A stretch of DNA of 64,000 bases from Streptomyces sp. SID12488. GTDB lineage: Bacteria > Actinomycetota > Actinomycetes > Streptomycetales > Streptomycetaceae. Below are positions 1-64,000 of this stretch, piece after piece (the first letter of the stretch is position 1; each line of letters opens with the position of its first letter). Made by a program: the position numbers and the translations under genes. The stretch is taken from the NCBI RefSeq assembly GCF_010548275.1, contig NZ_JAAGLT010000001.1, positions 620,001 through 684,000 on the forward strand, written 5' to 3'. The notes below the pieces were generated by a model. It worked only from the letters and a program-made list of their open reading frames with translations. It searched no databases and was not told the DNA's origin.

Positions 1-1366
1 GGCCCTCGTAGGACAGCGGGGCGGTGAACGCGTACAGGCTGCGGCCGGCCGCGCCCGCCGTCACGTAGACGACACCCTCGGTCTCGGGGTACGAAGTGCC
101 GCCGATCGGGAGCTTCTTGGTGACCGCGCCCGCCTTGATGACATCCGTCCGCTCGTACTGGTGGTTGTGGCCGTTGATGACCAGGTCGACCGTGTACTTC
201 TCGAACAGCGGCACCCACTCCTGGCGCACGCCCCCCTCCGAGGCGTGCGCGGTGGAGGTGCAGTAGGCGCAGTGGTGGAAGAAGATCACGATGAAGTCGA
301 CGTCGTCGCAGGCGCGGTACTTCTTCAGCTGCGCCTCCAGCCACTTGGTCTGGGTGCCGCCCGAGATACCGAGGTTGGCCGGGATCTCGAAGGAGATGTC
401 GTTGGCGTCGAGCGAGATGACCGCCGTGTTGCCGTAGACGAAGGAGTAGACGCCCGGGAGGTTCTTCTTGTCCGGGCCGTTGTCGGGGAGGTTCCAGCGG
501 GCTTCCTCGCCGCCGTAGCCGTTGGGCGAGTACCAGGCCTCCATGTCGTGGTTGCCGTAGGCCGGCATCCACGGGACGGACTTGGCGACGGACTCGGTCT
601 GCGCGAGGAACTGGTCCCACACGCGGGAGTCGAAGCCGGTGTCGGCGGTCTTGCCCGCGCCTGCCGGGTCGGCGTACGCGATGTCGCCGGCGTGCAGGTG
701 GAAGGCCGGGTTCTGGCCGAGCAGCAGGCTGTTGTTGGCGAGGCCGTGGTAGCTGACGCCCTCGTCGCCGAAGGCCGTGAAGGTGAACGGCTTCTTGTGG
801 TCGGGGGCGGTGGTGAAGGTGCCGAGCGTGCCCAGGAGGTGCGCCTCGGCCGGGTCGAAGCCGGCGTGGCCGACGCCGTAGAAGTACGTCCGGCCGGGGC
901 GCAGGTGGCTGAGCTTGGCGTGCAGGTAGTACTGGGTGTGGTCGCCGCTGGCGCCGACACCGGCCGGGGTGTACAGCGTCCGGACCTCGGCCTCGATCTT
1001 GCGGGAGAGGTCCCAGGGGTGGGCGCCGATGCGGATGAAGGGCTTCTTCACCGCGACCGGGACCTGCCAGGAGACGGTGATCTCCGTGCGGGGGTCGTTG
1101 CCCCAGGCGAGGTGACGGCCGAAGGGGGCGACGAGCGCGCCGTCGACCTTCGCGGCCTGCGAGTACGTCTGCGTCGGTGCGGAGGTCCGCGTCGCGGCCT
1201 GGGCGGCGCCCGGCACGAACGCACCGCCCGCGACGGCGCCCACGGTGACGGCACTGCTTCTGATCATCGTGCGCCGCGAGAACTTGGCGCGAAGGTACTC
1301 GTGCTGCTCGGCCATGCTCATGCGCTCTGCGAGCTGCTCGGGTACGCCCATGCGAGGAGTGTCCAT
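1..1366 (-). CDS. Tat-exported purple-acid-phosphatase-like metallophosphoesterase (3' end outside window)
   Basis: The N-terminus carries a Tat signal (FSRRTMIRSS followed by an Ala/Gly-rich hydrophobic stretch and an AQA cleavage-like site), so export is expected. The body has an Ig-like N-terminal module and then the metallophosphoesterase blocks GDIAYAD, GNHD, a late HHC motif and NGHNHQYER, the metal-binding set of purple acid phosphatases. It probably hydrolyses phosphomonoesters outside the cell. The reading frame runs off the left edge at base 1. Start chosen at the ATG at 1366; an in-frame ATG at 1351 is possible because neither has a clear Shine-Dalgarno. A PHO-box-like repeat 42-63 bases upstream suggests PhoP control. 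The exact substrate is unknown. Confidence 0.87.
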   Translation of the reverse strand, partial: MDTPRMGVPEQLAERMSMAEQHEYLRAKFSRRTMIRSSAVTVGAVAGGAFVPGAAQAATRTSAPTQTYSQAAKVDGALVAPFGRHLAWGNDPRTEITVSWQVPVAVKKPFIRIGAHPWDLSRKIEAEVRTLYTPAGVGASGDHTQYYLHAKLSHLRPGRTYFYGVGHAGFDPAEAHLLGTLGTFTTAPDHKKPFTFTAFGDEGVSYHGLANNSLLLGQNPAFHLHAGDIAYADPAGAGKTADTGFDSRVWDQFLAQTESVAKSVPWMPAYGNHDMEAWYSPNGYGGEEARWNLPDNGPDKKNLPGVYSFVYGNTAVISLDANDISFEIPANLGISGGTQTKWLEAQLKKYRACDDVDFIVIFFHHCAYCTSTAHASEGGVRQEWVPLFEKYTVDLVINGHNHQYERTDVIKAGAVTKKLPIGGTSYPETEGVVYVTAGAAGRSLYAFTAPLSYEG

Positions 1367-1407
1367 GGCTGAAAACGGTGCTCTGGGCAGCCATCGCCAC
1401 GCAGGAC

Positions 1408-1429
1408 ACAGGGTGAACAGGCACCGAAC
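1408..1429 (-). promoter_or_regulatory. Probable PHO box (PhoP site) upstream of the phosphoesterase
   Basis: Read on the minus strand, two adjacent 11-nt units begin GTTCGGT and GTTCACC; the second matches the Streptomyces PhoP direct-repeat core GTTCACC exactly. A third, weaker unit (GTCCTGC) follows in phase at 1397-1407. The position just upstream of a secreted phosphatase gene fits PhoP activation under phosphate limitation. The match is by eye; binding is inferred. Confidence 0.6.
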
Positions 1430-1458
1430 AGGGTCCCATAAGAGTTTCAACAGACCGT

Positions 1459-1474
1459 TGCCCGATATCGGGCA
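1459..1474. promoter_or_regulatory. Perfect 16-bp palindrome in the divergent intergenic region
   Basis: TGCCCGATATCGGGCA is a perfect inverted repeat with no spacer, 42 bases before the GTG of the small gene at 1516 and 93 bases upstream of the phosphoesterase start. It looks like the operator of an unidentified dimeric regulator. Confidence 0.45.
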
Positions 1475-1515
1475 GGATTCTTGCGATTGCCAGCGCTTTA
1501 CCTCAGGATCGTCGG

Positions 1516-1773
1516 GTGCACGACGAACTCGTTGATCACCTGACGCGTACCACACCCCTCTCCCGGGGCGAGGCGCTGCGGGTGATTCAGGACGTTCTCG
1601 CCTACTTCGACGAGACAACCGAGGATTATGTCCGTCGCCGCCACCGCGAACTCCAGGGCCAGGGCCTGGTGAACGCGACGATCTTCGACCGGATCGAGGC
1701 GGACCTGAAATACCGCGCGGTCGCACCGCCGGAGCTCACCCTCCGGCAGTTGCGCCGCATGGTCTACGGCTAG
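1516..1773 (+). CDS. Small conserved protein upstream of glmS
   Basis: An 85-residue soluble, charged protein with a GTG start. The sequence looks helical (TPLSRGEALRVIQDVLAYF, then a basic YVRRRHREL segment and a C-terminal LTLRQLRRMVYG). No signal peptide, membrane segment or known catalytic motif is visible. It lies 54 bases before glmS in the same direction and may be co-transcribed. I recall similar small proteins next to glmS in other streptomycetes but know no function for them. No function is assigned. Confidence 0.72.
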   Translation: MHDELVDHLTRTTPLSRGEALRVIQDVLAYFDETTEDYVRRRHRELQGQGLVNATIFDRIEADLKYRAVAPPELTLRQLRRMVYG

Positions 1774-1827
1774 ATCACCCACGTACGCATCCACGTACGG
1801 CAGGAACAGGGACAGGGACACTTATAT

Positions 1828-3645
1828 ATGTGCGGGATTGTCGGATACATCGGCAGGCGTGACGTGGCGCCGCTGCTCCTCGAAGGCCTCCAGCGCCTGG
1901 AGTACCGCGGCTACGACTCGGCAGGCATCGTCGTGACCTCGCCGAAGGCCGCGGGTCTGAAGATGGTCAAGGCCAAGGGCCGGGTCAGGGACCTGGAGGC
2001 CAAGGTCCCCAAGCGCTTCGCGGGCACCACCGGCATCGCTCACACCCGCTGGGCCACGCACGGCGCCCCCTCCGACCACAACGCGCACCCGCACATGTCG
2101 GCCGACAACAAGGTCGCCGTCGTCCACAACGGGATCATCGACAACGCCTCCGACCTGCGCAAGAAGCTCGAGGCCGACGGTGTCGAGTTCCTCTCCGAGA
2201 CGGACACCGAGGTCCTCACCCACCTCATCGCCCGCTCCCAGGCGGACACCCTGGAGGAGAAGGTCCGCCAGGCGCTGCGCGTGATCGAGGGCACGTACGG
2301 CATCGCGGTCATGCACGCCGACTTCACCGACCGGATCGTGGTCGCCCGCAACGGCTCCCCGGTCGTGCTCGGCATCGGCGAGAAGGAGATGTTCGTCGCC
2401 TCGGACATCGCCGCGCTGGTCACCCACACGCGGCAGATAGTGACTCTGGACGACGGCGAGATGGCCACCCTCAAGGCCGACGACTTCCGTACGTACACGA
2501 CCGAGGGCACGAGTACGACGGCCGAGCCGACCACCGTGGAGTGGGAGGCCGCCTCGTACGACATGGGCGGCCACGACACGTACATGCACAAGGAGATCCA
2601 CGAGCAGCCCGACGCCGTGGACCGCGTCCTGCGCGGCCGGATCGACGACCGCTTCTCCACGGTCCACCTCGGCGGCCTCAACCTGGACGCCCGCGAGGCG
2701 CGTGCCGTGCGGCGCGTGAAGATCCTCGGCTGCGGCACCTCGTACCACGCGGGCATGATCGGCGCCCAGATGATCGAGGAGCTGGCGCGCATCCCCGCCG
2801 ACGCCGAGCCGGCTTCCGAGTTCCGCTACCGCAACGCGGTCGTCGACCCCGACACCCTGTACGTGGCCGTCTCCCAGTCCGGTGAGACGTACGACGTGCT
2901 GGCTGCCGTACAGGAGCTGAAGCGCAAGGGCGCCCGGGTGCTGGGCATCGTCAACGTGGTCGGGTCGGCGATCGCCCGCGAGGCGGACGGCGGCATGTAC
3001 GTGCACGCGGGCCCCGAGGTCTGCGTCGTCTCGACGAAGTGCTTCACCAACACCACCGTCGCCTTCGCCCTGTTGGCCCTGCACCTCGGCCGCACCCGCG
3101 ACCTCTCCGTCCGCGACGGCAAGCGGATCATCGAGGGCCTGCGCAGGCTGCCCGGGCAGATCGCCGAGATCCTGGAGCAGGAGGAGGAGATCAGGAAGCT
3201 GGCCGAGCAGTACGCCGAGGCCCGCTCGATGCTCTTCATCGGCCGCGTCCGGGGCTACCCGGTGGCCCGCGAGGCCTCCCTGAAGCTGAAGGAGGTCTCG
3301 TACATCCACGCCGAGGCCTACCCTGCCTCGGAGTTGAAGCACGGCCCGCTGGCCCTCATCGAGCCCGCGCTGCCCACGGTCGCGATCGTCCCGAACGACG
3401 ACCTCCTGGAGAAGAACCGCGCCGCCCTGGAGGAGATCAAGGCCCGCAGCGGCCGCATCCTCGCGGTGGCCCACCAGGAACAGGAGAAGGCCGACGAGAC
3501 GATCATCGTCCCGAAGAACGAGGACGAGTTGGACCCCATCCTGATGGGCATCCCCCTCCAACTCCTCGCCTACCACACGGCATTGGCCCTGGGCCGGGAC
3601 ATCGACAAGCCGAGGAACCTGGCGAAGTCGGTAACGGTGGAATAG
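1828..3645 (+). CDS. glmS: Glutamine--fructose-6-phosphate aminotransferase (isomerizing)
   Basis: Makes glucosamine-6-phosphate from fructose-6-phosphate and glutamine, the first step to UDP-GlcNAc for peptidoglycan. The 605-residue length is typical. The start MCGIVGYIG exposes the catalytic Cys2 of the class-II glutamine amidotransferase domain (about residues 2-220, with HTRWATHG and HNG motifs). Two SIS sugar-isomerase domains follow (about 285-425 and 455-595; GCGTSYHA and SQSGET are visible) and the C-terminus is the usual DKPRNLAKSVTVE. The ATG follows directly after a short A/T-rich TTATAT stretch, with a purine-rich GGAACAGGGACAGGGACA region upstream. The gene ends at a strong hairpin. 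Confidence 0.97.
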   Translation: MCGIVGYIGRRDVAPLLLEGLQRLEYRGYDSAGIVVTSPKAAGLKMVKAKGRVRDLEAKVPKRFAGTTGIAHTRWATHGAPSDHNAHPHMSADNKVAVVHNGIIDNASDLRKKLEADGVEFLSETDTEVLTHLIARSQADTLEEKVRQALRVIEGTYGIAVMHADFTDRIVVARNGSPVVLGIGEKEMFVASDIAALVTHTRQIVTLDDGEMATLKADDFRTYTTEGTSTTAEPTTVEWEAASYDMGGHDTYMHKEIHEQPDAVDRVLRGRIDDRFSTVHLGGLNLDAREARAVRRVKILGCGTSYHAGMIGAQMIEELARIPADAEPASEFRYRNAVVDPDTLYVAVSQSGETYDVLAAVQELKRKGARVLGIVNVVGSAIAREADGGMYVHAGPEVCVVSTKCFTNTTVAFALLALHLGRTRDLSVRDGKRIIEGLRRLPGQIAEILEQEEEIRKLAEQYAEARSMLFIGRVRGYPVAREASLKLKEVSYIHAEAYPASELKHGPLALIEPALPTVAIVPNDDLLEKNRAALEEIKARSGRILAVAHQEQEKADETIIVPKNEDELDPILMGIPLQLLAYHTALALGRDIDKPRNLAKSVTVE

Positions 3646-3655
3646 ACACCCAGTT

Positions 3656-3697
3656 CCCCGCGCCCCTTCGGGGGCTGCGCCCCGAAGGGGCGCGGGG
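3656..3697 (+). terminator. glmS terminator hairpin
   Basis: A perfect 18-bp stem (arms 3656-3673 and 3680-3697, left arm CCCCGCGCCCCTTCGGGG) with a 6-nt loop begins 10 bases after the glmS stop. It has no U-tract, as is normal for Streptomyces. It forms the left part of a dispersed intergenic repeat. Confidence 0.8.
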
Positions 3698-3755
3698 CTG
3701 TATCGATTTGCGGCTCCGCCGCGTGGGCGCGACCAGCCCCCACGCACCCGCAGAG
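3685..3755. repeat. Dispersed Streptomyces intergenic repeat, copy 1
   Basis: The core GGGGCGCGGGGCTGT, then a variable 7-9 nt, then GCGGCTCCGCCGCGTGGGCG and ACCAGCCCCCAC, recurs in reverse orientation near 21208-21285. Shorter relatives lie near 56616-56675 and 61525-61570. All copies sit at gene ends next to hairpins. Confidence 0.7.
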
Positions 3756-3845
3756 GCCAACGAACAGAACGATCCCCCCGTGTTGCCACCAGCCACGGGG
3801 GGACCGTCATATCGCCGGGGATCGCCCAACCCCCAGCCTGCGCAG

Positions 3846-4415
3846 CTAACCGGTGGCCGTCACGCCCCGGCCGGCAGCACGTCGTGGAAGAACTGTCGGC
3901 CAGTGAGCCAGCGCCGCCGTGGCCGCGTACCAGGCCACGAGACCGCCCGCCGCGGCGAACCAGCCACCGACCTTGGCAAGCCCCCCGGAATCCCCGAACT
4001 GCGCGATGGCGAGCAGCAGCATCGCCACGAACAGCAGCCCGTACGCACCCCGCGTGAGCGGAGCCCCCGCTGAAGCCCCCAGTGTCAGACTGAGCGCGAC
4101 GAGCGCGAACAGCAGCAGGAACAGCCCCGCCGCGTTGGCGGAGACCTGAGTGTCGGCCCCGACGCCCCAGGTGAACCAGAACGCCCCGAGCGCGGCGAAC
4201 GCCGTTCCGGTGAACGTGTCCCCGTCGCGGAAGGCGAGCAGCCCGGCGATGAAGAGGGCGAGGCCGCCGACATAGGTGGCGAGTGAGACCGCGCTCGCGG
4301 CCGTCACGCCGTCGATCACCTCGGTGTACCCGAGGCCGAAGGCCAACAGGGTTATTCCGAGGGCGAGATGGCCGAGGATCGTGGTGGTGCTTCCCGCGGA
4401 GACGTCATTGTCCAC
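3846..4415 (-). CDS. GPR1/FUN34/YaaH-type (acetate/succinate uptake family) membrane protein
   Basis: The 189-residue protein has about six hydrophobic segments (for example ILGHLALGITLLAFGLGY, VGGLALFIAGLLAF, GLFLLLFALVALSLTL, LLFVAMLLLAIAQFG). These match the size and layout of the AceTr/GPR1-FUN34-YaaH family, which takes up acetate or related short acids. The GTG at 4415 is chosen because AAGGGAG lies 6 bases upstream and removes a non-hydrophobic leader. The substrate is not certain from sequence alone. It converges on glmS across the repeat and terminator region. Confidence 0.75.
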   Translation of the reverse strand: MDNDVSAGSTTTILGHLALGITLLAFGLGYTEVIDGVTAASAVSLATYVGGLALFIAGLLAFRDGDTFTGTAFAALGAFWFTWGVGADTQVSANAAGLFLLLFALVALSLTLGASAGAPLTRGAYGLLFVAMLLLAIAQFGDSGGLAKVGGWFAAAGGLVAWYAATAALAHWPTVLPRRAAGRGVTATG

Positions 4416-4560
4416 GGCGGGCTCCCTTCGTGCATGTGCCCGTACAGCTTGTGCGGTGACCGATATATGCCCTTCACAAGCGCACAAACACCTCTACGCA
4501 CAAGTAGGTTCACGCAGCGCGAAGGGAGATCGGGGAGCAGCCACGGAGTTGGGAAGGGAG

Positions 4561-5088
4561 CTACGGAATGACGATGACCGGACGCTGGGCGCGCTTCGCG
4601 AGCCGCCCGGCCACCGACCCGAAGATGCGCCCGACGATGCCGTGGGTCGAGCCGACGACGATCGCGTCGGCCTCGTACTCCCGTCCCACCTCTTCGAGTT
4701 CGTGGCAGATGTCACCGCCGCGCTCGACAAGGATCCAGGGCACCTCGGCCAGATAGTCCGCACAGGCGAGTTCGAGCCCGAGGACCTCGGTTCTGTGGTC
4801 CGGCACGTCGACGAAGACGGGCGGCTCGCAGCCGGCCCACACCGTGGTGGGCAGCCGGTTGGCGACATGCACGATGATCAGACCCGAACCGGAGCGGTGG
4901 GCCATTCCGATGGCGTACGCGAGGGCGCGCTCGCTCGACGTCGAGCCGTCGAAACCGACGACGACACCGTGCTTGAACGCGGGGTCGCAGGACTGACGTG
5001 GTTCTTCCGCCGCCAAGGGCTCGGCCGCCGTGTGATCGGCGACGGGGCGCTTGCGGTCCGCGGGTTCCAGGAATTCGTGACCGGCCAT
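4561..5088 (-). CDS. Universal stress protein (UspA family)
   Basis: A 175-residue single-domain Usp. After a 40-residue polar N-terminus, the fold begins at VVVGFDGSTSSERALAYA and ends with IVVGSTHGIVGRIFGS followed by RPVIVIP. This is the nucleotide-loop region of ATP-binding Usp proteins, but the spacing between the glycines is shorter than the classical G-2X-G-9X-G(S/T), so ATP binding may be altered. The ATG at 5088 (MAGHEF) is chosen over upstream starts because residues before it look non-coding. The partner or stress signal is not visible. Confidence 0.85.
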   Translation of the reverse strand: MAGHEFLEPADRKRPVADHTAAEPLAAEEPRQSCDPAFKHGVVVGFDGSTSSERALAYAIGMAHRSGSGLIIVHVANRLPTTVWAGCEPPVFVDVPDHRTEVLGLELACADYLAEVPWILVERGGDICHELEEVGREYEADAIVVGSTHGIVGRIFGSVAGRLAKRAQRPVIVIP

Positions 5089-5435
5089 GGGATTCTCGGC
5101 GTTTTGATCCTCGTGGTGGGACAACGTGATGTGGGACGACAGTGTGCGGCGGAGCTGTGTCCGGGAATCATCTTCCCAACCCCATACCCCCAAGGGTACG
5201 GCGGCACGCCTCCGTAGCCCATAGCCCGCACGTGCTCCGGACGGGTTCCAGGGAGCATGCACGAGGGGGTGCCCGTAACGCAATGGTTGCTGCCACGTAC
5301 AGGCTGTTTCCACAGGGTTCGCCTACATCTCGCCCACTCCGATCACTCCCACGCACATCTTCCGGACATCCTGGCCAGTGACCGACCGCTCGAACACGCG
5401 TTGAACTCCGTGACCCTTCGTCACAGGGAGCAGCC
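5089..5435. other. Divergent intergenic region, no recognised element
   Basis: About 350 bases between the universal stress gene (minus) and the small membrane gene (plus). It must hold both promoters. I see no inverted repeat, tRNA or known operator that I would defend. The downstream gene has a good CAGGGAG ribosome site. Confidence 0.4.
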
Positions 5436-5756
5436 ATGACCTCACCGAGCCAGGACTCCGCGACCGACCTCGTCCGCTGGGCGGCCTTCAGCTGCGTTCT
5501 GGTCCCCGTGGTACTCGTCCTCTACGGCTCCTCCCTCGGCGGCGCGGCCGGTACGGCACTTGGGCTGGCGGCCGTGACAGGGGTGTGCCGGGTGCTGCTG
5601 CGGCAGTCCGAGCGCTGCGCGGCCCGCCTGCCGGCCGAGGAGAGCGCCCCGCCCCGGGGACGGCACGGCAGGACCCCTTCCGGCGCCCATTACGGGAGCG
5701 TTTCCGGCACTCACCGGGGCGGTCGGCACTCCGGCGGAAGTACACCGGTCGACTGA
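5436..5756 (+). CDS. Small membrane protein, function unknown
   Basis: A 106-residue protein. Residues about 12-50 form two adjacent hydrophobic segments (WAAFSCVLVPVVLVLYGSSL and GGAAGTALGLAAVTGVCRVL), followed by a basic, Gly/Ser/Arg/His-rich cytoplasmic-type tail of about 50 residues with no predicted fold. An ATG with CAGGGAGCAGCC directly upstream supports the start. It sits upstream of adpA in the same direction but is separated by 377 bases, so a shared transcript is not assumed. Confidence 0.7.
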   Translation: MTSPSQDSATDLVRWAAFSCVLVPVVLVLYGSSLGGAAGTALGLAAVTGVCRVLLRQSERCAARLPAEESAPPRGRHGRTPSGAHYGSVSGTHRGGRHSGGSTPVD

Positions 5757-6133
5757 CCTGTTTTAGCGCACGCGCCCGATGCTTTTCAGCCAACTTCCGG
5801 CTACCGTGCACCCCTTGGCCGAACAACCCCCAAACCCCTGTTCCACCTGCACTGAAAGGGTCCCGACGGGTCCTCGCACCCTACGCGGATTGGCCACTGC
5901 GACGAGGCGCACTTCCCTGCACGCCCCACGAGTGCAACGCTTCGTGATCGAATGCTTTACGCCAAGTTGCCAAGTCGACAATCCGTCGAGTGACCAACTG
6001 GTCACCTCGGCATCATGGGACACAGTAGATTCGATCTTGACTGTCTACGGCGGGGGACTCGTGCAGGACCGAGGGGAAACGTGCAGGAGCGACACAACCG
6101 AGGAGCCGCGACCACCGAGGGGGGCTTAGCAGT
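5757..6133. other. adpA upstream region
   Basis: A 377-base leader and promoter region for adpA. In other streptomycetes this region is bound by gamma-butyrolactone receptors, BldD and AdpA itself. I looked for the AdpA consensus TGGCSNGWWY and found only degenerate matches (such as TGGCGTAAAG on the minus strand near 5963), so I do not call sites. The ribosome site is the GAGGGGGGC about 10 bases before the ATG at 6134. Confidence 0.4.
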
Positions 6134-7414
6134 ATGAGCCACGACTCCACTGCCGCGCCGGAAGCCGCGGCCCGGAAACTTTCCGGGCGACGCCGCAAGG
6201 AGATCGTCGCGGTGCTGCTGTTCAGCGGCGGCCCCATCTTCGAGAGTTCCATACCACTTTCGGTGTTCGGGATCGACCGCCAGGACGCCGGAGTGCCGCG
6301 CTACCGATTGTTGGTGTGCGGCGGCGAAGAGGGTCCGTTGCGGACCACCGGCGGGCTGGAACTGACCGCGCCGAACGGCCTGGAAGCGATCGCACGGGCA
6401 GGCACTGTCGTCGTGCCCGCGTGGCGTTCGATCACCGCGCCGCCACCGGAAGAGGCGCTCGACGCATTGCGCCGGGCCCATGAAGAGGGTGCGCGGATCG
6501 TAGGCCTGTGCACAGGTGCGTTCGTCCTCGCGGCGGCGGGCCTGCTGGACGGCCGCCCGGCGACAACACACTGGATGTACGCACCGACACTGGCGAAGCG
6601 CTATCCGTCGGTCCACGTCGACCCACGGGAACTCTTCGTGGACGACGGCGACGTACTGACATCCGCGGGCACGGCGGCGGGCATCGATCTGTGCCTGCAC
6701 ATCGTGCGGACGGACCACGGCAACGAGGCGGCCGGTGCGCTGGCCCGCCGACTCGTGGTCCCGCCGCGCCGATCGGGCGGCCAGGAGCGCTACCTCGATC
6801 GGTCTTTACCAGAGGAGATCGGCGCCGACCCGCTCGCCGAGGTCGTCGCCTGGGCGCTGGAGCATCTCCACGAGCAGTTCGACGTGGAGACGCTGGCGGC
6901 ACGCGCGTACATGTCCCGTCGTACGTTCGACCGCCGCTTCCGCTCGCTCACGGGAAGCGCACCGCTGCAGTGGCTGATCACGCAACGCGTCCTGCAGGCC
7001 CAGCGTCTCCTGGAGACGTCGGACTACTCGGTGGACGAGGTCGCGGGTCGCTGCGGCTTCCGTTCCCCGGTGGCTCTGCGCGGCCACTTCCGCCGCCAGC
7101 TGGGCTCGTCCCCGGCCGCGTACCGCGCGGCCTACCGGGCGCGCAGGCCGCAGAGTGAGCGGGTGCCGGAGCCGGACGCAGGGGTGACCGGGGCGCAGGG
7201 CGGCCCCGGCGGCGGCATGGGTACGCCGACCACGGCGGGCCAGGGACACGGGCACCACGGCCAGGGCGGCCACGACCGCGCCCCGCACCCGGAGAGCCCG
7301 GTCCCGCTCCAGGCCCGGCGTACGGCGAACTCGGTCGGCCTGTCGGCGGAGCACGCGCGGGATCCGTACGTCGGAAACCGCGCGAGTCTGCCCGGGCAGC
7401 GGAGCGGCGCGTAA
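6134..7414 (+). CDS. adpA: AdpA, AraC-family master regulator of differentiation
   Basis: The protein is recognised from its start (MSHDSTAAPEAAARKL) and length (426 residues, slightly longer than the roughly 400 usual). The N-terminal half (about residues 25-205) is a DJ-1/PfpI-like dimerisation domain; the C-terminal half (about 230-330) has the two helix-turn-helix units of AraC/XylS proteins (AYMSRRTFDRRFRSLTG, then SVDEVAGRCGFRS). It activates and represses hundreds of developmental and antibiotic genes. Codon 225 (6806-6808) is TTA, so translation needs the bldA tRNA-Leu; the position, in the linker before the DNA-binding domain, is the known one. The tail after about residue 340 is low-complexity. 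ornA follows 191 bases downstream, the usual order. Confidence 0.97.
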   Translation: MSHDSTAAPEAAARKLSGRRRKEIVAVLLFSGGPIFESSIPLSVFGIDRQDAGVPRYRLLVCGGEEGPLRTTGGLELTAPNGLEAIARAGTVVVPAWRSITAPPPEEALDALRRAHEEGARIVGLCTGAFVLAAAGLLDGRPATTHWMYAPTLAKRYPSVHVDPRELFVDDGDVLTSAGTAAGIDLCLHIVRTDHGNEAAGALARRLVVPPRRSGGQERYLDRSLPEEIGADPLAEVVAWALEHLHEQFDVETLAARAYMSRRTFDRRFRSLTGSAPLQWLITQRVLQAQRLLETSDYSVDEVAGRCGFRSPVALRGHFRRQLGSSPAAYRAAYRARRPQSERVPEPDAGVTGAQGGPGGGMGTPTTAGQGHGHHGQGGHDRAPHPESPVPLQARRTANSVGLSAEHARDPYVGNRASLPGQRSGA

Positions 7415-7605
7415 AGGGTGCCTTGTGAACGCGGGACGGGCCGGGGTACGTCACCCGGCCCGTCCCGCGTTTCCGGGTGGGCCGACGCGGCCCACGCCCT
7501 GTCTCCCACCCACCGACCCGTTTCCGGTCTGTTTGCCCGGCACCCTCGAACCGCGGGCCCGCACCACTGGTTCGCCCCGCGCCACCTGCCCGTAAGGTGA
7601 GACGC

Positions 7606-8211
7606 ATGAACGATCGCATGGTGTGGATCGACTGCGAGATGACCGGTCTCTCGTTGTCCGACGACGCGCTCATCGAGGTGGCCGCACTGGTCACCGACTC
7701 CGAGCTGAACGTACTCGGCGAGGGGGTGGACATCGTCATCCGTCCGCCCGACTCGGCGCTGGAGACGATGCCGGAGGTGGTGCGCCAGATGCACACCTCG
7801 TCGGGCCTCCTCGACGAGCTGGCCGGCGGTACGACGCTGGCCGACGCCGAGGAGCAGGTCCTGGCGTATGTGCGCGAGCACGTCAAGGAGCCGGGCAAGG
7901 CGCCGCTGTGCGGCAACACGGTCGGCACGGACCGCGGCTTCCTGCTCCGCGACATGAGCACCCTGGAGGCGTACCTCCACTACCGGATCGTGGACGTCAG
8001 TTCGGTGAAGGAGCTGGCCCGCCGCTGGTTCCCGAGGGCGTACTTCAACAGCCCGCCCAAGAACGGCAACCACCGCGCCCTGGCCGACATCCGCGAGTCG
8101 ATCGTCGAACTGCGCTACTACCGCGAGGCGGTCTTCGTACCGCAGCCCGGCCCGGACTCGGAAACGGCCCGCACGATCGCGGCGAAGCACGCCCTGCCTG
8201 CGGCGCAGTAG
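7606..8211 (+). CDS. ornA: Oligoribonuclease (DEDDh 3'-5' exoribonuclease)
   Basis: Degrades 2-5 nt RNA and the c-di-GMP product pGpG to mononucleotides. The 201-residue length is that of the family. The DEDDh motifs are visible: WIDCEMTG (Asp9, Glu11), [11 protein letters not shown] with the middle Asp, and [13 protein letters not shown] with the catalytic His and last Asp. The ATG at 7606 has AAGGTGA just upstream; the frame extends further upstream but without a ribosome site. The position after adpA matches other streptomycetes. A link to the cdgA gene in this window through pGpG turnover is inference. Confidence 0.95.
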
Positions 8212-8341
8212 CCCCTACGACAGCCCTGGGAAAGCCCTTACGGCAGCCCCGAGAAAAGCCGGGCGCGAGCACCCCTTCAGACCCTGTACACTTTTTCTCG
8301 GCCGGTCAGGAAGACCACTCGGACTTCCCAAGCCGGTCATG

Positions 8342-8414
8342 GTGGGTGTAGCTCAGCTGGTAGAGCACCTGGTTGTGGTCCAGGATGCCGCGGGTTCAAG
8401 TCCCGTCACTCACC
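8342..8414 (+). tRNA. tRNA-His(GTG)
   Basis: A full cloverleaf: acceptor GTGGGTG (8342-8348) pairs with CACTCAC (8407-8413) with one G-U; the anticodon loop TTGTGGT gives anticodon GTG; the T-loop is TTCAAGT with stem GCGGG/CCCGT. A G at 8341 can serve as the extra 5' G(-1) opposite C73. No CCA is encoded. Confidence 0.96.
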
Positions 8415-8418
8415 CTGA

Positions 8419-8462
8419 ACGAAGAAGCCCTGACCTGTGAAAACAGGTCAGGGCTTCTTCGT
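8419..8462. terminator. Strong hairpin after tRNA-His
   Basis: A perfect 20-bp stem with a GAAA tetraloop (arms 8419-8438 and 8443-8462; arm includes AAGCCCTGACCTGT). It terminates the tRNA transcript and may also stop cebR transcripts arriving from the right. Confidence 0.85.
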
Positions 8463-8618
8463 GACCGGCCCCGTGGGAACTCATGGGAACACACGACGCA
8501 CCCCCTCCCCCGCGCCCGGCGAGGGAACGCCCGGGCCCGGTCCAGGGAACCCTGAGCCCGTCCGGTGAGCGCCGCCTCGACGAACCCGCGTTCCCCGCCC
8601 GGCCGGTGGCCTTCGTCC

Positions 8619-9674
8619 TCAGGAGGACGTACGGGTCATCAGCTCCGTGGGAAGCACCAGCCGGCGCCGTTCCAGGACCCGGGATGCCGTCGGGCGGCGG
8701 TCGGCGACCTCCTCCAGGAGGAGGTCGATCATCGCCCGGCCCATTTCCACTATCGGCTGGCGGACGCTCGTCAGGGGCGGATCCATGTGGCGGGCTATGG
8801 CCGAGTCGTCGTAGCCGACGAGGGCCACGTCGTCGGGTATGCGGCGGCCCTCTTCGCGCAGGACCTGGCGGGCGCCCGCCGCTGTCACGTCCGAGCCCGC
8901 GAAGACCGCGTCCAGGTCGGGGCAGCGGGACAGGAGGCGGGTCATCGCCCGGCGACCGCCCTCCTCGGTGAAGTCGCCCGGTTCGATCAGGTCCTCGTCC
9001 ACCTCGTGGCCCGCCGCCTCCAGGGCTTCGCGGTAGCCGTCGACGCGACGCTGGGCGCCGTACACGTCCATGCGGCCCGTGATGTGGGCGATCTTGCGGC
9101 GGCCCCGGGAGAGGAGGTGTTCGGCCGCTTGCCGGCCACCTCCGTAGTTGTCGGAGTCCACCGAGGTGAGGGTCTCCGCCGCCGACCTCGGGCCGCTGAT
9201 CACCGCCGGGATCTCCAGCTGGACCAGCAGGTCGGGGAGCGGGTCGTCGGCGTGGGTCGAGACCAACAGGACGCCGTCGACCCGGTGGGCGGCCAGGTAC
9301 TGGGCGAGGCGCTGGCGTTCCCTGTCGCTGCCCGCGAAGATCAGCAGGAGCTGCATCTCCGTGTCCGAGATCGCCGCGCCCACACCGCGCAGCATGTCCG
9401 AGAAGTACGGTTCCGCAAAGAATCGGGTCTCCGGCTCGGGGACGACCAGTGCGATCGCGTCCGTGCGGTTCGCGGCGAGGGCGCGGGCCGCGGTGTTCGG
9501 GACATAGCCGAGTTCCGCGACCGCCGCCTCGACCGCCGCGCGGGTCACATCGCTGACTCTCGGCGAGCCGTTGATCACCCGGGAGACCGTGCCGCGGCCC
9601 ACTCCGGCGCGTGCGGCGACCTCTTCCAGGGTCGGCCGCCCGCCACTCCGGCCCCGCACTCCGTGGCCCACCAT
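8619..9674 (-). CDS. cebR: CebR, LacI-family repressor of cellobiose/cello-oligosaccharide genes
   Basis: A 351-residue LacI/GalR regulator. The N-terminal HTH reads RPTLEEVAARAGVGRGTVSR with the hinge VPNTAARALAANRT, followed by a periplasmic-binding-protein-like sensor domain ending ERRRLVLPTELM. The ATG at 9674 is chosen because GGGAGG lies 8 bases upstream; longer versions add non-coding-like sequence. It is divergent from cebEFG-bglC, and the two 14-bp palindromes TGGGAGCGCTCCCA/TGGGAGCGCTTCCA around that operon match the known CebR operator. Cellobiose or cellotriose is the known inducer in other species. Confidence 0.93.
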   Translation of the reverse strand: MVGHGVRGRSGGRPTLEEVAARAGVGRGTVSRVINGSPRVSDVTRAAVEAAVAELGYVPNTAARALAANRTDAIALVVPEPETRFFAEPYFSDMLRGVGAAISDTEMQLLLIFAGSDRERQRLAQYLAAHRVDGVLLVSTHADDPLPDLLVQLEIPAVISGPRSAAETLTSVDSDNYGGGRQAAEHLLSRGRRKIAHITGRMDVYGAQRRVDGYREALEAAGHEVDEDLIEPGDFTEEGGRRAMTRLLSRCPDLDAVFAGSDVTAAGARQVLREEGRRIPDDVALVGYDDSAIARHMDPPLTSVRQPIVEMGRAMIDLLLEEVADRRPTASRVLERRRLVLPTELMTRTSS

Positions 9675-10089
9675 GGTCCGCCTCCCGTCACCCGCTCCGG
9701 CCTGGAATCTAACAGCCCGCATTCCGGACCGAAGTCCGGCAACAGGCCTCGTGAGGCCTGGTGACACTCCCGGCAAGGCCCGCCGGGGATCTTCCGGTGC
9801 CTGGCGGCACATTCCCGGGGGTCCGTTCGCCGGCCTTCCGAAGCCTTCCGTTCCGCTTCCGGGAGCTTTAGTTAACAGCCCGATAACCGAAGACACATCC
9901 CCGCGTCTCCACCCTTGACACCCCCGCCCGGACCGACGACTCTTCAACACATCACCTGTGGGAGCGCTCCCACGGTACCTGACACATACACATCCCGCAC
10001 GTTCCCCGCCCGAGCCGCCGCATCAGAACTAACGGGCCCAACAACGCAGTTGGCCGGGGGGTCGGCACGTCAGGCAACAGGAGGACGCA
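9675..10089. other. cebR-cebE divergent control region
   Basis: A 415-base region with promoters for both directions. The cebE side has TTGACA at 9915-9920, a weak -10 about 17-18 bases later, and the CebR operator at 9959-9972, which would lie just after the start site and block elongation. The remaining sequence toward cebR shows no further element I can name. Confidence 0.6.
9959..9972. promoter_or_regulatory. CebR operator O1 (cebE promoter)
   Basis: TGGGAGCGCTCCCA is the perfect 14-bp palindrome known as the CebR site in streptomycetes. It lies 117 bases before the cebE ATG and about 40 bases after the TTGACA. Confidence 0.92.
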
Positions 10090-11415
10090 ATGCGCACGAG
10101 TACCCGCGGGTCCCGCAGACTGATGACCCTCGCGGTCGTCGCCACGCTGACGACGGGGCTGCTGGCCGGCTGCGCCGACGACTCGGGCGACAGCAAGCCG
10201 AACAACGGCGGAGGCAACAACGGAGGCGGCAAGACCGCCCTGACCATCGGCACCTTCGGTGTCTTCGGTTACAAGCAGGCCGGTCTCTACGACGAGTACA
10301 TGAAACTGCACCCGGACGTCAGCATCAAGGAGAACGTCACCACCAAGACCGACGTGTACTGGCCCAAGACGCTGACCCGTCTGCAGGCCGGCTCCGGTGT
10401 CGACGACATCCAGGCGATCGAGATCGGCAACGTCGCCGAGGCCGTGCAGACACAGGCGGACAAGTTCGTCGACCTCGGCAAGGAGGTCGACAAGTCCCAG
10501 TGGCTGGACTGGAAGAACGCACAGGCCACCACCAAGGACGGCAAGCAGATCGGGCTCGGCACGGACATCGGCCCGATGGCGATCTGCTACCGCAAGGACC
10601 TGTTCAAGAAGGCCGGTCTCGAGACGGACCGCACCAAGCTCGCCGCAGAGTGGAAGGGCGACTGGTCGAAGTTCGTCGATGTCGGCAAGAACTTCATGAA
10701 GAAGGCGCCGAGCGGCACCAAGTTCGTGGACTCCGCCTCCTCGGTCTACAACGCGGCGCTGGGTGGCGAGAGCGAGCGGTACTACGACAAGGACGGCAAC
10801 CCCATCTGGGACAAGTCGACGGGCGTCAAGGCCGCCTGGAACGCCGCGATGGAGGTGGCGACCAGCACCATGTCGGCGAAGCTGAAGCAGTTCGAGGGCC
10901 CGTGGGACACGGCCCTCTCCAAGGGCACCTTCGCGACGGTGGCCTGCCCCGCCTGGATGATCGGCTACATCCAGGAGAAGTCCGGTGAGTCCGGCAAGGG
11001 CAACTGGGACGTGGCGGCGGCGCCGACCGCGGCCAACTGGGGCGGCGCGTTCATCGGTGTACCGACGGCCGGCAAGCACCAGAAGGAGGCCATCGCGCTC
11101 GCCAAGTGGCTGACGGCCCCCGAGCAGCAGGCGAAGGTCTTCGCCAAGCAGGCCAGCTTCCCGTCGGCCCCGGCGGCGTACGCGACCCTGAAGCCGCAGG
11201 CCGCCACCGTCGAGTACTTCTCGAACGCTCCGATCGCCGAGATCTACGCGGCGTCGGCCAAGACCATCCCGGTCCAGTACTTCGGCGTCAAGGACCAGCC
11301 GATCGGCACCGCGATCGCGGACATCGGCATCCTGCAGGTCGAGCAGAAGGGCAAGACCCCGGCGCAGGGCTGGGACGCGGCAACGAACGAGATCAAGGAC
11401 GTGCTCGGCCAGTGA
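10090..11415 (+). CDS. cebE: CebE, cello-oligosaccharide-binding lipoprotein of the ABC importer
   Basis: A 441-residue family-1 extracellular solute-binding protein that captures cellobiose/cellotriose for CebFG. The N-terminus is a lipoprotein signal with lipobox LLAGC (Cys28), followed by a Gly/Asn-rich tether (NNGGGNNGGG). The mature domain ends in GWDAATNEIKDVLGQ. The ATG has AGGAGG 7 bases upstream. Its stop overlaps the cebF start by four bases (GTGA), so translation is coupled. It is regulated by CebR through the O1 operator. Confidence 0.95.
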   Translation: MRTSTRGSRRLMTLAVVATLTTGLLAGCADDSGDSKPNNGGGNNGGGKTALTIGTFGVFGYKQAGLYDEYMKLHPDVSIKENVTTKTDVYWPKTLTRLQAGSGVDDIQAIEIGNVAEAVQTQADKFVDLGKEVDKSQWLDWKNAQATTKDGKQIGLGTDIGPMAICYRKDLFKKAGLETDRTKLAAEWKGDWSKFVDVGKNFMKKAPSGTKFVDSASSVYNAALGGESERYYDKDGNPIWDKSTGVKAAWNAAMEVATSTMSAKLKQFEGPWDTALSKGTFATVACPAWMIGYIQEKSGESGKGNWDVAAAPTAANWGGAFIGVPTAGKHQKEAIALAKWLTAPEQQAKVFAKQASFPSAPAAYATLKPQAATVEYFSNAPIAEIYAASAKTIPVQYFGVKDQPIGTAIADIGILQVEQKGKTPAQGWDAATNEIKDVLGQ

Positions 11416-12431
11416 CCAGCTCCAAGCAGGCTCTCGCGCATCCAGCGTCGAGTGCCGAGACCGCGCCCGGCGACCAGCCGGGCGCGGTCCGGGGCGCTCA
11501 AGGTCGCGGTAAGCCGCCCGCGGGTCCGGGCTCGTGGCGCAGTCGGCTGTACCGCTGGGACATGAAGGCGTCGCCATACGCGTTCATCACCCCCTTCTTC
11601 CTCGTCTTCGGGGCCTTCGGTCTGGTCCCGCTCCTCTACACGGGCTGGTACTCGCTGCACAGCGTGCAGCTGTCCTCGCTGGACCACCAGACCTGGGTGG
11701 GCCTGGAGAACTACAAGAACCTGTGGGCCTCGGACTTCTTCTGGAACGCCCTGCAGAACACCTTCACCATCGGTCTGATCTCGACCGTGCCGCAGCTGCT
11801 CCTGGCGCTCGGCATCGCGCACCTGCTCAACTACAAGCTGCGCGGCTCGATCCTGTGGCGGGTGGTGATGCTCACCCCGTACGCCACCTCGGTGGCGGCG
11901 GCGACGCTGGTCTTCACGCTGCTGTACTCGTGGGACGGCGGCATGATCAACTGGCTGCTGCACTTCGTCGGGGTCGACGCGATCAACTGGCGCGAGTCCG
12001 ACTGGGGCGGGCAGTTCGCCGTCTCCAGCATCGTGATCTGGCGGTGGACCGGTTACAACGCGCTGATCTACCTCGCGGCGATGCAGGCGATCCCCACCGA
12101 CCTGTACGAGTCGGCGGCTCTCGACGGCGCCAACCGCTGGCAGCAGTTCCGCCATGTCACGGTCCCGATGCTCCGGCCGACGATCCTGTTCACCGTGGTC
12201 GTGTCCACCATCGGCGCGACCCAGCTCTTCGGTGAGCCGCTGCTGTTCGGCGGGTCCAAGGGCGGCTCCGAGCACCAGTACCAGACGCTCGGCCTGTACA
12301 TGTACGACCAGGGCTGGGTCATCGGCAACCTCGGCAAGGCGTCCGCGATCGCGTGGTCGATGTTCCTGATCCTGCTGGTCGTCGCCGCGGTCAACATGCT
12401 GATCAACCGACGTCTGAGGAAATCCCAATGA
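11412..12431 (+). CDS. cebF: CebF, ABC sugar permease
   Basis: A 339-residue MalF-like permease with six predicted membrane segments after a 50-residue polar N-terminus (first TM near AFITPFFLVFGAFGLVPLLY). The EAA loop reads ESAALDGANRWQQF, the contact site for the ATPase. No ATPase gene is in the cluster; in streptomycetes the shared MsiK supplies it (known for this family). The GTG at 11412 overlaps the cebE stop. Its stop overlaps the cebG ATG (ATGA). Confidence 0.95.
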   Translation: MTSSKQALAHPASSAETAPGDQPGAVRGAQGRGKPPAGPGSWRSRLYRWDMKASPYAFITPFFLVFGAFGLVPLLYTGWYSLHSVQLSSLDHQTWVGLENYKNLWASDFFWNALQNTFTIGLISTVPQLLLALGIAHLLNYKLRGSILWRVVMLTPYATSVAAATLVFTLLYSWDGGMINWLLHFVGVDAINWRESDWGGQFAVSSIVIWRWTGYNALIYLAAMQAIPTDLYESAALDGANRWQQFRHVTVPMLRPTILFTVVVSTIGATQLFGEPLLFGGSKGGSEHQYQTLGLYMYDQGWVIGNLGKASAIAWSMFLILLVVAAVNMLINRRLRKSQ

Positions 12432-13342
12432 CCACAAGTGATCTGACGCTGCCTCAGGTGGATGCGGAGCCGAAGCCGAAGGACGACAAGGGCTCCGGGC
12501 GCCGCCGGATCATCGGCGCGGGCAAGCAACTGCACGCGGGCCCGGTCACCTACGTCGTCCTGGCGGTCTTCTCGCTGATCTCGCTGGCCCCACTGCTGTG
12601 GACGGCGATCGCGGCCTCCCGCGACAACGCCCGGCTCGCCCAGACGCCGCCGCCGCTGTGGTTCGGCGCGAACCTGTTCAAGAACATGCAGGTCGCGTGG
12701 GACGAGGTGGGACTCGGCACGGCGATGCTCAACAGCACGCTCGTCGCGGGCACCATCACGGTCAGTACGGTGCTGTTCTCGACGCTGGCGGGGTTCGCCT
12801 TCGCCAAGCTGCGGTTCAGGTTCTCCAGCGCGCTGCTGCTGCTGACCATCGGCACGATGATGATCCCGCCGCAGCTCGCCGTCGTACCGCTGTACCTGTG
12901 GATGGCCGACCTCGGCTGGTCCAACCAGTTGCAGGCCGTGATCCTGCCGACGCTGGTCACCGCCTTCGGTACGTTCTTCATGCGGCAGTACCTGGTGCAG
13001 GCGCTGCCCTCCGAGCTGATCGAGGCGGCGCGGGTGGACGGCGCGAACAGCCTGCGCGTGGTGTGGCACGTGGTCTTCCCGGCGGCGCGGCCCGCGATGG
13101 CCGTGCTCGGCCTGCTGACCTTCGTGTTCGCCTGGAACGACTTCCTGTGGCCGATCATCGCGCTCAACCAGCAGAACCCGACCGTGCAGGTCGCCCTGAA
13201 CGCGCTCGGCACCGGTTACGTCCCCGACCAGGCGGTCATCATGGCGGGCGCGCTGCTGGGCACACTGCCGCTGCTCATCGCCTTCCTCCTGTTCGGCAAG
13301 CAGATCGTGGGCGGCATCATGAACGGCGCCGTCAAGGGCTGA
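12428..13342 (+). CDS. cebG: CebG, ABC sugar permease
   Basis: A 304-residue MalG-like permease with six membrane segments and an EAA loop ([15 protein letters not shown]) near residue 200. It pairs with CebF. The ATG overlaps the cebF stop, with GAGGAAAT just upstream. It ends 155 bases before bglC, with a CebR operator at the bglC start. Confidence 0.95.
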
Positions 13343-13484
13343 CCCGTACAGGACTTCGTACGGGACTTTCGTCAGGGACTTTTCGTACGGGAACTCTCGG
13401 GGGCCGGGTCACCGCCGCCTCGGCCCCCTCGCACTCTCCCCCCACTTCCCTCATCTCCTACCCGTCGGTCTCCACGACTTCCTA

Positions 13485-13497
13485 TGGGAGCGCTTCC

Positions 13498-13498
<1 letters not shown>
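13485..13498. promoter_or_regulatory. CebR operator O2 overlapping the bglC start and Shine-Dalgarno
   Basis: TGGGAGCGCTTCCA differs from the perfect palindrome at one position. Its last base is the A of the bglC ATG, and its GGGAG is the only Shine-Dalgarno-like sequence at the right distance (7 bases) from that ATG. Confidence 0.88.
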
Positions 13499-14925
<1,427 letters not shown>

Positions 14926-15049
14926 GCGCTCCGCTGACGGGGCGTCGGTCCAAAGGCCGGGTCGCGGCACCTGAGGGGGGTGCCGCGCCCCGGCCGGGGC
15001 CGCTCCGGGGCTCGGGCCGACGGGAAGCAGGGGGCTTCTCAGCGCTGGT

Positions 15050-15093
15050 CGGCGGGGTCCCGCGCGTGCGAATGCACGCGCGGGACCCCGCTG
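15050..15093. terminator. Bidirectional terminator between bglC and the sensor kinase
   Basis: A 17-bp perfect core stem (15053-15069 with 15074-15090, loop GAAT), extended by three more pairs including one G-T. It sits between two convergent genes. The rest of the 14926-15251 gap holds only GC-rich sequence without recognised features. Confidence 0.88.
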
Positions 15094-15251
15094 ACAGCAA
15101 CCGGGCCACAGCAGGCGGCACGGAGTGCGTCGGCAGCCGGCGGCAACATCGCCGTGCCCGCTGGGAGCGTGCCGCCGGCCCCGCGTCCGTTACCCGATCC
15201 GCCGGACAGACCCCCGGGCGTCGGAAACGACTCGGCGACCGGCGGCCGAAG

Positions 15252-16640
15252 TCAGGCCCTCGCGCCGGCGCCGCGCCGCCGCAACACCCCCGGTCCGCTC
15301 CCCCGGTGTCCGCGCCGTACCGGTGCTGCCCGGCCGTCCAGCTGGAGCCAGATCCGTATCTCCGTCCCACCGAGCACCGACGAGCCGATCCGTACGTCCC
15401 CGCCCGTCGCCTCCGCGAGCCGGCGCACGATGTCCAGGCCGAGGCCGGTCGATCCCGCGCTGCCCGAGCCGCGCCCCCTGGCCATCGCGGCCTCGGGGTC
15501 GGTGATCCCGGGCCCCGCGTCCGACACCAGCATGATCACCGCGTCGTCGCCGTTGTGGACGTCGACCGCGAAGGCGGTGCCCTCCGGGGTGTGCCGGAAG
15601 ACGTTGCCGAGCAGGGCGTCGAGGGCGGCGGCCAGGTCGGCGCGGGCCACGGGTATCCGCACCGGCCGCTCCACACCGGCCACCCGCACCTTCCTCCCCT
15701 CGTCCTCCGCGAGCGCCGACCAGAAGGCCATCCGCTCGCGCACGACCTCGGCCGCGTCGCAGCCGGCGCCCGGTCCGGCGAGGGTCGTCTGCGGCTTGGC
15801 CTCGCGGGCGGTACGGATGATCGTGTCGACCTCGTGCTCCAGCTGGGCGACCGCGGCCCGCGTCTGCTCGGCGGCCGGGCCGTCTCCGAGCGAGGCGGCG
15901 TTCAGCCGCAGCACGGTCAGCGGCGTTCGCAGCCGGTGGGACAGATCGGCGGCCAACTCCCTTTCGTTCGCGAGCAGTTGTACGACCTGGTCGGCCATCG
16001 AGTTGAACGCGACCGCCGCGAGGCGCAGTTCGGCCGGTCCTTCCTCGGGCACTCTGGCGCCCAGTTTTCCCTCCCCCAGTTCCTGCGCGCCCTCGACGAG
16101 GCGCCGGGCGGGCCGCACCATGCGCACGCCCAGCCGGTCGGCGACGGCGACCGAACCGACGACGAGGATCGCCCCGACGCCGGCAAGGACCGCCCAGGCC
16201 AGGCCGATGCCGTTGCTGACCTCGGCCTCGGGGACGTACACCTCGACGACGGCTATCTCACCGGAGCCGATCGCGACGGGCTGGAGGAGGGCGGACCCGC
16301 CGGACACCTCGGTGGTGGAGGCGCGGCCGAGTCTGCGGACGGCCTCGATGTCGGCGCCGGCGGCGCGCTTCCGTCCGAGGTCGACCGGGCTCGTACCGCC
16401 GCTCGCGGGGATGTGCACGGCCAGGGCCGCGCCCGATCCGGCGGAGGCGACGACCCGTTCCAGCTGGTCGCGGTCAGTGGTGATGGAGAGGGCGGGGGCG
16501 ACGGCCGCGGCCTGCCGCTCGGCGTTGGAGAAGGCGCGGTCGCGGGCCATCTCCCTGATGACCAGGCCGAGCGGCACGGCGAAGGCCACCACGACCATCG
16601 TCGTGACCGCCACGCACACCTTGACCAGCGCCCACCTCAT
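15252..16640 (-). CDS. Two-component sensor histidine kinase
   Basis: A 462-residue membrane kinase: TM1 (VAVTTMVVVAFAVPLGLVI), an extracytoplasmic sensor of about 110 residues, TM2 (AWAVLAGVGAILVVGSVAV), a HAMP linker, then HisKA with the phospho-accepting His235 in DLSHRLRTPLT and a HATPase_c domain (N box ALLGNVFRHTPEG, G1 SDAGPGI, G2 STGLGLDIV). The ATG at 16640 lies 10 bases after the response-regulator stop, so the pair is one operon with the regulator first. No ligand can be named. The C-terminal 30 residues are Arg/Gly-rich and unstructured. Confidence 0.92.
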   Translation of the reverse strand: MRWALVKVCVAVTTMVVVAFAVPLGLVIREMARDRAFSNAERQAAAVAPALSITTDRDQLERVVASAGSGAALAVHIPASGGTSPVDLGRKRAAGADIEAVRRLGRASTTEVSGGSALLQPVAIGSGEIAVVEVYVPEAEVSNGIGLAWAVLAGVGAILVVGSVAVADRLGVRMVRPARRLVEGAQELGEGKLGARVPEEGPAELRLAAVAFNSMADQVVQLLANERELAADLSHRLRTPLTVLRLNAASLGDGPAAEQTRAAVAQLEHEVDTIIRTAREAKPQTTLAGPGAGCDAAEVVRERMAFWSALAEDEGRKVRVAGVERPVRIPVARADLAAALDALLGNVFRHTPEGTAFAVDVHNGDDAVIMLVSDAGPGITDPEAAMARGRGSGSAGSTGLGLDIVRRLAEATGGDVRIGSSVLGGTEIRIWLQLDGRAAPVRRGHRGSGPGVLRRRGAGARA

Positions 16641-16650
16641 GGTGTCCCCC

Positions 16651-17355
16651 TCACAGCGGCGGCTCCGCTCCGGGCGGCGCCAGCTTCACGCCGACGCCCC
16701 GCAGGGTGTGCAGATAACGGGGTCGGGCCGCCGTTTCGCCCAGCTTCCGCCGCAGCCAGGACAGATGGACGTCGATGGTCTGGTCGTCGCCGTAGGACTG
16801 CTGCCACACCTCCGCGAGCAGTTCCCTGCGCGCGACGACGACACCCGGCCGGCCGGCGAGGAAGGCGAGCAGGTCGAACTCGCGGCGCGTCAGGTCCAGT
16901 CGTACGCCGTCCAGTTCGGCCTGCCGGCGCAGCGGGTCGATGGCCAGGCCGCCGACGCGGATGACCGTGGAGGGCGGGGTGTCCGCGGGTGCGGTGCGGG
17001 CCCTGCGCAGGACGGCGGCCATGCGGGCCGACAGGTGTTCGACCGAGAACGGCTTGGTGAGGTAGTCGTCCGCGCCCGCGTTCAACAGCCGGACGATCTC
17101 CGTCTCCTCGTCGCGGGCGGTGGCGACGATCACCGGCACGTCGGTGATTCCGCGCAGCATCTTCAGGGCCTCGGACCCGTCGAGATCGGGCAGACCGAGA
17201 TCCAGGATCACCACGTCGAAACGGAAGTGAGCGACCTCGCGCAGCGCCTCAAGGGCGGTGCCGACACTGCGCACGAGGTGCGCGGCATCGGTCAGATGCC
17301 GGATGAGGGCGGAGCGCACGAACTGGTCGTCCTCGACCACGAGCACACTTGCCAT
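16651..17355 (-). CDS. OmpR/PhoB-family response regulator
   Basis: A 234-residue regulator. The receiver has the acidic pair in VVEDDQFV and the phospho-acceptor Asp52 in VVILDLGLPD; the C-terminal winged-helix (about 130-230) has LTRREFDLLAFLAGRPG and TIDVHLSWLRRKLGE. It is activated by the adjacent kinase. The ATG at 17355 (MASVLVVEDD) fits the receiver fold; upstream in-frame sequence is not conserved-looking. The target genes are not evident; the divergent secreted-protein gene 120 bases away is a candidate. Confidence 0.93.
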   Translation of the reverse strand: MASVLVVEDDQFVRSALIRHLTDAAHLVRSVGTALEALREVAHFRFDVVILDLGLPDLDGSEALKMLRGITDVPVIVATARDEETEIVRLLNAGADDYLTKPFSVEHLSARMAAVLRRARTAPADTPPSTVIRVGGLAIDPLRRQAELDGVRLDLTRREFDLLAFLAGRPGVVVARRELLAEVWQQSYGDDQTIDVHLSWLRRKLGETAARPRYLHTLRGVGVKLAPPGAEPPL

Positions 17356-17475
17356 GCGCCGCACCGTACGCCAATCCGGCGAGTCGGGTCCGGCGCCTGT
17401 GGATAACTTCCTGGCGACCGCGCCCGGCCGACGACAGGCGACACCGATGGGGCGCGTGAGGCAGTATGACCGGCG

Positions 17476-18015
17476 ATGCGCAGAGGACTCGTACACCTTC
17501 TGGCGTGGACGCTGGCCACGGGCGCGGCGGCCACGATGACGTGGTGGGGTGTCCACACAGTGATGGCGGGAACGGCGTACGACCCGCCCCGCGCGCTCCC
17601 CATCACGGCGGCCGACGCGGCCGGACGGAAGTCGACTGCACCGGAGCCGGACCCGGAACCGAAGCCGCTCGACACGACGGCAAGCCCACAGCCCACCCGC
17701 CCGGCACCGACTCCGACGCCCACCCCGACGCCGTCACCCGCGTCGGCATCCACCCCGAGTGCGACCCCCTCGAAGCCCCAGACCCGGACCCCGTCCACGG
17801 TGAAGGCGTACGACACCGACGGCGGGCGGGCGGTCTTCGACCTCGGTACGGACTACGCGACGCTCGTGTCGGCGACGCCCGGGGCGGGCTGGTCGATGCA
17901 GGTGTGGAAGACGGAGTCGTGGATCCGGGTGGAGTTCAGCGCGGGCGCGGACCGGGTGACGGTGTTCTGCACCTGGCACGACGGCCCGCCGCACGTGCAG
18001 GTCATCACCTACTGA
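17476..18015 (+). CDS. Secreted or membrane-anchored Pro/Thr-rich protein, unknown function
   Basis: A 179-residue protein with an N-terminal hydrophobic signal or anchor (LAWTLATGAAATMTWWGVHTVM), a 70-residue Pro/Thr/Ser linker (TPTPTPTPSPASASTPSATP) typical of wall-spanning regions, and a 65-residue C-terminal beta-rich domain starting near VKAYDTDGGRAVFDLGTDY. It is divergent from the two-component operon, so it may be a target. No known family was recognised. Confidence 0.78.
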   Translation: MRRGLVHLLAWTLATGAAATMTWWGVHTVMAGTAYDPPRALPITAADAAGRKSTAPEPDPEPKPLDTTASPQPTRPAPTPTPTPTPSPASASTPSATPSKPQTRTPSTVKAYDTDGGRAVFDLGTDYATLVSATPGAGWSMQVWKTESWIRVEFSAGADRVTVFCTWHDGPPHVQVITY

Positions 18016-18040
18016 AACAACCACTGCCCGGCTGACCGGG

Positions 18041-18910
18041 TCAGCGGAACACCGACGGCGGTGGTGCCGGCGACGCGACCGCCGCCGTGTCCGTGACCGG
18101 TACGGCTCCGCCGGTGAAGTCGGTGAGGGCGCGGCCGTGTTCGAGGCGGGCGGGCTGCGGGTCGGAGGCGGCGCGGCGGGTCAGCTCGGCGATGGGCAGC
18201 GGGTGCGCGGAACCGACGAGCACCGCGTTGCCGAACCGTTTCCCCCGCAGCACGGTCGGGTCCGCGATCAGGGCCAGCTCGGGGAAGACCGCCCCCGCGG
18301 TGGCGATCTGGCCGCGCAGATGGGCGAGCGGCGGCCCGTCGGCGAGGTTGGCGGCGTAACAGCCGGCGTCGTTCACGACCCTGCGTACGTCCGTCAGGAA
18401 CTCGACCGACGTCAGATGGGCCGGGGTGCGCGCCCCGCTGAACACGTCCGCGATGACGAGGTCGGCCCAGCCGTCGGGGATCTTCGCGAGCCCTTCGCGG
18501 GCGTCGGTGGAGCGCACCCGGATACGGGCGTTCGGGTCCAGCGGCAGCTCGCGGCGGACCAGTTGGACGAGGGCGGCGTCCCGTTCGACGGCCTGCTGGG
18601 TGGACCGGGGGCGCGTCGCGGCGACATACCGCGCCAGGGTGAGGGCGCCGCCGCCGAGGTGCACGACCTGCACGGGCTTGCCGGGCGGCGCGACGAGGTC
18701 GATCACATGACCGAGGCGGCGCTGGTACTCGAAGGAGAGGTACGCCGGGTCGTCGAGGTCGACGTGGGACTGCGGGGCGCCGTCGATGAGCAGTGTCCAG
18801 GCGCGCGCCCGGTCCCGGTCGGGGATCAGCTCGGCGAGCCCGCCGTCGACCGTCTCGACGACGGCCTCGGCGGCCGACTGTCCGCGCCGCGCGTTTCTGG
18901 ACTTTCCCAT
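18041..18910 (-). CDS. Spermidine-synthase-like SAM-dependent methyltransferase-fold protein
   Basis: A 289-residue protein of the spermidine synthase/class I methyltransferase fold. The glycine-rich SAM loop reads VVHLGGGALTLARYVA, the acidic residue after beta2 is in AVERDAALVQLV, and motif NARIRVRSTDAREGL and DLVIADVFSGA follow. Proteins of this type are common in actinobacteria and are seldom true polyamine synthases. The ATG at 18910 has GGGGGA upstream. Function is inferred from fold only. Confidence 0.85.
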   Translation of the reverse strand: MGKSRNARRGQSAAEAVVETVDGGLAELIPDRDRARAWTLLIDGAPQSHVDLDDPAYLSFEYQRRLGHVIDLVAPPGKPVQVVHLGGGALTLARYVAATRPRSTQQAVERDAALVQLVRRELPLDPNARIRVRSTDAREGLAKIPDGWADLVIADVFSGARTPAHLTSVEFLTDVRRVVNDAGCYAANLADGPPLAHLRGQIATAGAVFPELALIADPTVLRGKRFGNAVLVGSAHPLPIAELTRRAASDPQPARLEHGRALTDFTGGAVPVTDTAAVASPAPPPSVFR

Positions 18911-18985
18911 TCCCCCATTATCGGGGTGGGCGAATACCCCGGCACAATTGCGGCCGCACAACGGCCGTACAACGGTCGCGCCGGG

Positions 18986-19444
18986 TCAGCGGCGGTTGTC
19001 GGCGGCCTCGATGAGCCGGGCCGCCTCGCCGAGGGCCGCGCGGAGCACCGCCGGGTCGGTGGCCAGGTCCGCGTCTCCGGGCGGGAGCAACCAGTCCGAG
19101 CCCTCGACGGGGGGTACGGGATCGGGGACCGCGAGGCTCAGACCACGCCCGTTGGTCTCCGTACAGGTGCTGCCGGGAACGTCCCAGGCCGCGGCGGTGC
19201 CGGGCGGTACCAGGAAGCCCAGGGTGTCGCAGCCGTCGTCGTGCAGTACGGGGCCGACCCCGTCCCCGGCACCCCTGCGCAGGATGTCGACCGCCTCCAG
19301 CCCCTGCCGCGCCGGAACCGTCACCAGATCACAGATGTGCGCTGTGTTTGGCGCGGCCGATGCGGGCAACGCGGGTGATGTGTGTGCTCCGAACTGCGCA
19401 CAAGGATCGGCGCTCTGACTGATCTCCATCCCGGCCTCCACCAC
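18986..19444 (-). CDS. Conserved hypothetical protein
   Basis: A 152-residue protein with no signal peptide or membrane segment. It contains two Cys in the N-terminal third and a Pro-rich middle (VPDPVPPVEGSDWLLPPGDAD). AGGAGGGG lies a few bases before tandem GTG codons at 19444 and 19441; either could start translation. I do not recognise a family. Confidence 0.65.
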   Translation of the reverse strand: MVEAGMEISQSADPCAQFGAHTSPALPASAAPNTAHICDLVTVPARQGLEAVDILRRGAGDGVGPVLHDDGCDTLGFLVPPGTAAAWDVPGSTCTETNGRGLSLAVPDPVPPVEGSDWLLPPGDADLATDPAVLRAALGEAARLIEAADNRR

Positions 19445-19724
19445 GGAACCCCTCCTGTAACGAACGGGTCGGGAGTTCGGGTTGCTCCCGGTCCATCGGG
19501 TTCAACGCGCCAGAACGTCAACGGCTACGGCGCAAGACCGCTGCAAAGGATGGCAGTTCATGGCGGATCGTGGATGAGATATCCGGTTTGTAGCCAAACC
19601 CCGCATGGCGGGTCGTGCGCACCCGGTACGTTCTTGCCCGCCGGAAACAGGACGTCCGATGGATAACTGTTCCAACTCGTCAGGAATCCGGCACGGTTCG
19701 ACGGTTCGCAGAGAGGGCCCGGCC

Positions 19725-21179
19725 ATGACGTCGTCAACAGTGACCTCGTCGGAGTCCCCCCGGCCGCCACGGCCGAACCTCGCCTTTCGGCAGTTGCGCG
19801 GACAGCGCTCTCCGGGCGAGTTCGCCGCGGCGGTACGGCGGGCCGCCCGCGAGATCGGGGAGCGGGTCAGCTGTGACGCGCGTTACGTCGGCCGGGTCGA
19901 GGCGGGTGAGATCCGCTGTCCCAACTACGCCTACGAACGGGTGTTCCTGCACATGTTCCCTGGCCGGACGCTGGCCGACCTGGGGTTCGCGTCCCGCTCG
20001 TCGGTGCGCGGCCGCGGGGCCCGCGACATGGAGGACACGCCCTCCGCGCACCCCGCGAGCCCGACGTACGGCACCGGTGAGACGCCGGGGGCGTACGAGA
20101 CGTATGAGATGCAGGACGCGCAGGACCCGTACGGAACGCACGACAACTACGAGGAGAGCGACGTGCTGCGTCGCGCATTCATGACGGGCGGTGCCACCGC
20201 GGCAGCCGCCTCCCTGAGCCCCTTCGGGTTCACGTATGAGGCTTCGGCCTCGGCCGCGGGCCGTCCCGCGCGCCGCGTCGGAGCCGTCGAGGCGGGGGCC
20301 CTGGAAGAGGCCGTCCGCCGTATCAGACTGCTCGACGACCGGCACGGCGCCGACGGCCTCTACCGGCGCGCGGCGGCACCACTGCGGGCCGCCTACGAGC
20401 TGCTCGACGCGGGCACGGTACGGCAGACCACCGCGGACCGGCTGCACTCGGGCGCCGGTGAACTCGCCATCTCCGTCGGCTGGCTGGCGCACGACTCGGG
20501 CCGCTTCGACGACGCGCGCTCGCACTACGCGGAGGCGCTGGCGACCGCCCGGGTGGCCGGGGACGCGGCCCTGGAGGCGCACGCCTTCTGCAACACCGCG
20601 TTCCTCGCGCGCGACACGGGGCGACCACGCGAGGCGGTCAGAGCGGCACAGGCCGCCCAGCGCGTGGCCCGGCCCCTGGGCTCACCCCGCCTGATGTCGC
20701 TGCTCGCGCTGCGCGAGGCGGGCGGCTGGGCGGGCCTCGCCGACCGCGCCGGCTGCGAACAGGCACTGGCGCGGGCCCAAGCGCTGTACGAACGCGGCCC
20801 CTCGGAGGCCGACCCCGAGTGGATGAGCTTCTACGGCGAGGCCGAGCTGGAGGGTTTGGAGGCGCAGTGCTGGTCGACGCTGGGCGACTGGCCCCGCGCG
20901 GCCCGGCACGCCCGCCGCGCGGCCCACCTCCAGAACCCGCACTTCACCCGGAACATCGCCCTCTACACGGCCGAGCTCACCGACGACCTGGCCCGCGGCG
21001 GCCACCCGGACGAGGCGGCGGAGGCGGGCATGCGGGTTCTGGACCTGCTGGACGAGGTCCAGTCCTCCCGCATCCAGACGATGCTGGCGGCCACGGCGCG
21101 GGTGCTTCTGCCTCACCGGCGGGCATCGGGGGTTTCGGCTTTCCTGGAGCGGCACGCGAGCCTGCCGCGCACGGCCTGA
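19725..21179 (+). CDS. Large TPR-containing transcriptional regulator (NsdA-like)
   Basis: A 484-residue regulator. The N-terminal about 75 residues resemble a reduced helix-turn-helix (LAFRQLRGQRSPGEFAAAVRR ... RYVGRVEAGEIRCPNYAYERV). A Tyr/Glu/Asp-rich linker (about 95-145) and a twin-Arg-like hydrophobic stretch (VLRRAFMTGGATAAAASL) precede about 300 residues of TPR-like helices (ELAISVGWLAHDSGRFDDA and similar). The layout matches the Streptomyces NsdA family, which represses differentiation and antibiotic production; assignment to NsdA itself is tentative. The ATG at 19725 has GAGAGGG upstream, but an in-frame ATG at 19659 would add 22 residues. Confidence 0.82.
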   Translation: MTSSTVTSSESPRPPRPNLAFRQLRGQRSPGEFAAAVRRAAREIGERVSCDARYVGRVEAGEIRCPNYAYERVFLHMFPGRTLADLGFASRSSVRGRGARDMEDTPSAHPASPTYGTGETPGAYETYEMQDAQDPYGTHDNYEESDVLRRAFMTGGATAAAASLSPFGFTYEASASAAGRPARRVGAVEAGALEEAVRRIRLLDDRHGADGLYRRAAAPLRAAYELLDAGTVRQTTADRLHSGAGELAISVGWLAHDSGRFDDARSHYAEALATARVAGDAALEAHAFCNTAFLARDTGRPREAVRAAQAAQRVARPLGSPRLMSLLALREAGGWAGLADRAGCEQALARAQALYERGPSEADPEWMSFYGEAELEGLEAQCWSTLGDWPRAARHARRAAHLQNPHFTRNIALYTAELTDDLARGGHPDEAAEAGMRVLDLLDEVQSSRIQTMLAATARVLLPHRRASGVSAFLERHASLPRTA

Positions 21180-21207
21180 GCCTTCGCTCCCGGCCGGCCC
21201 TCGGCTG

Positions 21208-21290
21208 CGGGCCCGGTGGGGGCTGGTCGCGCCCACGCGGCGGAGCCGCACAATGTCACAGCCCCGCGCCCCTGAGGGGGCGCCCAGTCG
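21208..21290. repeat. Dispersed intergenic repeat, copy 2 (inverted relative to copy 1)
   Basis: Read on the minus strand this repeats copy 1: a GGGGCGCGGGGCTGT core, then GCGGCTCCGCCGCGTGGGCG and ACCAGCCCCCAC. It lies between convergent genes. Confidence 0.7.
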
Positions 21291-21317
21291 CCCAGAGTTC
21301 ACAGGCGCCGGGTTGCG

Positions 21318-21914
21318 CTATCCGACCAGGTGCCCCAGGTCGTTCCAGCTCTCGATCGCCGGTTCGCCGTAGGCCCATCCCAGGACCGACAGTGATGTCG
21401 GGTTCAGTCTGATCCGTGCCGCGAAGTCGATCGGCAGCCCAAGCCAGCGCGCCCCGATCGACCGCAGTATGTGCCCGTGCGCGAACACCAGCACGTCACG
21501 ATCAGCGGACCGCGCCCACGCGACCACCTCGTCCGCGCGCGCGGTGACCGCCTCCAGGCTCTCGCCCCCGGGGACCCCGTCCCGCCAGATCAGCCAGCCC
21601 GGCCTGACGGCCTGGATCTGCGCCGGGGTCATGCCCTCGTACGTCCCGTAGTCCCACTCCATGAGCGTGTCCCACGCGGTCGCGCGCTCACCGAACCCGG
21701 CGATCTCGCACGTCTCACGCGCGCGTGCCAGTGGGCTCGTGCGCACCTCGACCCCGGGGAGCCCGTCGAAGGGCGCCCGGCTCAGCCGTTCGCCGAGCAG
21801 CTTGGCGCCGCGCCGCCCTTCCCCCATGAGGGGGACGTCGGTCCTGCCGGTGTGCTTGCCGGACAGTGACCACTCCGTCTGCCCGTGCCGGGCCAGCAGG
21901 ATGCGCGATGCCAT
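21318..21914 (-). CDS. Histidine phosphatase family protein (phosphoglycerate-mutase-like)
   Basis: A 198-residue branch-1 histidine phosphatase. The phospho-acceptor His is in [12 protein letters not shown], the partner Arg in [12 protein letters not shown], the acid Glu in [12 protein letters not shown], and the second His in [12 protein letters not shown]. Members act as acid phosphatases or cofactor-dependent mutases; the substrate cannot be fixed here. The ATG at 21914 has GGAAGGGG upstream. Confidence 0.9.
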
Positions 21915-22199
21915 GAGGACCCCTTCCGGGGGGAGACGGTGAGCGTGGCAAATCAGGTGAGAGGCGAACGAAAGGGAACGGTCAAGCGAATCAGGGGTAC
22001 CGAATGGTGGAAAAGCAAGGCGGAACCCCTCCATCATCGCGCACGCTGTCCGGGGGCAACCGGGGGGTCGATCTTTGCGTCTTGTGGGACGGGGGCGCCG
22101 CATGGGGCGTTCACGTACACCGTAAAATCGGACGAACCGCAGGCCACCGACGACCGGAGGCGCAGCTCAACGGGAACACAGAGTGGGAGAGACGATCGG

Positions 22200-23174
22200 A
22201 TGCCGCGGACCGATAGTGCACGGACCGGGGCGGCCTCGCCCACCCGCCTCCGCTGGTGGACCGAGCTGCCACTGCTCCTGCTGGTCTACGCGTGCTATTC
22301 GACCGGACGCCTGCTGGTGCGGGGAGACGAGTCGACCGCCGTCGATCACGGCCTGGCGATCCTCCGGTTCGAGAAGTCCCTGTGGCTGAACGCCGAGCAC
22401 CCGCTCAACCGTCTGTTCACCCGCGAACCCTGGATCGGCGTACCGGCCGACTTCTGGTACGCGTCGCTGCACTACCTCGTCACCCCCGCCATCCTGATCT
22501 GGCTCTTCCGGTCCCGTGCCGTCCACTACCGGGCGGCCCGCGCCTGGCTGATGACCTCGACCTTCATCGGCCTCATCGGCTTCACCCTGCTGCCCACCTG
22601 CCCGCCCCGCCTGCTCGACGCCGGCCACGGCTTCGTGGACACGATGGCCCAGTACAGCTCGTACGGCTGGTGGGGCGGCCAGGCCAGCGCCCCGCGAGGG
22701 CTCGGCGGTATGACGAACCAGTACGCGGCGATGCCCAGCCTGCACGTCGGCTGGGCCCTGTGGTGCGGAGTGATGCTGTGGCGGTACGGCGGTACGCGCA
22801 CCACCAAGGTCCTGGGCGTCGCCTACCCGCTGATCACCACCATCGTGGTCATGGGCACCGCCAACCACTACTTCCTCGACGCCGCCGCGGGCGCCGCCGT
22901 GATGGGCCTCGGGCTGCTGCTGGCACCGCTCGTCATACGGAACGCGGACCGGGCGAGGGCGTGGATCACGGCCCGCGTCGCGCCTGTCGCGCCCGTCGCA
23001 ACGCGCTCTCACGGCGCAGAGGCCCCAATTGTCAGTGGTGAATGCCAGACTTCCCCGCGTGAGCGAATTCCAAGGCAGCGCGAGTCCGTCTTCGGGCCAG
23101 GTCCCGGGCCAGGGGCCGAGCCGAGTACCGCTTCCGCGGACGCGGGGGACGGCGCTGCGGCAGCGGCTCGCTGA
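22200..23174 (+). CDS. PAP2-superfamily membrane phosphatase/phosphotransferase
   Basis: A 324-residue membrane protein with six hydrophobic segments and the PAP2 catalytic motifs: AMPSLHVGWAL with the catalytic His and GTANHYFLDAAAGA with the second His and Asp. The overall layout resembles the inositolphosphotransferase-like PAP2 branch of actinobacteria. The last about 80 residues are Pro/Gly/Ala-rich and cytoplasmic. This tail overlaps the start region and promoter of the nuclease gene (from 23029), so the C-terminal coding sequence also carries the next gene's promoter. Confidence 0.87.
   Translation: MPRTDSARTGAASPTRLRWWTELPLLLLVYACYSTGRLLVRGDESTAVDHGLAILRFEKSLWLNAEHPLNRLFTREPWIGVPADFWYASLHYLVTPAILIWLFRSRAVHYRAARAWLMTSTFIGLIGFTLLPTCPPRLLDAGHGFVDTMAQYSSYGWWGGQASAPRGLGGMTNQYAAMPSLHVGWALWCGVMLWRYGGTRTTKVLGVAYPLITTIVVMGTANHYFLDAAAGAAVMGLGLLLAPLVIRNADRARAWITARVAPVAPVATRSHGAEAPIVSGECQTSPRERIPRQRESVFGPGPGPGAEPSTASADAGDGAAAAAR
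23029..23051 (+). promoter_or_regulatory. RecA-NDp/PafBC-type DNA-damage promoter for the nuclease-helicase operon
   Basis: TTGTCAGTG, then 8 bases, then CAGACT matches the LexA-independent actinobacterial damage promoter (TTGTCRGTG-N8-TAnnnT) except the first base of the -10. The -10 ends 7 bases before the GTG at 23059, the spacing of a leaderless transcript. It lies inside the end of the upstream PAP2 gene. Confidence 0.68.
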
Positions 23175-24435
23175 ACTGCGCGGTCCCGCGGTCCCGCCGA
23201 AGGCACTGGACGCGCGTGCCCTCGCGGCCCTCGCCGCCAACCCCGGGTGCAGACGGCGCGCGATCCTGGACGGCGCGGGGGTGAACAAGGCGACGCTGGC
23301 GAGCGCGCTGGGTTCACCGACCGCCTTCGGACAGTCCCAGTTCGCTCTGGCGCGCGGCAACACCTTCGAGGCCCGGGTCAAGGCCGACGGCGGCGCGGAG
23401 CTGCTCCGGCTGGTGCACGAGAAGCTGGACCCGGGTGCCGAACCGCCGACGGAGGCCGAGGTACCCGACCTCACGGCGAGCGGGCCGGAGGGCCGCACCG
23501 CGCGGACGGCACTGGCCCTGCGCGAAGCCACAGCGGCGGCGCGGGCCGCCACGGGTACGGGTACGGGTACGGGTACGGGTACGGGTACGGGTACGGGTAC
23601 GGGTACGGGTACGGGTACGGGTACGGGTACGGGTACGGGTACGGGTACGGGTACGGGCGGCTGGACGCTCCTCGACCACCCCATGCTCGCCCTCGACGTC
23701 GCGGGCTCGCCGGCCTTCCTGGAACCGGACGCGGTGGTCGTGCACCCCGACGGCAGCTGGACGGTCGTCGAGATCAAGTCCTTCCCGATGCTGGACGGTT
23801 CGGCGGACCCCGCGAAGGTGGGTGCGGCGGCCCGCCAGGCCGCCGTGTACGTGCTGGCGCTGGAGGAGGTCGCCGCTCGGCTCGTCCAGGACGGCGATCC
23901 GGCGCCGGTCGTGCGCCACCGGGTGCTGCTGGTCTGTCCGAAGGACTTCTCCAACCTCGCGGCGGCGTCCGCGGTCGACGTCCGCAAGCAGCGCGCGGTG
24001 ACCGGCCGCCAGCTGTCCCGGCTGACCCGTATCGAGGACATCGCCGACACCCTCCCCGAGGGCACCTGCTTCGACCCGGACCTGCCCACCGCCGAACTGA
24101 CCGCGTCGGTCGAGTCGGTCCCCGCGGAGTACGCGCCGGAGTGCCTGTCCACGTGCGAGCTGGCCTTCCACTGCCGCGACCGTTCCCGCGCGCGGGGCGC
24201 GGTGACGTCCCTGGGCCGTTCCGTACGGGCCGAACTGGGCGCCCTGACCACGGTCGACGACGTCCTGTCGGCGGCCCACGGCCGGTCCGGTGACCCTGCC
24301 GACCCGACGGTGGCCACGCTGCGGAGGGCGGCCACCCTGCGCGCGGAGGCGCTGCGCGGCGCCGAACTCGCCCCTCCGGAGACGGAGTTGGAGCTGGAGT
24401 TGGAGTTGGGGACAGGGGGTGCCGCATGTCGTTGA
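23059..24435 (+). CDS. Cas4/RecB-like PD-(D/E)XK nuclease with probable Fe-S cluster
   Basis: A 458-residue protein. RecB-family nuclease motifs appear in order: GNTFEA (Glu104), EPDAVV (Asp224), VVEIKS (Glu238, Lys240) and RQAAVY (Gln260, Tyr264). One Cys before motif I (Cys64) and three near the C-terminus (Cys362, Cys366, Cys372; spacing CX3CX5C) resemble the 4Fe-4S staple of Cas4, AddB and Dna2, whose usual spacing is CX2CX5C. Residues about 165-200 are 18 Thr-Gly dipeptides from a hexanucleotide repeat, between motif I and II. GTG at 23059 is chosen from the leaderless promoter spacing; TTG at 23029 is an alternative. It overlaps the next gene by 10 bases. Confidence 0.82.
   Translation: MSEFQGSASPSSGQVPGQGPSRVPLPRTRGTALRQRLAELRGPAVPPKALDARALAALAANPGCRRRAILDGAGVNKATLASALGSPTAFGQSQFALARGNTFEARVKADGGAELLRLVHEKLDPGAEPPTEAEVPDLTASGPEGRTARTALALREATAAARAATGTGTGTGTGTGTGTGTGTGTGTGTGTGTGTGTGTGGWTLLDHPMLALDVAGSPAFLEPDAVVVHPDGSWTVVEIKSFPMLDGSADPAKVGAAARQAAVYVLALEEVAARLVQDGDPAPVVRHRVLLVCPKDFSNLAAASAVDVRKQRAVTGRQLSRLTRIEDIADTLPEGTCFDPDLPTAELTASVESVPAEYAPECLSTCELAFHCRDRSRARGAVTSLGRSVRAELGALTTVDDVLSAAHGRSGDPADPTVATLRRAATLRAEALRGAELAPPETELELELELGTGGAACR
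23551..23658 (+). repeat. 18-copy hexanucleotide (ACGGGT) tandem repeat inside the nuclease gene
   Basis: Seventeen perfect ACGGGT units and a final ACGGGC encode (Thr-Gly)18. The unit is a multiple of three, so changes in copy number keep the frame and only change linker length. The repeat is open in all six frames, which creates long spurious reading frames here. Confidence 0.97.
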
Positions 24436-26054
24436 TCGCCACGCTCGCCCGCCTCGAAGCAGTCAGCACCGGGCGCGCCCAGCCCGCCGCCACCGTCCGG
24501 CACCGCCATCTGTCCGAGCGGCCGCTCGTCCTCGTACCGCTGATCACCGCCGGTGAGGCCGGGGCTCCGCTGGGCGCGCTGGTCGGCGACGACCGGGACG
24601 CGCCGCGTCTGCTCGTCGTACCTCAGCCGCGCGACCGCGACCTCAGGTTCGCGTTCCTCGCCGAACTGGCCGACGTCGTCCTGCCGTTCATCGACTCCCA
24701 CGCCGAAGCCGTGGAGGCCGCGGAGCGCAACGAGATCGACCCGGAGACCGGCAAGCGCGTAAAGGTCGAGGTCGAACTGTGCGCGGACGCACCCCAGTTG
24801 ATCGTCCCGAGCCGCGCCGGCATCGACTTCGTACGGCTGCTGGGGCGCTCGATGCGCTTCAGGCGTACGGCGGAACAGGACCCGGAGACGCCACATCCCG
24901 CGCCGCCCCATGTGCCGTTGCTCGGCCGCTGGTTCACGCACTACGGGGAGCGGGCCCGGGTCCCCGGCTCCGCCCTCCTCCTGGCGCTGACGGACGTGCT
25001 GTCGCGGCACTGGGCCACCGGTCAGTCCACGCTGGAGGACCAGCACCTGGGTGCGCTGCTCGCCTGGATCGACCCGCCGGACGGGGTGTCGGGCGCCGAG
25101 GCGGCGCTGCGGGCCGAGTTGGCGCGGGACGGGAAGGGGCAGCTGCTGTGGCCGCCGGCCGGTCCGGCGACCGACCCCGCGTTCGACAACAAGCTGCTCG
25201 CCCCCGCGATCGAGAACTACAACCGCGCGCGGACGGCGCTCGCCGGCGCCGAGGACGGTGAGTCGGCGGACGACCGGCTCGGTGTACTCACCGCCACCGA
25301 GCGGGAGATCCGCGCCCTCGTCGAGAGCCGTACGCGGCCCACCTGGGACGCGGTGTGGCGCGGCCTCGACCTCCTGAGGACGCTGCCGGAGGGCGCGCAC
25401 GCGGGCGACAGGTGGACGCGCGACCGGTGGTCGTTCACCGGCCACCGCGACCGGGTCACCGCGGGCGAGCCCCCGCAGCCACGCCGCGACGACGCGGTGA
25501 CGGCGGCGAACAAACTGGCCACGCGCGAGCGCGAGCAGGCCCGTCTGGAGGCCCAGGAGGCCTTGGACGACCCGCTGGTGATGGCGGGCCGACGGCTGTC
25601 CGGGGAGGCGTTCGCGGGCGAGGTCACGGACGTCGTCATGACGTACAGCGAGGGCAAGCGCCCGAGCCCGCGCCCATTGGTCACCGTCCGCACCGACGAC
25701 CGCCCGCAGCTCGCCGAGCGGGTGAAGGTGTACCGCTCGCTGGGCGGCAAGCCGCAGGCGGCGGAGTTCGTGGGCCGTGAGGACGGTCCGGGAGCGGAGG
25801 GTTCGGGATCCGAGGGTTCGGTGATCGTCCTGCGAGTGGTCGACAAGATGGGCCGCGGCAAGGAGCCCGAGGTCGGATCAGTGCCCGAGAAGGGGGACCT
25901 GATCTGCTTCACGCTCTTCGAGCACGAACAGCGGGGCGGCGCGAAGCTCCCCGACGCGGACCAGACCCCGTGGACCCACGGCGGCCCACCGGGCGAGGAA
26001 GCGACACCGACGCTGCCGGCGGCCGACCCGGTGACCGAGGAGGACATCCTGTGA
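24426..26054 (+). CDS. Conserved protein of the nuclease-helicase operon, function unknown
   Basis: A 542-residue soluble protein with no signal peptide, membrane segment or motif I recognise. The N-terminal 250 residues are mixed alpha/beta (PLVLVPLITAGEAG, LRFAFLAELADVVLPFIDSH); the middle is helical and charged with a coiled-coil-like run (AANKLATREREQARLEAQEA); the C-terminal 150 residues look like a beta-barrel (VTDVVMTYSEGKR, LICFTLFEHEQ). The start overlaps the nuclease by 10 bases and the helicase starts 79 bases after it, so the three proteins probably work together. It may bind DNA or bridge the other two; this is inference from context only. Confidence 0.75.
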   Translation: MSLIATLARLEAVSTGRAQPAATVRHRHLSERPLVLVPLITAGEAGAPLGALVGDDRDAPRLLVVPQPRDRDLRFAFLAELADVVLPFIDSHAEAVEAAERNEIDPETGKRVKVEVELCADAPQLIVPSRAGIDFVRLLGRSMRFRRTAEQDPETPHPAPPHVPLLGRWFTHYGERARVPGSALLLALTDVLSRHWATGQSTLEDQHLGALLAWIDPPDGVSGAEAALRAELARDGKGQLLWPPAGPATDPAFDNKLLAPAIENYNRARTALAGAEDGESADDRLGVLTATEREIRALVESRTRPTWDAVWRGLDLLRTLPEGAHAGDRWTRDRWSFTGHRDRVTAGEPPQPRRDDAVTAANKLATREREQARLEAQEALDDPLVMAGRRLSGEAFAGEVTDVVMTYSEGKRPSPRPLVTVRTDDRPQLAERVKVYRSLGGKPQAAEFVGREDGPGAEGSGSEGSVIVLRVVDKMGRGKEPEVGSVPEKGDLICFTLFEHEQRGGAKLPDADQTPWTHGGPPGEEATPTLPAADPVTEEDIL

Positions 26055-26133
26055 ACGCCGGTTCGCGGAGGGGTTTTTCGATCGCCGCCGCCCAACGACA
26101 CCGCTGCCGCCCCACCCCCGAGGAAGGCCCCCT

Positions 26134-27486
26134 GTGAACCCCGCTCACCCCCCGCAGGCCGCCTTCGATCCCGGCGCCGCCGCCGGGCGGGCCACCGACG
26201 CGATCCTCCGCGACACGCTGCACGGCACCCACCGCGGAGTCGTCGTCGACTCGCCGCCCGGGGCCGGGAAGTCCACGCTCGTGGTCCGGGCCGCGCTCGA
26301 ACTGGCCGAGGCCGGGCGCCCGTTGATGGTCATCGCGCAGACGAACGCCCAGGTCGACGACCTCGTCGTCCGCCTCGCCGAGAAGAACCCCGAGCTGCCG
26401 GTTGGCCGCCTGCACAGCAGTGACTCCGACCCGTACGACAAGGCGCTGGACGACCTGCCGAACGTACGGAAGTCCGCGAAGGCGGCCGAGCTCGCGGGCC
26501 TGGACGTGGTGATCTCCACGGCCGCCAAGTGGGCCCACGTCAAGGTCGACGAGCCATGGCGGCACGCGATCGTGGACGAGGCGTACCAGATGCGCTCGGA
26601 CGCGCTGCTCGCCGTCGCCGGACTGTTCGAGCGGGCCCTGTTCGTGGGCGACCCGGGCCAGCTGGACCCCTTCTCGATCGTCGGCGCGGAACAGTGGGCG
26701 GGCCTGTCGTACGACCCGTCGGCCTCGGCGGTCACGACCCTCCTGGCCCACAACCCCGAGCTGCCCCAGCACCGCCTGCCGGTGTCCTGGCGGCTCCCGG
26801 CCTCGGCCGCGCCACTCGTCTCGGCCGCCTTCTACCCGTACACCCCGTTCCGCAGCGGCACCGGCCACGGCGACCGGCGGCTCGCCTTCGCGGTCCCGTC
26901 GGACGGCTCGGCCCCGGACCGGGTGCTCGACGAGGCCGCCGAATCGGGCTGGGGCCTGCTGGAACTCCCCGCCCGGCACACCCCGCGCACGGACCCCGAG
27001 GCGGTACGCGCGGTTGCCCTGGTCGTACGCCGCATGCTGGACCGGGGCGGCGCGGCCACGTCGGAACGCGGGCCCGACCCGACGCCGCTCACGGCCGACC
27101 GGATCGCGGTCGGCACCGCGCACCGGGATCAGGCGGCGGCCGTCCGGGCGGCGCTCGCCGAGCTGGGGGTCGCGGACGTCACCGTGGACACGGCGAACCG
27201 CCTCCAGGGGCGGGAGTTCGACGTGACGGTGATCCTGCACCCCCTCTCCGGCCGCCCCGACGCCACCGCCTTCCACCTGGAGACGGGCCGCCTCTGCGTC
27301 CTCGCCTCCAGACACCGGCACGCGTGCGTGGTGGTGTGCCGAGCGGGCGTGACGGAACTCCTGGACGACCATCCGTCGACGGAGCCGGTCCAGCTCGGGG
27401 TGACGGTGAAGTTCCCGGACGGCTGGGAGGCGATGATGTCCACATGGGATCGCTGGTCCGAGCACCGGGTGTCCTGGCAGCCGTGA
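26134..27486 (+). CDS. UPF1/Dna2-like superfamily 1 helicase
   Basis: A 450-residue SF1 helicase core. Motif I is DSPPGAGKST (Lys46), motif Ia VIAQTNAQVDDLV, motif II HAIVDEAYQM (Asp148, Glu149), motif III FVGDPGQLDP (Asp173), motif V DTANRLQGREFDV and motif VI VLASRHRHACVVV. The GDPGQLDP and LQGREFD forms are those of the SF1B UPF1/Dna2 group, likely 5'-3' movement. The GTG at 26134 has GAGGAAGG upstream. It is the third gene of the nuclease operon. Its C-terminal residues (PDGWEA ... EHRVSWQP) recur in degenerate form 100 bases downstream. Confidence 0.87.
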   Translation: MNPAHPPQAAFDPGAAAGRATDAILRDTLHGTHRGVVVDSPPGAGKSTLVVRAALELAEAGRPLMVIAQTNAQVDDLVVRLAEKNPELPVGRLHSSDSDPYDKALDDLPNVRKSAKAAELAGLDVVISTAAKWAHVKVDEPWRHAIVDEAYQMRSDALLAVAGLFERALFVGDPGQLDPFSIVGAEQWAGLSYDPSASAVTTLLAHNPELPQHRLPVSWRLPASAAPLVSAAFYPYTPFRSGTGHGDRRLAFAVPSDGSAPDRVLDEAAESGWGLLELPARHTPRTDPEAVRAVALVVRRMLDRGGAATSERGPDPTPLTADRIAVGTAHRDQAAAVRAALAELGVADVTVDTANRLQGREFDVTVILHPLSGRPDATAFHLETGRLCVLASRHRHACVVVCRAGVTELLDDHPSTEPVQLGVTVKFPDGWEAMMSTWDRWSEHRVSWQP

Positions 27487-27577
27487 TCGACGCGCCCCGG
27501 GCCCCTGGCCAACAGGCGCCCGGCACAGCGCCGCCCCCATCGCCGGACGGAGTCCGGCACGCCGCCGCAGGCGGCCG

Positions 27578-27661
27578 ATGGTTACAGCCCCCGACGGCTG
27601 GGAGGCGAACCACGCCGTGCTGTCGCATCTCGCGGAGCACCGGGTGCCCTGGCGGCCGTAG
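27578..27661 (+). pseudogene. Duplicated helicase C-terminal tail
   Basis: The reading frame from ATG 27578 to TAG 27661 encodes MVTAPDGWEANHAVL...AEHRVPWRP (27 residues). It aligns with the last residues of the helicase gene (PDGWEA, eight changed residues, then SEHRVSWQP). The rest of the 27487-27828 gap has no other gene. It looks like a relic of a tandem duplication or of allelic replacement of the helicase 3' end. Confidence 0.75.
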
Positions 27662-27828
27662 CGGCAGATCAGCTGCCTCATCGGGCGAACCCGGGGCCCA
27701 CTTGCGCGGGCAGGGGACAATGGACGGTGGCCCGGCTCGACGGCGGGGCCTTTCGACCGTGTGCCGTACATGCCGTGGCGCATGGAGGGTACGTACGAAC
27801 GGTGCGGACCGTACGAGGAGGAGAAGAC

Positions 27829-28236
27829 ATGGCGGAGCCAACGCCGCGTCGCAACGAACCGCGGCTACGCCCCGCGCCCCTGCTCTTCGAGCCCACGCAG
27901 GTGGCCGACGACCCCGAGCACTTCTTCGACCTGGAGTCGATCGACGACCCCCGCGCGCTGCTGACCCGCGCCACGGAGCTGACCCTCGCGTTCCGCGCCG
28001 CGACCGACCGCGCGGTCGAGTTCCAGGCGATGGCGGCGGCCCAGCTCGCCGACCCGCGCCGCTTCGACCGGCTGACCACGGCCGACATCGCGAACCAGGC
28101 GCAGTGGACCGAGGACTACGCGACGAAGATGGTCGAGTACGGCCGTGAGCTGCTGCGCGACGGCGGGGAGAACGCCAGCGGCGGAGGCGGCAGCGGGATC
28201 GGCGGCCACGGCCAGGGACACGTCGACCCGGTCTGA
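27829..28236 (+). CDS. Conserved small helical protein
   Basis: A 135-residue acidic protein with an ATG and a strong GAGGAGGAG ribosome site. A helical core (LLTRATELTLAFRAATDRAVEFQAMAAAQLADP, cited here only by its ends LLTRATEL and AAQLADP) is followed by a Gly/Ser-rich tail. No catalytic motif is visible. It follows the helicase tail in the same direction but has its own ribosome site and a 167-base gap, so membership of the operon is uncertain. Confidence 0.72.
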   Translation: MAEPTPRRNEPRLRPAPLLFEPTQVADDPEHFFDLESIDDPRALLTRATELTLAFRAATDRAVEFQAMAAAQLADPRRFDRLTTADIANQAQWTEDYATKMVEYGRELLRDGGENASGGGGSGIGGHGQGHVDPV

Positions 28237-28373
28237 TCCGGCCTGATCCGGCCTGAACCTGTCTCGTCCCAGCTGGCCCGATCCGGTCTCGAAAGTTCGT
28301 GCGGCATATTCAGGAGGGCAAGGTACCCCACCTCGCCCCCTCCCGTCCCGGTTTCCGGCAACCCTCGGAGATC

Positions 28374-29048
28374 ATGCGGTCACTGCCGGTAGATCTAGAT
28401 GCCATGAGCAGCACACACTCTGACGTCTCGGGAGTCACCTCGGAGGGCGCCGTCTGGCTCGCCTCCGCAGGAACGTATCCGCGCAGCACGCTCTCGCTCT
28501 GGGCCGAGCAGCCCACCGCACCGCTGGTCCTGCCTTGCGGCACCGCGTTCGACGTCGTCAACGTGCCGGCTGTCTTCGGCCGCAGGATGCTCGACCGCCT
28601 CTGGGACGACGGGCCCGGCTCCGGCCCGGTGGCGGCCTATCGGGGCCGGATCCTCCTGTTCGCGGCGCTGGGTACGGCCCAACGGCTGCCGTCGCTGCTG
28701 AGGTGGGAGGAGTGGGGCTCGGCCGGCGAGGGAGGCGAAGACGGCGGCGGTGGCGCCCGGCGCAGGCACTCGATCCCGCCGCTCCTCTGTCACGGCCGCG
28801 GCGACGCCGTGACGGTCCCCGCACTGGAGCCCGACACCGAGCACAGGGAGGCAGAGGGCGATCTTCGGCCGGAATCCCGCTGGGTCGTCGCCCCCGACAC
28901 CACCCAGCCCTGGCTTCCGGGCCCGGAAATCCTGCTCTGGGCGGCCGTGCGGGCGGCCCGCGCCGCGGTCTCCGGCGGGGTGCGGATATCGATTTTTCCT
29001 CCCGCCGATCAGGGTGCTAATGTCTACGACGTCAGCAGGCGCCGCTAG
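28374..29048 (+). CDS. Hypothetical protein, possibly related to a bifunctional primase/polymerase N-terminal domain
   Basis: A 224-residue protein. Segments such as EGAVWLASAGTYPR, LPCGTAFDVVNVPAVFGRRML and RWVVAPDTTQPWLPGPEILLWA resemble the streptomycete family with a primase/polymerase-like N-terminus, but I cannot confirm the catalytic residues. The start is uncertain: ATG 28374 (GGAG only 3-6 bases upstream) or ATG 28404. Its stop codon (29046-29048) lies inside the tRNA-Lys gene, so the last codons overlap the tRNA by 10 bases. Confidence 0.6.
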   Translation: MRSLPVDLDAMSSTHSDVSGVTSEGAVWLASAGTYPRSTLSLWAEQPTAPLVLPCGTAFDVVNVPAVFGRRMLDRLWDDGPGSGPVAAYRGRILLFAALGTAQRLPSLLRWEEWGSAGEGGEDGGGGARRRHSIPPLLCHGRGDAVTVPALEPDTEHREAEGDLRPESRWVVAPDTTQPWLPGPEILLWAAVRAARAAVSGGVRISIFPPADQGANVYDVSRRR

Positions 29049-29112
29049 CTCAGTTGGTTAGAGCAGCTGACTCTTAATCAGCGGGTCCGGGGTTCGAGTC
29101 CCTGGCGGCGCA
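29039..29112 (+). tRNA. tRNA-Lys(CTT), copy 1
   Basis: A 74-nt cloverleaf with acceptor GCGCCGC/GCGGCGC, anticodon loop CTCTTAA (anticodon CTT), T-loop TTCGAGT and discriminator A. It is identical to the genes at 40517 and 52065. No CCA is encoded. Confidence 0.97.
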
Positions 29113-29121
29113 CGTTGTCGA

Positions 29122-29153
29122 TTGGCGAGGCTGTTCACCAACAGCCTCGCCAA
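29122..29153. terminator. Hairpin after tRNA-Lys copy 1
   Basis: A perfect 14-bp stem (TTGGCGAGGCTGTT with its complement, loop CACC), lying between the tRNA and the convergent metalloprotease gene, so it can serve both. Confidence 0.85.
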
Positions 29154-29181
29154 CGTCGTTTCCGGACACCTCACAAACGTC

Positions 29182-30537
29182 TCAGCCGCCCGCCGTGATC
29201 TGCACCGTCCACGCCCCCGAGGGCGTACGGCCCTCCACCTCGACGCGGACGTTCTCGCCGGGCACCGTGAAGCTCTCGCCGAGGGCCACGGGCGCGTCCG
29301 CGAGGGGCGGGTACACGGAGTCCTCCCAGCAGGCCTCGGTACGCGGATGGGCGTCGACCACCTCGACCGGACCTCCGCCCGACTCGGCCCCGCCGCGCAC
29401 CCGGTAGACGAGCACACCCTGCGTACAGGTCGCGCTGTCGTTGCCCGTCGTCCCCCGCGCCTCGAAGGCGAGCGCCCGATCGGCCCCGGTCCGCACGACG
29501 GCCAGCTTCACCCCGTTCCCCTGCCCGAAGACCGGCGCACCCGCCCCCGCACCCCCTCCACCGACCGCATCCGCACGGGCGTATGCGGTCGTAGCCGGAT
29601 GTGCCCCCAGCGATTCCAGGGTCAGCCGGGCCGAAGTTCTCCCGCGGACACACACCACTTGGCGTGGTTCCAGCCACCCGAGTTTCCACTTGTGCCAGGC
29701 GAACAGGTCCGGCGCCAGTCCGAACTGGCTGCCCATCAGGTCCCAGTCGCCGACGTACGTGTCCCAGTCGCCCTTTCCGTCCACGGGCCGGTGGTAGAGG
29801 TCGGGCAGGTCGAAGACGTGGCCCGTCTCGTGGGCCAGGACAAGCCGGTCGGGCGGGTGTTTCTCGAAGACGGTGACGACCCGCCGGATGTCCGCGCCGT
29901 CGGCTCGCAGCGGGACGTCCAGGTTGACGACCTTCGTCGCGTCGGAGTCGACACCCGGCGCGTCCGGGTCGGCCACGAAGTACACGATGTCGTAGCGCGA
30001 GAAGTCGACGTCCCGGTCGGCGGCGGCGAGCGCGTCGCGCAGATAGGCGGCCCGGTGGGCGGCGCTCCAGTCCCGCTGTATGGCGTACGAGGTCGACGGC
30101 CTCGGCATCCGGATCCAGTTCGGGAGCGGGTGCGGGCGCAGCGTGAACCTGCCGTACGAGGCACGGGCGAAGAAGTCGCTGGTGGCGGGGAAGTGGTCGG
30201 CGGCCAGCTCGGCGGGGGTGGTCCGTGGACGCGCGTCCGGGAAGGAGAGGAACACCATCACGGCGTCGAGGGCGCGGACCGGGCGTGGATAGGCGGCGTT
30301 CCAGGTGTCCAGGCCCTCCGAGTGGTGGGCGTCGGTGCGCTGGAGGGCGCAGGACTGCGCCGAAAAGGGTTCGGCGACCGAGGGGCCCGCGATGAGGGAG
30401 GTGGCGGCCAGGGCCGTCATGGTCGTGAGAACGGCAGCCGTGCTGCGCAGATGGGGGCGCGCTCCGGCGCACGCGAGCCCCTTGAATCCCGCCAGGGCAT
30501 CACGGGTGAGCCCTTTGAGGGGGAGCTGACGCGGCAC
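29182..30537 (-). CDS. Secreted M6-like zinc metalloprotease
   Basis: A 451-residue protein. After a basic N-terminus there is an export signal (STAAVLTTMTALAATSLIAG). The zinc motif is LAHETGHVFDLPDLYH (His236, Glu237, His240), followed by GDWDLMGSQFGL with the met-turn, as in immune-inhibitor-A/M6 domain proteins. The C-terminal 130 residues form a beta-rich domain. GTG at 30537 is chosen because GGAGG lies 6 bases upstream; longer forms run into non-coding sequence. The secreted substrate is unknown. Confidence 0.87.
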   Translation of the reverse strand: MPRQLPLKGLTRDALAGFKGLACAGARPHLRSTAAVLTTMTALAATSLIAGPSVAEPFSAQSCALQRTDAHHSEGLDTWNAAYPRPVRALDAVMVFLSFPDARPRTTPAELAADHFPATSDFFARASYGRFTLRPHPLPNWIRMPRPSTSYAIQRDWSAAHRAAYLRDALAAADRDVDFSRYDIVYFVADPDAPGVDSDATKVVNLDVPLRADGADIRRVVTVFEKHPPDRLVLAHETGHVFDLPDLYHRPVDGKGDWDTYVGDWDLMGSQFGLAPDLFAWHKWKLGWLEPRQVVCVRGRTSARLTLESLGAHPATTAYARADAVGGGGAGAGAPVFGQGNGVKLAVVRTGADRALAFEARGTTGNDSATCTQGVLVYRVRGGAESGGGPVEVVDAHPRTEACWEDSVYPPLADAPVALGESFTVPGENVRVEVEGRTPSGAWTVQITAGG

Positions 30538-30984
30538 GCAGACCTCCGATGCGGTTGGGGGACACCGCAACCCAGCCTGTGTGATCTTGCGTTTGTATGC
30601 CCTGTTTGTCTGCACCAGAAGGGTGATTGAGAGGCAATCAGGCGGGTGACCAGGGACGATCGGAGGCGGCCGGGTAAACGGCCAAGCATGCGAGGGCTCA
30701 CCCTTCGTGGAGCGACACCCCGAAACACTCACGGAACGTCACAAGCGATCGAGGGCGAAGGAACCCGTCCAGGCGCGGGCAGAAACGATCTGTCAAAACC
30801 GCCGGTCGTTCATGGACACTGGACAGTGGCTGGAAGGGCCTGGGACCAGCCTCTATGATCGGCACACTTTCCTGGCACTTCCCTGACACTTTCCTGCACG
30901 GACAAGGCCGGGGCGGCGGTTTGCCGCCCGGTCGGCCGCCCGACGGGATCCACATCAAGACCGAGTGCACTGCGGGAGCGAGCG
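30538..30984. other. Metalloprotease-cdgA divergent control region
   Basis: About 450 bases. It holds a candidate cdgA -10 (TATGAT, 30854-30859) and the three 11-bp repeats just after it. I looked for a clear BldD box, known for cdgA elsewhere, and did not find a full match to the consensus. Confidence 0.5.
30865..30897 (+). repeat. Three 11-bp direct repeats at the cdgA start region
   Basis: CACTTTCCTGG, CACTTCCCTGA and CACTTTCCTGC follow one another without gaps, one helical turn apart, about 90 bases before the cdgA GTG and immediately after a TATGAT. They look like a cooperative regulator site; the protein is unknown. Confidence 0.7.
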
Positions 30985-32976
30985 GTGAGCGGAACGTCCG
31001 AAGGGCCGGCGCCCTCGGTAGATCTCATCCGGCCGGCCGACACAGAGAGTAACTCCGGCACGTCTTCTACTTCTTCTACGTCGTCCATGCCGTCCATGCC
31101 ATCCGTGGCGTCCGTCGCGTCCGTCACGTCAATGGCGTCCATGGCGTCTTCCCATGTGGCTGCCGGTACGGCTCTGCTGCGCGGTGCGTTCGCGGCGGCG
31201 CCGCTGGCAATGGCCGTGGTGGACCGCGAGGGCCTGGTCGTCACGGCCAACGAGTCCCTGGGCGCACTGCTTGGCATCGACCCGGAAGTGCTGGTCGGGA
31301 AGGTCGCCGCCGATCTGGTGGACCTGGCCTCCGACACCCGGGCGTGGCACGCGTACCGCGAGGTGCTGCGCGGCCGGCAGGCACGGCTGCGCTGCACACG
31401 CCGCCTCAAGCACCCGGACGGGCACTCCCTGTGGGCCCAGGTCACGGTCACACCGCTGCCGGCCGAGACTGCGGCGGAGGCGGCGGAGGGTTCGGGTTCG
31501 GAAGGGTCTCGGGCTTCGGAAGGAGTTCAGGGGTACGGAGGCCGGGGCGTTCTGCTGTCCGTGGCCGACATCAGCGCACGCCGTGAACTCCAGGCGCGGC
31601 TGCGGCACTTGCAGATGCACGATCCGGTGACCCGGCTGCCCAACCGCACGCTGTTCTTCGAGCGGGTCTCGGCGGCGCTGGAGGCGGAGTCGTACGAGCA
31701 GAGCGGGACGGGCCGGATCGGGCTGTGCTACCTGGACCTCGACGGTTTCAAGGCCATCAACGACACCCTCGGTCATCGCGTCGGTGACCGGCTGCTCGCC
31801 GCCGTGGCCGAACGCCTCACGCGGTGCGCGGAGGAGGCGGGGCTGGCCCGGCGGAACCCGGGCGCCGTCGCCCCGCTGGTGGCGAGACTGGGCGGCGACG
31901 AGTTCGCGCTGCTGATCGAGGACTCGACAGGCACCGACCAACTGGCCGACCTGGCCGAGTCGGTGCTCAAGGCCCTCCAGCTCCCCTTCGACCTCGCCGG
32001 TCAGCGGATGTCCGTCTCCGCGTCCATCGGGGTCGTCGAACGGCACGCGGCGGGCACGACTCCCACGGGTCTGATGCAGGCCGCGGACACAACGCTGTAC
32101 TGGGCCAAGGCCGACGGGAAGTCCCGGTGGACGCTCTTCGATCCCGAGCGCAACGCTCACCGCATGACCCGCCAGGCTCTGTCCTCCACTCTCCGGCCGG
32201 CCATCGAGCGGGGTGAATTCACCCTGGACTACCAGCCGTTGGTGGGCATGGCGGACGGCCGGGTGCACGGTGTGGAGGCGTTGGTGCGCTGGCACCACCC
32301 CCAGTTCGGCACGTTGACGCCGAACCGGTTCATCGGACTGGCCGAGGAGGACGGTTCGATCGTGCAGCTGGGGCGCTGGGTCCTCGCCACGGCCTGCCGC
32401 CAGGCCCGCCGCTGGCAGCTCGAACGTCCGGACAAGCCGCCGATCTTCGTGAGCGTGAACGTCGCCGTACGTCAGGTCTGGGACTCGGACCTGGTGGCGG
32501 ACGTGGCGGAGATCCTCGCGGAGACCGGCCTACCGGCGGAGTTGCTGCAGCTGGAGCTGACGGAGTCGGCGGTCATGGGCTCCGCCGGCCGACCCCTCCA
32601 GGCACTCCAGGCACTCAGCGACATGGGCGTAGGCATCGCGATCGACGACTTCGGCACGGGGTACTCGAACCTGGCCTACCTCAGCCGGCTGCCGGTGTCA
32701 GTACTGAAACTGGACGGTTCTTTCGTGCGGGGGTTCCAGTACGAGGGCGAGGGCGTCGCGCCGAACCCGGCCGATGAGATCGTCGTCGAGGCTATGATCC
32801 AACTCGCCCACCGGCTGGGGCTGACGGTCACCGCGGAGTGCGTGGAGACGGCGGCCCAGGCCGAACGCCTGCGCCGTATCGGGTGCGACACGGGGCAGGG
32901 GTGGCTCTACTCACGGCCGGTGGGGGCGGATCGGATCTCCCTGCTGATGGGAGGGAGTTCGTGTCGGCAGGGGTGA
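30985..32976 (+). CDS. cdgA: CdgA-like PAS-GGDEF-EAL c-di-GMP enzyme
   Basis: A 663-residue protein. The first 60 residues are Ser/Met/Ala-rich low complexity (SMPSMPSVASVASV); a PAS domain lies at about 65-205, with a Gly/Ser/Glu insert. The GGDEF domain (about 215-385) has an intact GGDEF at 303-307, and the EAL domain (about 400-655) has EAL at 431-433 and DDFGTGYSNLAYL. It can in principle make and break c-di-GMP. Its architecture and location match S. coelicolor CdgA, which delays development and is a BldD target. GTG at 30985 has GGGAG upstream; TTGACA-type promoter elements are not evident. Confidence 0.92.
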   Translation: MSGTSEGPAPSVDLIRPADTESNSGTSSTSSTSSMPSMPSVASVASVTSMASMASSHVAAGTALLRGAFAAAPLAMAVVDREGLVVTANESLGALLGIDPEVLVGKVAADLVDLASDTRAWHAYREVLRGRQARLRCTRRLKHPDGHSLWAQVTVTPLPAETAAEAAEGSGSEGSRASEGVQGYGGRGVLLSVADISARRELQARLRHLQMHDPVTRLPNRTLFFERVSAALEAESYEQSGTGRIGLCYLDLDGFKAINDTLGHRVGDRLLAAVAERLTRCAEEAGLARRNPGAVAPLVARLGGDEFALLIEDSTGTDQLADLAESVLKALQLPFDLAGQRMSVSASIGVVERHAAGTTPTGLMQAADTTLYWAKADGKSRWTLFDPERNAHRMTRQALSSTLRPAIERGEFTLDYQPLVGMADGRVHGVEALVRWHHPQFGTLTPNRFIGLAEEDGSIVQLGRWVLATACRQARRWQLERPDKPPIFVSVNVAVRQVWDSDLVADVAEILAETGLPAELLQLELTESAVMGSAGRPLQALQALSDMGVGIAIDDFGTGYSNLAYLSRLPVSVLKLDGSFVRGFQYEGEGVAPNPADEIVVEAMIQLAHRLGLTVTAECVETAAQAERLRRIGCDTGQGWLYSRPVGADRISLLMGGSSCRQG

Positions 32977-32998
32977 TCCGTCGTTGTCTGCCGCTTCG

Positions 32999-34147
32999 TC
33001 AGACCGTTGCCGGGTTCGGGTTCGGGTTCGTGGGCAATCCGTAGGCGTCCGCGATGAGTTCGTACGAGCGTAGGCGCAGATCGCCCCGGTGGGCGTGGGA
33101 GACGAGCATCAACTCGTCGGCTACCGTGCGCTTTTGCAGGTCGTCCAGGCCTGTGCGGACCTCGTCCGCCGTGCCGTGGACGATGTTCGTCATCCAGGAG
33201 CTGATGAACTCCCTTTCCATCGGGCTGAATTCGTACGCCTCCGCTTCCTCCGGAGCCGGGAACAGGCCGGGGCGGCCGGAGCGCAGGCGGGCCATGTTGA
33301 GGCCCATCGCCAGGACCTGGCGGCGGGCCTCGTTCTCGTCGTCGGTGGCGAGGGCGGACACGCCGATGACGGCGTAGGGGGCGTCGAGGACGCCCGAGGG
33401 CTGGAAGGACTCGCGGTAGAGGTCCAGGGCCGGGACGGTGTTCTGCGCGGAGAAGTGGTGCGCGAAGGCGAAGGGGAGGCCCAGGACGCCGGCCAGGCGG
33501 GCGCTGAAGCCGGAGGAGCCGAGCAGCCAGACGGGCGGGCGGTGGGCGGACTGGACTCCGCCCGGGGACGTCGACTGGATCGGGCCGGGGATGGCGTGGA
33601 TGCGGCGGTAGGGGTGGCCGTCGGGGAAGTCGTCATCCAGGAAGCGGGTCAGCTCCGCGAGTTGCTGGGGGAAGTCGTCGGCGCCTTCGTTGAGCCGCTC
33701 CGTGCGGCGGAGGGCCGCCGCGGTGGCGCCGTCCGTGCCCGGGGCCCGGCCGAGGCCCAGGTCGATGCGGCCCGGCGCCATGGCTTCGAGGGTGCCGAAC
33801 TGTTCCGCGATGACCAGGGGGGCGTGGTTGGGGAGCATGACTCCGCCGGAGCCCAGGCGGATGCGGTGGGTGTGGGCGGCGAGGTGGGCGAGGATCACGG
33901 CGGGTGAGGAGGAGGCCACGCCGGGCATGGAGTGGTGTTCGGCCACCCAGTAGCGGTGGAAGCCGCGGGATTCGGTGAGGCGGGAGAGGGCGACGCTGGT
34001 TCGCAGGGCGTCGGTGGCGGTGTGGCCGGAGCCTACGGTGACCAGGTCGAGGACGGAGAGGGGGACGGGGGCGGTGCCCTGCGTCGTGCCTCGGATCTCG
34101 TCTGCCGTCGCGTCTGCCGTCGCGTCTGGCGTCGCGTCTGCCGTCAC
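32999..34147 (-). CDS. LLM-class (luciferase-like) flavin-dependent oxidoreductase
   Basis: A 382-residue luciferase-like monooxygenase fold. The family pattern is clear: VPLSVLDLVTVGSG at the first strand, YWVAEHHSMPGVASSSP, IRLGSGGVMLPNHAPL, LEAMAPGRIDLGLGRAPG and VWLLGSSGFSARLA. It probably uses FMN with an NAD(P)H-dependent partner; the substrate is unknown. GTG at 34147 has AGGAGG 9 bases upstream. The N-terminal ADATPDATADATAD comes from imperfect 12-bp repeats. Confidence 0.92.
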   Translation of the reverse strand: MTADATPDATADATADEIRGTTQGTAPVPLSVLDLVTVGSGHTATDALRTSVALSRLTESRGFHRYWVAEHHSMPGVASSSPAVILAHLAAHTHRIRLGSGGVMLPNHAPLVIAEQFGTLEAMAPGRIDLGLGRAPGTDGATAAALRRTERLNEGADDFPQQLAELTRFLDDDFPDGHPYRRIHAIPGPIQSTSPGGVQSAHRPPVWLLGSSGFSARLAGVLGLPFAFAHHFSAQNTVPALDLYRESFQPSGVLDAPYAVIGVSALATDDENEARRQVLAMGLNMARLRSGRPGLFPAPEEAEAYEFSPMEREFISSWMTNIVHGTADEVRTGLDDLQKRTVADELMLVSHAHRGDLRLRSYELIADAYGLPTNPNPNPATV

Positions 34148-34372
34148 GGTGGATGCCTCCTGCTGCTGTTTCGGTGCCGTGCGCTGTCCTCCGGACTGGA
34201 ACAGGAGGCTGACTCCGTTTATTCCCGGGGTGTTTCTCGCCCCCGCCGCCCTTACCCGTCCCATCCTGTACCTGGGGGCTGCACCCCCAGACCCCCCTAC
34301 GGCCCTGAACGGGCCTTGTCCTCAAACTCCCCCAGAGGGGGACCCCCGGACGGGCTGAATTATCCCGGCGCG

Positions 34373-35077
34373 TCAGGCCTGTATCAGCGGCTCCTTTGTG
34401 AAAAGCGTGCCCAGGGACGGGGCGTTCACTTTGCGGGTCGTCAGCCTCAGGGCTTCCCATACCGAGACCTGGTTCGCCGTGAGGACCGGCTTCGTGAGGT
34501 GTTTCTCCAGGGTCTCGATGTGGGACGCCGTGTGCAGTGCCGTGTCCGGGAGGAGCAGCGCCTCCGCGTCAGCATGGTCGGCCTCCTGGGCCAGCGACAG
34601 CAGCTCCTCCTCTCCCCACTCCCCCGCCTCCGCGTGGATCCCGACACCGTGGACCGCCGTGACCTCGATCCCCGCGGCCCTCAGGAACTCCGCGAACAGT
34701 TCCGCCACGTCCGCCGGGTACGGCGCCCCGATCGCCACCTTCCGTACCCCGAGCTCCCGCACCGCGTGCACGAAGGCGAACGACGTCGACGACGCCGGTG
34801 TGCCCGCGGCCCGGGCAAGGGCGCGTATCTGCTCGTGGGCGCCCTCCCATCCGTACAGGAAGCTGCCGCTGGTAGACGCCCAGACCACCGCCTCCGGGCC
34901 GCTGAGCAGCAGCTCCGCCGCGCCCGCCGCGAGGCGGTCCGCCGAGCCCGTCTCCAGGGCCTCGCCGATTTCCGTGTGGACCAGATCCAGCCGGATGTCG
35001 CTGCCGAGAAGCTGCTCGATGCGGTGATAGTCGTCCTCGGCGGAGTGGCCCGGGTAGAGGAATCCGAGTGCCGTCAT
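34373..35077 (-). CDS. Maleate cis-trans isomerase / EutA-like Asp-Glu racemase-fold protein
   Basis: A 234-residue protein of the Asp/Glu racemase superfamily, maleate isomerase branch (ALGFLYPGHSAEDDY, VVWASTSGSFLYGW, VRKVAIGAPYPADV, EALLLPDTALHT). In maleate isomerase and arylmalonate decarboxylase a Cys sits in the first loop and a second Cys in the C-terminal loop; here these positions read STSGS and PDTAL, so both cysteines appear to be missing. The neighbouring Ehu-type importer suggests an EutA-like role in ectoine use, but that is inference. ATG 35077 has GGAAGG upstream. Confidence 0.8.
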   Translation of the reverse strand: MTALGFLYPGHSAEDDYHRIEQLLGSDIRLDLVHTEIGEALETGSADRLAAGAAELLLSGPEAVVWASTSGSFLYGWEGAHEQIRALARAAGTPASSTSFAFVHAVRELGVRKVAIGAPYPADVAELFAEFLRAAGIEVTAVHGVGIHAEAGEWGEEELLSLAQEADHADAEALLLPDTALHTASHIETLEKHLTKPVLTANQVSVWEALRLTTRKVNAPSLGTLFTKEPLIQA

Positions 35078-35361
35078 GTCCAACCTTCCTGTTCCTGCTT
35101 CCGCTGCCTTCCGGCAGTACCTGGAGCCGGGTGGCCCCAGGGCTCGGGTACCCAGTCAGCGCAGCCCTGCCCACCTCATGATCCGGTTGGCCTAGATCAT
35201 CGGGATACGCGGTTCCGACCCGGCAACGGACCGTGCACACGACCGTGTTGACGAAGGTGGGTCCGGGTGCAAGCGTGGTCAATCCGCGCATGTCAGACGC
35301 CTGGACGCCCGGACACCTGTGAACCCGGTCAGCCAGCCTCCTCGATCGGAAACGGCTCCCG

Positions 35362-36312
35362 ATGCCCGCGCTCCCCACGCTTCTCGTCCTGGACGCCGAT
35401 CCACCGCCCCGCCTCGGCCGGCTCACCGGGCGGGTCCGGATCGTGCACGCCGACGAGACCACCCTCGCCGGGCAACTCCCGCACGCCGACGTGCTGCTCG
35501 TCTGGGACTTCGCCTCGCACGCCGTGCGCGCCGCCTGGCCGGGTGAGGGGGCTCGGCCGCGCTGGGTGCACACCGCGAGCGCCGGAGTGGACCATCTGCT
35601 GTGTCCCGAACTCGCCGCGTCCGACACCGTGGTGACCAACGCGCGGGGCATTTTCGACCAGCCCATCGCCGAGTACGTCGCCGCCCTGGTCCTCGCGATG
35701 GCCAAGGACCTGCCGAGGACCCTGCACCTCCAGGCGCGGCGCGAATGGCGGCACCGGGAGTCGCAGCGGGTCGCCGGGACAAAGGCCTGTGTCGTCGGGT
35801 CGGGCCCCATCGGACGGGCAATCGCGAAGTATCTCAAGGCACTTGGCGTGACGACGGCGATCGTCGGGCGTACTCCGCGTACCGGCATCCACGGGCCCGA
35901 CGACCTCAACCGGCTGATGGCGCGCGCCGATTGGGTGATCGCCGCCGCACCCCTCACCGCCGACACGCACCACATGTTCGACACCCGTCGCTTCGGCGTC
36001 ATGCAGCCCTCGGCGCGTTTCGTCAACGTCGGCCGGGGACAGCTCGTCGACGAGGCCGCGCTCGCCGAGGCGCTGTCGAAGCGGTGGATCGCGGGCGCCG
36101 CCCTCGACGTGTTCGAGCACGAGCCGCTCACCTCCGACAGCCCTCTGTGGGAGGTGCCCGGGCTGATCGTCTCCCCGCACATGAGCGGCGACACGGTGGG
36201 CTGGCGCGATGAACTGGGCGCGCAGTTCATCGAGTTGTACGAGCGGTGGGAGACGGGAAATACACTCACGAACGTCGTCGACAAACAGCGCGGGTACGTA
36301 CCTGGGCACTGA
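35362..36312 (+). CDS. D-2-hydroxyacid dehydrogenase (NAD-dependent)
   Basis: A 316-residue protein of the D-isomer-specific 2-hydroxyacid dehydrogenase family. The Rossmann loop reads CVVGSGPIGRAIAKYL, catalytic Arg is in VNVGRGQLVDEAAL, Glu in FEHEPL and the final His in VSPHMSG. The substrate is not known. It is divergent from the maleate-isomerase-like gene and precedes the importer operon by 119 bases, so a shared catabolic role is plausible. Confidence 0.92.
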   Translation: MPALPTLLVLDADPPPRLGRLTGRVRIVHADETTLAGQLPHADVLLVWDFASHAVRAAWPGEGARPRWVHTASAGVDHLLCPELAASDTVVTNARGIFDQPIAEYVAALVLAMAKDLPRTLHLQARREWRHRESQRVAGTKACVVGSGPIGRAIAKYLKALGVTTAIVGRTPRTGIHGPDDLNRLMARADWVIAAAPLTADTHHMFDTRRFGVMQPSARFVNVGRGQLVDEAALAEALSKRWIAGAALDVFEHEPLTSDSPLWEVPGLIVSPHMSGDTVGWRDELGAQFIELYERWETGNTLTNVVDKQRGYVPGH

Positions 36313-36431
36313 CCCGGCATGTTCCCGCCGGGATAACAACCACCTTGCCTCGCCGCTCCGAGAATCCCTCGGAAAGCATTCCTCACATTCCCTGGCGCAT
36401 AACCCGTGTGCTCTCGGGTAGCTGCGCGCCC

Positions 36432-37388
36432 ATGGCTCCATCAATCGCTCCATCAATCGCTCCGTCAACCACTTCATCAATCGCGTCACCACTCGCACCA
36501 TCAGGTATCAGACGCCGGTCGCTGTTCGCGGGGGTGGCGGCGCTCGGCACGCTCGGTACGGTCGGTTCCCTCGGCACCGGGTGCAGCCGGGTGTCCGCCG
36601 CCTCCGGCGTCGAAGGCGGTGACCTGCTCGACCGGCTTCGGGCGCAGGGCGTCGTACGACTCGGTATCGCCGGTGAGATCCCGCAGGGATTCATCGACAA
36701 GGACGGCGAACTGACGGGCGAGGCGCCCGAATTGGCGAGGGTCATCTTCAGGCGGCTGGGGGTGGACCGGGTCCAGCCCGTGCCCACCGAGTTCGGATCA
36801 CTCATTCCCGGGCTGAATTCCCAGCAGTTCGATGTCGTGGCCGCCGGGATGTACGTAAATCCAGAACGCTGCGAACAGGTGATCTTCGCCGATCCCGACT
36901 ACCAGATGCTCGATTCCTTCATTGTTCGCAAGGGAAATCCCAAGGATCTTCACAATTACCGGGATGTTGTCGAGAAGAAGGCCAGTCTGGCGACCGGTAC
37001 CGGATATGCCGAGATCCAGTACGCGGTCGAGGCCGGCTACCAGGAGAGCGACCTGCTGATCGTGCCCGACCAGGTGGCCGGACTGAACGCCGTCGAGGCC
37101 GGACGCGTCGACGCCTTCGCCGGTACGGCGGTCACCGCGCGTCTGGTGGTGGAGAAGTCCGGCAAGGCGGAGGCCACCAAGGCCTTCGCCCCGCTCGTCG
37201 ACGGCAAGCCGCATGTCGACGGGGGCGCCTTCGCGTTCCGGCTGACCGAGACAAGGCTCCGGGACGCCTTCAACGTGGAGTTGCACAGGATGAAGAAGAG
37301 CGGCGAGGTGTTCCGCATCCTGCGGCCGTTCGGCTTCACCCGGGCCGAGATGACCGATCTGACCGCGAAGGAGCTGTGCGGCGGATGA
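36432..37388 (+). CDS. ehuB: EhuB-like amino-acid/ectoine-binding lipoprotein, Tat exported
   Basis: A 318-residue family-3 solute-binding protein. The N-terminus has a 20-residue Ser/Pro/Ile repeat stretch, then a twin-Arg signal (IRRRSLFAGVAA) and lipobox LGTGC (Cys51), so a Tat lipoprotein is expected. The mature domain starts at VVRLGIAGEIPQGFIDKDG, the typical EhuB pattern. Four-base overlap with the next gene (ATGA) marks the operon. The ectoine/hydroxyectoine substrate is by similarity and context; other polar amino acids are possible. An upstream in-frame GTG at 36408 is an alternative start because neither has a clear ribosome site. Confidence 0.85.
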   Translation: MAPSIAPSIAPSTTSSIASPLAPSGIRRRSLFAGVAALGTLGTVGSLGTGCSRVSAASGVEGGDLLDRLRAQGVVRLGIAGEIPQGFIDKDGELTGEAPELARVIFRRLGVDRVQPVPTEFGSLIPGLNSQQFDVVAAGMYVNPERCEQVIFADPDYQMLDSFIVRKGNPKDLHNYRDVVEKKASLATGTGYAEIQYAVEAGYQESDLLIVPDQVAGLNAVEAGRVDAFAGTAVTARLVVEKSGKAEATKAFAPLVDGKPHVDGGAFAFRLTETRLRDAFNVELHRMKKSGEVFRILRPFGFTRAEMTDLTAKELCGG

Positions 37389-38056
37389 CCTCGGGACTCT
37401 GGGAAATCGTCCTCAGGGGAGTCTGGGTCACCGTCCAACTCCTTCTGTTCAGCGCACTGTTGGGCGCAGTGGTCGCCTTCACGATCGGGATGGCGCGGAC
37501 CCACCGGCTGCGGTCGGTGCGCTTCCTCGCGGGCTGCTACACCGAGGTGTTCCGCGGGACCTCGGCACTCGTGATGATCTTCTGGGTGTACTTCGTGCTG
37601 CCACCCGCCTTCGGCTGGCAGCTGGTGCCGATGTGGGCGGGCACACTCGCGCTCGGGCTGACCTACGGGGCGTACGGCACGGAGATCGTGCGCGGCGCGC
37701 TGAACGCCGTCGACCCGGCGCAGCGCGAGGGCGGGGTCGCGCTCGGGTTCACGCCCTGGCAGCGGATGCGGCTGGTCCTGCTGCCGCAGGCGGTGCCGGA
37801 GATGATCCCCTCCTTCGGCAACCTGTTGATCGAGCTGCTCAAGGGCACCGCGCTGGTCTCCGTCATGGGCATGGGTGACCTGGCCTTCAGCGGCAATCTG
37901 GTGCGCCTCGCGCTGCAGCAGAGCGCGGAGATCTACTCGTACATCCTGGTCATCTACTTCCTGATCGCCTTCCTCCTCACCCGGCTCATGCGCGGGCTGG
38001 AGAAGCGGCTGAAGGAGCAACTGGCCGGGCAGCCGACGGGTGGTGGTGTCGCATGA
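37385..38056 (+). CDS. ehuC: EhuC-like polar amino-acid ABC permease
   Basis: A 223-residue HisM-type permease with five membrane segments. The family signature GTEIVRGALNAVDPAQREG (EAA-type loop) and TEVFRGTSALVMIFW near TM2 are clear. ATG 37385 overlaps the ehuB stop by four bases, and its stop overlaps the ehuD ATG. Confidence 0.9.
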   Translation: MTSGLWEIVLRGVWVTVQLLLFSALLGAVVAFTIGMARTHRLRSVRFLAGCYTEVFRGTSALVMIFWVYFVLPPAFGWQLVPMWAGTLALGLTYGAYGTEIVRGALNAVDPAQREGGVALGFTPWQRMRLVLLPQAVPEMIPSFGNLLIELLKGTALVSVMGMGDLAFSGNLVRLALQQSAEIYSYILVIYFLIAFLLTRLMRGLEKRLKEQLAGQPTGGGVA

Positions 38057-38703
38057 CGTGGGACTGGGGCGCCGTACGCGATTTCCTGCCGCACCTGTGG
38101 GACGGGCTGCTCGTCACCCTCCAGGCGCTGGGCCTCGGGTCGCTGATCTCGTTCACGCTCGGGCTGGTCTGGGCGCTGCTGATGCGGACGCCGACGCGCT
38201 GGGTGCGCTGGCCGGTCGGAGTGGTCACGGAGTTCGTGCGGGACACCCCGCTGCTCGTGCAGCTGTTCTTCCTCTTCTACGTGCTCCCCGAGTGGGGTAT
38301 CGGCGCCTCTGCGCTGACCACCGGTGTCGTCGCGATCGGGCTGCACTACTCGACGTACACGATGCAGGTCTACCGCGCCGGCATCGAGGCAGTGCCGCCG
38401 GGCCAGTGGGAGGCGGCCACGGCGCTCAGCCTGCCCGTGCGGCGCACCTGGACGGCGGTGATCCTGCCGCAGGCGTTGCGCCGGGTCGTGCCAGCGCTCG
38501 GCAACTACGTGATCGCGATGCTCAAGGACACACCGCTGCTGATGACGATCACCGTGCTGGACATGCTCGGTGAGGCGCGGCTCTTCTCCCAGGAGCACTT
38601 CCAGTTCACCGAGCCGCTGACCGTGATCGGTGTCGCCTTCGTCCTCATCTCCTTTCCCGCCTCCCTCCTCGTACGAGCTCTGGAGCGACGCCTTGCAAGT
38701 TGA
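38053..38703 (+). CDS. ehuD: EhuD-like polar amino-acid ABC permease
   Basis: A 216-residue HisM-type permease with the same organisation: TEFVRDTPLLVQLFFLFYV, then the EAA loop YRAGIEAVPPGQWEAA. It forms the heterodimer with EhuC. ATG at 38053 overlaps the previous stop (ATGA). Its end overlaps the start of the ATPase by 11 bases. Confidence 0.9.
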   Translation: MTWDWGAVRDFLPHLWDGLLVTLQALGLGSLISFTLGLVWALLMRTPTRWVRWPVGVVTEFVRDTPLLVQLFFLFYVLPEWGIGASALTTGVVAIGLHYSTYTMQVYRAGIEAVPPGQWEAATALSLPVRRTWTAVILPQALRRVVPALGNYVIAMLKDTPLLMTITVLDMLGEARLFSQEHFQFTEPLTVIGVAFVLISFPASLLVRALERRLAS

Positions 38704-39469
38704 TACCGCCAAAAGCCCTGTTGCCGGCACCCCTACGGAACTGGTCCGGCTGGACCAGGTCACCAAACGGTTCGGTGAGCAGACCGTTCTCGACCGGCTG
38801 AGCCTCTCCGTCGAGGCGGGGCGGCACGTCACGCTCATCGGTCCGTCCGGGTCCGGCAAGACGACGATCCTGCGGCTGCTGATGACTCTGGCCAAGCCCG
38901 ACGAGGGCACGATCACCGTCGACGGGGAGGCACTGTTCCCAGCCCCGGAGAAGCAGATCCGCGAGGTGCGGAAGAAGATCGGGATGGTGTTCCAGCACTT
39001 CAACCTCTTCCCGAACATGAGCGTGCTGCGCAACATCACCGAGGCGCCCGTCACCGTCCTCGGCCTGCCGAAGGACGAGGCGGAGGCGCGCGGGCGTGAG
39101 CTGTTGGAGCTGGTGGGCCTCGCGGACAAGGCCGACGAGCATCCGTCCCGGCTGTCGGGCGGGCAGCAGCAGCGGGTGGCGATCGCGCGGGCGCTGGCCA
39201 TGCGCCCGCAGGTGCTGCTACTCGACGAGGTGACCTCGGCGCTCGACCCCGAGCTGGTCGCGGGCGTCCTCGACGTGCTGCGGGACATCGCCCGCAGCAC
39301 CGACATCACGATGCTCTGCGTGACCCACGAGATGGGGTTCGCCCGGGACATCTCCGACCAAGTGCTGATGTTCGATTCTGGCCATGTGATCGAGTCCGGC
39401 CCACCGGAGCAGATCTTCGGCGATCCGGAGCGGGACAGAACGCGCGAATTCCTCAGCGCGGTGCTCTGA
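38693..39469 (+). CDS. ehuA: EhuA-like amino-acid ABC transporter ATPase
   Basis: A 258-residue polar-amino-acid ATPase: Walker A GPSGSGKTT, Q-loop MVFQHFNLFP, signature LSGGQQQRVAIARAL, Walker B VLLLDEVTSALD, H-loop CVTHEMGFA. TTG at 38693 is chosen because GGAG lies 10 bases upstream within ehuD; ATG codons farther inside would cut the first strand. It completes the ehuBCDA importer. Confidence 0.92.
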   Translation: MQVDTAKSPVAGTPTELVRLDQVTKRFGEQTVLDRLSLSVEAGRHVTLIGPSGSGKTTILRLLMTLAKPDEGTITVDGEALFPAPEKQIREVRKKIGMVFQHFNLFPNMSVLRNITEAPVTVLGLPKDEAEARGRELLELVGLADKADEHPSRLSGGQQQRVAIARALAMRPQVLLLDEVTSALDPELVAGVLDVLRDIARSTDITMLCVTHEMGFARDISDQVLMFDSGHVIESGPPEQIFGDPERDRTREFLSAVL

Positions 39470-39660
39470 CCGCGCCGGAGAGGGCATCACGGTAACTTCT
39501 ACATGTCATAGGCATATGCCAGATGACCAATGCCCCTGCTGAGAGGCCGGAGCCCGGCCGACAATCTCGTCAACGCCCCCTCCACGCAGACCCCTTGGCG
39601 GCTATCGTGGAGGGGATTGGCTGTCCGGATCACGGCTAAAAGCAAGCCAGGGGGAACACC

Positions 39661-40419
39661 GTGGCTCTCAAGCACGAGCCGACCGCGCCGCACCACTCCA
39701 CCCAGGACGCGCTGCGCGTCCTGGAGACAGTGGCACGGCACTCCGCCGGTGTCACCGACGCCGAAATCGCACGCCAGACCCACCTCGGCACGGACCTGCT
39801 CACCCCCCTCCTGCGGATGCTGCGCCGCGAGGGGTACGTCGAACAGGCCGCCGACGGTTCGTACGTCACCGGCACCGCCCTCAGCCGCCTCGGCGCCGCG
39901 CACGGCCATGACCAGGCCCTGCGCGCCCAGCTCCAGCACACCCTCGACCGGCTGCGCGACTCGGTGGGCGCGGCCGTCTACATGAGCCGGTACGTCGACG
40001 GCGAGATCCATGTCACCCAGTGCGCGGACAGCGCGGACACGCCCGCGGTCAACGAGTGGGTCGACTTCCGCTCGGCCGCGCACGCCAGCGCGATCGGCAA
40101 GAGCCTGCTGGGCCAGCTCGACCACAACAGCCGCCGTGACCATCTCGCCCGCCATAAGCTGGCCCGCCTCACCTCCCACACGATCACCAACGAGCGGCTC
40201 CTGCTCTCCCACCTGGAGACCCAGCCGCCCACGGCGCCGGTCCTGGACCTCCAGGAGTACGCGGTCGGCACGGTCTGCGCGGCGGTCCCGATCACGGCCG
40301 GCTCCACGGTCGGCTGCCTCGCCCTCTCCCTCCCGCTCCGGCACGCCCACCGCCTGCGCCAGGCGGCCGAGCGACTGAACCGGAGTGCGGGGCCGCTGCT
40401 GCTGTCGCTGGCCATCTAG
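39661..40419 (+). CDS. IclR-family transcriptional regulator
   Basis: A 252-residue IclR protein: N-terminal winged HTH (ALRVLETVARHSAGVTDAEIA ... LLRMLRREGYVEQ) and a C-terminal effector domain (SAAHASAIGKSLLGQL, AVGTVCAAVPI). GTG at 39661 has GGGGGAA upstream. It lies 191 bases after the importer operon in the same direction and may control it; no operator was recognised. Confidence 0.9.
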   Translation: MALKHEPTAPHHSTQDALRVLETVARHSAGVTDAEIARQTHLGTDLLTPLLRMLRREGYVEQAADGSYVTGTALSRLGAAHGHDQALRAQLQHTLDRLRDSVGAAVYMSRYVDGEIHVTQCADSADTPAVNEWVDFRSAAHASAIGKSLLGQLDHNSRRDHLARHKLARLTSHTITNERLLLSHLETQPPTAPVLDLQEYAVGTVCAAVPITAGSTVGCLALSLPLRHAHRLRQAAERLNRSAGPLLLSLAI

Positions 40420-40516
40420 CCCTCGATCGAGGCACGGCTGCCTGGTCCGGAGCACCCTCCCGGACCAGGTAGTATTTTTCTTGTCGCCAGCCGCGAGAGC
40501 GGTCGGCGAGAGTCAT

Positions 40517-40590
40517 GCGCCGCTAGCTCAGTTGGTTAGAGCAGCTGACTCTTAATCAGCGGGTCCGGGGTTCGAGTCCCTGGCGGCGCA
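40517..40590 (+). tRNA. tRNA-Lys(CTT), copy 2
   Basis: Identical to the copies at 29039 and 52065 over all 74 bases. It borders the island: the integrase remnant begins about 65 bases downstream. No CCA is encoded. Confidence 0.97.
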
Positions 40591-40598
40591 CAGTCTGC

Positions 40599-40638
40599 GA
40601 CCAAAGGCATTCTTCTCTCCGGAAGGGTGCCTTTGGTC
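40599..40638. terminator. Hairpin after tRNA-Lys copy 2
   Basis: Perfect 11-bp stem GACCAAAGGCA (40599-40609) with TGCCTTTGGTC (40628-40638), loop 18 nt. The right arm is followed by GTTTTC, closer to a classical U-tract terminator than the other hairpins here. Confidence 0.75.
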
Positions 40639-40654
40639 GTTTTCAGGGCCGGAT

Positions 40655-41030
40655 GCTAGCGACGGGCTACCGCCACCGTAGTCCGGCTGCACGGCGGGTG
40701 GTTGCGGAACGAGCGCGGCGGCGGTTTCCGCGGCCTGGCAGGCGATCTCCGGCAGCACCGATGTGTAGGTGTCGGCCGTGATCGTTGAGCGCTGCACGCA
40801 GCGGCGTGGATGCGTTGGACCGTTGCCAGACCGGTCGGCCGTGGAGTGGTAGCGGCACTGACCACGATGGCGTCGTACGCGGTCCGAATCTGGGCCGGCC
40901 GGAGCTTTTCCAGGGGGATGTCACCGAGCTGGGGCTTGAGGTAGCGCCGGATGAAACCCTCATACGAACGGCGAGTGTTGGCCGCCAGCTTGCGCTTGCC
41001 ACCCATCCACTCATCCAGCCACACCGTGCC
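40655..41030 (-). pseudogene. Collapsed tyrosine integrase
   Basis: The 5' part encodes the SAM-like core-binding domain of a phage/ICE tyrosine recombinase (VWLDEWMGGKRKLAANTRRS, then LKPQLGDIPLEKLRPAQI and ATVQRIHA). A one-base shift then leads to LRAALN, and the frame jumps directly to the typical integrase C-terminus STITADTYTSVLPEIACQAA near 40790. The catalytic domain with its Arg, His and Tyr residues is deleted and the N-terminal arm domain is missing. It points toward tRNA-Lys, the usual place of an integrase next to its attachment site. Confidence 0.85.
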
Positions 41031-41127
41031 ATCTCCCTGGCAATCGTGCGAAAATTCTAGCGCGCCTCATCACTCCGCAGGGTGCCTGCGCGTGTTCTAG
41101 CAACCCATCTTGAGCATCAACTGACCG

Positions 41128-42324
41128 TCATAGCAGGGTCTCTGGTTCGGGCTTGGGCGTCTTGGCTACGGCCTTCTTCGCCGCCTTCTTCCGCGGTGGT
41201 TGCGGCGGCTTCAATTCCGGCAGGAACTTCCCCAGTCGGGTCTTCATCGAGAGCTGTAGTCCATCTATGGCCCCGCCGGCCGCCAGAGCTGCCTCGGGAG
41301 CAAGGTCCAGGGCGTAGTGGCTCAGGGTGGCGGCGTCGGTGCCAATGACTCGCCAGAGACCCAGACGGTTAGGGGTCTCTGTCTCGGACAGGTCGGTGTC
41401 GAAGACATAGATCCAGGCCGGCGGGTTCTTAACCGGCTCGTGGTCGGGCTTTACCAAGCGCCAGGTGCCGTCCTCATAATCGGTCAGCTCCGGCTTGCCG
41501 AGGTGGCGCTGCCAGCTGTCCCAGACCGACCGCGGGATGGCGAAGATGCAGCCAGCCGAGGTGTCGTGGGCACCAAGCTGGAACTTGAACATCATCTGGT
41601 AGAAGGTGCGCTTGAACACGTTGGCGATGTTCGGCCCCTCGACCTTTTCGGCCAGCCACCATTGCTGTTGGCCGACCGCCTCGCCGAACCCGTCCCGATG
41701 CATGTGCAGGGCGCTGTTCAGGTTGGCCACAGCCTTGGCATATGTGCCGTGGAAGTCCATGGTCTGAATCTCGAAGATGCCGTACCGGCCGACGCTCAGG
41801 TTGCCCTGCTCGTCGGGCACCAGCTCGATCATGGTGGCGTCGAACGACAGCTCTGGCGAGCGTTCTGTCGATTGGATCCGTATCTCGCCACCGAGCTTGT
41901 TCTGGAAGTACACGATGGTCGGCAGGCCGGCAGCAACACGCTGCCGGACTTCCTCAGCAACGTCCTTCTGCGCGAGGACCGTGGCGGCTAAAACCGACAC
42001 GTCCGTGCCTTCGGCGAAGCCGAACAGACGGTGGGCCGCGTTATCAAGCATCGGGACGTCGAGGGCCCGGAACGGGCAGACCAGCCAATCCTGGTGCTCG
42101 CCATTGCTCGTGCTGCTGATGGCGCAGACACCCTTGGAGTTCTTCCGCTTTACGCACGGAGTGTGCTTGTTCGTCGCGTTCGTCAAGAACGGGCAGCGCT
42201 GATGCTCTTGATCGTCGAGACTCGCCGCTGTCTGAGCGACCACCGGATAGACCCGGTGGCCGAACCACTCCGCGATGAAGTTGTTGGGCTCTTTCTTCTG
42301 CTTTGGGCTAGTCCCCCCGGACAA
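41128..42324 (-). CDS. NotI-like type II restriction endonuclease
   Basis: A 398-residue protein. Four cysteines (Cys44 in RCPF, Cys57, Cys67 and Cys83 in LVCPFR) form the N-terminal metal-binding pattern of the NotI endonuclease family. A PD-(D/E)XK-like core follows with FEIQ (Glu185, Gln187; an ExQ form like that of BglII) and an Asp about 20 residues before it. The Lys/Pro-rich tail (PRKKAAKKAVAKTPKPE) is basic. TTG at 42324 starts immediately after the methyltransferase stop, with GGAGG 5 bases upstream. The target sequence is not known; a GC-rich 8-bp site like NotI's is a guess. Cells need the adjacent methylase for protection. Confidence 0.8.
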   Translation of the reverse strand: MSGGTSPKQKKEPNNFIAEWFGHRVYPVVAQTAASLDDQEHQRCPFLTNATNKHTPCVKRKNSKGVCAISSTSNGEHQDWLVCPFRALDVPMLDNAAHRLFGFAEGTDVSVLAATVLAQKDVAEEVRQRVAAGLPTIVYFQNKLGGEIRIQSTERSPELSFDATMIELVPDEQGNLSVGRYGIFEIQTMDFHGTYAKAVANLNSALHMHRDGFGEAVGQQQWWLAEKVEGPNIANVFKRTFYQMMFKFQLGAHDTSAGCIFAIPRSVWDSWQRHLGKPELTDYEDGTWRLVKPDHEPVKNPPAWIYVFDTDLSETETPNRLGLWRVIGTDAATLSHYALDLAPEAALAAGGAIDGLQLSMKTRLGKFLPELKPPQPPRKKAAKKAVAKTPKPEPETLL

Positions 42325-43341
42325 CTACTCCTCCGTCTTCCTCTTGCTCTTCGTCGTGGGTTTGGCTGGTTGTCTTGCCTTCACGACCTTGGCCACGTTG
42401 GCCGTCGCCGCTTGATGGAACGGCTCGTTCAGCTCGAAGCCGATGCCGAGCCGATCGTGCGCCGCCGCCACAGACAGCGACCGCCCCGTGCCACAGAACG
42501 GATCAAGCACGGTGCCGCCGGGCGGGCACGAACTGAGGATGCGAGGCGTGATCAGATCTTCCGGGAAGGTCGCCGAGTGACCGTCCGAGCCAGATCGAGC
42601 CATCGTCTTCACTACGTCCAGAGCGCCTGGCTCGACCTTGCTCATGTCGTAGTAGTACTTCGGGCGGCCTTCCTTGGCGCGCTTCACGAAGTGGAAAAAG
42701 TGCTCGTGGCCCAGTCGCAGTCGGTCCTTCTCGGGACGTGGCGGCACGTTCGGCTTGTGCCAGATGAGGTCGTTGCGCACGATCCACCGCTTGTCTTGCA
42801 TGGCGATGGCGAAGCGGGTAGGGACCAACAGCAGCTGCTTCTCCTGGCGATAGCCACCCATGGGAGTGCGGCGCCTGGATCGCGGGTTGTCGCCCAGACC
42901 CTGCCGACCGTCATGACGGATGCTGGACCAGCGGGCGAAGTAGGTGTCACCGATATTGATCCACATGCTGCCCTCAGCCTTGAGAGCAGCCGCGCCACGC
43001 TGCAAGATCTCGACGAGGTGAGCGATGTACCACTCGGGCAAGGGCTCCAGCCCAAGCACGCCACCGTGGGCGCGGTACCACTCGTAGGGCGGCACATCCA
43101 TCTGATCCCGCGACTCGTCCTCGGCTAGCCACTCCTTGAGGATGTCCTCGTTGTGCTCTTGCCCGTACGACCGCAAGCCCCAGTAGGGCGGAGAGGTGAT
43201 CAACAGATCGATGGACTCTGGCTCCAGCTTCTCCATCAGGTCGTAGGCATCGCCGTGCATCAGCTGCACTTGCCCGTCTCCCTCCGCCGGCTCATCCGCT
43301 GCGGGGGCTGACTCGTAGACCATCTCTAGCTGCTGAACCAC
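42325..43341 (-). CDS. DNA methyltransferase (N4-cytosine/N6-adenine type, beta class) of the R-M pair
   Basis: A 338-residue amino-methyltransferase. The catalytic motif TSPPYW (residues 49-54) comes before the SAM motif VLDPFCGTG (Asp280-Gly286), the beta-class order. The SPPY form favours N4-cytosine, DPPY being commoner for adenine. Starts at GTG 43341 or the in-frame ATG 43323. It is first in a two-gene operon with the endonuclease, so protection precedes cutting. Sequence around it is less GC-rich than the flanking chromosome, in line with recent transfer. Confidence 0.88.
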   Translation of the reverse strand: MVQQLEMVYESAPAADEPAEGDGQVQLMHGDAYDLMEKLEPESIDLLITSPPYWGLRSYGQEHNEDILKEWLAEDESRDQMDVPPYEWYRAHGGVLGLEPLPEWYIAHLVEILQRGAAALKAEGSMWINIGDTYFARWSSIRHDGRQGLGDNPRSRRRTPMGGYRQEKQLLLVPTRFAIAMQDKRWIVRNDLIWHKPNVPPRPEKDRLRLGHEHFFHFVKRAKEGRPKYYYDMSKVEPGALDVVKTMARSGSDGHSATFPEDLITPRILSSCPPGGTVLDPFCGTGRSLSVAAAHDRLGIGFELNEPFHQAATANVAKVVKARQPAKPTTKSKRKTEE

Positions 43342-43766
43342 AGGCGCAGCCTAGACGCTAGGTCTGACCGAAGCGAAGCTCACTGCCAATCGAGCATCGT
43401 TTGGGTAGTCGCTCCACATGCCAGCAACACACCGCCAGAGGTAGACGTACCCCACTGCCTGGTCTGTGGTGCAGTCCAGCTTGAAGTGTCTGTCATAGCA
43501 CGCTACCGAGGTGGAACTGACTAATTCCGAGTCAGCCGATCCATTCTTCTGCTAACTCTAGTGCGCGTGCATAGCAGTCGAGAAGGATACTAATTTGAAG
43601 CAACTGATGCCCACACCCGTTCAGTCCATAACGAATAGGACTCCTCCGGCATGCACCGCTTGCGCAACGTGTCAGCCGTGACGGAGAGGCATCCCCTGTC
43701 GGCAGTGAAGCTCACTCCCCAAGCTATTAGACTGCCTTGCAGCCCAACTGGAAAGAGGAAAATTCT
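43342..43766. other. Region upstream of the methyltransferase, no recognised gene
   Basis: About 425 bases of lower-GC sequence. A 73-codon minus frame (43590-43811) has no recognised similarity and overlaps the lsr2-like fragment; I do not call it. The methyltransferase promoter is expected here. Confidence 0.35.
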
Positions 43767-43968
43767 ATGGTCCAGCGCACCGTAACCGTCTTTCCTTAAG
43801 GTCGGCCGCAAGTCGGGCAGCGCGCCACGTCACCGTGGTCGCAGCAAGCCGGCTGACGGCCCGGATCCCATCAAGGTGGGCGAATGGGCTAAGAGCCAGG
43901 GCATTGTGGTCAATGCCCGCGGCCGAGTGCCGCGTGACGTGATCGAGAAGTACGAAGACAACCACTGA
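43767..43968 (+). pseudogene. Internally deleted lsr2-like gene
   Basis: ATG 43767 gives MVQRTVTVFP and stops at 43797, matching an Lsr2 N-terminus. The frame one base over (43798-43968) encodes 56 residues ending DPIKVGEWAKSQGIVVNARG, then RVPRDVIEKYEDNH, the Lsr2 DNA-binding domain with its NARGRVP (RGR AT-hook-like) segment. The N-terminal dimerisation domain is almost wholly gone and the frames do not match. Lsr2 is a nucleoid silencer of AT-rich foreign DNA. Translation of the C-terminal part alone seems unlikely because no good start exists. Confidence 0.78.
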
Positions 43969-44276
43969 TCGCGGGTTCGGTGGCCTGACCCGGAGTCGAA
44001 TCGATCCCGGCAGGCACCACCGATCGATCCATATACCAAGGTCCACAGACCTCTTGCACGGGTAGTCGCCGTTCGGTGATGCCTCTTTCCTCAGCACCGA
44101 GGTGCGAGCTAGACCAAGTAGGCGCACGCTGGAGGTAGGTCTCACTAATGCTCGAATCGGTTGCGAGAGAACCCGTTAGCAGATTCTCGGCTGTGGTTTG
44201 AGGCAGCAAGCACCGTGATGTCGAGTTCCGGTGATGACGAACTCTGGTCAACCACTCATCATGACTGGAGGTTGCC
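43969..44276. other. Intergenic region before the two-TM protein gene
   Basis: About 308 bases with no recognised gene. It should contain the promoter of the gene at 44277, which has GGAGG 5 bases before its GTG. Confidence 0.35.
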
Positions 44277-44852
44277 GTGAGTACAGCAACTGATAAACCT
44301 CTCAGCGGAGTTCAAGGGGAAGGCTTCGCCTCTCCTCTGGTGAAGTTCTTGAGGCGCCTGCACCTGCTGAGCAAAGAAACAGACAAGGTTACACTGCGTG
44401 GCACACCTCCAAGCTTGCAGGTGCTGACGTCCGGCGCACTCAGCGTAACCAAGCTCTGGACAGCGGCGGCAGCGGCCGGTGGGGCAACAACCTTCGCTAC
44501 TGCCTGGGCTGCCTTTGTGGGCGCAAGCGATTCAGTCAAGATTGCAGCCATTGCCAGCGCAGGGTTCCTACTGGGGACACTGGCGGTCGCGATCGCAATC
44601 ATCGTCAAAGCTGATGTCTCTAATCGAGCCGCAGCGACGAGTTCCAGAGTAAATGCGCGTGCTCTGGTTGCGGCTGAGTACCTGCGAATTATCGGTTCAC
44701 GCATAGACGAAGACACAGACGCACCCGCCAAGGAGACCAGCGAGGACGATCTCATCGCATCCCAAGACGTAGGCACGCTGTTCCATCAGGCGTTCATGCA
44801 GATGGAACAGCAGGTGCAGGATCAAATAGCCAATGCTCAGAGAACTCGCTGA
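44277..44852 (+). CDS. Two-TM membrane protein of the island, unknown function
   Basis: A 191-residue protein. Residues about 60-82 (WTAAAAAGGATTFATAWAAF) and 90-112 (IAAIASAGFLLGTLAVAIAI) are hydrophobic and probably form a hairpin in the membrane, with a 75-residue charged C-terminal part (AAEYLRIIGSRIDEDTD ... FMQMEQQVQDQIANAQ). GTG at 44277 has GGAGG upstream. It is the only intact gene besides the R-M pair in the island. A phage or defence accessory role is possible but not shown. Confidence 0.65.
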   Translation: MSTATDKPLSGVQGEGFASPLVKFLRRLHLLSKETDKVTLRGTPPSLQVLTSGALSVTKLWTAAAAAGGATTFATAWAAFVGASDSVKIAAIASAGFLLGTLAVAIAIIVKADVSNRAAATSSRVNARALVAAEYLRIIGSRIDEDTDAPAKETSEDDLIASQDVGTLFHQAFMQMEQQVQDQIANAQRTR

Positions 44853-44868
44853 ACCGGCCGAGTACTCA

Positions 44869-46067
44869 TCAAGCCAAACCATTGACCGTTGATTCCGCCT
44901 GTGCGTCCGTCCGCCCGGCCGACACCTGAAGCCCTCGTCCATCGGACGCGGGCTTCCCCTTGTTGATCGCCAGTTCCTCCGGCTCGTCGCCCACCGAGAT
45001 ACTGAGCTTGACGTCGCGTAGGCCCGCAACGCGTGCGCGCGTCGCCTGGCCGGTGTCGTAGGTCAGCGCAGTCACCTCGCGTCCCGAGTTTGCGAGGTTC
45101 GGCGGAGGCGCCGACGGCGCTGTGATGAAGGCGGTCACTCCGACCGTTTCGGTGAAGTCGTCCAGCCGGATGTGTACGTGCTCGGTGAGCCGTCCACGAG
45201 CATGATCGGACGCCACTGGCCCGCCTCGGAGGCGGATGATCAGGCGAGTGTTATCGCGCACCACGGGCTCAGACACCACGTGCCAGAACGAACCGGTCGT
45301 GTCGAGAACTCGTGCGATGCCAATCGGCGAGCCGTCGTCGAAGCGGGCCTCTACGACCTGTTCCTGTGCCTCAGCGCCGGCCCACAGCGACCCCAGGTTG
45401 ATGTACCGGTGGTTCAGGACGATCGCACGCAGCTTCGGTGGCGGCGCGGAAGAGGTGGCGGAGGCGCTGTCACTACGTTGATACGGACCGGCACCAGCAC
45501 TATGAGATCGTCAACCATGATCCGGAACCGGTCACTGCGGAGGCCAGACGCATCGTGCGCCGACAGAGCCCGGACTCGAAGCCGCAGCCTCACCGCCGAG
45601 ACGTCGCGACATGGCCGCGGCTCGACCACCTGTCAGAAGTCTCCGCAGTGCTTCAGTACCCATGCGTAACGGATGGTCGAGTAGTCGCTGAGCCTCACCG
45701 TGATGATCTGGTCACGCGGCGTCTCGCCGATGGCGACGGACCCGAAATCCACCGCCGCAGGATCGAGCACGATGACTCGCGTCGACGGAGTTGGCGGTGG
45801 AGTCGGCTCGCGGTACTGCTCACGCTTGGCGTTACGTTCCGCGCCGCGGTCGAGATCGTAGGCAGCCCGGTTGCCTGGGTCCCTCAGCGTTTCGTACGCC
45901 AGATTGAGCAGGACCATCTCCTCGTGGGCCGCCGCCGCGTCCTCGGACGGGCGGCCGTCAGGGTGGGTCTGCCGCATACGGGTGCGGAATGCCTTGCGGA
46001 TGGCGGCCAGATCCGCGTCGTTCGGAACCCCCAGCACGGCGGACAAATCGATGGACGCGGTGTTCAT
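44869..46067 (-). pseudogene. Broken DnaJ-domain protein with tandem beta-sandwich repeats
   Basis: The 5' part (45633-46067) encodes a J domain (VLGVPNDADLAAIRKAFRTR, then HPDGR and LAYETLRDPGNRAAYDLD), a Pro-rich linker and a beta domain starting VIVLDPAAVDFGSV. An in-frame TGA at 45633-45635 interrupts KHCGDF*QVVEP. The same frame continues to about 45430; then one frame over an open frame encodes a homologous second beta domain (AIVLNHRYINLGSL ... GSFWHVVSEP) and a C-terminal region to 44869. The repeat shows that the stop replaces a Trp (GDF*QVV against GSFWHVV). So the gene has one nonsense mutation and one frameshift. Confidence 0.82.
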
Positions 46068-46109
46068 GATCGCCCCCGTGCTAGCGCGGGCCCTCGTTGG
46101 CCCGGCGCC

Positions 46110-47774
46110 CTATCTGCTCAGCAGCTCCTCGCGCCCCCGCTCCCGGTAGCGCTCCACCAGGCCCGCCACGTCGTCGCCGGTCAGCCTGCGGTACGTCGGC
46201 TCGTCCGGGGGGCGCCACCACACCGGGTCCGGGCAGCGGAAGCCCTCGCGTCTGAGTCCGGCCCGGTGGATCTTGTTCGTCGCGGTGACCGGCATCCGCC
46301 GTACGACCCGTACGAACCGGGGTGCCATCTTCGTCCCCAGGTCGGCCTGCGCGGCCAGGAAGGCGGAGAAGGCGGCGGGGTCGAAGGTGCCGGCCAGGGT
46401 TGCCATCACCTGGTCGCCGGCCACCGGGTCCGGCACCGCGTACACGGCGACGGCAGCGGCACCCTCGTACCGGGCGAGGATGTTCTCGATCGTCGCGGCG
46501 GCCAGGTTCTCGCTGTCGACGCGCAACCGGTCGTCGGCGCGGCCCGCGAAGTACAGGAAACCCTCCGCATCCCGGTAGAAGAGGTCGCCCGTCCAGTACC
46601 AGCCATCCCTGCGGCGGGCCGCCTCGGCCTCCGGGTTGCGCCAGTAGCCCTCGAAGGGGTTCCGGCCCCGGTTCACCAACTCCCCTATCGCCGCTGTCCC
46701 GTTGAGCAGCCGGCCCGAGGCGTCCAGGATGGCCGGCGGGCACTCGGCACGGGTCGCAGGGTCGACCACCGCGAGGTCGTCGTCCGGGGCCGCCCGGCCG
46801 ACGGCACCGGCCGGGGTGCCCGGCGTCCACCGCACCGCCGCCCCGCCCTCCGAGGACCCGTAGCCCTCCACCAGCCGTACCCCGAACCGGCGTTGGAAGG
46901 CCGCCGCGTCCACCGCCCCGGCCTCCGTGCCGAAGCCCAGCCGCAGGGGGTTGTCCCGGTCGTCGGGCCGGGCGGGCGTCGCCAGCAGGTACTGGACGGC
47001 CCGGCCCACGTACGTGAAGTAGGTCGCCCTGTAACGGCGTACGTCCGTCAGGAAGCCGGAGGCCGAGAAGCGGCGGCGCAGCGCGACCCCGGCGCCCGCC
47101 GCCAGGGCCGGGGCCCAGTCCGCGATCACCGCGTTGCCGTGGAACATCGGCATGCAGACGTAGTGCACGTCGTCCGGGCGCACCCCGAAGGTTCCGGCCA
47201 GCGTCCGCCCGGCGGCGGCGAGCCTGCCCTGGGTGCAGATGGCGGCCTTGGGGGCACCGGTCGAGCCCGAGGTGAAGTAGAGGAGGAGGCGGTCGGCGGG
47301 GGTGGCGCGGGAGGCGTCCGGTTCGGCGTCCGCGTACGGGGCCAGGAGGTCCTCGTACTTCGGTGTGTCGGTCAACAGGAGGCGTACGCCGGGGAGTTCG
47401 AGGTCGGCGAGCAGCGGGAGGTGGGTGCGCGCGGTGATCAGGACCGGGCACTCGGTGTGCAGGATGTCGCGGGCCAGTTCGGGGCCCCGGCGGGTGGGGT
47501 TGATCCCCGCGACGGCGGCGCCGGCGAGGGCCGCCGCGCTCAACCACAGCGGGTATTCAGGGGTGTTGTCGAGCAGGACGCCCACGTGCGGCTCGGCGGC
47601 CGGCGGCAGCAGGTCGGACAACAGCGCGGCCCTCGCCGCCGCGCCCGCTGCCACCTCGTGATGCGTGAGCGTCCGGTCCTCGCACCACAGCCCCGGCCGG
47701 TGGTCGCCCCACCGCGCCGCCACGAGTTCCGCGACCGTGCGCCCGCCCGGCCCGTTGGGTTCCGTGAACTCCAT
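46110..47774 (-). CDS. Fatty acyl-CoA synthetase (FATP/VLACS-like AMP ligase)
   Basis: A 554-residue adenylate-forming enzyme. The P-loop-like A3 motif is YFTSGSTGAPK, A5 reads VEGYGSSEGG, and A8 YWTGDLFYRDAEGFLYFAGR followed by NKIHRAGLR with a likely A10 Lys. The pattern PMFHGNAV is typical of FATP-type very-long-chain acyl-CoA synthetases. It makes acyl-CoA from fatty acids and ATP; chain length is unknown. ATG 47774 is a good start. It lies just outside the island edge and its sequence looks like core genome. Confidence 0.9.
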   Translation of the reverse strand: MEFTEPNGPGGRTVAELVAARWGDHRPGLWCEDRTLTHHEVAAGAAARAALLSDLLPPAAEPHVGVLLDNTPEYPLWLSAAALAGAAVAGINPTRRGPELARDILHTECPVLITARTHLPLLADLELPGVRLLLTDTPKYEDLLAPYADAEPDASRATPADRLLLYFTSGSTGAPKAAICTQGRLAAAGRTLAGTFGVRPDDVHYVCMPMFHGNAVIADWAPALAAGAGVALRRRFSASGFLTDVRRYRATYFTYVGRAVQYLLATPARPDDRDNPLRLGFGTEAGAVDAAAFQRRFGVRLVEGYGSSEGGAAVRWTPGTPAGAVGRAAPDDDLAVVDPATRAECPPAILDASGRLLNGTAAIGELVNRGRNPFEGYWRNPEAEAARRRDGWYWTGDLFYRDAEGFLYFAGRADDRLRVDSENLAAATIENILARYEGAAAVAVYAVPDPVAGDQVMATLAGTFDPAAFSAFLAAQADLGTKMAPRFVRVVRRMPVTATNKIHRAGLRREGFRCPDPVWWRPPDEPTYRRLTGDDVAGLVERYRERGREELLSR

Positions 47775-47814
47775 GGGCGCGCACGATAGTTGACATGCCG
47801 TCAGATGTGGAGGG

Positions 47815-48363
47815 TCACGGCGACTCCGTGGTCACGTCCCAGCCCTCGGGGAACCCGTCGACCGTGCCGGAGTCGGTGCTGCTGTAGCCGCTGTCGTCAC
47901 CGAAAAACATGTCGCCAATCGGTTCGAAGATCTGGCTGTACGTCACCATGAACCCGATACAGAACACCACCATCACCCCGAGGAACCCAAGGATGCCCGC
48001 CAGTGCCAGCCCATGGCGGACCGGGCTCGGGCGGTGTGCCGTGGCGTTGATCCGCTCGCCCTCGCTGTAGAAGACGGTCACGTAGTCGCCCTCGATGACC
48101 GTGCCCGGGCCGTGCGGTTCCTCGAAGCGGACGGTGCGGCCGTCGCGCGCGACGAACTCGTACACGTGATGCAGCGACGTGTGCACGGAGGAGTCGCCGG
48201 ACCCTCCGCTGGTGGTCGTGTAGGTCCGAATGCAGCGCGCCTCGGCGGTCAGCCCGCTGTTCCAGGCGCGGCGCATCCGCAGCACCCGGCGGATCACGAA
48301 CGCCGCCATCAGGACGGTCATCACGATGATGAGCGTCGGCACCCCGTAGAACATGAAGTCCAT
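47815..48363 (-). CDS. DUF3592-like two-TM membrane protein
   Basis: A 182-residue protein with an N-terminal TM (PTLIIVMTVLMAAFVI), a central beta-rich domain (TVRFEEPHGPGTVIEGDYVTV fits the DUF3592 type: ... VIEGDYVTVFYSEG) and a second TM (GILGFLGVMVVFCIGFMV). The acidic C-terminus (FFGDDSGYSSTDSG) is cytoplasmic or extracellular. ATG 48363 has GGGGGA upstream. The role is unknown. Confidence 0.75.
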   Translation of the reverse strand: MDFMFYGVPTLIIVMTVLMAAFVIRRVLRMRRAWNSGLTAEARCIRTYTTTSGGSGDSSVHTSLHHVYEFVARDGRTVRFEEPHGPGTVIEGDYVTVFYSEGERINATAHRPSPVRHGLALAGILGFLGVMVVFCIGFMVTYSQIFEPIGDMFFGDDSGYSSTDSGTVDGFPEGWDVTTESP

Positions 48364-48476
48364 GGCGGTTCCCCCGGTCTTTCGTTCGGTACGGCTCCCC
48401 GTACGCCGCCTCACCTGGTCCTGGGGGCGTACGGGGAACCTACCCGTGGGGGGTCGCGGATTTACTCAAGGAATGC

Positions 48477-49082
48477 TCAGAACCTGACGTCCGAGCAGGC
48501 GTAGAACGCGTTGGCCGTGTCCGCGATCGTCCACACCGCGACGATCACATGCCGACCGCTGAGCCCGGACGGCAGGGTTCCGGCGTGGGAGAGCGTGGCC
48601 GGCGGGCGCTGGCCGTTGTAGGGGACCGTGAGGAACGGGGTGAGGTTGAGGTCCGAACGGGCGAGGGCGTGGTTCTGGTTCCAGCCGGACTTCGTCACGT
48701 AGTACTTGAAGTCGGTCGTGGCGTGCATGGCGGTGAACTGCCAGCGGAAGGTGTAACTCTGACCGCCCGTCACCGCGGTCGCCGGCCAGGTACCGCCGGA
48801 CGGGGTCCTCGGCTGGTTGAGCGCGCCGAAGTTGCCGTGGTTCGCCGAACAGATCTGGCCGTCGGCCGGTCCGGCGGCGGGGAAACCCTTGGGGCCCTCG
48901 ACGCTCTGCGGCTCCCACTGGATGTCGCCGCAGCCCGTCACGGTGCCGTTCTGACAGAGCTTCTGCCTGCTGACGGGAAGGTCGGTGTAGCCGTGGCCGC
49001 TGGCGCCTCCGGTCGTGAGGACGAGGGCGCCGGTGGTGGCCAGGCCCACTATGGACGCGTACCACCTGGTCTTTTTGCGCAT
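48477..49082 (-). CDS. lpmP: AA10 lytic polysaccharide monooxygenase (chitin type, LpmP-like)
   Basis: A 201-residue secreted copper enzyme. The signal peptide ends ASG before His30, which becomes residue 1 of the mature protein; with His120 (FTAMHATTDF) it forms the histidine brace. HGYTDLPVSRQKLC at the start and ADTANAFYACSDVRF at the end match chitin-active AA10 proteins. It lacks a carbohydrate-binding module. Its location near cslA-glxA matches S. coelicolor LpmP, which helps glycan deposition at hyphal tips. A DasR-type operator upstream links it to chitin/GlcNAc sensing. Confidence 0.93.
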   Translation of the reverse strand: MRKKTRWYASIVGLATTGALVLTTGGASGHGYTDLPVSRQKLCQNGTVTGCGDIQWEPQSVEGPKGFPAAGPADGQICSANHGNFGALNQPRTPSGGTWPATAVTGGQSYTFRWQFTAMHATTDFKYYVTKSGWNQNHALARSDLNLTPFLTVPYNGQRPPATLSHAGTLPSGLSGRHVIVAVWTIADTANAFYACSDVRF

Positions 49083-49127
49083 GCTGCCGCTCCTGCTGAA
49101 CGTGGGGGAGGTTCAAGTGAGACGTGC

Positions 49128-49139
49128 AGGTCTAGACCA
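49128..49139. promoter_or_regulatory. DasR responsive element upstream of the LPMO
   Basis: AGGTCTAGACCA contains the perfect palindrome GGTCTAGACC, the core of the DasR site TGGTCTAGACCA (one mismatch at the first base). It lies 46 bases before the LPMO ATG. GlcNAc-phosphates release DasR in the known system. Confidence 0.85.
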
Positions 49140-49149
49140 AGCCTCAGAT

Positions 49150-49164
49150 TATTACGACGTAATA
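49150..49164. promoter_or_regulatory. Perfect 15-bp palindrome between two dre-like sites
   Basis: TATTACG-A-CGTAATA is a perfect A/T-rich inverted repeat, centred 23 bases from the first dre. It may be a second operator or contribute the -10 region of the LPMO promoter. Confidence 0.55.
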
Positions 49165-49167
49165 GGC

Positions 49168-49179
49168 ATGTCCAGACCA
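49168..49179. promoter_or_regulatory. Second, weaker dre-like site
   Basis: ATGTCCAGACCA matches 9 of 12 positions of TGGTCTAGACCA. Pairs of such repeats are usual in streptomycete chitinase promoters (TGGTCCAGACCT direct repeats). Confidence 0.6.
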
Positions 49180-49203
49180 ATCACGGGCTCGACTCCCCCA
49201 CCC

Positions 49204-50331
49204 TCACGCCCCAGGCTCGCTCCGTCCCGAGCAGAACGCGACCGTCAGGTCCTTCACTAGAACCTTGCGTTCGTAGTCGTCCAGTTCGACCAGGCCGCGC
49301 AGGGTCAGCCGGGTCACCGTGTCCTCCACCGAGTCGACGACCGAGGTGAGCGTGGCCGCCCGGTGCTGGGCGTCCAGGGCGGCGATGCGGCGGCGGGTCA
49401 TCGCGGCGGCGACCTCGGGGGCGTACTCGACCCGGACCGGCAGTACCGAGAACACCTCCAGGCCGACCGGGGCCGTGTCCGCCGCGACCGCCCGGGTCAG
49501 CGCCTCCCCGGCCGCCTCCATCGCCCGCTTTCCCGCGCCCGGCATCTCCACCGGCACCCGGACGAGCGCCGCCTCGACGCACTCGCGCAGGTAGGCCTCG
49601 TGGTCCTCGACGCCGAGCGTGGCCCGCGCGGTGTCCCGCACCCGCCACACCACGAGGACGACGACCCGCAGCGCGACCCCGTTCGCGTCGGCAGCCGGCA
49701 TCGGCTCACCGCGCCAGTGCCGCAGCCGTACGTCGACCCGGGCACGCAGGAGAAGCGGGTTGACCCACAACAGGCCGGTGCGCCGGACGGTCCCCCGGTA
49801 GCGGCCGAACAGGCCGAGCACCCAGGCCCGCCCGGTCCGCCCCCGGGCCAGCCCGCCGAACCCGAACAGCCCGAGAGTGCCCGCCCCGGCGTACGCCGCC
49901 CACTGGGCCGGACCGAGACCGGCGCCCGCGTACGCCGTCGGCAGCCGCAGCGCCTCCACCGCGAGGGGCGGCAGCGCGCCCGCCCACCAGGAGGTGAGCA
50001 CTCCCCCGGCCACTCCGGTGGCACCGGCGAGCACACCCACCGCGCCGGGCAGCACCCGCGCCGGGCGCTCCACCAGGTCGGGATCGACCGTCGGAACCGC
50101 CGGGCGCGGCGTCGCCGGTGCGGGTCTGCGGATGCGCGGCTGTTCGCCCGTACCCTGCCTGCGCCCCACGACGGCGGGCCGCAGCGGCACCGACACCGGG
50201 TCGGGTTCGTCGCGGAACAACAGGTGGACGGGGATCTCGGTGGTCGCCTCGTTCTGGATGAGCCGGGCGGGCCGGGGGCCACTGTCCGGGGATCCCTCGG
50301 GCTCAGGTGTGTGTTCGGTCGTCGTACTCAT
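49204..50331 (-). CDS. SPFH/Band-7 family membrane-associated protein
   Basis: A 375-residue protein. The N-terminal 90 residues are Pro/Arg-rich and polar, then hydrophobic segments (GVLAGATGVAGGVLTSWWAG and GTLGLFGFGGLARG) anchor it. The SPFH domain follows (WVNPLLLRARVDVRLRHW, VALRVVVLVVWRVRDTARAT, YLRECVEAALVRV, APVGLEVFSVLPVRVEYA), ending with a coiled helix. SPFH proteins form membrane rafts and scaffolds. ATG 50331 has GGAGGC upstream. It is next to wall and glycan genes, so a scaffold role at the hyphal tip is possible but inferred. Confidence 0.85.
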   Translation of the reverse strand: MSTTTEHTPEPEGSPDSGPRPARLIQNEATTEIPVHLLFRDEPDPVSVPLRPAVVGRRQGTGEQPRIRRPAPATPRPAVPTVDPDLVERPARVLPGAVGVLAGATGVAGGVLTSWWAGALPPLAVEALRLPTAYAGAGLGPAQWAAYAGAGTLGLFGFGGLARGRTGRAWVLGLFGRYRGTVRRTGLLWVNPLLLRARVDVRLRHWRGEPMPAADANGVALRVVVLVVWRVRDTARATLGVEDHEAYLRECVEAALVRVPVEMPGAGKRAMEAAGEALTRAVAADTAPVGLEVFSVLPVRVEYAPEVAAAMTRRRIAALDAQHRAATLTSVVDSVEDTVTRLTLRGLVELDDYERKVLVKDLTVAFCSGRSEPGA

Positions 50332-50426
50332 TTGTGCCTCCAGCCTCCGCGCCAGATGCGTTCATGCCTGTTTTCGTGCGTGCGCTCACATGCGTTCGTT
50401 CATGTGTGCGGGCGTGCGTGCGTGGG

Positions 50427-51884
50427 TTACGAGGTGAAGAGGCGGCGCCAGGTCTCCGGGCCCGGGTAGCCGTCGGCCGCGCCGCCCCGCCAGCCCTGGG
50501 CGCGCTGGAAGGCCTGTACCGCGCGGCGGTCCGCCTCGTTCCAGAGGGAGTCGGGCCCGGTCGTGTAGTACCGCCCGAACCCCTTCTTCACCAGCTGCTT
50601 TCCGAGCTGGGTGACGTACGGGCTGCTGGAGCCCGGCCGGAACAGGCCCCGTCCGGGGAAGGAGGGGACCGCTTTTCCGGCGGAAGGTGGACCGGGCGCG
50701 CCGGGGACCGTTCCGGGGGTGGTTGCCGGAGCCGTTCCCGGAGCCGCTCCCGGGGCGTTCCCGGTCGGCGGGCCTTCCGGACTGCCCCCGGCCCCGATGT
50801 CGTTGCCCGTCCCGGTCACCAGCAGTGCCCAGGTGCGCGGCCCCGGCAGTCCGTCCGCCGCCGTGCCCTGCCAGCCCTGGGCCTGCTGGAACGCCCGGGT
50901 CGCCCTGCGGTCCGCGTCGGACCAGCGCGGGCCGGGGCCCGAGGTGTAGTAGCGGGCGCCGCCACGCTCCACGAGCATCCGGCCGAGCCGGGTTACGTAC
51001 TTGTTGCTGGCGCCGGTACCGAAGTACGTCCGCCCCGGGAACCGGGCCACCGTGTCAGAGGAGGCGCCGGGTGCCGAGCCCGGCGCGCCCTCCGGGTCGT
51101 CCGTACCGCCGGTGCCACCGGTGTCGCCCGGGTCCGAGGTGCCGCCCGTGTTCGCGGCGAGGCCCTTGTAGCGGTAGGCCTGATAGCGGTCCGAGTGGCT
51201 CCAGTAGGAAAGCGGGGTGGCCTGCCTGCGGGCGTGCGGGCGGGTCTCCTCGTAGGCGATGTAATAGGTGTGCGTGTAGTCCGTCCAGCCGCCGAAAATG
51301 ACGACGTGTGAGCCCTTCTCCGGGTCCGTCGGATTGTGGAACAGGAGAATGTCGCCGGGTTGCAGATCCTCCTTGGGAATGCGCACGCCGTACTTGTCGA
51401 GGCTGCCCGTCCATTCGTTCCCGGCGAGGTTCCAGGCCATGGAGACGAAGCCGGAGCAGTCCTGCCGGTAACCGTCTCCCCAATAGGTGACCATGCTGTA
51501 CGGCACCCGGGCGGCGACCCAGGTCCGGGCCCGATTGATGATCTCCGCCCGGGTGGTCGTCCGGAGCTTGTCCAACGCCGGCTTCCCGGACGGGCCGTGC
51601 AGCGGGGCCTTTCCGCCCTGCGGGGTGTCAGGCTCGTCACCTGCGGGTACGCCCGGCCGGTGGGGGGCCTGCGGGGCGGCGGCGGCCGGCAGGGCGAGCC
51701 CGGCGCCGAGGACCGTCGAGGCCGTCGCCGCGACGACGAGGGTCCGGCGGACTGCCGTACGGGCGGGTCCCGGGCCTGTTCCCGACACCGGTCCGGAATA
51801 CGGTGCGGCTCGTCGCCGGTGAACACATCCGGGGCATTCGCAGTCGCTCGCGGGATCGAATTCCTCGAATACCGGAGTCGCCAT
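50427..51884 (-). CDS. Secreted NlpC/P60-type cell-wall hydrolase with two peptidoglycan-binding repeats
   Basis: A 485-residue protein. It has an N-terminal Cys-rich cytoplasmic-type stretch (SDCECPGCVHRR), then an export signal (VRRTLVVAATASTVLGAGLA). The NlpC/P60-like domain (about 125-280) has QDCSGFVSMAWNLAG with the catalytic Cys and GSHVVIFGGW with the His. Two repeated about 75-residue PG-binding modules follow (GASNKYVTRLGRML ... and SSSPYVTQLGKQLV ...), separated by a Pro/Gly linker. ATG 51884 has GAGGGGAA upstream. It likely cleaves stem peptides during growth. Confidence 0.88.
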   Translation of the reverse strand: MATPVFEEFDPASDCECPGCVHRRRAAPYSGPVSGTGPGPARTAVRRTLVVAATASTVLGAGLALPAAAAPQAPHRPGVPAGDEPDTPQGGKAPLHGPSGKPALDKLRTTTRAEIINRARTWVAARVPYSMVTYWGDGYRQDCSGFVSMAWNLAGNEWTGSLDKYGVRIPKEDLQPGDILLFHNPTDPEKGSHVVIFGGWTDYTHTYYIAYEETRPHARRQATPLSYWSHSDRYQAYRYKGLAANTGGTSDPGDTGGTGGTDDPEGAPGSAPGASSDTVARFPGRTYFGTGASNKYVTRLGRMLVERGGARYYTSGPGPRWSDADRRATRAFQQAQGWQGTAADGLPGPRTWALLVTGTGNDIGAGGSPEGPPTGNAPGAAPGTAPATTPGTVPGAPGPPSAGKAVPSFPGRGLFRPGSSSPYVTQLGKQLVKKGFGRYYTTGPDSLWNEADRRAVQAFQRAQGWRGGAADGYPGPETWRRLFTS

Positions 51885-52064
51885 ACGATTCCCCTCACGT
51901 CCCAGGCGATGACTTGCACGCTTCTGCACCCTCGCAGTTTCTCAACTGTCACCCGCTGTCGCATGTTGACGGTCCGAATGATGTACAGCCGGCGTTCGGC
52001 CGGGCTCGGACCCCGGCGGTCCGGACCACTCGTCGGGGTCGGGTAGAGTTGTCCGCGTCACCGC

Positions 52065-52138
52065 GCGCCGCTAGCTCAGTTGGTTAGAGCAGCTGACTCT
52101 TAATCAGCGGGTCCGGGGTTCGAGTCCCTGGCGGCGCA
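52065..52138 (+). tRNA. tRNA-Lys(CTT), copy 3
   Basis: Identical to copies 1 and 2. It is flanked by the NlpC gene and cslA, and the three copies are spaced 11.48 and 11.55 kb apart, all in direct orientation. Confidence 0.97.
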
Positions 52139-52588
52139 CAGACACACGGCAGGCCCTCCGCTGATGCGGGGGGCCTGTTCGCATACACCGCGTAAGCGCT
52201 CCGAAACCATCCGTGCACAAGCGGTCCCAATTGCACCAATCAGGATCAACAGCCGTCACAATGAGTGCGTATGACCGGTAAACACCATGTTTCGCATCTT
52301 GCGATCATGCTGAGCGGCATAGAACCCTGGGCGGCAAGATGCTGCGGATACGCAGTCATCGGGGGCGGACCGGTTGCGTCGGCACGGGGATGGGGCCCCG
52401 TTCGTGAACCGATGCCGAGGGGGCATCAGTGCAACCGGAAGGGCACTCTTCCATGTCTATAGAGTGTGGATTATGGATGACGTGGGGGCAGAGGTCCATT
52501 AGTGATGCGTCTGTGACGGTCGAGGGGGGCCAAACAGACGTATAAGAACCGACAAACACGCGGCTGTCCGCGTGTGGGGGGACGACTC
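52139..52588. other. cslA leader and promoter region
   Basis: A 450-base region that begins with the tRNA terminator. A TATAAG hexamer at 52541-52546, about 43 bases before the ATG, is a candidate -10; no good -35 lies at 16-18 bases upstream. A short inverted repeat (AGTGC ... GCACT) near 52427-52447 is visible. I see no gene that I would support here. Confidence 0.4.
52150..52177. terminator. Hairpin after tRNA-Lys copy 3
   Basis: A 12-bp stem (CAGGCCCTCCGC with GCGGGGGGCCTG, one G-T pair), loop TGAT, 12 bases after the tRNA. Confidence 0.8.
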
Positions 52589-54622
52589 ATGACGTCGACG
52601 CCGACGGGCGCCCGGCATAACTCCGATTCATCACAGACGGCCCAGCTCAGGCTGCCGTCGAACCGGACCGGCGGTTTCCGCCGGATCAAGAAGAGCCTGC
52701 CGAAGTACGACTACGAGCACTACAGCCGGCTGGCCGGACCCCTCACACAGCCCGACCCGACCAAGCCGTACACGGTCAAGTACCGGTCGCTGCTCTCGCA
52801 GGAGCCGCACCGCATACGGGCCGCGCTGATGCTGGGTGCGGCGCCGCTGCTCTCCATCGTCCTGCTGGTGTGGCTGCTCCAGCCCGCGCACTGGACGGAA
52901 CGTGACTACCCGGCCTTCGACTTCCTGCCGGCGCTCGACATCGTGATGCTTGTCTCGATCGGTCTGATCGAGCTGTTCCGCTGCCTGAACGTGCTGTCGA
53001 ACGCGCACGCCACACTCGTCGCCCGCGACCCGATCCCGGTGGTGCCCGAGACCGGCACGAGAGTGGCCTTCCTCACGTCCTTCGTGCCCGGCAAGGAACC
53101 GCTGGACATGGTGACGAAGACGCTCGAAGCCGCAGTGAGAATCCGGCACCGCGGCCTCATGCATGTCTGGCTGCTGGACGAGGGCGACGACGCCGACGTG
53201 AAGGCGGTCTGCGCCCGCCTGGGTGTGCACCACTTCTCCCGCAAGGGCATCGCGAAGTGGAACCAGCCCACGGGCCCGCACCGTGCCAAGACCAAGCACG
53301 GCAACTACAACGCCTGGCTCGACGCGCACGGCGACGACTACGACTTCTTCGCCTCCGTCGACACCGACCACGTGCCGCTGCCCAACTACCTGGAGCGGAT
53401 GCTCGGCTTCTTCCGGGACCCGAACATCGGCTTCGTCATCGGCCCGCAGGTGTACGGGAACTACGACAACTTCGTCACCAAGGCCGCCGAATCGCAGCAG
53501 TTCCTCTTCCACGCGCTGATCCAGCGCGCCGGCAACGCCTACGGCTCGCCGATGTTCGTGGGGACCAGCAACGCCGTACGCATCAGCGCGCTGAAGCAGA
53601 TCGGCGGGCTGTACGACTCGATCACCGAGGACATGGCGACCGGCTTCGAGATCCACCGCCACAAGAACCCGGCGACGGGGAAGAAGTGGCGTTCGGTCTA
53701 CACGCCGGACGTGCTCGCGGTCGGTGAGGGTCCCAGTGCCTGGACGGACTTCTTCACCCAGCAGATGCGCTGGTCGCGGGGGACGTACGAGACGATCCTC
53801 AAGCAGTACTGGAAGGGCTTCTACTCGCTGCCGCCGAGCAAGCTCTTCAACTACACGATGATGATCATCTTCTACCCGATGTCCGCCCTCAACTGGATCC
53901 TGGCGGCGCTGAGTTGCGCGCTGTTCCTGGGCCTGGGCGCCTCGGGTGTGAACATCGACCCGACCGTGTGGCTGATGCTGTACGGCAACGCCTCGGCGCT
54001 GCAGATCGGCCTGTACATCTGGAACAGGCGCCACAACGTCTCCCCGCACGAGCCGGAGGGCTCCGGCGGTGTGGCGGGCATGGTCATGTCGGCGCTGTCC
54101 GCGCCGCTCTACGCGAAGGCCCTGATCGACTCGGCGCTGCGGCGCAAGAGCAAGTTCGTGGTCACACCCAAGGGCGACTCGGCGAGCCCGGACCGCTGGT
54201 TCGGTACGTTCCGCTACCACTGGTACTTCATCCTGATCTTCGGCGGTTCGATCGCGGCCGGTTTCGTCTTCGGGCACGTGCATCCCGCGATGGTCATCTG
54301 GGCGACGTTCGCCACGGCGATCACCGCGACACCGATGGTCGTCTGGCGGCTCATGCTGCGCCAGGAGAAGAAGAAGCTCGCCGCCGGCCCGGCCGAACCG
54401 CAGGACGCCGTGCCCACGCCGCAGCCCTTCGTACCGGCCCAGCCGACACCGCAGGCGCCACACGCCCCGCACACATCGCACGCCCCCCACTCCACCCACG
54501 CGCCGCAGCACAAGCCCCAGTGGGCCGCATCCGGCGGGACGGGCGGGGGCAGCGTAGGGGGCGAGGGCAACGACCAGACCATGCAGATCGCCCTTGGTGG
54601 ACTTGGGGGACGTAAGGAATGA
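52589..54622 (+). CDS. cslA: CslA, cellulose-synthase-like GT2 glycosyltransferase
   Basis: A 677-residue membrane GT2 protein that makes a beta-glucan-type polymer at hyphal tips. The N-terminal 80 residues are basic and polar; two TMs (AALMLGAAPLLSIVLLVWLL and a second near 120) precede the catalytic domain with DEGDDADV, Asp258/Asp260 in SVDTDH, TEDMATGFE with the catalytic Asp, and QQMRW (391-395). Four more TMs follow, then a Pro/His/Ala-rich tail (APHTSHAPHSTHAPQ). ATG 52589 with GGGGGG upstream. It overlaps glxA by four bases. The polymer's chemistry is still debated. Confidence 0.96.
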   Translation: MTSTPTGARHNSDSSQTAQLRLPSNRTGGFRRIKKSLPKYDYEHYSRLAGPLTQPDPTKPYTVKYRSLLSQEPHRIRAALMLGAAPLLSIVLLVWLLQPAHWTERDYPAFDFLPALDIVMLVSIGLIELFRCLNVLSNAHATLVARDPIPVVPETGTRVAFLTSFVPGKEPLDMVTKTLEAAVRIRHRGLMHVWLLDEGDDADVKAVCARLGVHHFSRKGIAKWNQPTGPHRAKTKHGNYNAWLDAHGDDYDFFASVDTDHVPLPNYLERMLGFFRDPNIGFVIGPQVYGNYDNFVTKAAESQQFLFHALIQRAGNAYGSPMFVGTSNAVRISALKQIGGLYDSITEDMATGFEIHRHKNPATGKKWRSVYTPDVLAVGEGPSAWTDFFTQQMRWSRGTYETILKQYWKGFYSLPPSKLFNYTMMIIFYPMSALNWILAALSCALFLGLGASGVNIDPTVWLMLYGNASALQIGLYIWNRRHNVSPHEPEGSGGVAGMVMSALSAPLYAKALIDSALRRKSKFVVTPKGDSASPDRWFGTFRYHWYFILIFGGSIAAGFVFGHVHPAMVIWATFATAITATPMVVWRLMLRQEKKKLAAGPAEPQDAVPTPQPFVPAQPTPQAPHAPHTSHAPHSTHAPQHKPQWAASGGTGGGSVGGEGNDQTMQIALGGLGGRKE

Positions 54623-56556
54623 CAGACCGTGCAGGCCGCCGCCGCGCCCGTCGACTCGCGATCGGCACGGCGGTGGTCCTCGCGTTGGCGGGGATGAACG
54701 GGCCGTGGGTGTACCGCTTCAGTACCGAGAAGTACCACGACTACAAGATCAACAGACCGGAGTACAAGGCCGAGAACGGCAAGTGGCAGGTGGTGAACTT
54801 CCCGGAGAAGTACCGGCAGAACACCATTCACGCGGCCCTTCTGCACACCGGCAAGGTCCTCCTCGTCGCGGGCTCCGGCAACAACGCGGACAACTTCGAC
54901 GCGAAGAAGTTCGACACCCGTATCTGGGACCCGGTCAAGGGCACGATCAAGAAGATCCCGACGCCCGCCGATCTGTTCTGCACCGGCCACACGCAGCTCT
55001 CCAACGGCAATCTGCTGATCGCGGGCGGTACGAAGCGGTACGAGAAGCTGAAGGGTGACGTCACCAAGGCGGGCGGCCTGATGGTCGTCCACAACGAGAA
55101 CCCGGACAAGCCGATCACCCTGCCCGCCGGCACCAAGTTCACCGGCAAGGAGACCGGCAAGACGTTCGTGTCGAAGGACCCGGTCGTCGTGGAGCGTGCG
55201 ACGAAGGTCTTCGACAAGTCGACGGGCGCGTTCCTGCGCAATGATCCGGGGCTCGGCCGGATCTATGTCGAGGCGCAGAAGAAGGGCTCCAAGTACGAGA
55301 CCGGTACGCAGGACAACTACCGCGTGCAGGGCCTCTCGGGCACCGACTCCCGCAACACGTACGGCATCGCCGAGAAGCTCGCCCTGGACAAGAAGGACTT
55401 CCAGGGCATCCGGGACGCCTACGAGTTCGACCCGGTCGCCGAGAAGTACATCAAGGTCGACCCGATGAACGAGGCCCGCTGGTACCCCACGCTCACCACC
55501 ATGTCGGACGGCAAGATCCTCAGCCTCTCCGGCCTGGACGACATCGGCCAGCTGGTGCCGGGCAAGAACGAGGTGTACGACCCGAAGACCAAGAAGTGGA
55601 CGTACACGACCCACACGCGCCAGTTCCCGACGTACCCGGCGATCTCGCTGATGCAGAACGGCGAGATGTTCTACTCCGGCGCGAACGCGGGCTACGGCCC
55701 CGACGACGTCGGCCGTGACCCGGGCGTCTGGGACGTGGCGACCGACAGGTTCACCAAGCTGAAGGGTCTGAGCGACCCGAAGTTGCTGGAGACCGCCGGC
55801 ACGGTGCTGCTGCCGCCGGCGCAGGACGAGAAGTACATGGTGATCGGCGGGGGCGGGGTCGGCGAGTCGAAGTTGTCGAGCAGGAAGACGCGCCTGATCG
55901 ACCTGCTGGATGCCAACCCGAAGTTCACGGACGGCCCGTCCCTGGAGAAGGGCACGCGCTATCCGCAGTACTCGATCCTGCCCGACGACACGGTCATGAT
56001 CTCGGGCGGTTCGGAGGACTACCGGGGCCGCGGCGCCTCCAACATCCTCCAGGCCCGTATGTACGACGCGAAGACCGGCAAGCTGAGGAGGGTCGCCGAC
56101 CCGCTGGTGGGGCGGAACTACCACTCGGGCTCGATCCTGCTGCCCGACGGCCGCGTCATGTTCTTCGGCTCGGACTCCCTGTACGCGGACAAGGCCGACA
56201 CCAAGCCGGGCAAGTTCGAGCAGCGCATCGAGATCTACACGCCGCCGTACCTGTACGGCGACGCGCAGCCCTCCCTGTCGGGGGGTCCGCAGACGATCGC
56301 ACGTGGCGCGTCGGGCACCTTCAAGTCCCAGCACACGGCCACGATCAAGACAGCCCGTCTGATCCGCCCGAGCGCCTCGACCCACGTCACGGACGTCGAC
56401 CAGCGCTCCATCGCCCTCGACCTGAAGAAGACGAAGGACAGCATCACGGTGACGGTCCCGAAGAACCGGAACCTGGTGGAATCGGGCTGGTACATGCTCT
56501 TCGTGACAGACGACCAGGGCACACCGAGCAAGGCTCAGTGGGTCAAGGTGCCTTGA
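54619..56556 (+). CDS. glxA: GlxA, radical copper oxidase (galactose-oxidase-like)
   Basis: A 645-residue membrane-anchored oxidase. An N-terminal TM (RRLAIGTAVVLALAGMNG) is followed by a seven-bladed kelch propeller and a C-terminal GlxA-type beta domain. The crosslink pair is Cys121 (FCTGHT) and Tyr289 (RWYPT, next to Trp288); Tyr501-His502 (NYHSG) and His589 (STHVT) complete the copper site. It oxidises glycan or aldehyde substrates and is required with CslA for tip glycans. ATG overlaps the cslA stop. Confidence 0.96.
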   Translation: MTDRAGRRRARRLAIGTAVVLALAGMNGPWVYRFSTEKYHDYKINRPEYKAENGKWQVVNFPEKYRQNTIHAALLHTGKVLLVAGSGNNADNFDAKKFDTRIWDPVKGTIKKIPTPADLFCTGHTQLSNGNLLIAGGTKRYEKLKGDVTKAGGLMVVHNENPDKPITLPAGTKFTGKETGKTFVSKDPVVVERATKVFDKSTGAFLRNDPGLGRIYVEAQKKGSKYETGTQDNYRVQGLSGTDSRNTYGIAEKLALDKKDFQGIRDAYEFDPVAEKYIKVDPMNEARWYPTLTTMSDGKILSLSGLDDIGQLVPGKNEVYDPKTKKWTYTTHTRQFPTYPAISLMQNGEMFYSGANAGYGPDDVGRDPGVWDVATDRFTKLKGLSDPKLLETAGTVLLPPAQDEKYMVIGGGGVGESKLSSRKTRLIDLLDANPKFTDGPSLEKGTRYPQYSILPDDTVMISGGSEDYRGRGASNILQARMYDAKTGKLRRVADPLVGRNYHSGSILLPDGRVMFFGSDSLYADKADTKPGKFEQRIEIYTPPYLYGDAQPSLSGGPQTIARGASGTFKSQHTATIKTARLIRPSASTHVTDVDQRSIALDLKKTKDSITVTVPKNRNLVESGWYMLFVTDDQGTPSKAQWVKVP

Positions 56557-56564
56557 TCGGGCTG

Positions 56565-56612
56565 CACAAGCCGGTCGGCGCCCTTCGAAAGAAGGGCGCC
56601 GACCGGCTTGTG
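56565..56612. terminator. Very strong hairpin after glxA
   Basis: A perfect 22-bp stem with a GAAA tetraloop (56565-56586 with 56591-56612; arm begins CACAAGCCGGTCGG). It begins 8 bases after the glxA stop, between convergent glxA and cslZ. Confidence 0.92.
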
Positions 56613-56615
56613 TCC

Positions 56616-56675
56616 TTTAGGGGCGCGGGGAACTGCGCGACCAGCCACGTGCGACCCGCAGCCGACAACGCACAG
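56616..56675. repeat. Dispersed intergenic repeat, copy 3 (short form)
   Basis: GGGGCGCGGGGAACTGCGCGACCAGCC is a shorter relative of the repeat near 3685, lying between the terminator and cslZ (only the first 20 bases are the common core, GGGGCGCGGGGAACTGCGCG). Confidence 0.55.
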
Positions 56676-56694
56676 CCCCCCCCCACCCTCATAG

Positions 56695-57726
56695 TCACTT
56701 GCTAGCTTTCGCCAGCTTCAGCGCATACGAGGCCCACCACTGCCCGGCCTTCGGCCCCCCCTTGCACTCCCCGTCGGACTCCCCCGGCCGCTTGACCCAC
56801 AGATACGCGTCGACAAGCGGATCGGCCGTCTTCACGGTCGGAGACTCCCCGAGCGCCCTCCCGGGAGGGTTGCACCAGTTCTCAGCAGCCTCGCCCCCGG
56901 TGTAGGGGCCGTTCCCGTTGCGGGACGTGTCCACCACGAAGTGCTTTCCCCCCACCTTCGCCGAGAGCTCCTTGCCATAGGCAATGGACTCGGCCGTCGA
57001 GTAGAAGTTGGACACGTTGACGGAGAACCCGTCCGCCTTGTCGATGCCCGCCCACTTGAGCGGCTCGAAGATCTGGTCGGGATGCGTCCATCCCGCGTTC
57101 CCGGCGTCCAGGTACACCTTCGTGTTCTTCAACGCCGACAGGGTGTCGATCGCGCCGCTCAGCAGGTCGTACCGCTCCTCGTGGAACTCGTCCTGGGTGC
57201 AGCCGTCCACCAGGTGGAGGATCGCGTCCGGTTCCAGGATCACCGTGGCCGCGCGGTCGCCGATGCCCTTGGCGACGCCGTCGATCCAGGCGCGGTAGCT
57301 GTCGCCGTCGGCTGCGCCTCCGCTGGAGTACTGGCCGCAGTCGCGGTGCGGGATGTTGTAGAGGACGAGGAGCGCGGAACGGTCCGCCTTCTGCGCGGCC
57401 TCCGTGAAGCCGCGGGCCTCCGCCTCCGGGTTCTCCGGGCTGATCCACTCGCCGGTCGGCTGCTCGGCGATCTTCCGGATCTGCTCGGCGTCGGTGGTCT
57501 TGTCGTCCTTGACATACGCGGCGACCTGTTCCGCCGCGTTGCCGTCCGGGTTGACCCAGAACGGGTTGGTCCCCTTGGGCTGCTGGGTGATCCGGGCTTC
57601 CGTCTCCTTGCCCAGCTCGTCGCCGTCCCCCTTGTCGGAGGACCCGGAACAACCGGTGAACAGCAGTGCCGCCCCCAGCACCGCCACGGACGCCCGCCCC
57701 CAGGTCGCCCCCTTACTGCCGAACAT
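56695..57726 (-). CDS. cslZ: CslZ-like GH6 endoglucanase lipoprotein
   Basis: A 343-residue glycoside hydrolase family 6 protein. The lipobox is LLFTGC (Cys26), so it is a surface lipoprotein. Catalytic-site motifs are YNIPHRDCGQYSSGG (Asp129) and VILEPDAI (Asp167); DPLVDAYLWVKRPGESDG holds the C-terminal acidic residue. It probably trims the CslA product. ATG 57726 has GGGGGA upstream. Confidence 0.92.
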   Translation of the reverse strand: MFGSKGATWGRASVAVLGAALLFTGCSGSSDKGDGDELGKETEARITQQPKGTNPFWVNPDGNAAEQVAAYVKDDKTTDAEQIRKIAEQPTGEWISPENPEAEARGFTEAAQKADRSALLVLYNIPHRDCGQYSSGGAADGDSYRAWIDGVAKGIGDRAATVILEPDAILHLVDGCTQDEFHEERYDLLSGAIDTLSALKNTKVYLDAGNAGWTHPDQIFEPLKWAGIDKADGFSVNVSNFYSTAESIAYGKELSAKVGGKHFVVDTSRNGNGPYTGGEAAENWCNPPGRALGESPTVKTADPLVDAYLWVKRPGESDGECKGGPKAGQWWASYALKLAKASK

Positions 57727-58225
57727 CGGACTCCCCCTCGAATGCACTGTCCTGGTCCCCCCTGGATTCAGTGTCGTAAGCCTCAATCCTGACATAGGTG
57801 GCCGGACACCCACGAGGTCGCCAGCGGCTTGTCGGTTACCTGTTACAGCGTGTTCGGGCGGGGTAGACGCGGGCCGGGAACCCTGAACAGCGGGGCCTGG
57901 ACCGGGGCGGCGGAGCAGCTCGTAGAACTATCTACTACCTGCGCGGATAACACAGAGCCACTGGACCGGGACTTGGCGTCAGCCTCCCTCTAGGCCTGGG
58001 CGCTCATCCGTTCTACAGTCGTCTCAGACGGCCCCAGCCCCCGGCCAACAGTTCACCGTCCGCAATCATGGGCGGGCACCGAACCTCCCGCGCCGGTCGC
58101 CGGGTTACTCCCGCAGCCCGTGTGCCCGCGGTCGAGGACCAGCCCGGTCGACGGCTCTGGGGGGAGCGGGTCGTCGACCGGGCAGGTTGGGGCTGCGCGT
58201 GTGGGGACGTACCGGAGGAGCGGGC
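57727..58225. other. Region upstream of cslZ, no recognised gene
   Basis: About 500 bases between cslZ and the sortase, both on the minus strand. It should hold the cslZ promoter. I saw no strong inverted repeat or tRNA; plus-strand frames here look like non-coding. Confidence 0.4.
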
Positions 58226-58897
58226 TCAGACGGCCGCGCCCGTCAGGTACGCCGACACGATCACGTTCGCCGTGTAGGTGCGGGAGGCCCGGTCGAACGT
58301 ACCGCCGCAGGTGATGAGCCGGAGTTCCGCGCGGCCCGACTGCCGTGTGCCGTAAGCCTGTTGGGCGTCGAAGCGGTCGCGGGGCAGGACCCGGACGTCG
58401 TCGACGGTGAACTCGGCGACCTTGCCGTCGGCACGGGTGACGCGGATCGTGGCGCCCGGCCGCAGGGTGCTGACCTTGTAGAACACGGCGGGCCTGGTCT
58501 CGGTGTCGACGTGTCCGACGAGGAGCGCGGCGCCGGCGGCGCCGGGCCGGATGCCGGACCCGTACCAGCCCACGACGCCCGCCTGGTCGAAGGGCGGCGG
58601 ATCGATCGCGCCGCGCCGGTCGAGGCCGCGGGCCACCACCGGGGCCTGCACGCCCAGTTCGGGTATGTCCACGCGCTGCGGCAGAGCGCCGCTCAACGGC
58701 TCGTGCGCCGGCGGGAGTTCGGGGTCCGGCGGGCGGCCGACCGCTGCGATGTCGCCGGTGGTCGGCGCGGATATGCCGTGGCGTACGTCGGTCATCTCGC
58801 GGCCCCACAGCCACAGTCCGAGAAGCAGCAGCGCCCAGGCCACGCCCATGGTCAGGCGTCCGGTGCCGGGGGTTCGTTCGCGGTCGTCGTCGGACAT
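58226..58897 (-). CDS. Class E/F sortase
   Basis: A 223-residue sortase. A single N-terminal TM (LTMGVAWALLLLGLWLWG) anchors it; the catalytic His129 is in LVGHVDT, Cys197 in LRLITCGG and the Arg in FDRASRTY, the order of actinobacterial class E/F sortases. It starts 6 bases after the preceding gene, so both form one operon. A LAXTG protein lies 2.4 kb away. Confidence 0.92.
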   Translation of the reverse strand: MSDDDRERTPGTGRLTMGVAWALLLLGLWLWGREMTDVRHGISAPTTGDIAAVGRPPDPELPPAHEPLSGALPQRVDIPELGVQAPVVARGLDRRGAIDPPPFDQAGVVGWYGSGIRPGAAGAALLVGHVDTETRPAVFYKVSTLRPGATIRVTRADGKVAEFTVDDVRVLPRDRFDAQQAYGTRQSGRAELRLITCGGTFDRASRTYTANVIVSAYLTGAAV

Positions 58898-58903
58898 GGC
58901 GGC

Positions 58904-59494
58904 TCAGTCCGTCCCACGGCCCCGGCGGAGCCCGCGCACCGCGACGACGATCGCCGCCACACCCGCGAGGACGAGACCGACCACCGCCTGCCCGGTGCCG
59001 GGGCCGGTGCCCCGGGCCTCGTCGGCGGCCAGTTGCTCCGCCGCGCCGCCACCACCGGCGGGCACGGGGGCGACAGGTGAGGCGGCCGGACGGGAGGGCG
59101 CGGTGGAGGGCGGCTTTCCAGCCCCTTCGTCCGCCTCCTTGTCCGTCCCCTTCGCGGCCACGGCGATGACACCGCTGACCTTGCCCTCCTGGCCGCCGCA
59201 GCCGACCGTGACGTCGTACGTGCCCGGCGAGAGCGAGGAGCGGACGCGGGACCCGCCGACGAGCGCCCCGTCATCCCCCTGCGCCGCGAGCAGCACATCG
59301 GCGACGAAGGCCTCCGACTTCGCGGTCCCCGTCCTCCCCGTACAGCCGCGCACGACCAGCCGCAGGTCACTGCCGGGTGCCGGGGACGACGGGGTCACCG
59401 AGATGCCCCCGCCGGCGGCGAACGCCACGGGTACGGGGGTGAGCGCGGCGGCGACCGCGGCACCGGCACAGAAAGTGAGACGCATGGAACCCAT
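58904..59494 (-). CDS. Secreted protein with C-terminal TM, sortase partner
   Basis: A 196-residue protein: signal peptide (LTFCAGAAVAAALTPVPVAFA), a beta-rich domain (ISVTPSSPAPGSDLRLVVRG), a Pro-rich linker and a C-terminal TM (GQAVVGLVLAGVAAIVVAV) with a basic tail. The pattern resembles a wall-anchored protein, but no LPXTG or LAXTG is seen before the TM, so it may stay membrane-bound. It starts at ATG 59494 or 59485 and is directly followed by the sortase. Confidence 0.75.
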   Translation of the reverse strand: MGSMRLTFCAGAAVAAALTPVPVAFAAGGGISVTPSSPAPGSDLRLVVRGCTGRTGTAKSEAFVADVLLAAQGDDGALVGGSRVRSSLSPGTYDVTVGCGGQEGKVSGVIAVAAKGTDKEADEGAGKPPSTAPSRPAASPVAPVPAGGGGAAEQLAADEARGTGPGTGQAVVGLVLAGVAAIVVAVRGLRRGRGTD

Positions 59495-59696
59495 CGTGAA
59501 CCTCCAGACACCTGGAGACTCCTCCTCCCGACCCCGGTCCGCATCTCCGGAGCGGGTACGGCTGCTCCGTACGGGTTGCGAGGGGTTTGGAGGCGTACGG
59601 AGATTCAGGCGGGAGAAGGGTCCTGACGCTGAGGGTTCTGATGCGCGGGCTCAGACGTGGGAGGACTCAGGCACGCAGGGCTCAGACGCGGAGGGC

Positions 59697-60476
59697 TCAG
59701 ACGCGGTCGACGAGGTCCGCGATGGAGTTGACGATCTTGGACGGGCGGTACGGGAAGTTCTCGACCTGGTCGGGCCCGGTCAGGCCGGTGAGCACCAGGA
59801 AGGTCTGCATCCCGGCCTCGATGCCGGCCAGGACGTCGGTGTCCATGCGGTCGCCGATCATCGCGCTGGTCTCGGAGTGGGCGCCGATCGCGTTCAGCCC
59901 GGTCCGCATCATCAGGGGGTTGGGCTTGCCCGCGAAGTACGGCTTCCGGCCGGTCGCCTTGGTGATCAGCGCGGCGACGGCACCGGTCGCGGGCAGCGGT
60001 CCCTCGGCGGAGGGGCCGGTCTCGTCCGGGTTGGTGGCGATGAAACGGGCGCCGCCCTCGATCAGACGTACGGCCTTGGTCATGGCCTCGAAGGAGTACG
60101 TGCGCGTTTCACCGAGGACGACATAGTCGGGCTCGTGGTCGGTGAGGATGTACCCGACGTCGTGCAGAGCGGTGGTCAGGCCGGCCTCGCCGATGACATA
60201 CGCCGTCCCGCCGGGGCGCTGGTCGTCGAGGAACTTGGCGGTGGCGAGCGCCGACGTCCAGATGTTGTCGACAGGCACGTCCAGGCCCATACGGAGCAGG
60301 CGGGCGTGCAGGTCGCGCGGGGTGTAGATCGAGTTGTTGGTGAGCACCAGGAAGGGCTTGCCCGACTCGCGCAGCTTCTTGATGAAGGCATCGGCGCCAG
60401 GGATCGGCACGCCCTCGTGGATGAGCACACCGTCCATGTCGGTGAGCCACGAGTCGATGGGCTTGCGGTCTGCCAT
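59697..60476 (-). CDS. HAD-superfamily phosphatase, NagD/PGP-like
   Basis: A 259-residue HAD subfamily IIA phosphatase. Motif I is WLTDMDGVLIHEG, motif II FLVLTNNSIY and motif IV MIGDRMDTDVLAG with the second Asp pair. NagD-type enzymes act on small sugar or nucleotide phosphates; substrate is not fixed. ATG 60476 (MADRK) has AGGAG upstream. Confidence 0.92.
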   Translation of the reverse strand: MADRKPIDSWLTDMDGVLIHEGVPIPGADAFIKKLRESGKPFLVLTNNSIYTPRDLHARLLRMGLDVPVDNIWTSALATAKFLDDQRPGGTAYVIGEAGLTTALHDVGYILTDHEPDYVVLGETRTYSFEAMTKAVRLIEGGARFIATNPDETGPSAEGPLPATGAVAALITKATGRKPYFAGKPNPLMMRTGLNAIGAHSETSAMIGDRMDTDVLAGIEAGMQTFLVLTGLTGPDQVENFPYRPSKIVNSIADLVDRV

Positions 60477-60581
60477 GTCCGGTCTCCTGCTCCTGCACTG
60501 CGTTTTGCGTTGCCGTACACGCGTACGAGATGCCGCGTGCGCCCAGCCTGTCACAGCCCGGATCTTGGGGGAATGGCCGGT

Positions 60582-61409
60582 TTATGTCCGTCCTACGGGT
60601 CGGAGCCGGGCGAGCAGCATCATTCCGCCGCCGGTGAGCATCAGGGCGAGGGCGATGCCCGCGAGGCGGAGCGCGGTGTCGTGACCACCGGTGCCGGCGA
60701 GCTCGCCGATGTGCGGCGGCAGTCCGTCCGGTACGCCGGGTACGGGACCGGCGGACGACGCCGGGTACGCGTCCGCTGAGGTGGAGGTGGAGGTGGAGGT
60801 GGGAGCGAGGGCGAGGGCGGGGGCGACGACGCGGAAGCGGTAGTCGTTGGACTGGCCGACCCAGTCGCCGTCGCCGGCGTGCCGCTGGACCACTGCGGCG
60901 TTGGCGACGACGTCGTTGGCCACCGCTCCGGCGCCGATCGCGAGCCGCACCCGCACGGAAACGGTTCGCCCGGGCCCGACGGTGAACCCGGGAAACCCGT
61001 CGCCGTCGAACACCCCGATGGTCTCGTCGGCGTCGGTGGCCTCGAACCGCACGGGGTAGGGGCGGGGGCGGTGCTCGTCGTAGAACTCCAGGCGCGGCTG
61101 AGCCGTCGTCAGGGCACGGCGTTCGTCGACGAGTACGAGGACGGGGTGGATGTCCGTGCAGGTGCGAGCGGTGTTGTTGGTGAGGTCGAGGCGCCAGGTC
61201 CGGTGCTCACCACCGGCTTCGTAGGCGGCGGGCCCGCCATGGATGCGGGTGGTGAGGGGGAAGGCCCGGTCGGTGGGGGTGGTGGCGCAGGTGGCCGCGT
61301 GAGCATGGGCGGAGGCGGTGGCGGCCAGGGCTCCCGGTGAGGCGAGAAGGGCGGCGGTCATGGTCGCGGTGACGGTGACGGTCGTGGTCACGTAGGTACA
61401 CAGTCGCAT
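60582..61409 (-). CDS. LAXTG surface protein
   Basis: A 275-residue protein. Signal peptide (VTTTVTVTATMTAALLASPG), a beta-domain (TRIHGGPAAYEAGGEHRTWR and later), a (Thr-Ser)4 linker from GAGGTG-type repeats, then LAGTG at 237-241, a TM (LRLAGIALALMLTGGGMML) and a basic tail (ARLRPVGRT). The LAXTG-TM-Arg order is the sorting signal of class E sortases. The protein is probably covalently fixed to the wall. ATG 61409 is chosen by the signal peptide. Confidence 0.85.
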   Translation of the reverse strand: MRLCTYVTTTVTVTATMTAALLASPGALAATASAHAHAATCATTPTDRAFPLTTRIHGGPAAYEAGGEHRTWRLDLTNNTARTCTDIHPVLVLVDERRALTTAQPRLEFYDEHRPRPYPVRFEATDADETIGVFDGDGFPGFTVGPGRTVSVRVRLAIGAGAVANDVVANAAVVQRHAGDGDWVGQSNDYRFRVVAPALALAPTSTSTSTSADAYPASSAGPVPGVPDGLPPHIGELAGTGGHDTALRLAGIALALMLTGGGMMLLARLRPVGRT

Positions 61410-61524
61410 GAACACATGACCATGCCGGGGTGGTGGGGCCGGTGGGCGGCACCGCTCCGGGGGGTGTGGGGCTACGCCCCGAACGGGCTCGCGAATGCGC
61501 CCGATCGGCGGATGCCGGCGGCTT

Positions 61525-61570
61525 CCAAGGGCGCGGGACCGCATCGATCTGCGGCCCCGCCGCGATGGGG
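61525..61570. repeat. Dispersed intergenic repeat, copy 4 (degenerate)
   Basis: GGGCGCGG, then CATCGATCTGCGGCCCCGCC GCG resembles the repeat near 3685. The surrounding 61410-61674 gap also holds a GGGGGTCCCCC direct duplication and has no gene. Confidence 0.5.
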
Positions 61571-61674
61571 GTCCCCCGGTCTGGGGGTCCCCCAGGCCCT
61601 TAAGGCACTGAGGGAGAAGCCGAGAGTGGGGAAGCGACAAGCCCCGACCGGCCCTCGGACAAACAACCACCCCG

Positions 61675-63267
61675 TTATTCGGGCCGTCCGAACAGTGGCG
61701 CGAGGAGCAGTTGGGCCGCGCCCTCGGCGACTCCGCGCGCCCCTCCGGGGGCGACCCGTACGGGCACCGCCCGCTCGGCGCCCTCACGCCGGGCGCGTCC
61801 GGTGAGAACGGTGGCGACTCCTCGTACGAACCGTTCCGGTTCCGCGGCGACGGTACGGCCGCCCAGCAGGACCCGGTCGATGTCCAGCAGCCCCACGAGG
61901 TTCGCGGCGCCGGCGCCGAGTACTCGGGCCGCCTCGTCGAGGTCGCCGCGAGCCACCGCGCCGAGACACAGCGCCTCGATACAGCCACGGTCGCCGCAGC
62001 CGCACGGCGGTCCGTCCAGCTGGATGACCTGGTGCCCGAACTCGCCGGCACCGGTCCGGGTCCCCCGGTGCAGCACGCCGCCGATCACCAGGCCGGCCCC
62101 GAGACCCGTACCGAGATGGAGGTAGGCGAAGGACCCGCCCTCGCCCCCGACCGCCAGCCCGAGCGCGGCGGCGTTGGTGTCCTTGTCGACGGCGACCGGC
62201 ACCCCGAGCCGCCGCGCCAGCGCGTCCCGCAACGGAAACCCGTCCCACTCGGGAAACCCGGTGACCCGGTGCAGTACGCCCTGGGCGTGATCGAGCGGCC
62301 CGGGCAGGGCAACCCCGACGCCGAGAAGAGCGCGGCCCCTCGCACCCGGCCCACTGGCCCCGCCCGACTCGCCGACCGCCCCAGGGCCACCGCGGAGCAA
62401 CGCCCCGCTCCCCCCGGGCCACCCGGCGGGCAGCACCTCGGCCTGCCCACGCGACACCTCGCTCGCCCCCGCCCCGTCGCCGAGCGGCACCTCGCTCCTC
62501 CCGGACCGCCCGCCGGGCACCACCCCGGCCTGCCCATCCGACACCTCGCTCACCCCCGCCCCCTCGCCGAGCAGCACCTCGCTCCTTCCGGACCGCCCGC
62601 CGGGCACCACCCCGGCCTGCTCACGCGACACACCGCTTGCCCCCGCCCCGTCGCCGAGCAGCACCTCGCACTTCCCGGGCCGCCCGCCGAGCACCACCTC
62701 GGCCTGCCCACGCGACACCTCGCTCACCCCCGGGCCGCCGCCGAGCGGCGCCTCGGCCTTGCGCGGCCCCCCGCCGAGCAACGCCCCGCCCCTCCCCTGC
62801 CCCCAACCCAGCAGCGCCTCGACCTCTCCTGCCACCCCCTCGATCACCGCGTCCGCGCCCGCGCCGAGGTCCAGCGGGGCTCGCCGCTCCCCCACCACGG
62901 TCCCCATGAGGTCGACCAGCACCACCCTCACCTCGTCGCGGTCCAGGTGGACGCCCACCGCGTGGCCCGCCTCCGGTACCAGGCGCAGTACCGTGCGCGG
63001 CTTGCCGCCCGTCGAGGCTCGGTGGCCCGCCTGGGCCGCGAGGCCCTCGTTGCGCAGGCGGGCGGTGATCTTGCTGACCGCCTGGGGGGTCAGACCGGTC
63101 CGTTCGGCCAGTTCGAGGCGGCTGATGCCCTCCGCGCCGGCCGTGCGCAGGAGGTCGAGGACGAGCGCGGCGTTGTGGCTGCGCAGGGCCGGCAGGTTCA
63201 CGCCGGGGACCGTGGCGGCGGCGGTGGTCATGGGGAGGTTGGCGTTGGTCCTGTTCACGTGAGCCAT
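61675..63267 (-). CDS. ROK-family transcriptional regulator with tandem-repeat insertion
   Basis: A 530-residue protein, about 130 residues longer than usual ROK regulators. N-terminal MarR-like HTH (GISRLELAERTGLTPQAVSK), then the start of the ROK domain, then a Gly/Ser/Val/Arg-rich insertion with 29-residue tandem repeats, then the rest of ROK (LLGVGVALPGPLDH, FAYLHLGTGLGAGLVIGG, EFGHQVIQLDGPPCGCGDRGCIE with the zinc Cys/His cluster). It likely binds sugar and represses the divergent oxidoreductase. ATG 63267 has AGGGA upstream; 63231 is an alternative. Confidence 0.87.
   Translation of the reverse strand: MAHVNRTNANLPMTTAAATVPGVNLPALRSHNAALVLDLLRTAGAEGISRLELAERTGLTPQAVSKITARLRNEGLAAQAGHRASTGGKPRTVLRLVPEAGHAVGVHLDRDEVRVVLVDLMGTVVGERRAPLDLGAGADAVIEGVAGEVEALLGWGQGRGGALLGGGPRKAEAPLGGGPGVSEVSRGQAEVVLGGRPGKCEVLLGDGAGASGVSREQAGVVPGGRSGRSEVLLGEGAGVSEVSDGQAGVVPGGRSGRSEVPLGDGAGASEVSRGQAEVLPAGWPGGSGALLRGGPGAVGESGGASGPGARGRALLGVGVALPGPLDHAQGVLHRVTGFPEWDGFPLRDALARRLGVPVAVDKDTNAAALGLAVGGEGGSFAYLHLGTGLGAGLVIGGVLHRGTRTGAGEFGHQVIQLDGPPCGCGDRGCIEALCLGAVARGDLDEAARVLGAGAANLVGLLDIDRVLLGGRTVAAEPERFVRGVATVLTGRARREGAERAVPVRVAPGGARGVAEGAAQLLLAPLFGRPE
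62390..62790 (-). repeat. 87-bp tandem repeat array within the ROK gene
   Basis: The sequence GCCTGCCCACGCGACACC recurs with 87-bp steps at 62441, 62528, 62615 and 62702, and units differ by a few bases. Each encodes 29 residues of the type VSEVSDGQAG-VVPGGRSGRSEV-PLGDGAG. The period keeps the frame. Confidence 0.93.
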
Positions 63268-63282
63268 TTTCCCTGCCGCTTG

Positions 63283-63309
63283 CACTTTGGCAACAGCGTT
63301 GCCAAAGTG
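63283..63309. promoter_or_regulatory. Operator between the ROK regulator and the oxidoreductase
   Basis: CACTTTGGCAAC, a 3-base spacer, and GTTGCCAAAGTG form a perfect 27-bp inverted repeat in the 48-base gap between two divergent genes. The most economical reading is an autoregulatory ROK operator. Confidence 0.85.
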
Positions 63310-63315
63310 GATGGC

Positions 63316-64000
63316 ATGACTGGTACGACTGGAATGACCCGCACGTCCGGTGCCCCCCTCCGTCTCGGCCTCGTCGGTTACGGTCTCGCGGGCTCCGTCT
63401 TCCACGCCCCGCTGATCGCCGCCACCGAGGGCCTCGTCCTCGACACGGTCGTCACGGCGAACCCCGAGCGGCAGGCACAGGCCCGCGCCGGGTTCCCGGA
63501 CGTACGGATCGCCGCCACCCCGGACGAGCTGTTCGCCCGCGCGGACGAGCTGGACCTGGTCGTCATCGCGTCCCCGAACAAGACGCACGTCCCGCTGGCC
63601 ACCGCCGCCCTCAAGGCCGGTCTGCCGGTCGTGGTCGACAAGCCGGTCGCGGGCACGGCGGCCGAGGCGCGTGACCTCGCCGCCCTCGCCGACCAGCGGG
63701 GACTGCTCCTCTCCGTCTTCCAGAACCGCCGCTGGGACCATGACTTCCGCACCCTCCGCAAGCTGGTCGCGGAGGGCGGGCTGGGTGACGTATGGCGGTT
63801 CGAGTCACGGTTCGAGCGGTGGCGGCCCCAGACCAAGGGCGGCTGGCGCGAGTCCGGCGACCCGGCGGAGTTCGGCGGACTGCTGTACGACCTCGGCAGT
63901 CACGTCGTCGACCAGGCACTGGTCCTCTTCGGCCCCGTCGACTCCGTGTACGCCGAGACCGACATCCGCCGTCCGGGCGCCGAGACCGACGACGACACGT
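63316..64000 (+). CDS. Gfo/Idh/MocA-family oxidoreductase (3' end outside window)
   Basis: The first 228 residues are present. The Rossmann motif is LGLVGYGLAGSVFHAPL, followed by DLVVIASPNKTHVPLA and the catalytic-site VVVDKPVAG with the family Lys, and later GGLLYDLGSHVVDQAL with the His. It uses NAD(P) to oxidise or reduce a sugar or inositol derivative. It is divergent from the ROK regulator with a shared operator, so a sugar-dependent induction is likely. It runs off the right edge. Confidence 0.93.
   Translation, partial: MTGTTGMTRTSGAPLRLGLVGYGLAGSVFHAPLIAATEGLVLDTVVTANPERQAQARAGFPDVRIAATPDELFARADELDLVVIASPNKTHVPLATAALKAGLPVVVDKPVAGTAAEARDLAALADQRGLLLSVFQNRRWDHDFRTLRKLVAEGGLGDVWRFESRFERWRPQTKGGWRESGDPAEFGGLLYDLGSHVVDQALVLFGPVDSVYAETDIRRPGAETDDDT

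Follow-up and report, generated by a model that had tools for sequence, protein, structure and literature searches.

A Streptomyces operon probably encoding a Dna2-like helicase-nuclease in three parts behind a DNA-damage-type promoter

Can a Dna2-like helicase-nuclease be divided among three genes, and does a Streptomyces operon encode such an enzyme? The question is raised by a locus of Streptomyces sp. SID12488 lying within a 64,000-nt stretch of DNA (the window), for which the initial annotation had proposed a split Dna2. The genes, their synteny and motifs, the folds of the middle protein, the conservation of the promoter and the gene neighbourhoods were computed. ORF reading of the window bore out the positions of three consecutive genes:

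23059..24435, + strand: gene A, 458 aa, GTG start, putative Fe-S-type PD-(D/E)XK (Cas4/AddB/Dna2-like) nuclease
24426..26054, + strand: gene B, 542 aa
26134..27486, + strand: gene C, 450 aa, UPF1/Dna2-like SF1 helicase core with domains 1A and 2A only

In the loci read, these are three separate ORFs and not the single polypeptide that defines Dna2. The start of gene B overlaps the end of gene A by 10 nt, and an upstream PAP2 gene (stop at 23174) overlaps gene A by about 116 bp, as it also does in relatives. A co-occurrence search, suggested with the initial annotation, found A, B and C syntenic in nearly all relatives examined. No description of an A-B-C operon was found in the literature, bioRxiv and many subscription papers lying outside the search.

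Gene A contains the following features, for which residue conservation was judged over 33 diverse homologues:

23248..23250, + strand: codon of Cys64, the first of a four-cysteine set, invariant in the 33 homologues
23551..23657, + strand: ACGGGT hexanucleotide repeat, read directly as encoding (Gly-Thr)18
23728..23778, + strand: nuclease motif Asp224 ... Glu238-x-Lys240, intact in 27 of the 33 homologues
24142..24174, + strand: CysX3CysX5Cys (Cys362, 366 and 372), invariant in the 33 homologues

The residue numbers given in the initial annotation are correct when counted from the GTG start. Asp224, Glu238 and Lys240 form an EPD...ExK motif, so that both the PD-(D/E)XK motif and the four Fe-S-type cysteines expected of a Dna2 nuclease are recognizable in the sequence of A, and the four-cysteine staple probably holds a 4Fe-4S cluster. 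In one paralogous clade, the Glu and Lys of the nuclease motif are gone and the cysteines retained, suggesting that nuclease activity is dispensable in some A homologues. No Pfam, NCBIfam or PADLOC family matched gene A at threshold, including the Cas4 models of Pfam and NCBIfam; PDDEXK_1 was matched weakly by 5 of 24 family members. Gene A had no NCBIfam match, TIGR03491 included, at E values up to 1, and TIGR03491 matched nothing anywhere in this genome. Searching the PDB with the A1 profile returned only designed repeat proteins and chance matches. In a profile-profile comparison, the cysteine region of A was in register with that of the TM0106 nucleases (E 0.0055). A (Gly-Thr) run of this length was seen in none of the other sequences among the first 30 scanned.

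For gene C, two further features were recorded:

26245..26283, + strand: Walker A VDSPPGAGKSTLV, invariant
27581..27661, + strand: detached second copy of the C-terminal segment of C (...DGWEANHAVLSHLAEHRVPWRP, then a stop), profile match E 6.5e-5

Similar repeats of this segment occur downstream of C in other Streptomyces. The earlier description of C as a UPF1/Dna2-like SF1 helicase held, with AAA_11/AAA_12 (PF13086/13087) matched above the Pfam cut-off and Dna2 as the best PDB profile match (5eax, E 4.6e-11). UvrD_C_2 stayed below the cut-off, and C does not have the UvrD-like motor that characterizes AddAB and AdnAB. C was not found in phages. The region that precedes 1A in UPF1-type enzymes is absent from C and present in B.

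The initial annotation had left B as a 542-residue protein of unknown fold. It still belongs to no family in Pfam, NCBIfam, PADLOC and PHROGs searches, but structure prediction, the check suggested there, now largely explains its fold:

24513..25415, + strand: B residues 30-330, predicted family-B DNA polymerase exonuclease-like domain, probably inactive
25485..25970, + strand: B residues 354-515, predicted stalk and 1B beta-barrel of a UPF1-like helicase

The AF2 model of residues 30-330 reached a pLDDT of 93.9 and a pTM of 0.91, and all 50 matches listed by VIA were family-B polymerases (Z 8.8-9.8). Residues 354-515 resembled Ighmbp2 (Z 9.4), Sen1 (8.4), Senataxin (8.4) and Dna2 (8.1), the barrel region corresponding to residues 3-159 of Ighmbp2 and 461-568 of Dna2. 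Both assignments come from fold comparison, with middling Z values (8-10). No sequence-level link of B to a helicase 1B domain or a polymerase exonuclease was found, nor any match to the TM0106 middle regions in profile-profile comparison. Foldseek returned no significant match for the full model (EF-Tu and BAR-PH rows, with Ighmbp2 at rank 47), and for a fragment it listed polymerases at a non-significant E of 0.03 or worse; a BFVD search gave only noise. RNase_H_2 (PF13482) had no Pfam match in B, which by structure has a related exonuclease fold. The N-terminal 330 residues probably lack the catalytic acids of an exonuclease, and the C-terminal half is, by predicted fold, the stalk and 1B part missing from C. 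The UPF1-like SF1 core and the stalk with 1B barrel, both expected of Dna2, would accordingly be shared out between C and B.

We consider it probable that A, B and C each encode a part of a single damage-induced Dna2-like helicase-nuclease that processes DNA ends or forks, with a mobile branch linked to a fourth gene, H, and to SbcCD. A would act as a Cas4/AddB/Dna2-type nuclease closed by its four-cysteine staple. B would be a scaffold in which a pseudo-exonuclease, DNA-binding domain precedes the stalk and 1B barrel. C would be the ATP motor (domains 1A and 2A), presumably travelling 5'->3' along single strands as other SF1B enzymes of the UPF1 type do. With B, the helicase of C would be complete, and B would also keep A at the strand exit of the motor, where A would cut the unwound single strands. 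The formation of such a complex, along with its activity, polarity, induction and role, is what we infer here.

Induction was considered from the sequence upstream of gene A:

23029..23051, + strand: putative RecA-NDp/PafBC-type promoter, TTGTCAGTG at 23029-23037, N8, CAGACT at 23046-23051

The CAGACT ends 7 nt before the GTG at 23059, which is a leaderless position, and the promoter is not intergenic, lying within the PAP2 gene at its 3' end. It has the TTGTCRGTG element, the -10 at N8 and the proximity to the start codon of RecA-NDp/PafBC promoters, whose layout and leaderless position are the same; their -10 is TAnnnT, whereas that of A is (n)AGACT and deviates in its first base, C instead of T. 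The layout TTGTCAGTG-N8-(n)AGACT-N7-GTG is kept in nearly all orthologues. An exact TTGTC[AG]GTG was present in 86 of the 94 Streptomyces orthologues with sequence there, and most of the others had one mismatch. A lone TTGTCRGTG in 64 kb is unremarkable (0.65 expected), and the evidence therefore lies in orthologue conservation and in enrichment of the full motif: this genome has 70 sites, its reversed control 2. In each of the 26 Streptomyces genomes counted, there were 16-77 sites (control, 0-1). Moreover, recA and polA of this genome have the same promoter layout with the same 7-nt gap to GTG. Together with the orthologue conservation, this supports the damage-type leaderless promoter proposed earlier, and an operon with such a promoter would be made after DNA damage. 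In a study of S. venezuelae, an initial search suggested that the mycobacterial PafBC motif was not conserved there (PMC9380542); the counts in 26 genomes contrast with this and bear on the conservation of the motif in Streptomyces. At accessory loci, the motif was absent at A and H, which suggests that damage control is limited to the core operon.

Gene B was present in 282 of 296 Streptomyces genomes. The order A-B-C is kept in Streptomyces, where the core operon has a conserved place adjoining PAP2, and is patchy in other actinomycetes. An apparent absence of C in two genomes (G243 and G851) was rejected, co-occurrence persisting there with C about 37 kb from A-B; a B-C fusion in G010 was dropped as a frameshift by appearance. 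The accessory version adds H (H-A-B-C) and is horizontally spread. A divergent second SbcCD (Mre11-Rad50) adjoins it in 15 of 26 loci, and these 15 belong to two separate clades; the Streptomyces examined have the usual SbcD as well. The anti-plasmid system Wadjet was found in 4 of the 15 SbcCD-linked loci, and accessory copies also occur on plasmids. H was not found in twelve genomes that have A-B-C without a linked H, in a search run without a positive control. PADLOC left A, B and H unmatched and gave only partial helicase-domain matches for C.

With H, often its own SbcCD and sometimes Wadjet, the mobile form would probably degrade foreign or cleaved DNA ends. These neighbours add context to the role in end resection, fork repair or defence that the initial annotation had proposed from domains and promoter. 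They also raise the alternative that the core operon and its relatives are a defence system degrading phage or plasmid DNA, the damage promoter boosting expression during infection. The adjoining SbcCD and Wadjet, the plasmid copies and the spread of the SbcCD-linked clade across several families agree with it. However, the copy in the window is near-universal in Streptomyces and fixed beside PAP2, whereas typical defence genes are patchy; PADLOC families match none of A, B and H, and the promoter type is common to recA and polA. We regard defence as the general function as unlikely, although it keeps more weight than the other alternatives. For the core operon, the processing of broken ends or stalled forks would apply. 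Most likely, the system is induced by damage and acts on DNA ends or stalled forks, one branch of it being linked to defence.

UPF1-like motors frequently work on RNA. C is of this type and the nearest folds to the barrel of B are the RNA/DNA helicases Ighmbp2, Sen1 and Senataxin, so A-B-C might instead act on RNA or R-loops, clearing transcripts or hybrids at damaged sites. This is improbable, given that the motif and cysteines of A are those of Cas4/AddB/Dna2-type DNA nucleases, that C is best matched by Dna2 and that DNA is the substrate of the neighbouring SbcCD and Wadjet. Even less probable are separate, merely co-regulated proteins, with B an unrelated DNA-binding protein of coincidental folds: B has no sequence homology to known domains and C is distant from A-B in two genomes, but gene overlap and order are fixed across large divergence and B supplies, in the right order, the piece missing from C.

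Beyond the favoured Dna2-like enzyme, we tentatively suggest, at less than even chance, a previously undescribed three-subunit Dna2-type resection machine of actinomycetes with a polymerase-B-like pseudo-exonuclease scaffold. Its mobile branch, joined by H and a Mre11-Rad50 of its own, would be a bacterial counterpart of MRN-Dna2 end processing, used partly in defence beside Wadjet. A near-core damage-type operon in genetically tractable Streptomyces would make a split Dna2-like enzyme testable by deletion. Additionally, a helicase with 1B/stalk and motor in separate genes would offer a route to dissecting the coupling of a UPF1-type motor to an Fe-S nuclease, and the association of the accessory branch with Mre11-Rad50 and Wadjet would tie end processing to anti-plasmid defence.

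Among known systems, AddAB, AdnAB and RecBCD share the helicase-nuclease pairing, and AddB has an Fe-S staple like that of A, but their motors are UvrD-like and C is UPF1-like (PF13086/13087). UvrD-Cas4-like fusions and operons, in the parts of their description consulted, combine a Cas4-like nuclease and an SF1 helicase, in some cases encoded separately; that helicase is UvrD-like, and these parts describe no middle scaffold gene (PMC5704561). The eukaryotic repair enzyme Dna2 shares the Fe-S PD-(D/E)XK nuclease and a UPF1-like helicase that has a stalk and 1B barrel, in one chain instead of three genes. Its last cysteines are spaced C-x2-C-x5-C, compared with C-x3-C-x5-C in gene A, and to our knowledge its nuclease and stalk are not separated by an exonuclease domain of the polymerase-B type. 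The split-Dna2 reading is thus supported, but Dna2 is not an exact match, and the closest known layout is that of the bacterial TM0106-type fusions (TIGR03491, PF13482, PF13086/13087). These are single chains of 1100-1270 aa, in which Cas4/RecB-like nuclease, RNase H-like domain and UPF1-like motor follow in the order of genes A, B and C, with RNase_H_2 at the place of the polymerase-B exonuclease-like domain of B (residues 30-330). The TM0106 models TIGR03491 and PF13482 match neither A nor B, which no sequence model connects with these proteins, and C aligns with them over 346 columns (E 4e-23). In gene order, A-B-C is collinear with the single-chain TM0106 fusions, split three ways.

Three genes on the forward strand, set in Streptomyces-like DNA (G+C about 70% across the window), encode an Fe-S-type PD-(D/E)XK nuclease (A), a 542-aa middle protein (B) and a UPF1/Dna2-like SF1 helicase core (C):

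21885-23174, PAP2 gene, whose 3' end holds the promoter and overlaps A
23059-24435, forward strand, gene A, GTG start
24426-26054, forward strand, gene B
26134-27486, forward strand, gene C

B starts 10 nt before the end of A. The PAP2/A overlap, about 100 bp, recurred among relatives. B was present in 32 of the 41 genomes of a first sample (own genome included), in 282/296 Streptomyces genomes and in 15 of 137 genera sampled evenly across the class. Among the loci examined, those of Streptomyces and of Streptosporangiales type kept synteny and gene order. In two genomes, about 37 kb separates A-B from C, so all three genes are retained even without linkage. One comparison genome (G010) had no A match and an apparently frameshifted B.

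An exact TTGTC[AG]GTG lies 5' of A in 86 of the 95 Streptomyces loci; seven others had one mismatch and one had two, and in the last the contig ended before the site. In 93 loci, picked by the presence of the motif, the conserved block extends through (n)AGACTTC to GGGTGAGC, and much upstream sequence is far more variable; part of the block is also coding sequence in two overlapping frames, and this may contribute to its conservation. Genome-wide, TTGTCRGTG-N9-A-N3-T occurred at 70 sites in this genome versus 2 in a reversed control, and the version with A occurred at 16-77 sites per genome versus 0-1 across 26 Streptomyces genomes. Several of the 30 sites read sit 6-9 nt 5' of a start codon: 7 nt for recA, a DNA polymerase I-like gene and A (all GTG), 6 for an Lhr-like helicase, 9 for a DinG-like helicase and 7 for a HolA-like gene, names taken from reading translated N-termini rather than database searches. 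Promoters of this RecA-NDp type were originally described from S. rimosus recA (cited in PMC5087735), and in mycobacteria they are linked to PafBC (PMC8223512). For S. venezuelae, a species not counted by name here, an initial search reported in PMC9380542 suggested a lack of conservation of the motif known from mycobacteria.

The residue numbering of A in the initial annotation (Cys64, Cys362, Cys366, Cys372; Asp224/Glu238/Lys240) was correct. The four cysteines were invariant in 33 homologues (the other 32 being 42-84% identical to the window), and the EPD...ExK and QxxxY motifs were intact in 27. Six paralogues of one clade (L150, L152, L207-L210) have a degenerate nuclease motif, LxR or in one case APQ...ExR, with the four cysteines retained and no SbcCD adjoining. 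In sequence libraries, PDDEXK_1 matched A weakly (5/24 members, best E 0.0021); profile-profile comparison placed the cysteine region in register with TM0106-family nucleases (E 0.0055). A is classed as a putative Cas4/AddB/Dna2-type nuclease mainly by its motifs. An ACGGGT repeat within A (23551-23657) encodes (Gly-Thr)18; the first 30 sequences to be scanned held just one other run, 10 residues long, in L049.

C matched AAA_11 and AAA_12 (Pfam), and the best PDB match of its family profile was Dna2 (E 4.6e-11), followed by Ighmbp2 and UPF1. The match starts at domain 1A (Dna2 642, Ighmbp2 207); therefore, C is without the stalk and 1B region preceding 1A in these proteins. The C-terminal segment of C recurs as a detached copy at 27581-27661. 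In a scan of 99 sequences, made up of the window and 98 loci, the canonical end was present two or three times downstream of C in 17 loci; the window has one variant and one canonical copy, the variant end (MMST/MMTT type) also occurring in L031, L033 and L089.

B matched no family in any library searched. In its full-length AF2 model (pLDDT 81), residues 354-515 superposed by VIA-align on Ighmbp2 3-159 (Z 9.4), followed by Sen1 (8.4), Senataxin (8.4) and Dna2 461-568 (8.1), all above the level of about 8 under which Z can be background; an unrelated beta-barrel crowd came next, near 7. The N-terminal 350 residues, folded separately with 28 sequences (pLDDT 93.9, pTM 0.91), gave family-B DNA polymerase exonuclease domains in all 50 matches listed (Z 8.8-9.8; 170-189 residues aligned, rmsd 3.4-4.0; KOD/Tgo 135-341, Pol alpha 536-776). 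Foldseek E-values against the same polymerases were not significant, so the likeness is a fold resemblance. Because the KOD Exo I carboxylates map to Val-Pro-Leu (B 37-39), this domain is probably inactive, a mapping made by range arithmetic rather than from coordinates. In this it would resemble the inactive exonuclease domain of Pol alpha.

Divergent A-B-C copies include an additional gene, H, whose product of about 280 aa has no family match. SbcD, of the Mre11-Rad50 pair SbcCD, lies divergently upstream in 15 of 26 H-A-B-C loci read; because the loci were partly picked by similarity to a plasmid copy, such fractions are not population estimates. SbcC accompanies it in all 15 except L151, whose sole match was a stretch of 171 residues of SbcD; the match was fragmented or partial in L148, as was SbcC in L153 and L213. 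The linkage occurs in two separate clades. The accessory-linked SbcD is a second copy, the usual one being about 33% identical (Streptomyces genomes examined, G902); G027 and G037 showed a single SbcD. Twelve genomes with A-B-C and no linked H yielded no H in a search run without a positive control. The jet genes of the anti-plasmid system Wadjet come next in L147, L148, L202 and L212. A full RecA-NDp motif, TTGTCAGTG-N8-TAnnnT, was not seen in L148 but lies 79-91 nt upstream of jetA in the other three, which suggests that Wadjet beside the accessory cassette may be damage-controlled:

L147, 11931, motif before jetA
L202, 12006, motif before jetA
L212, 5225, minus strand, motif before jetA

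Two contigs of chromosome size and one linear plasmid also have accessory cassettes close to their ends:

G564 contig C1 (8.27 Mb), 3.3-9.6 kb
G1001 contig C1 (8.87 Mb), about 15 kb
linear plasmid NZ_CP108489.1, 284-289 kb of 300 kb

From domains and neighbours, B would most likely complete the helicase of C and position A where the tracked strand exits; the result would be a nuclease, driven by ATP, that acts on single strands at broken ends or at forks. SbcCD could first open blocked ends in the accessory form.

A-B-C fell outside TIGR03491 in the membership test, and the claim is therefore limited to 'works like and is built like' the TM0106 fusions, not 'is a member'. Examples from this class of bacteria each consist of one chain, about 1100-1270 residues long, that carries a nuclease, then RNase_H_2 (e.g. 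327-503), then a UPF1-like helicase from about 745; A-B-C has the same domain order, spread over three genes.
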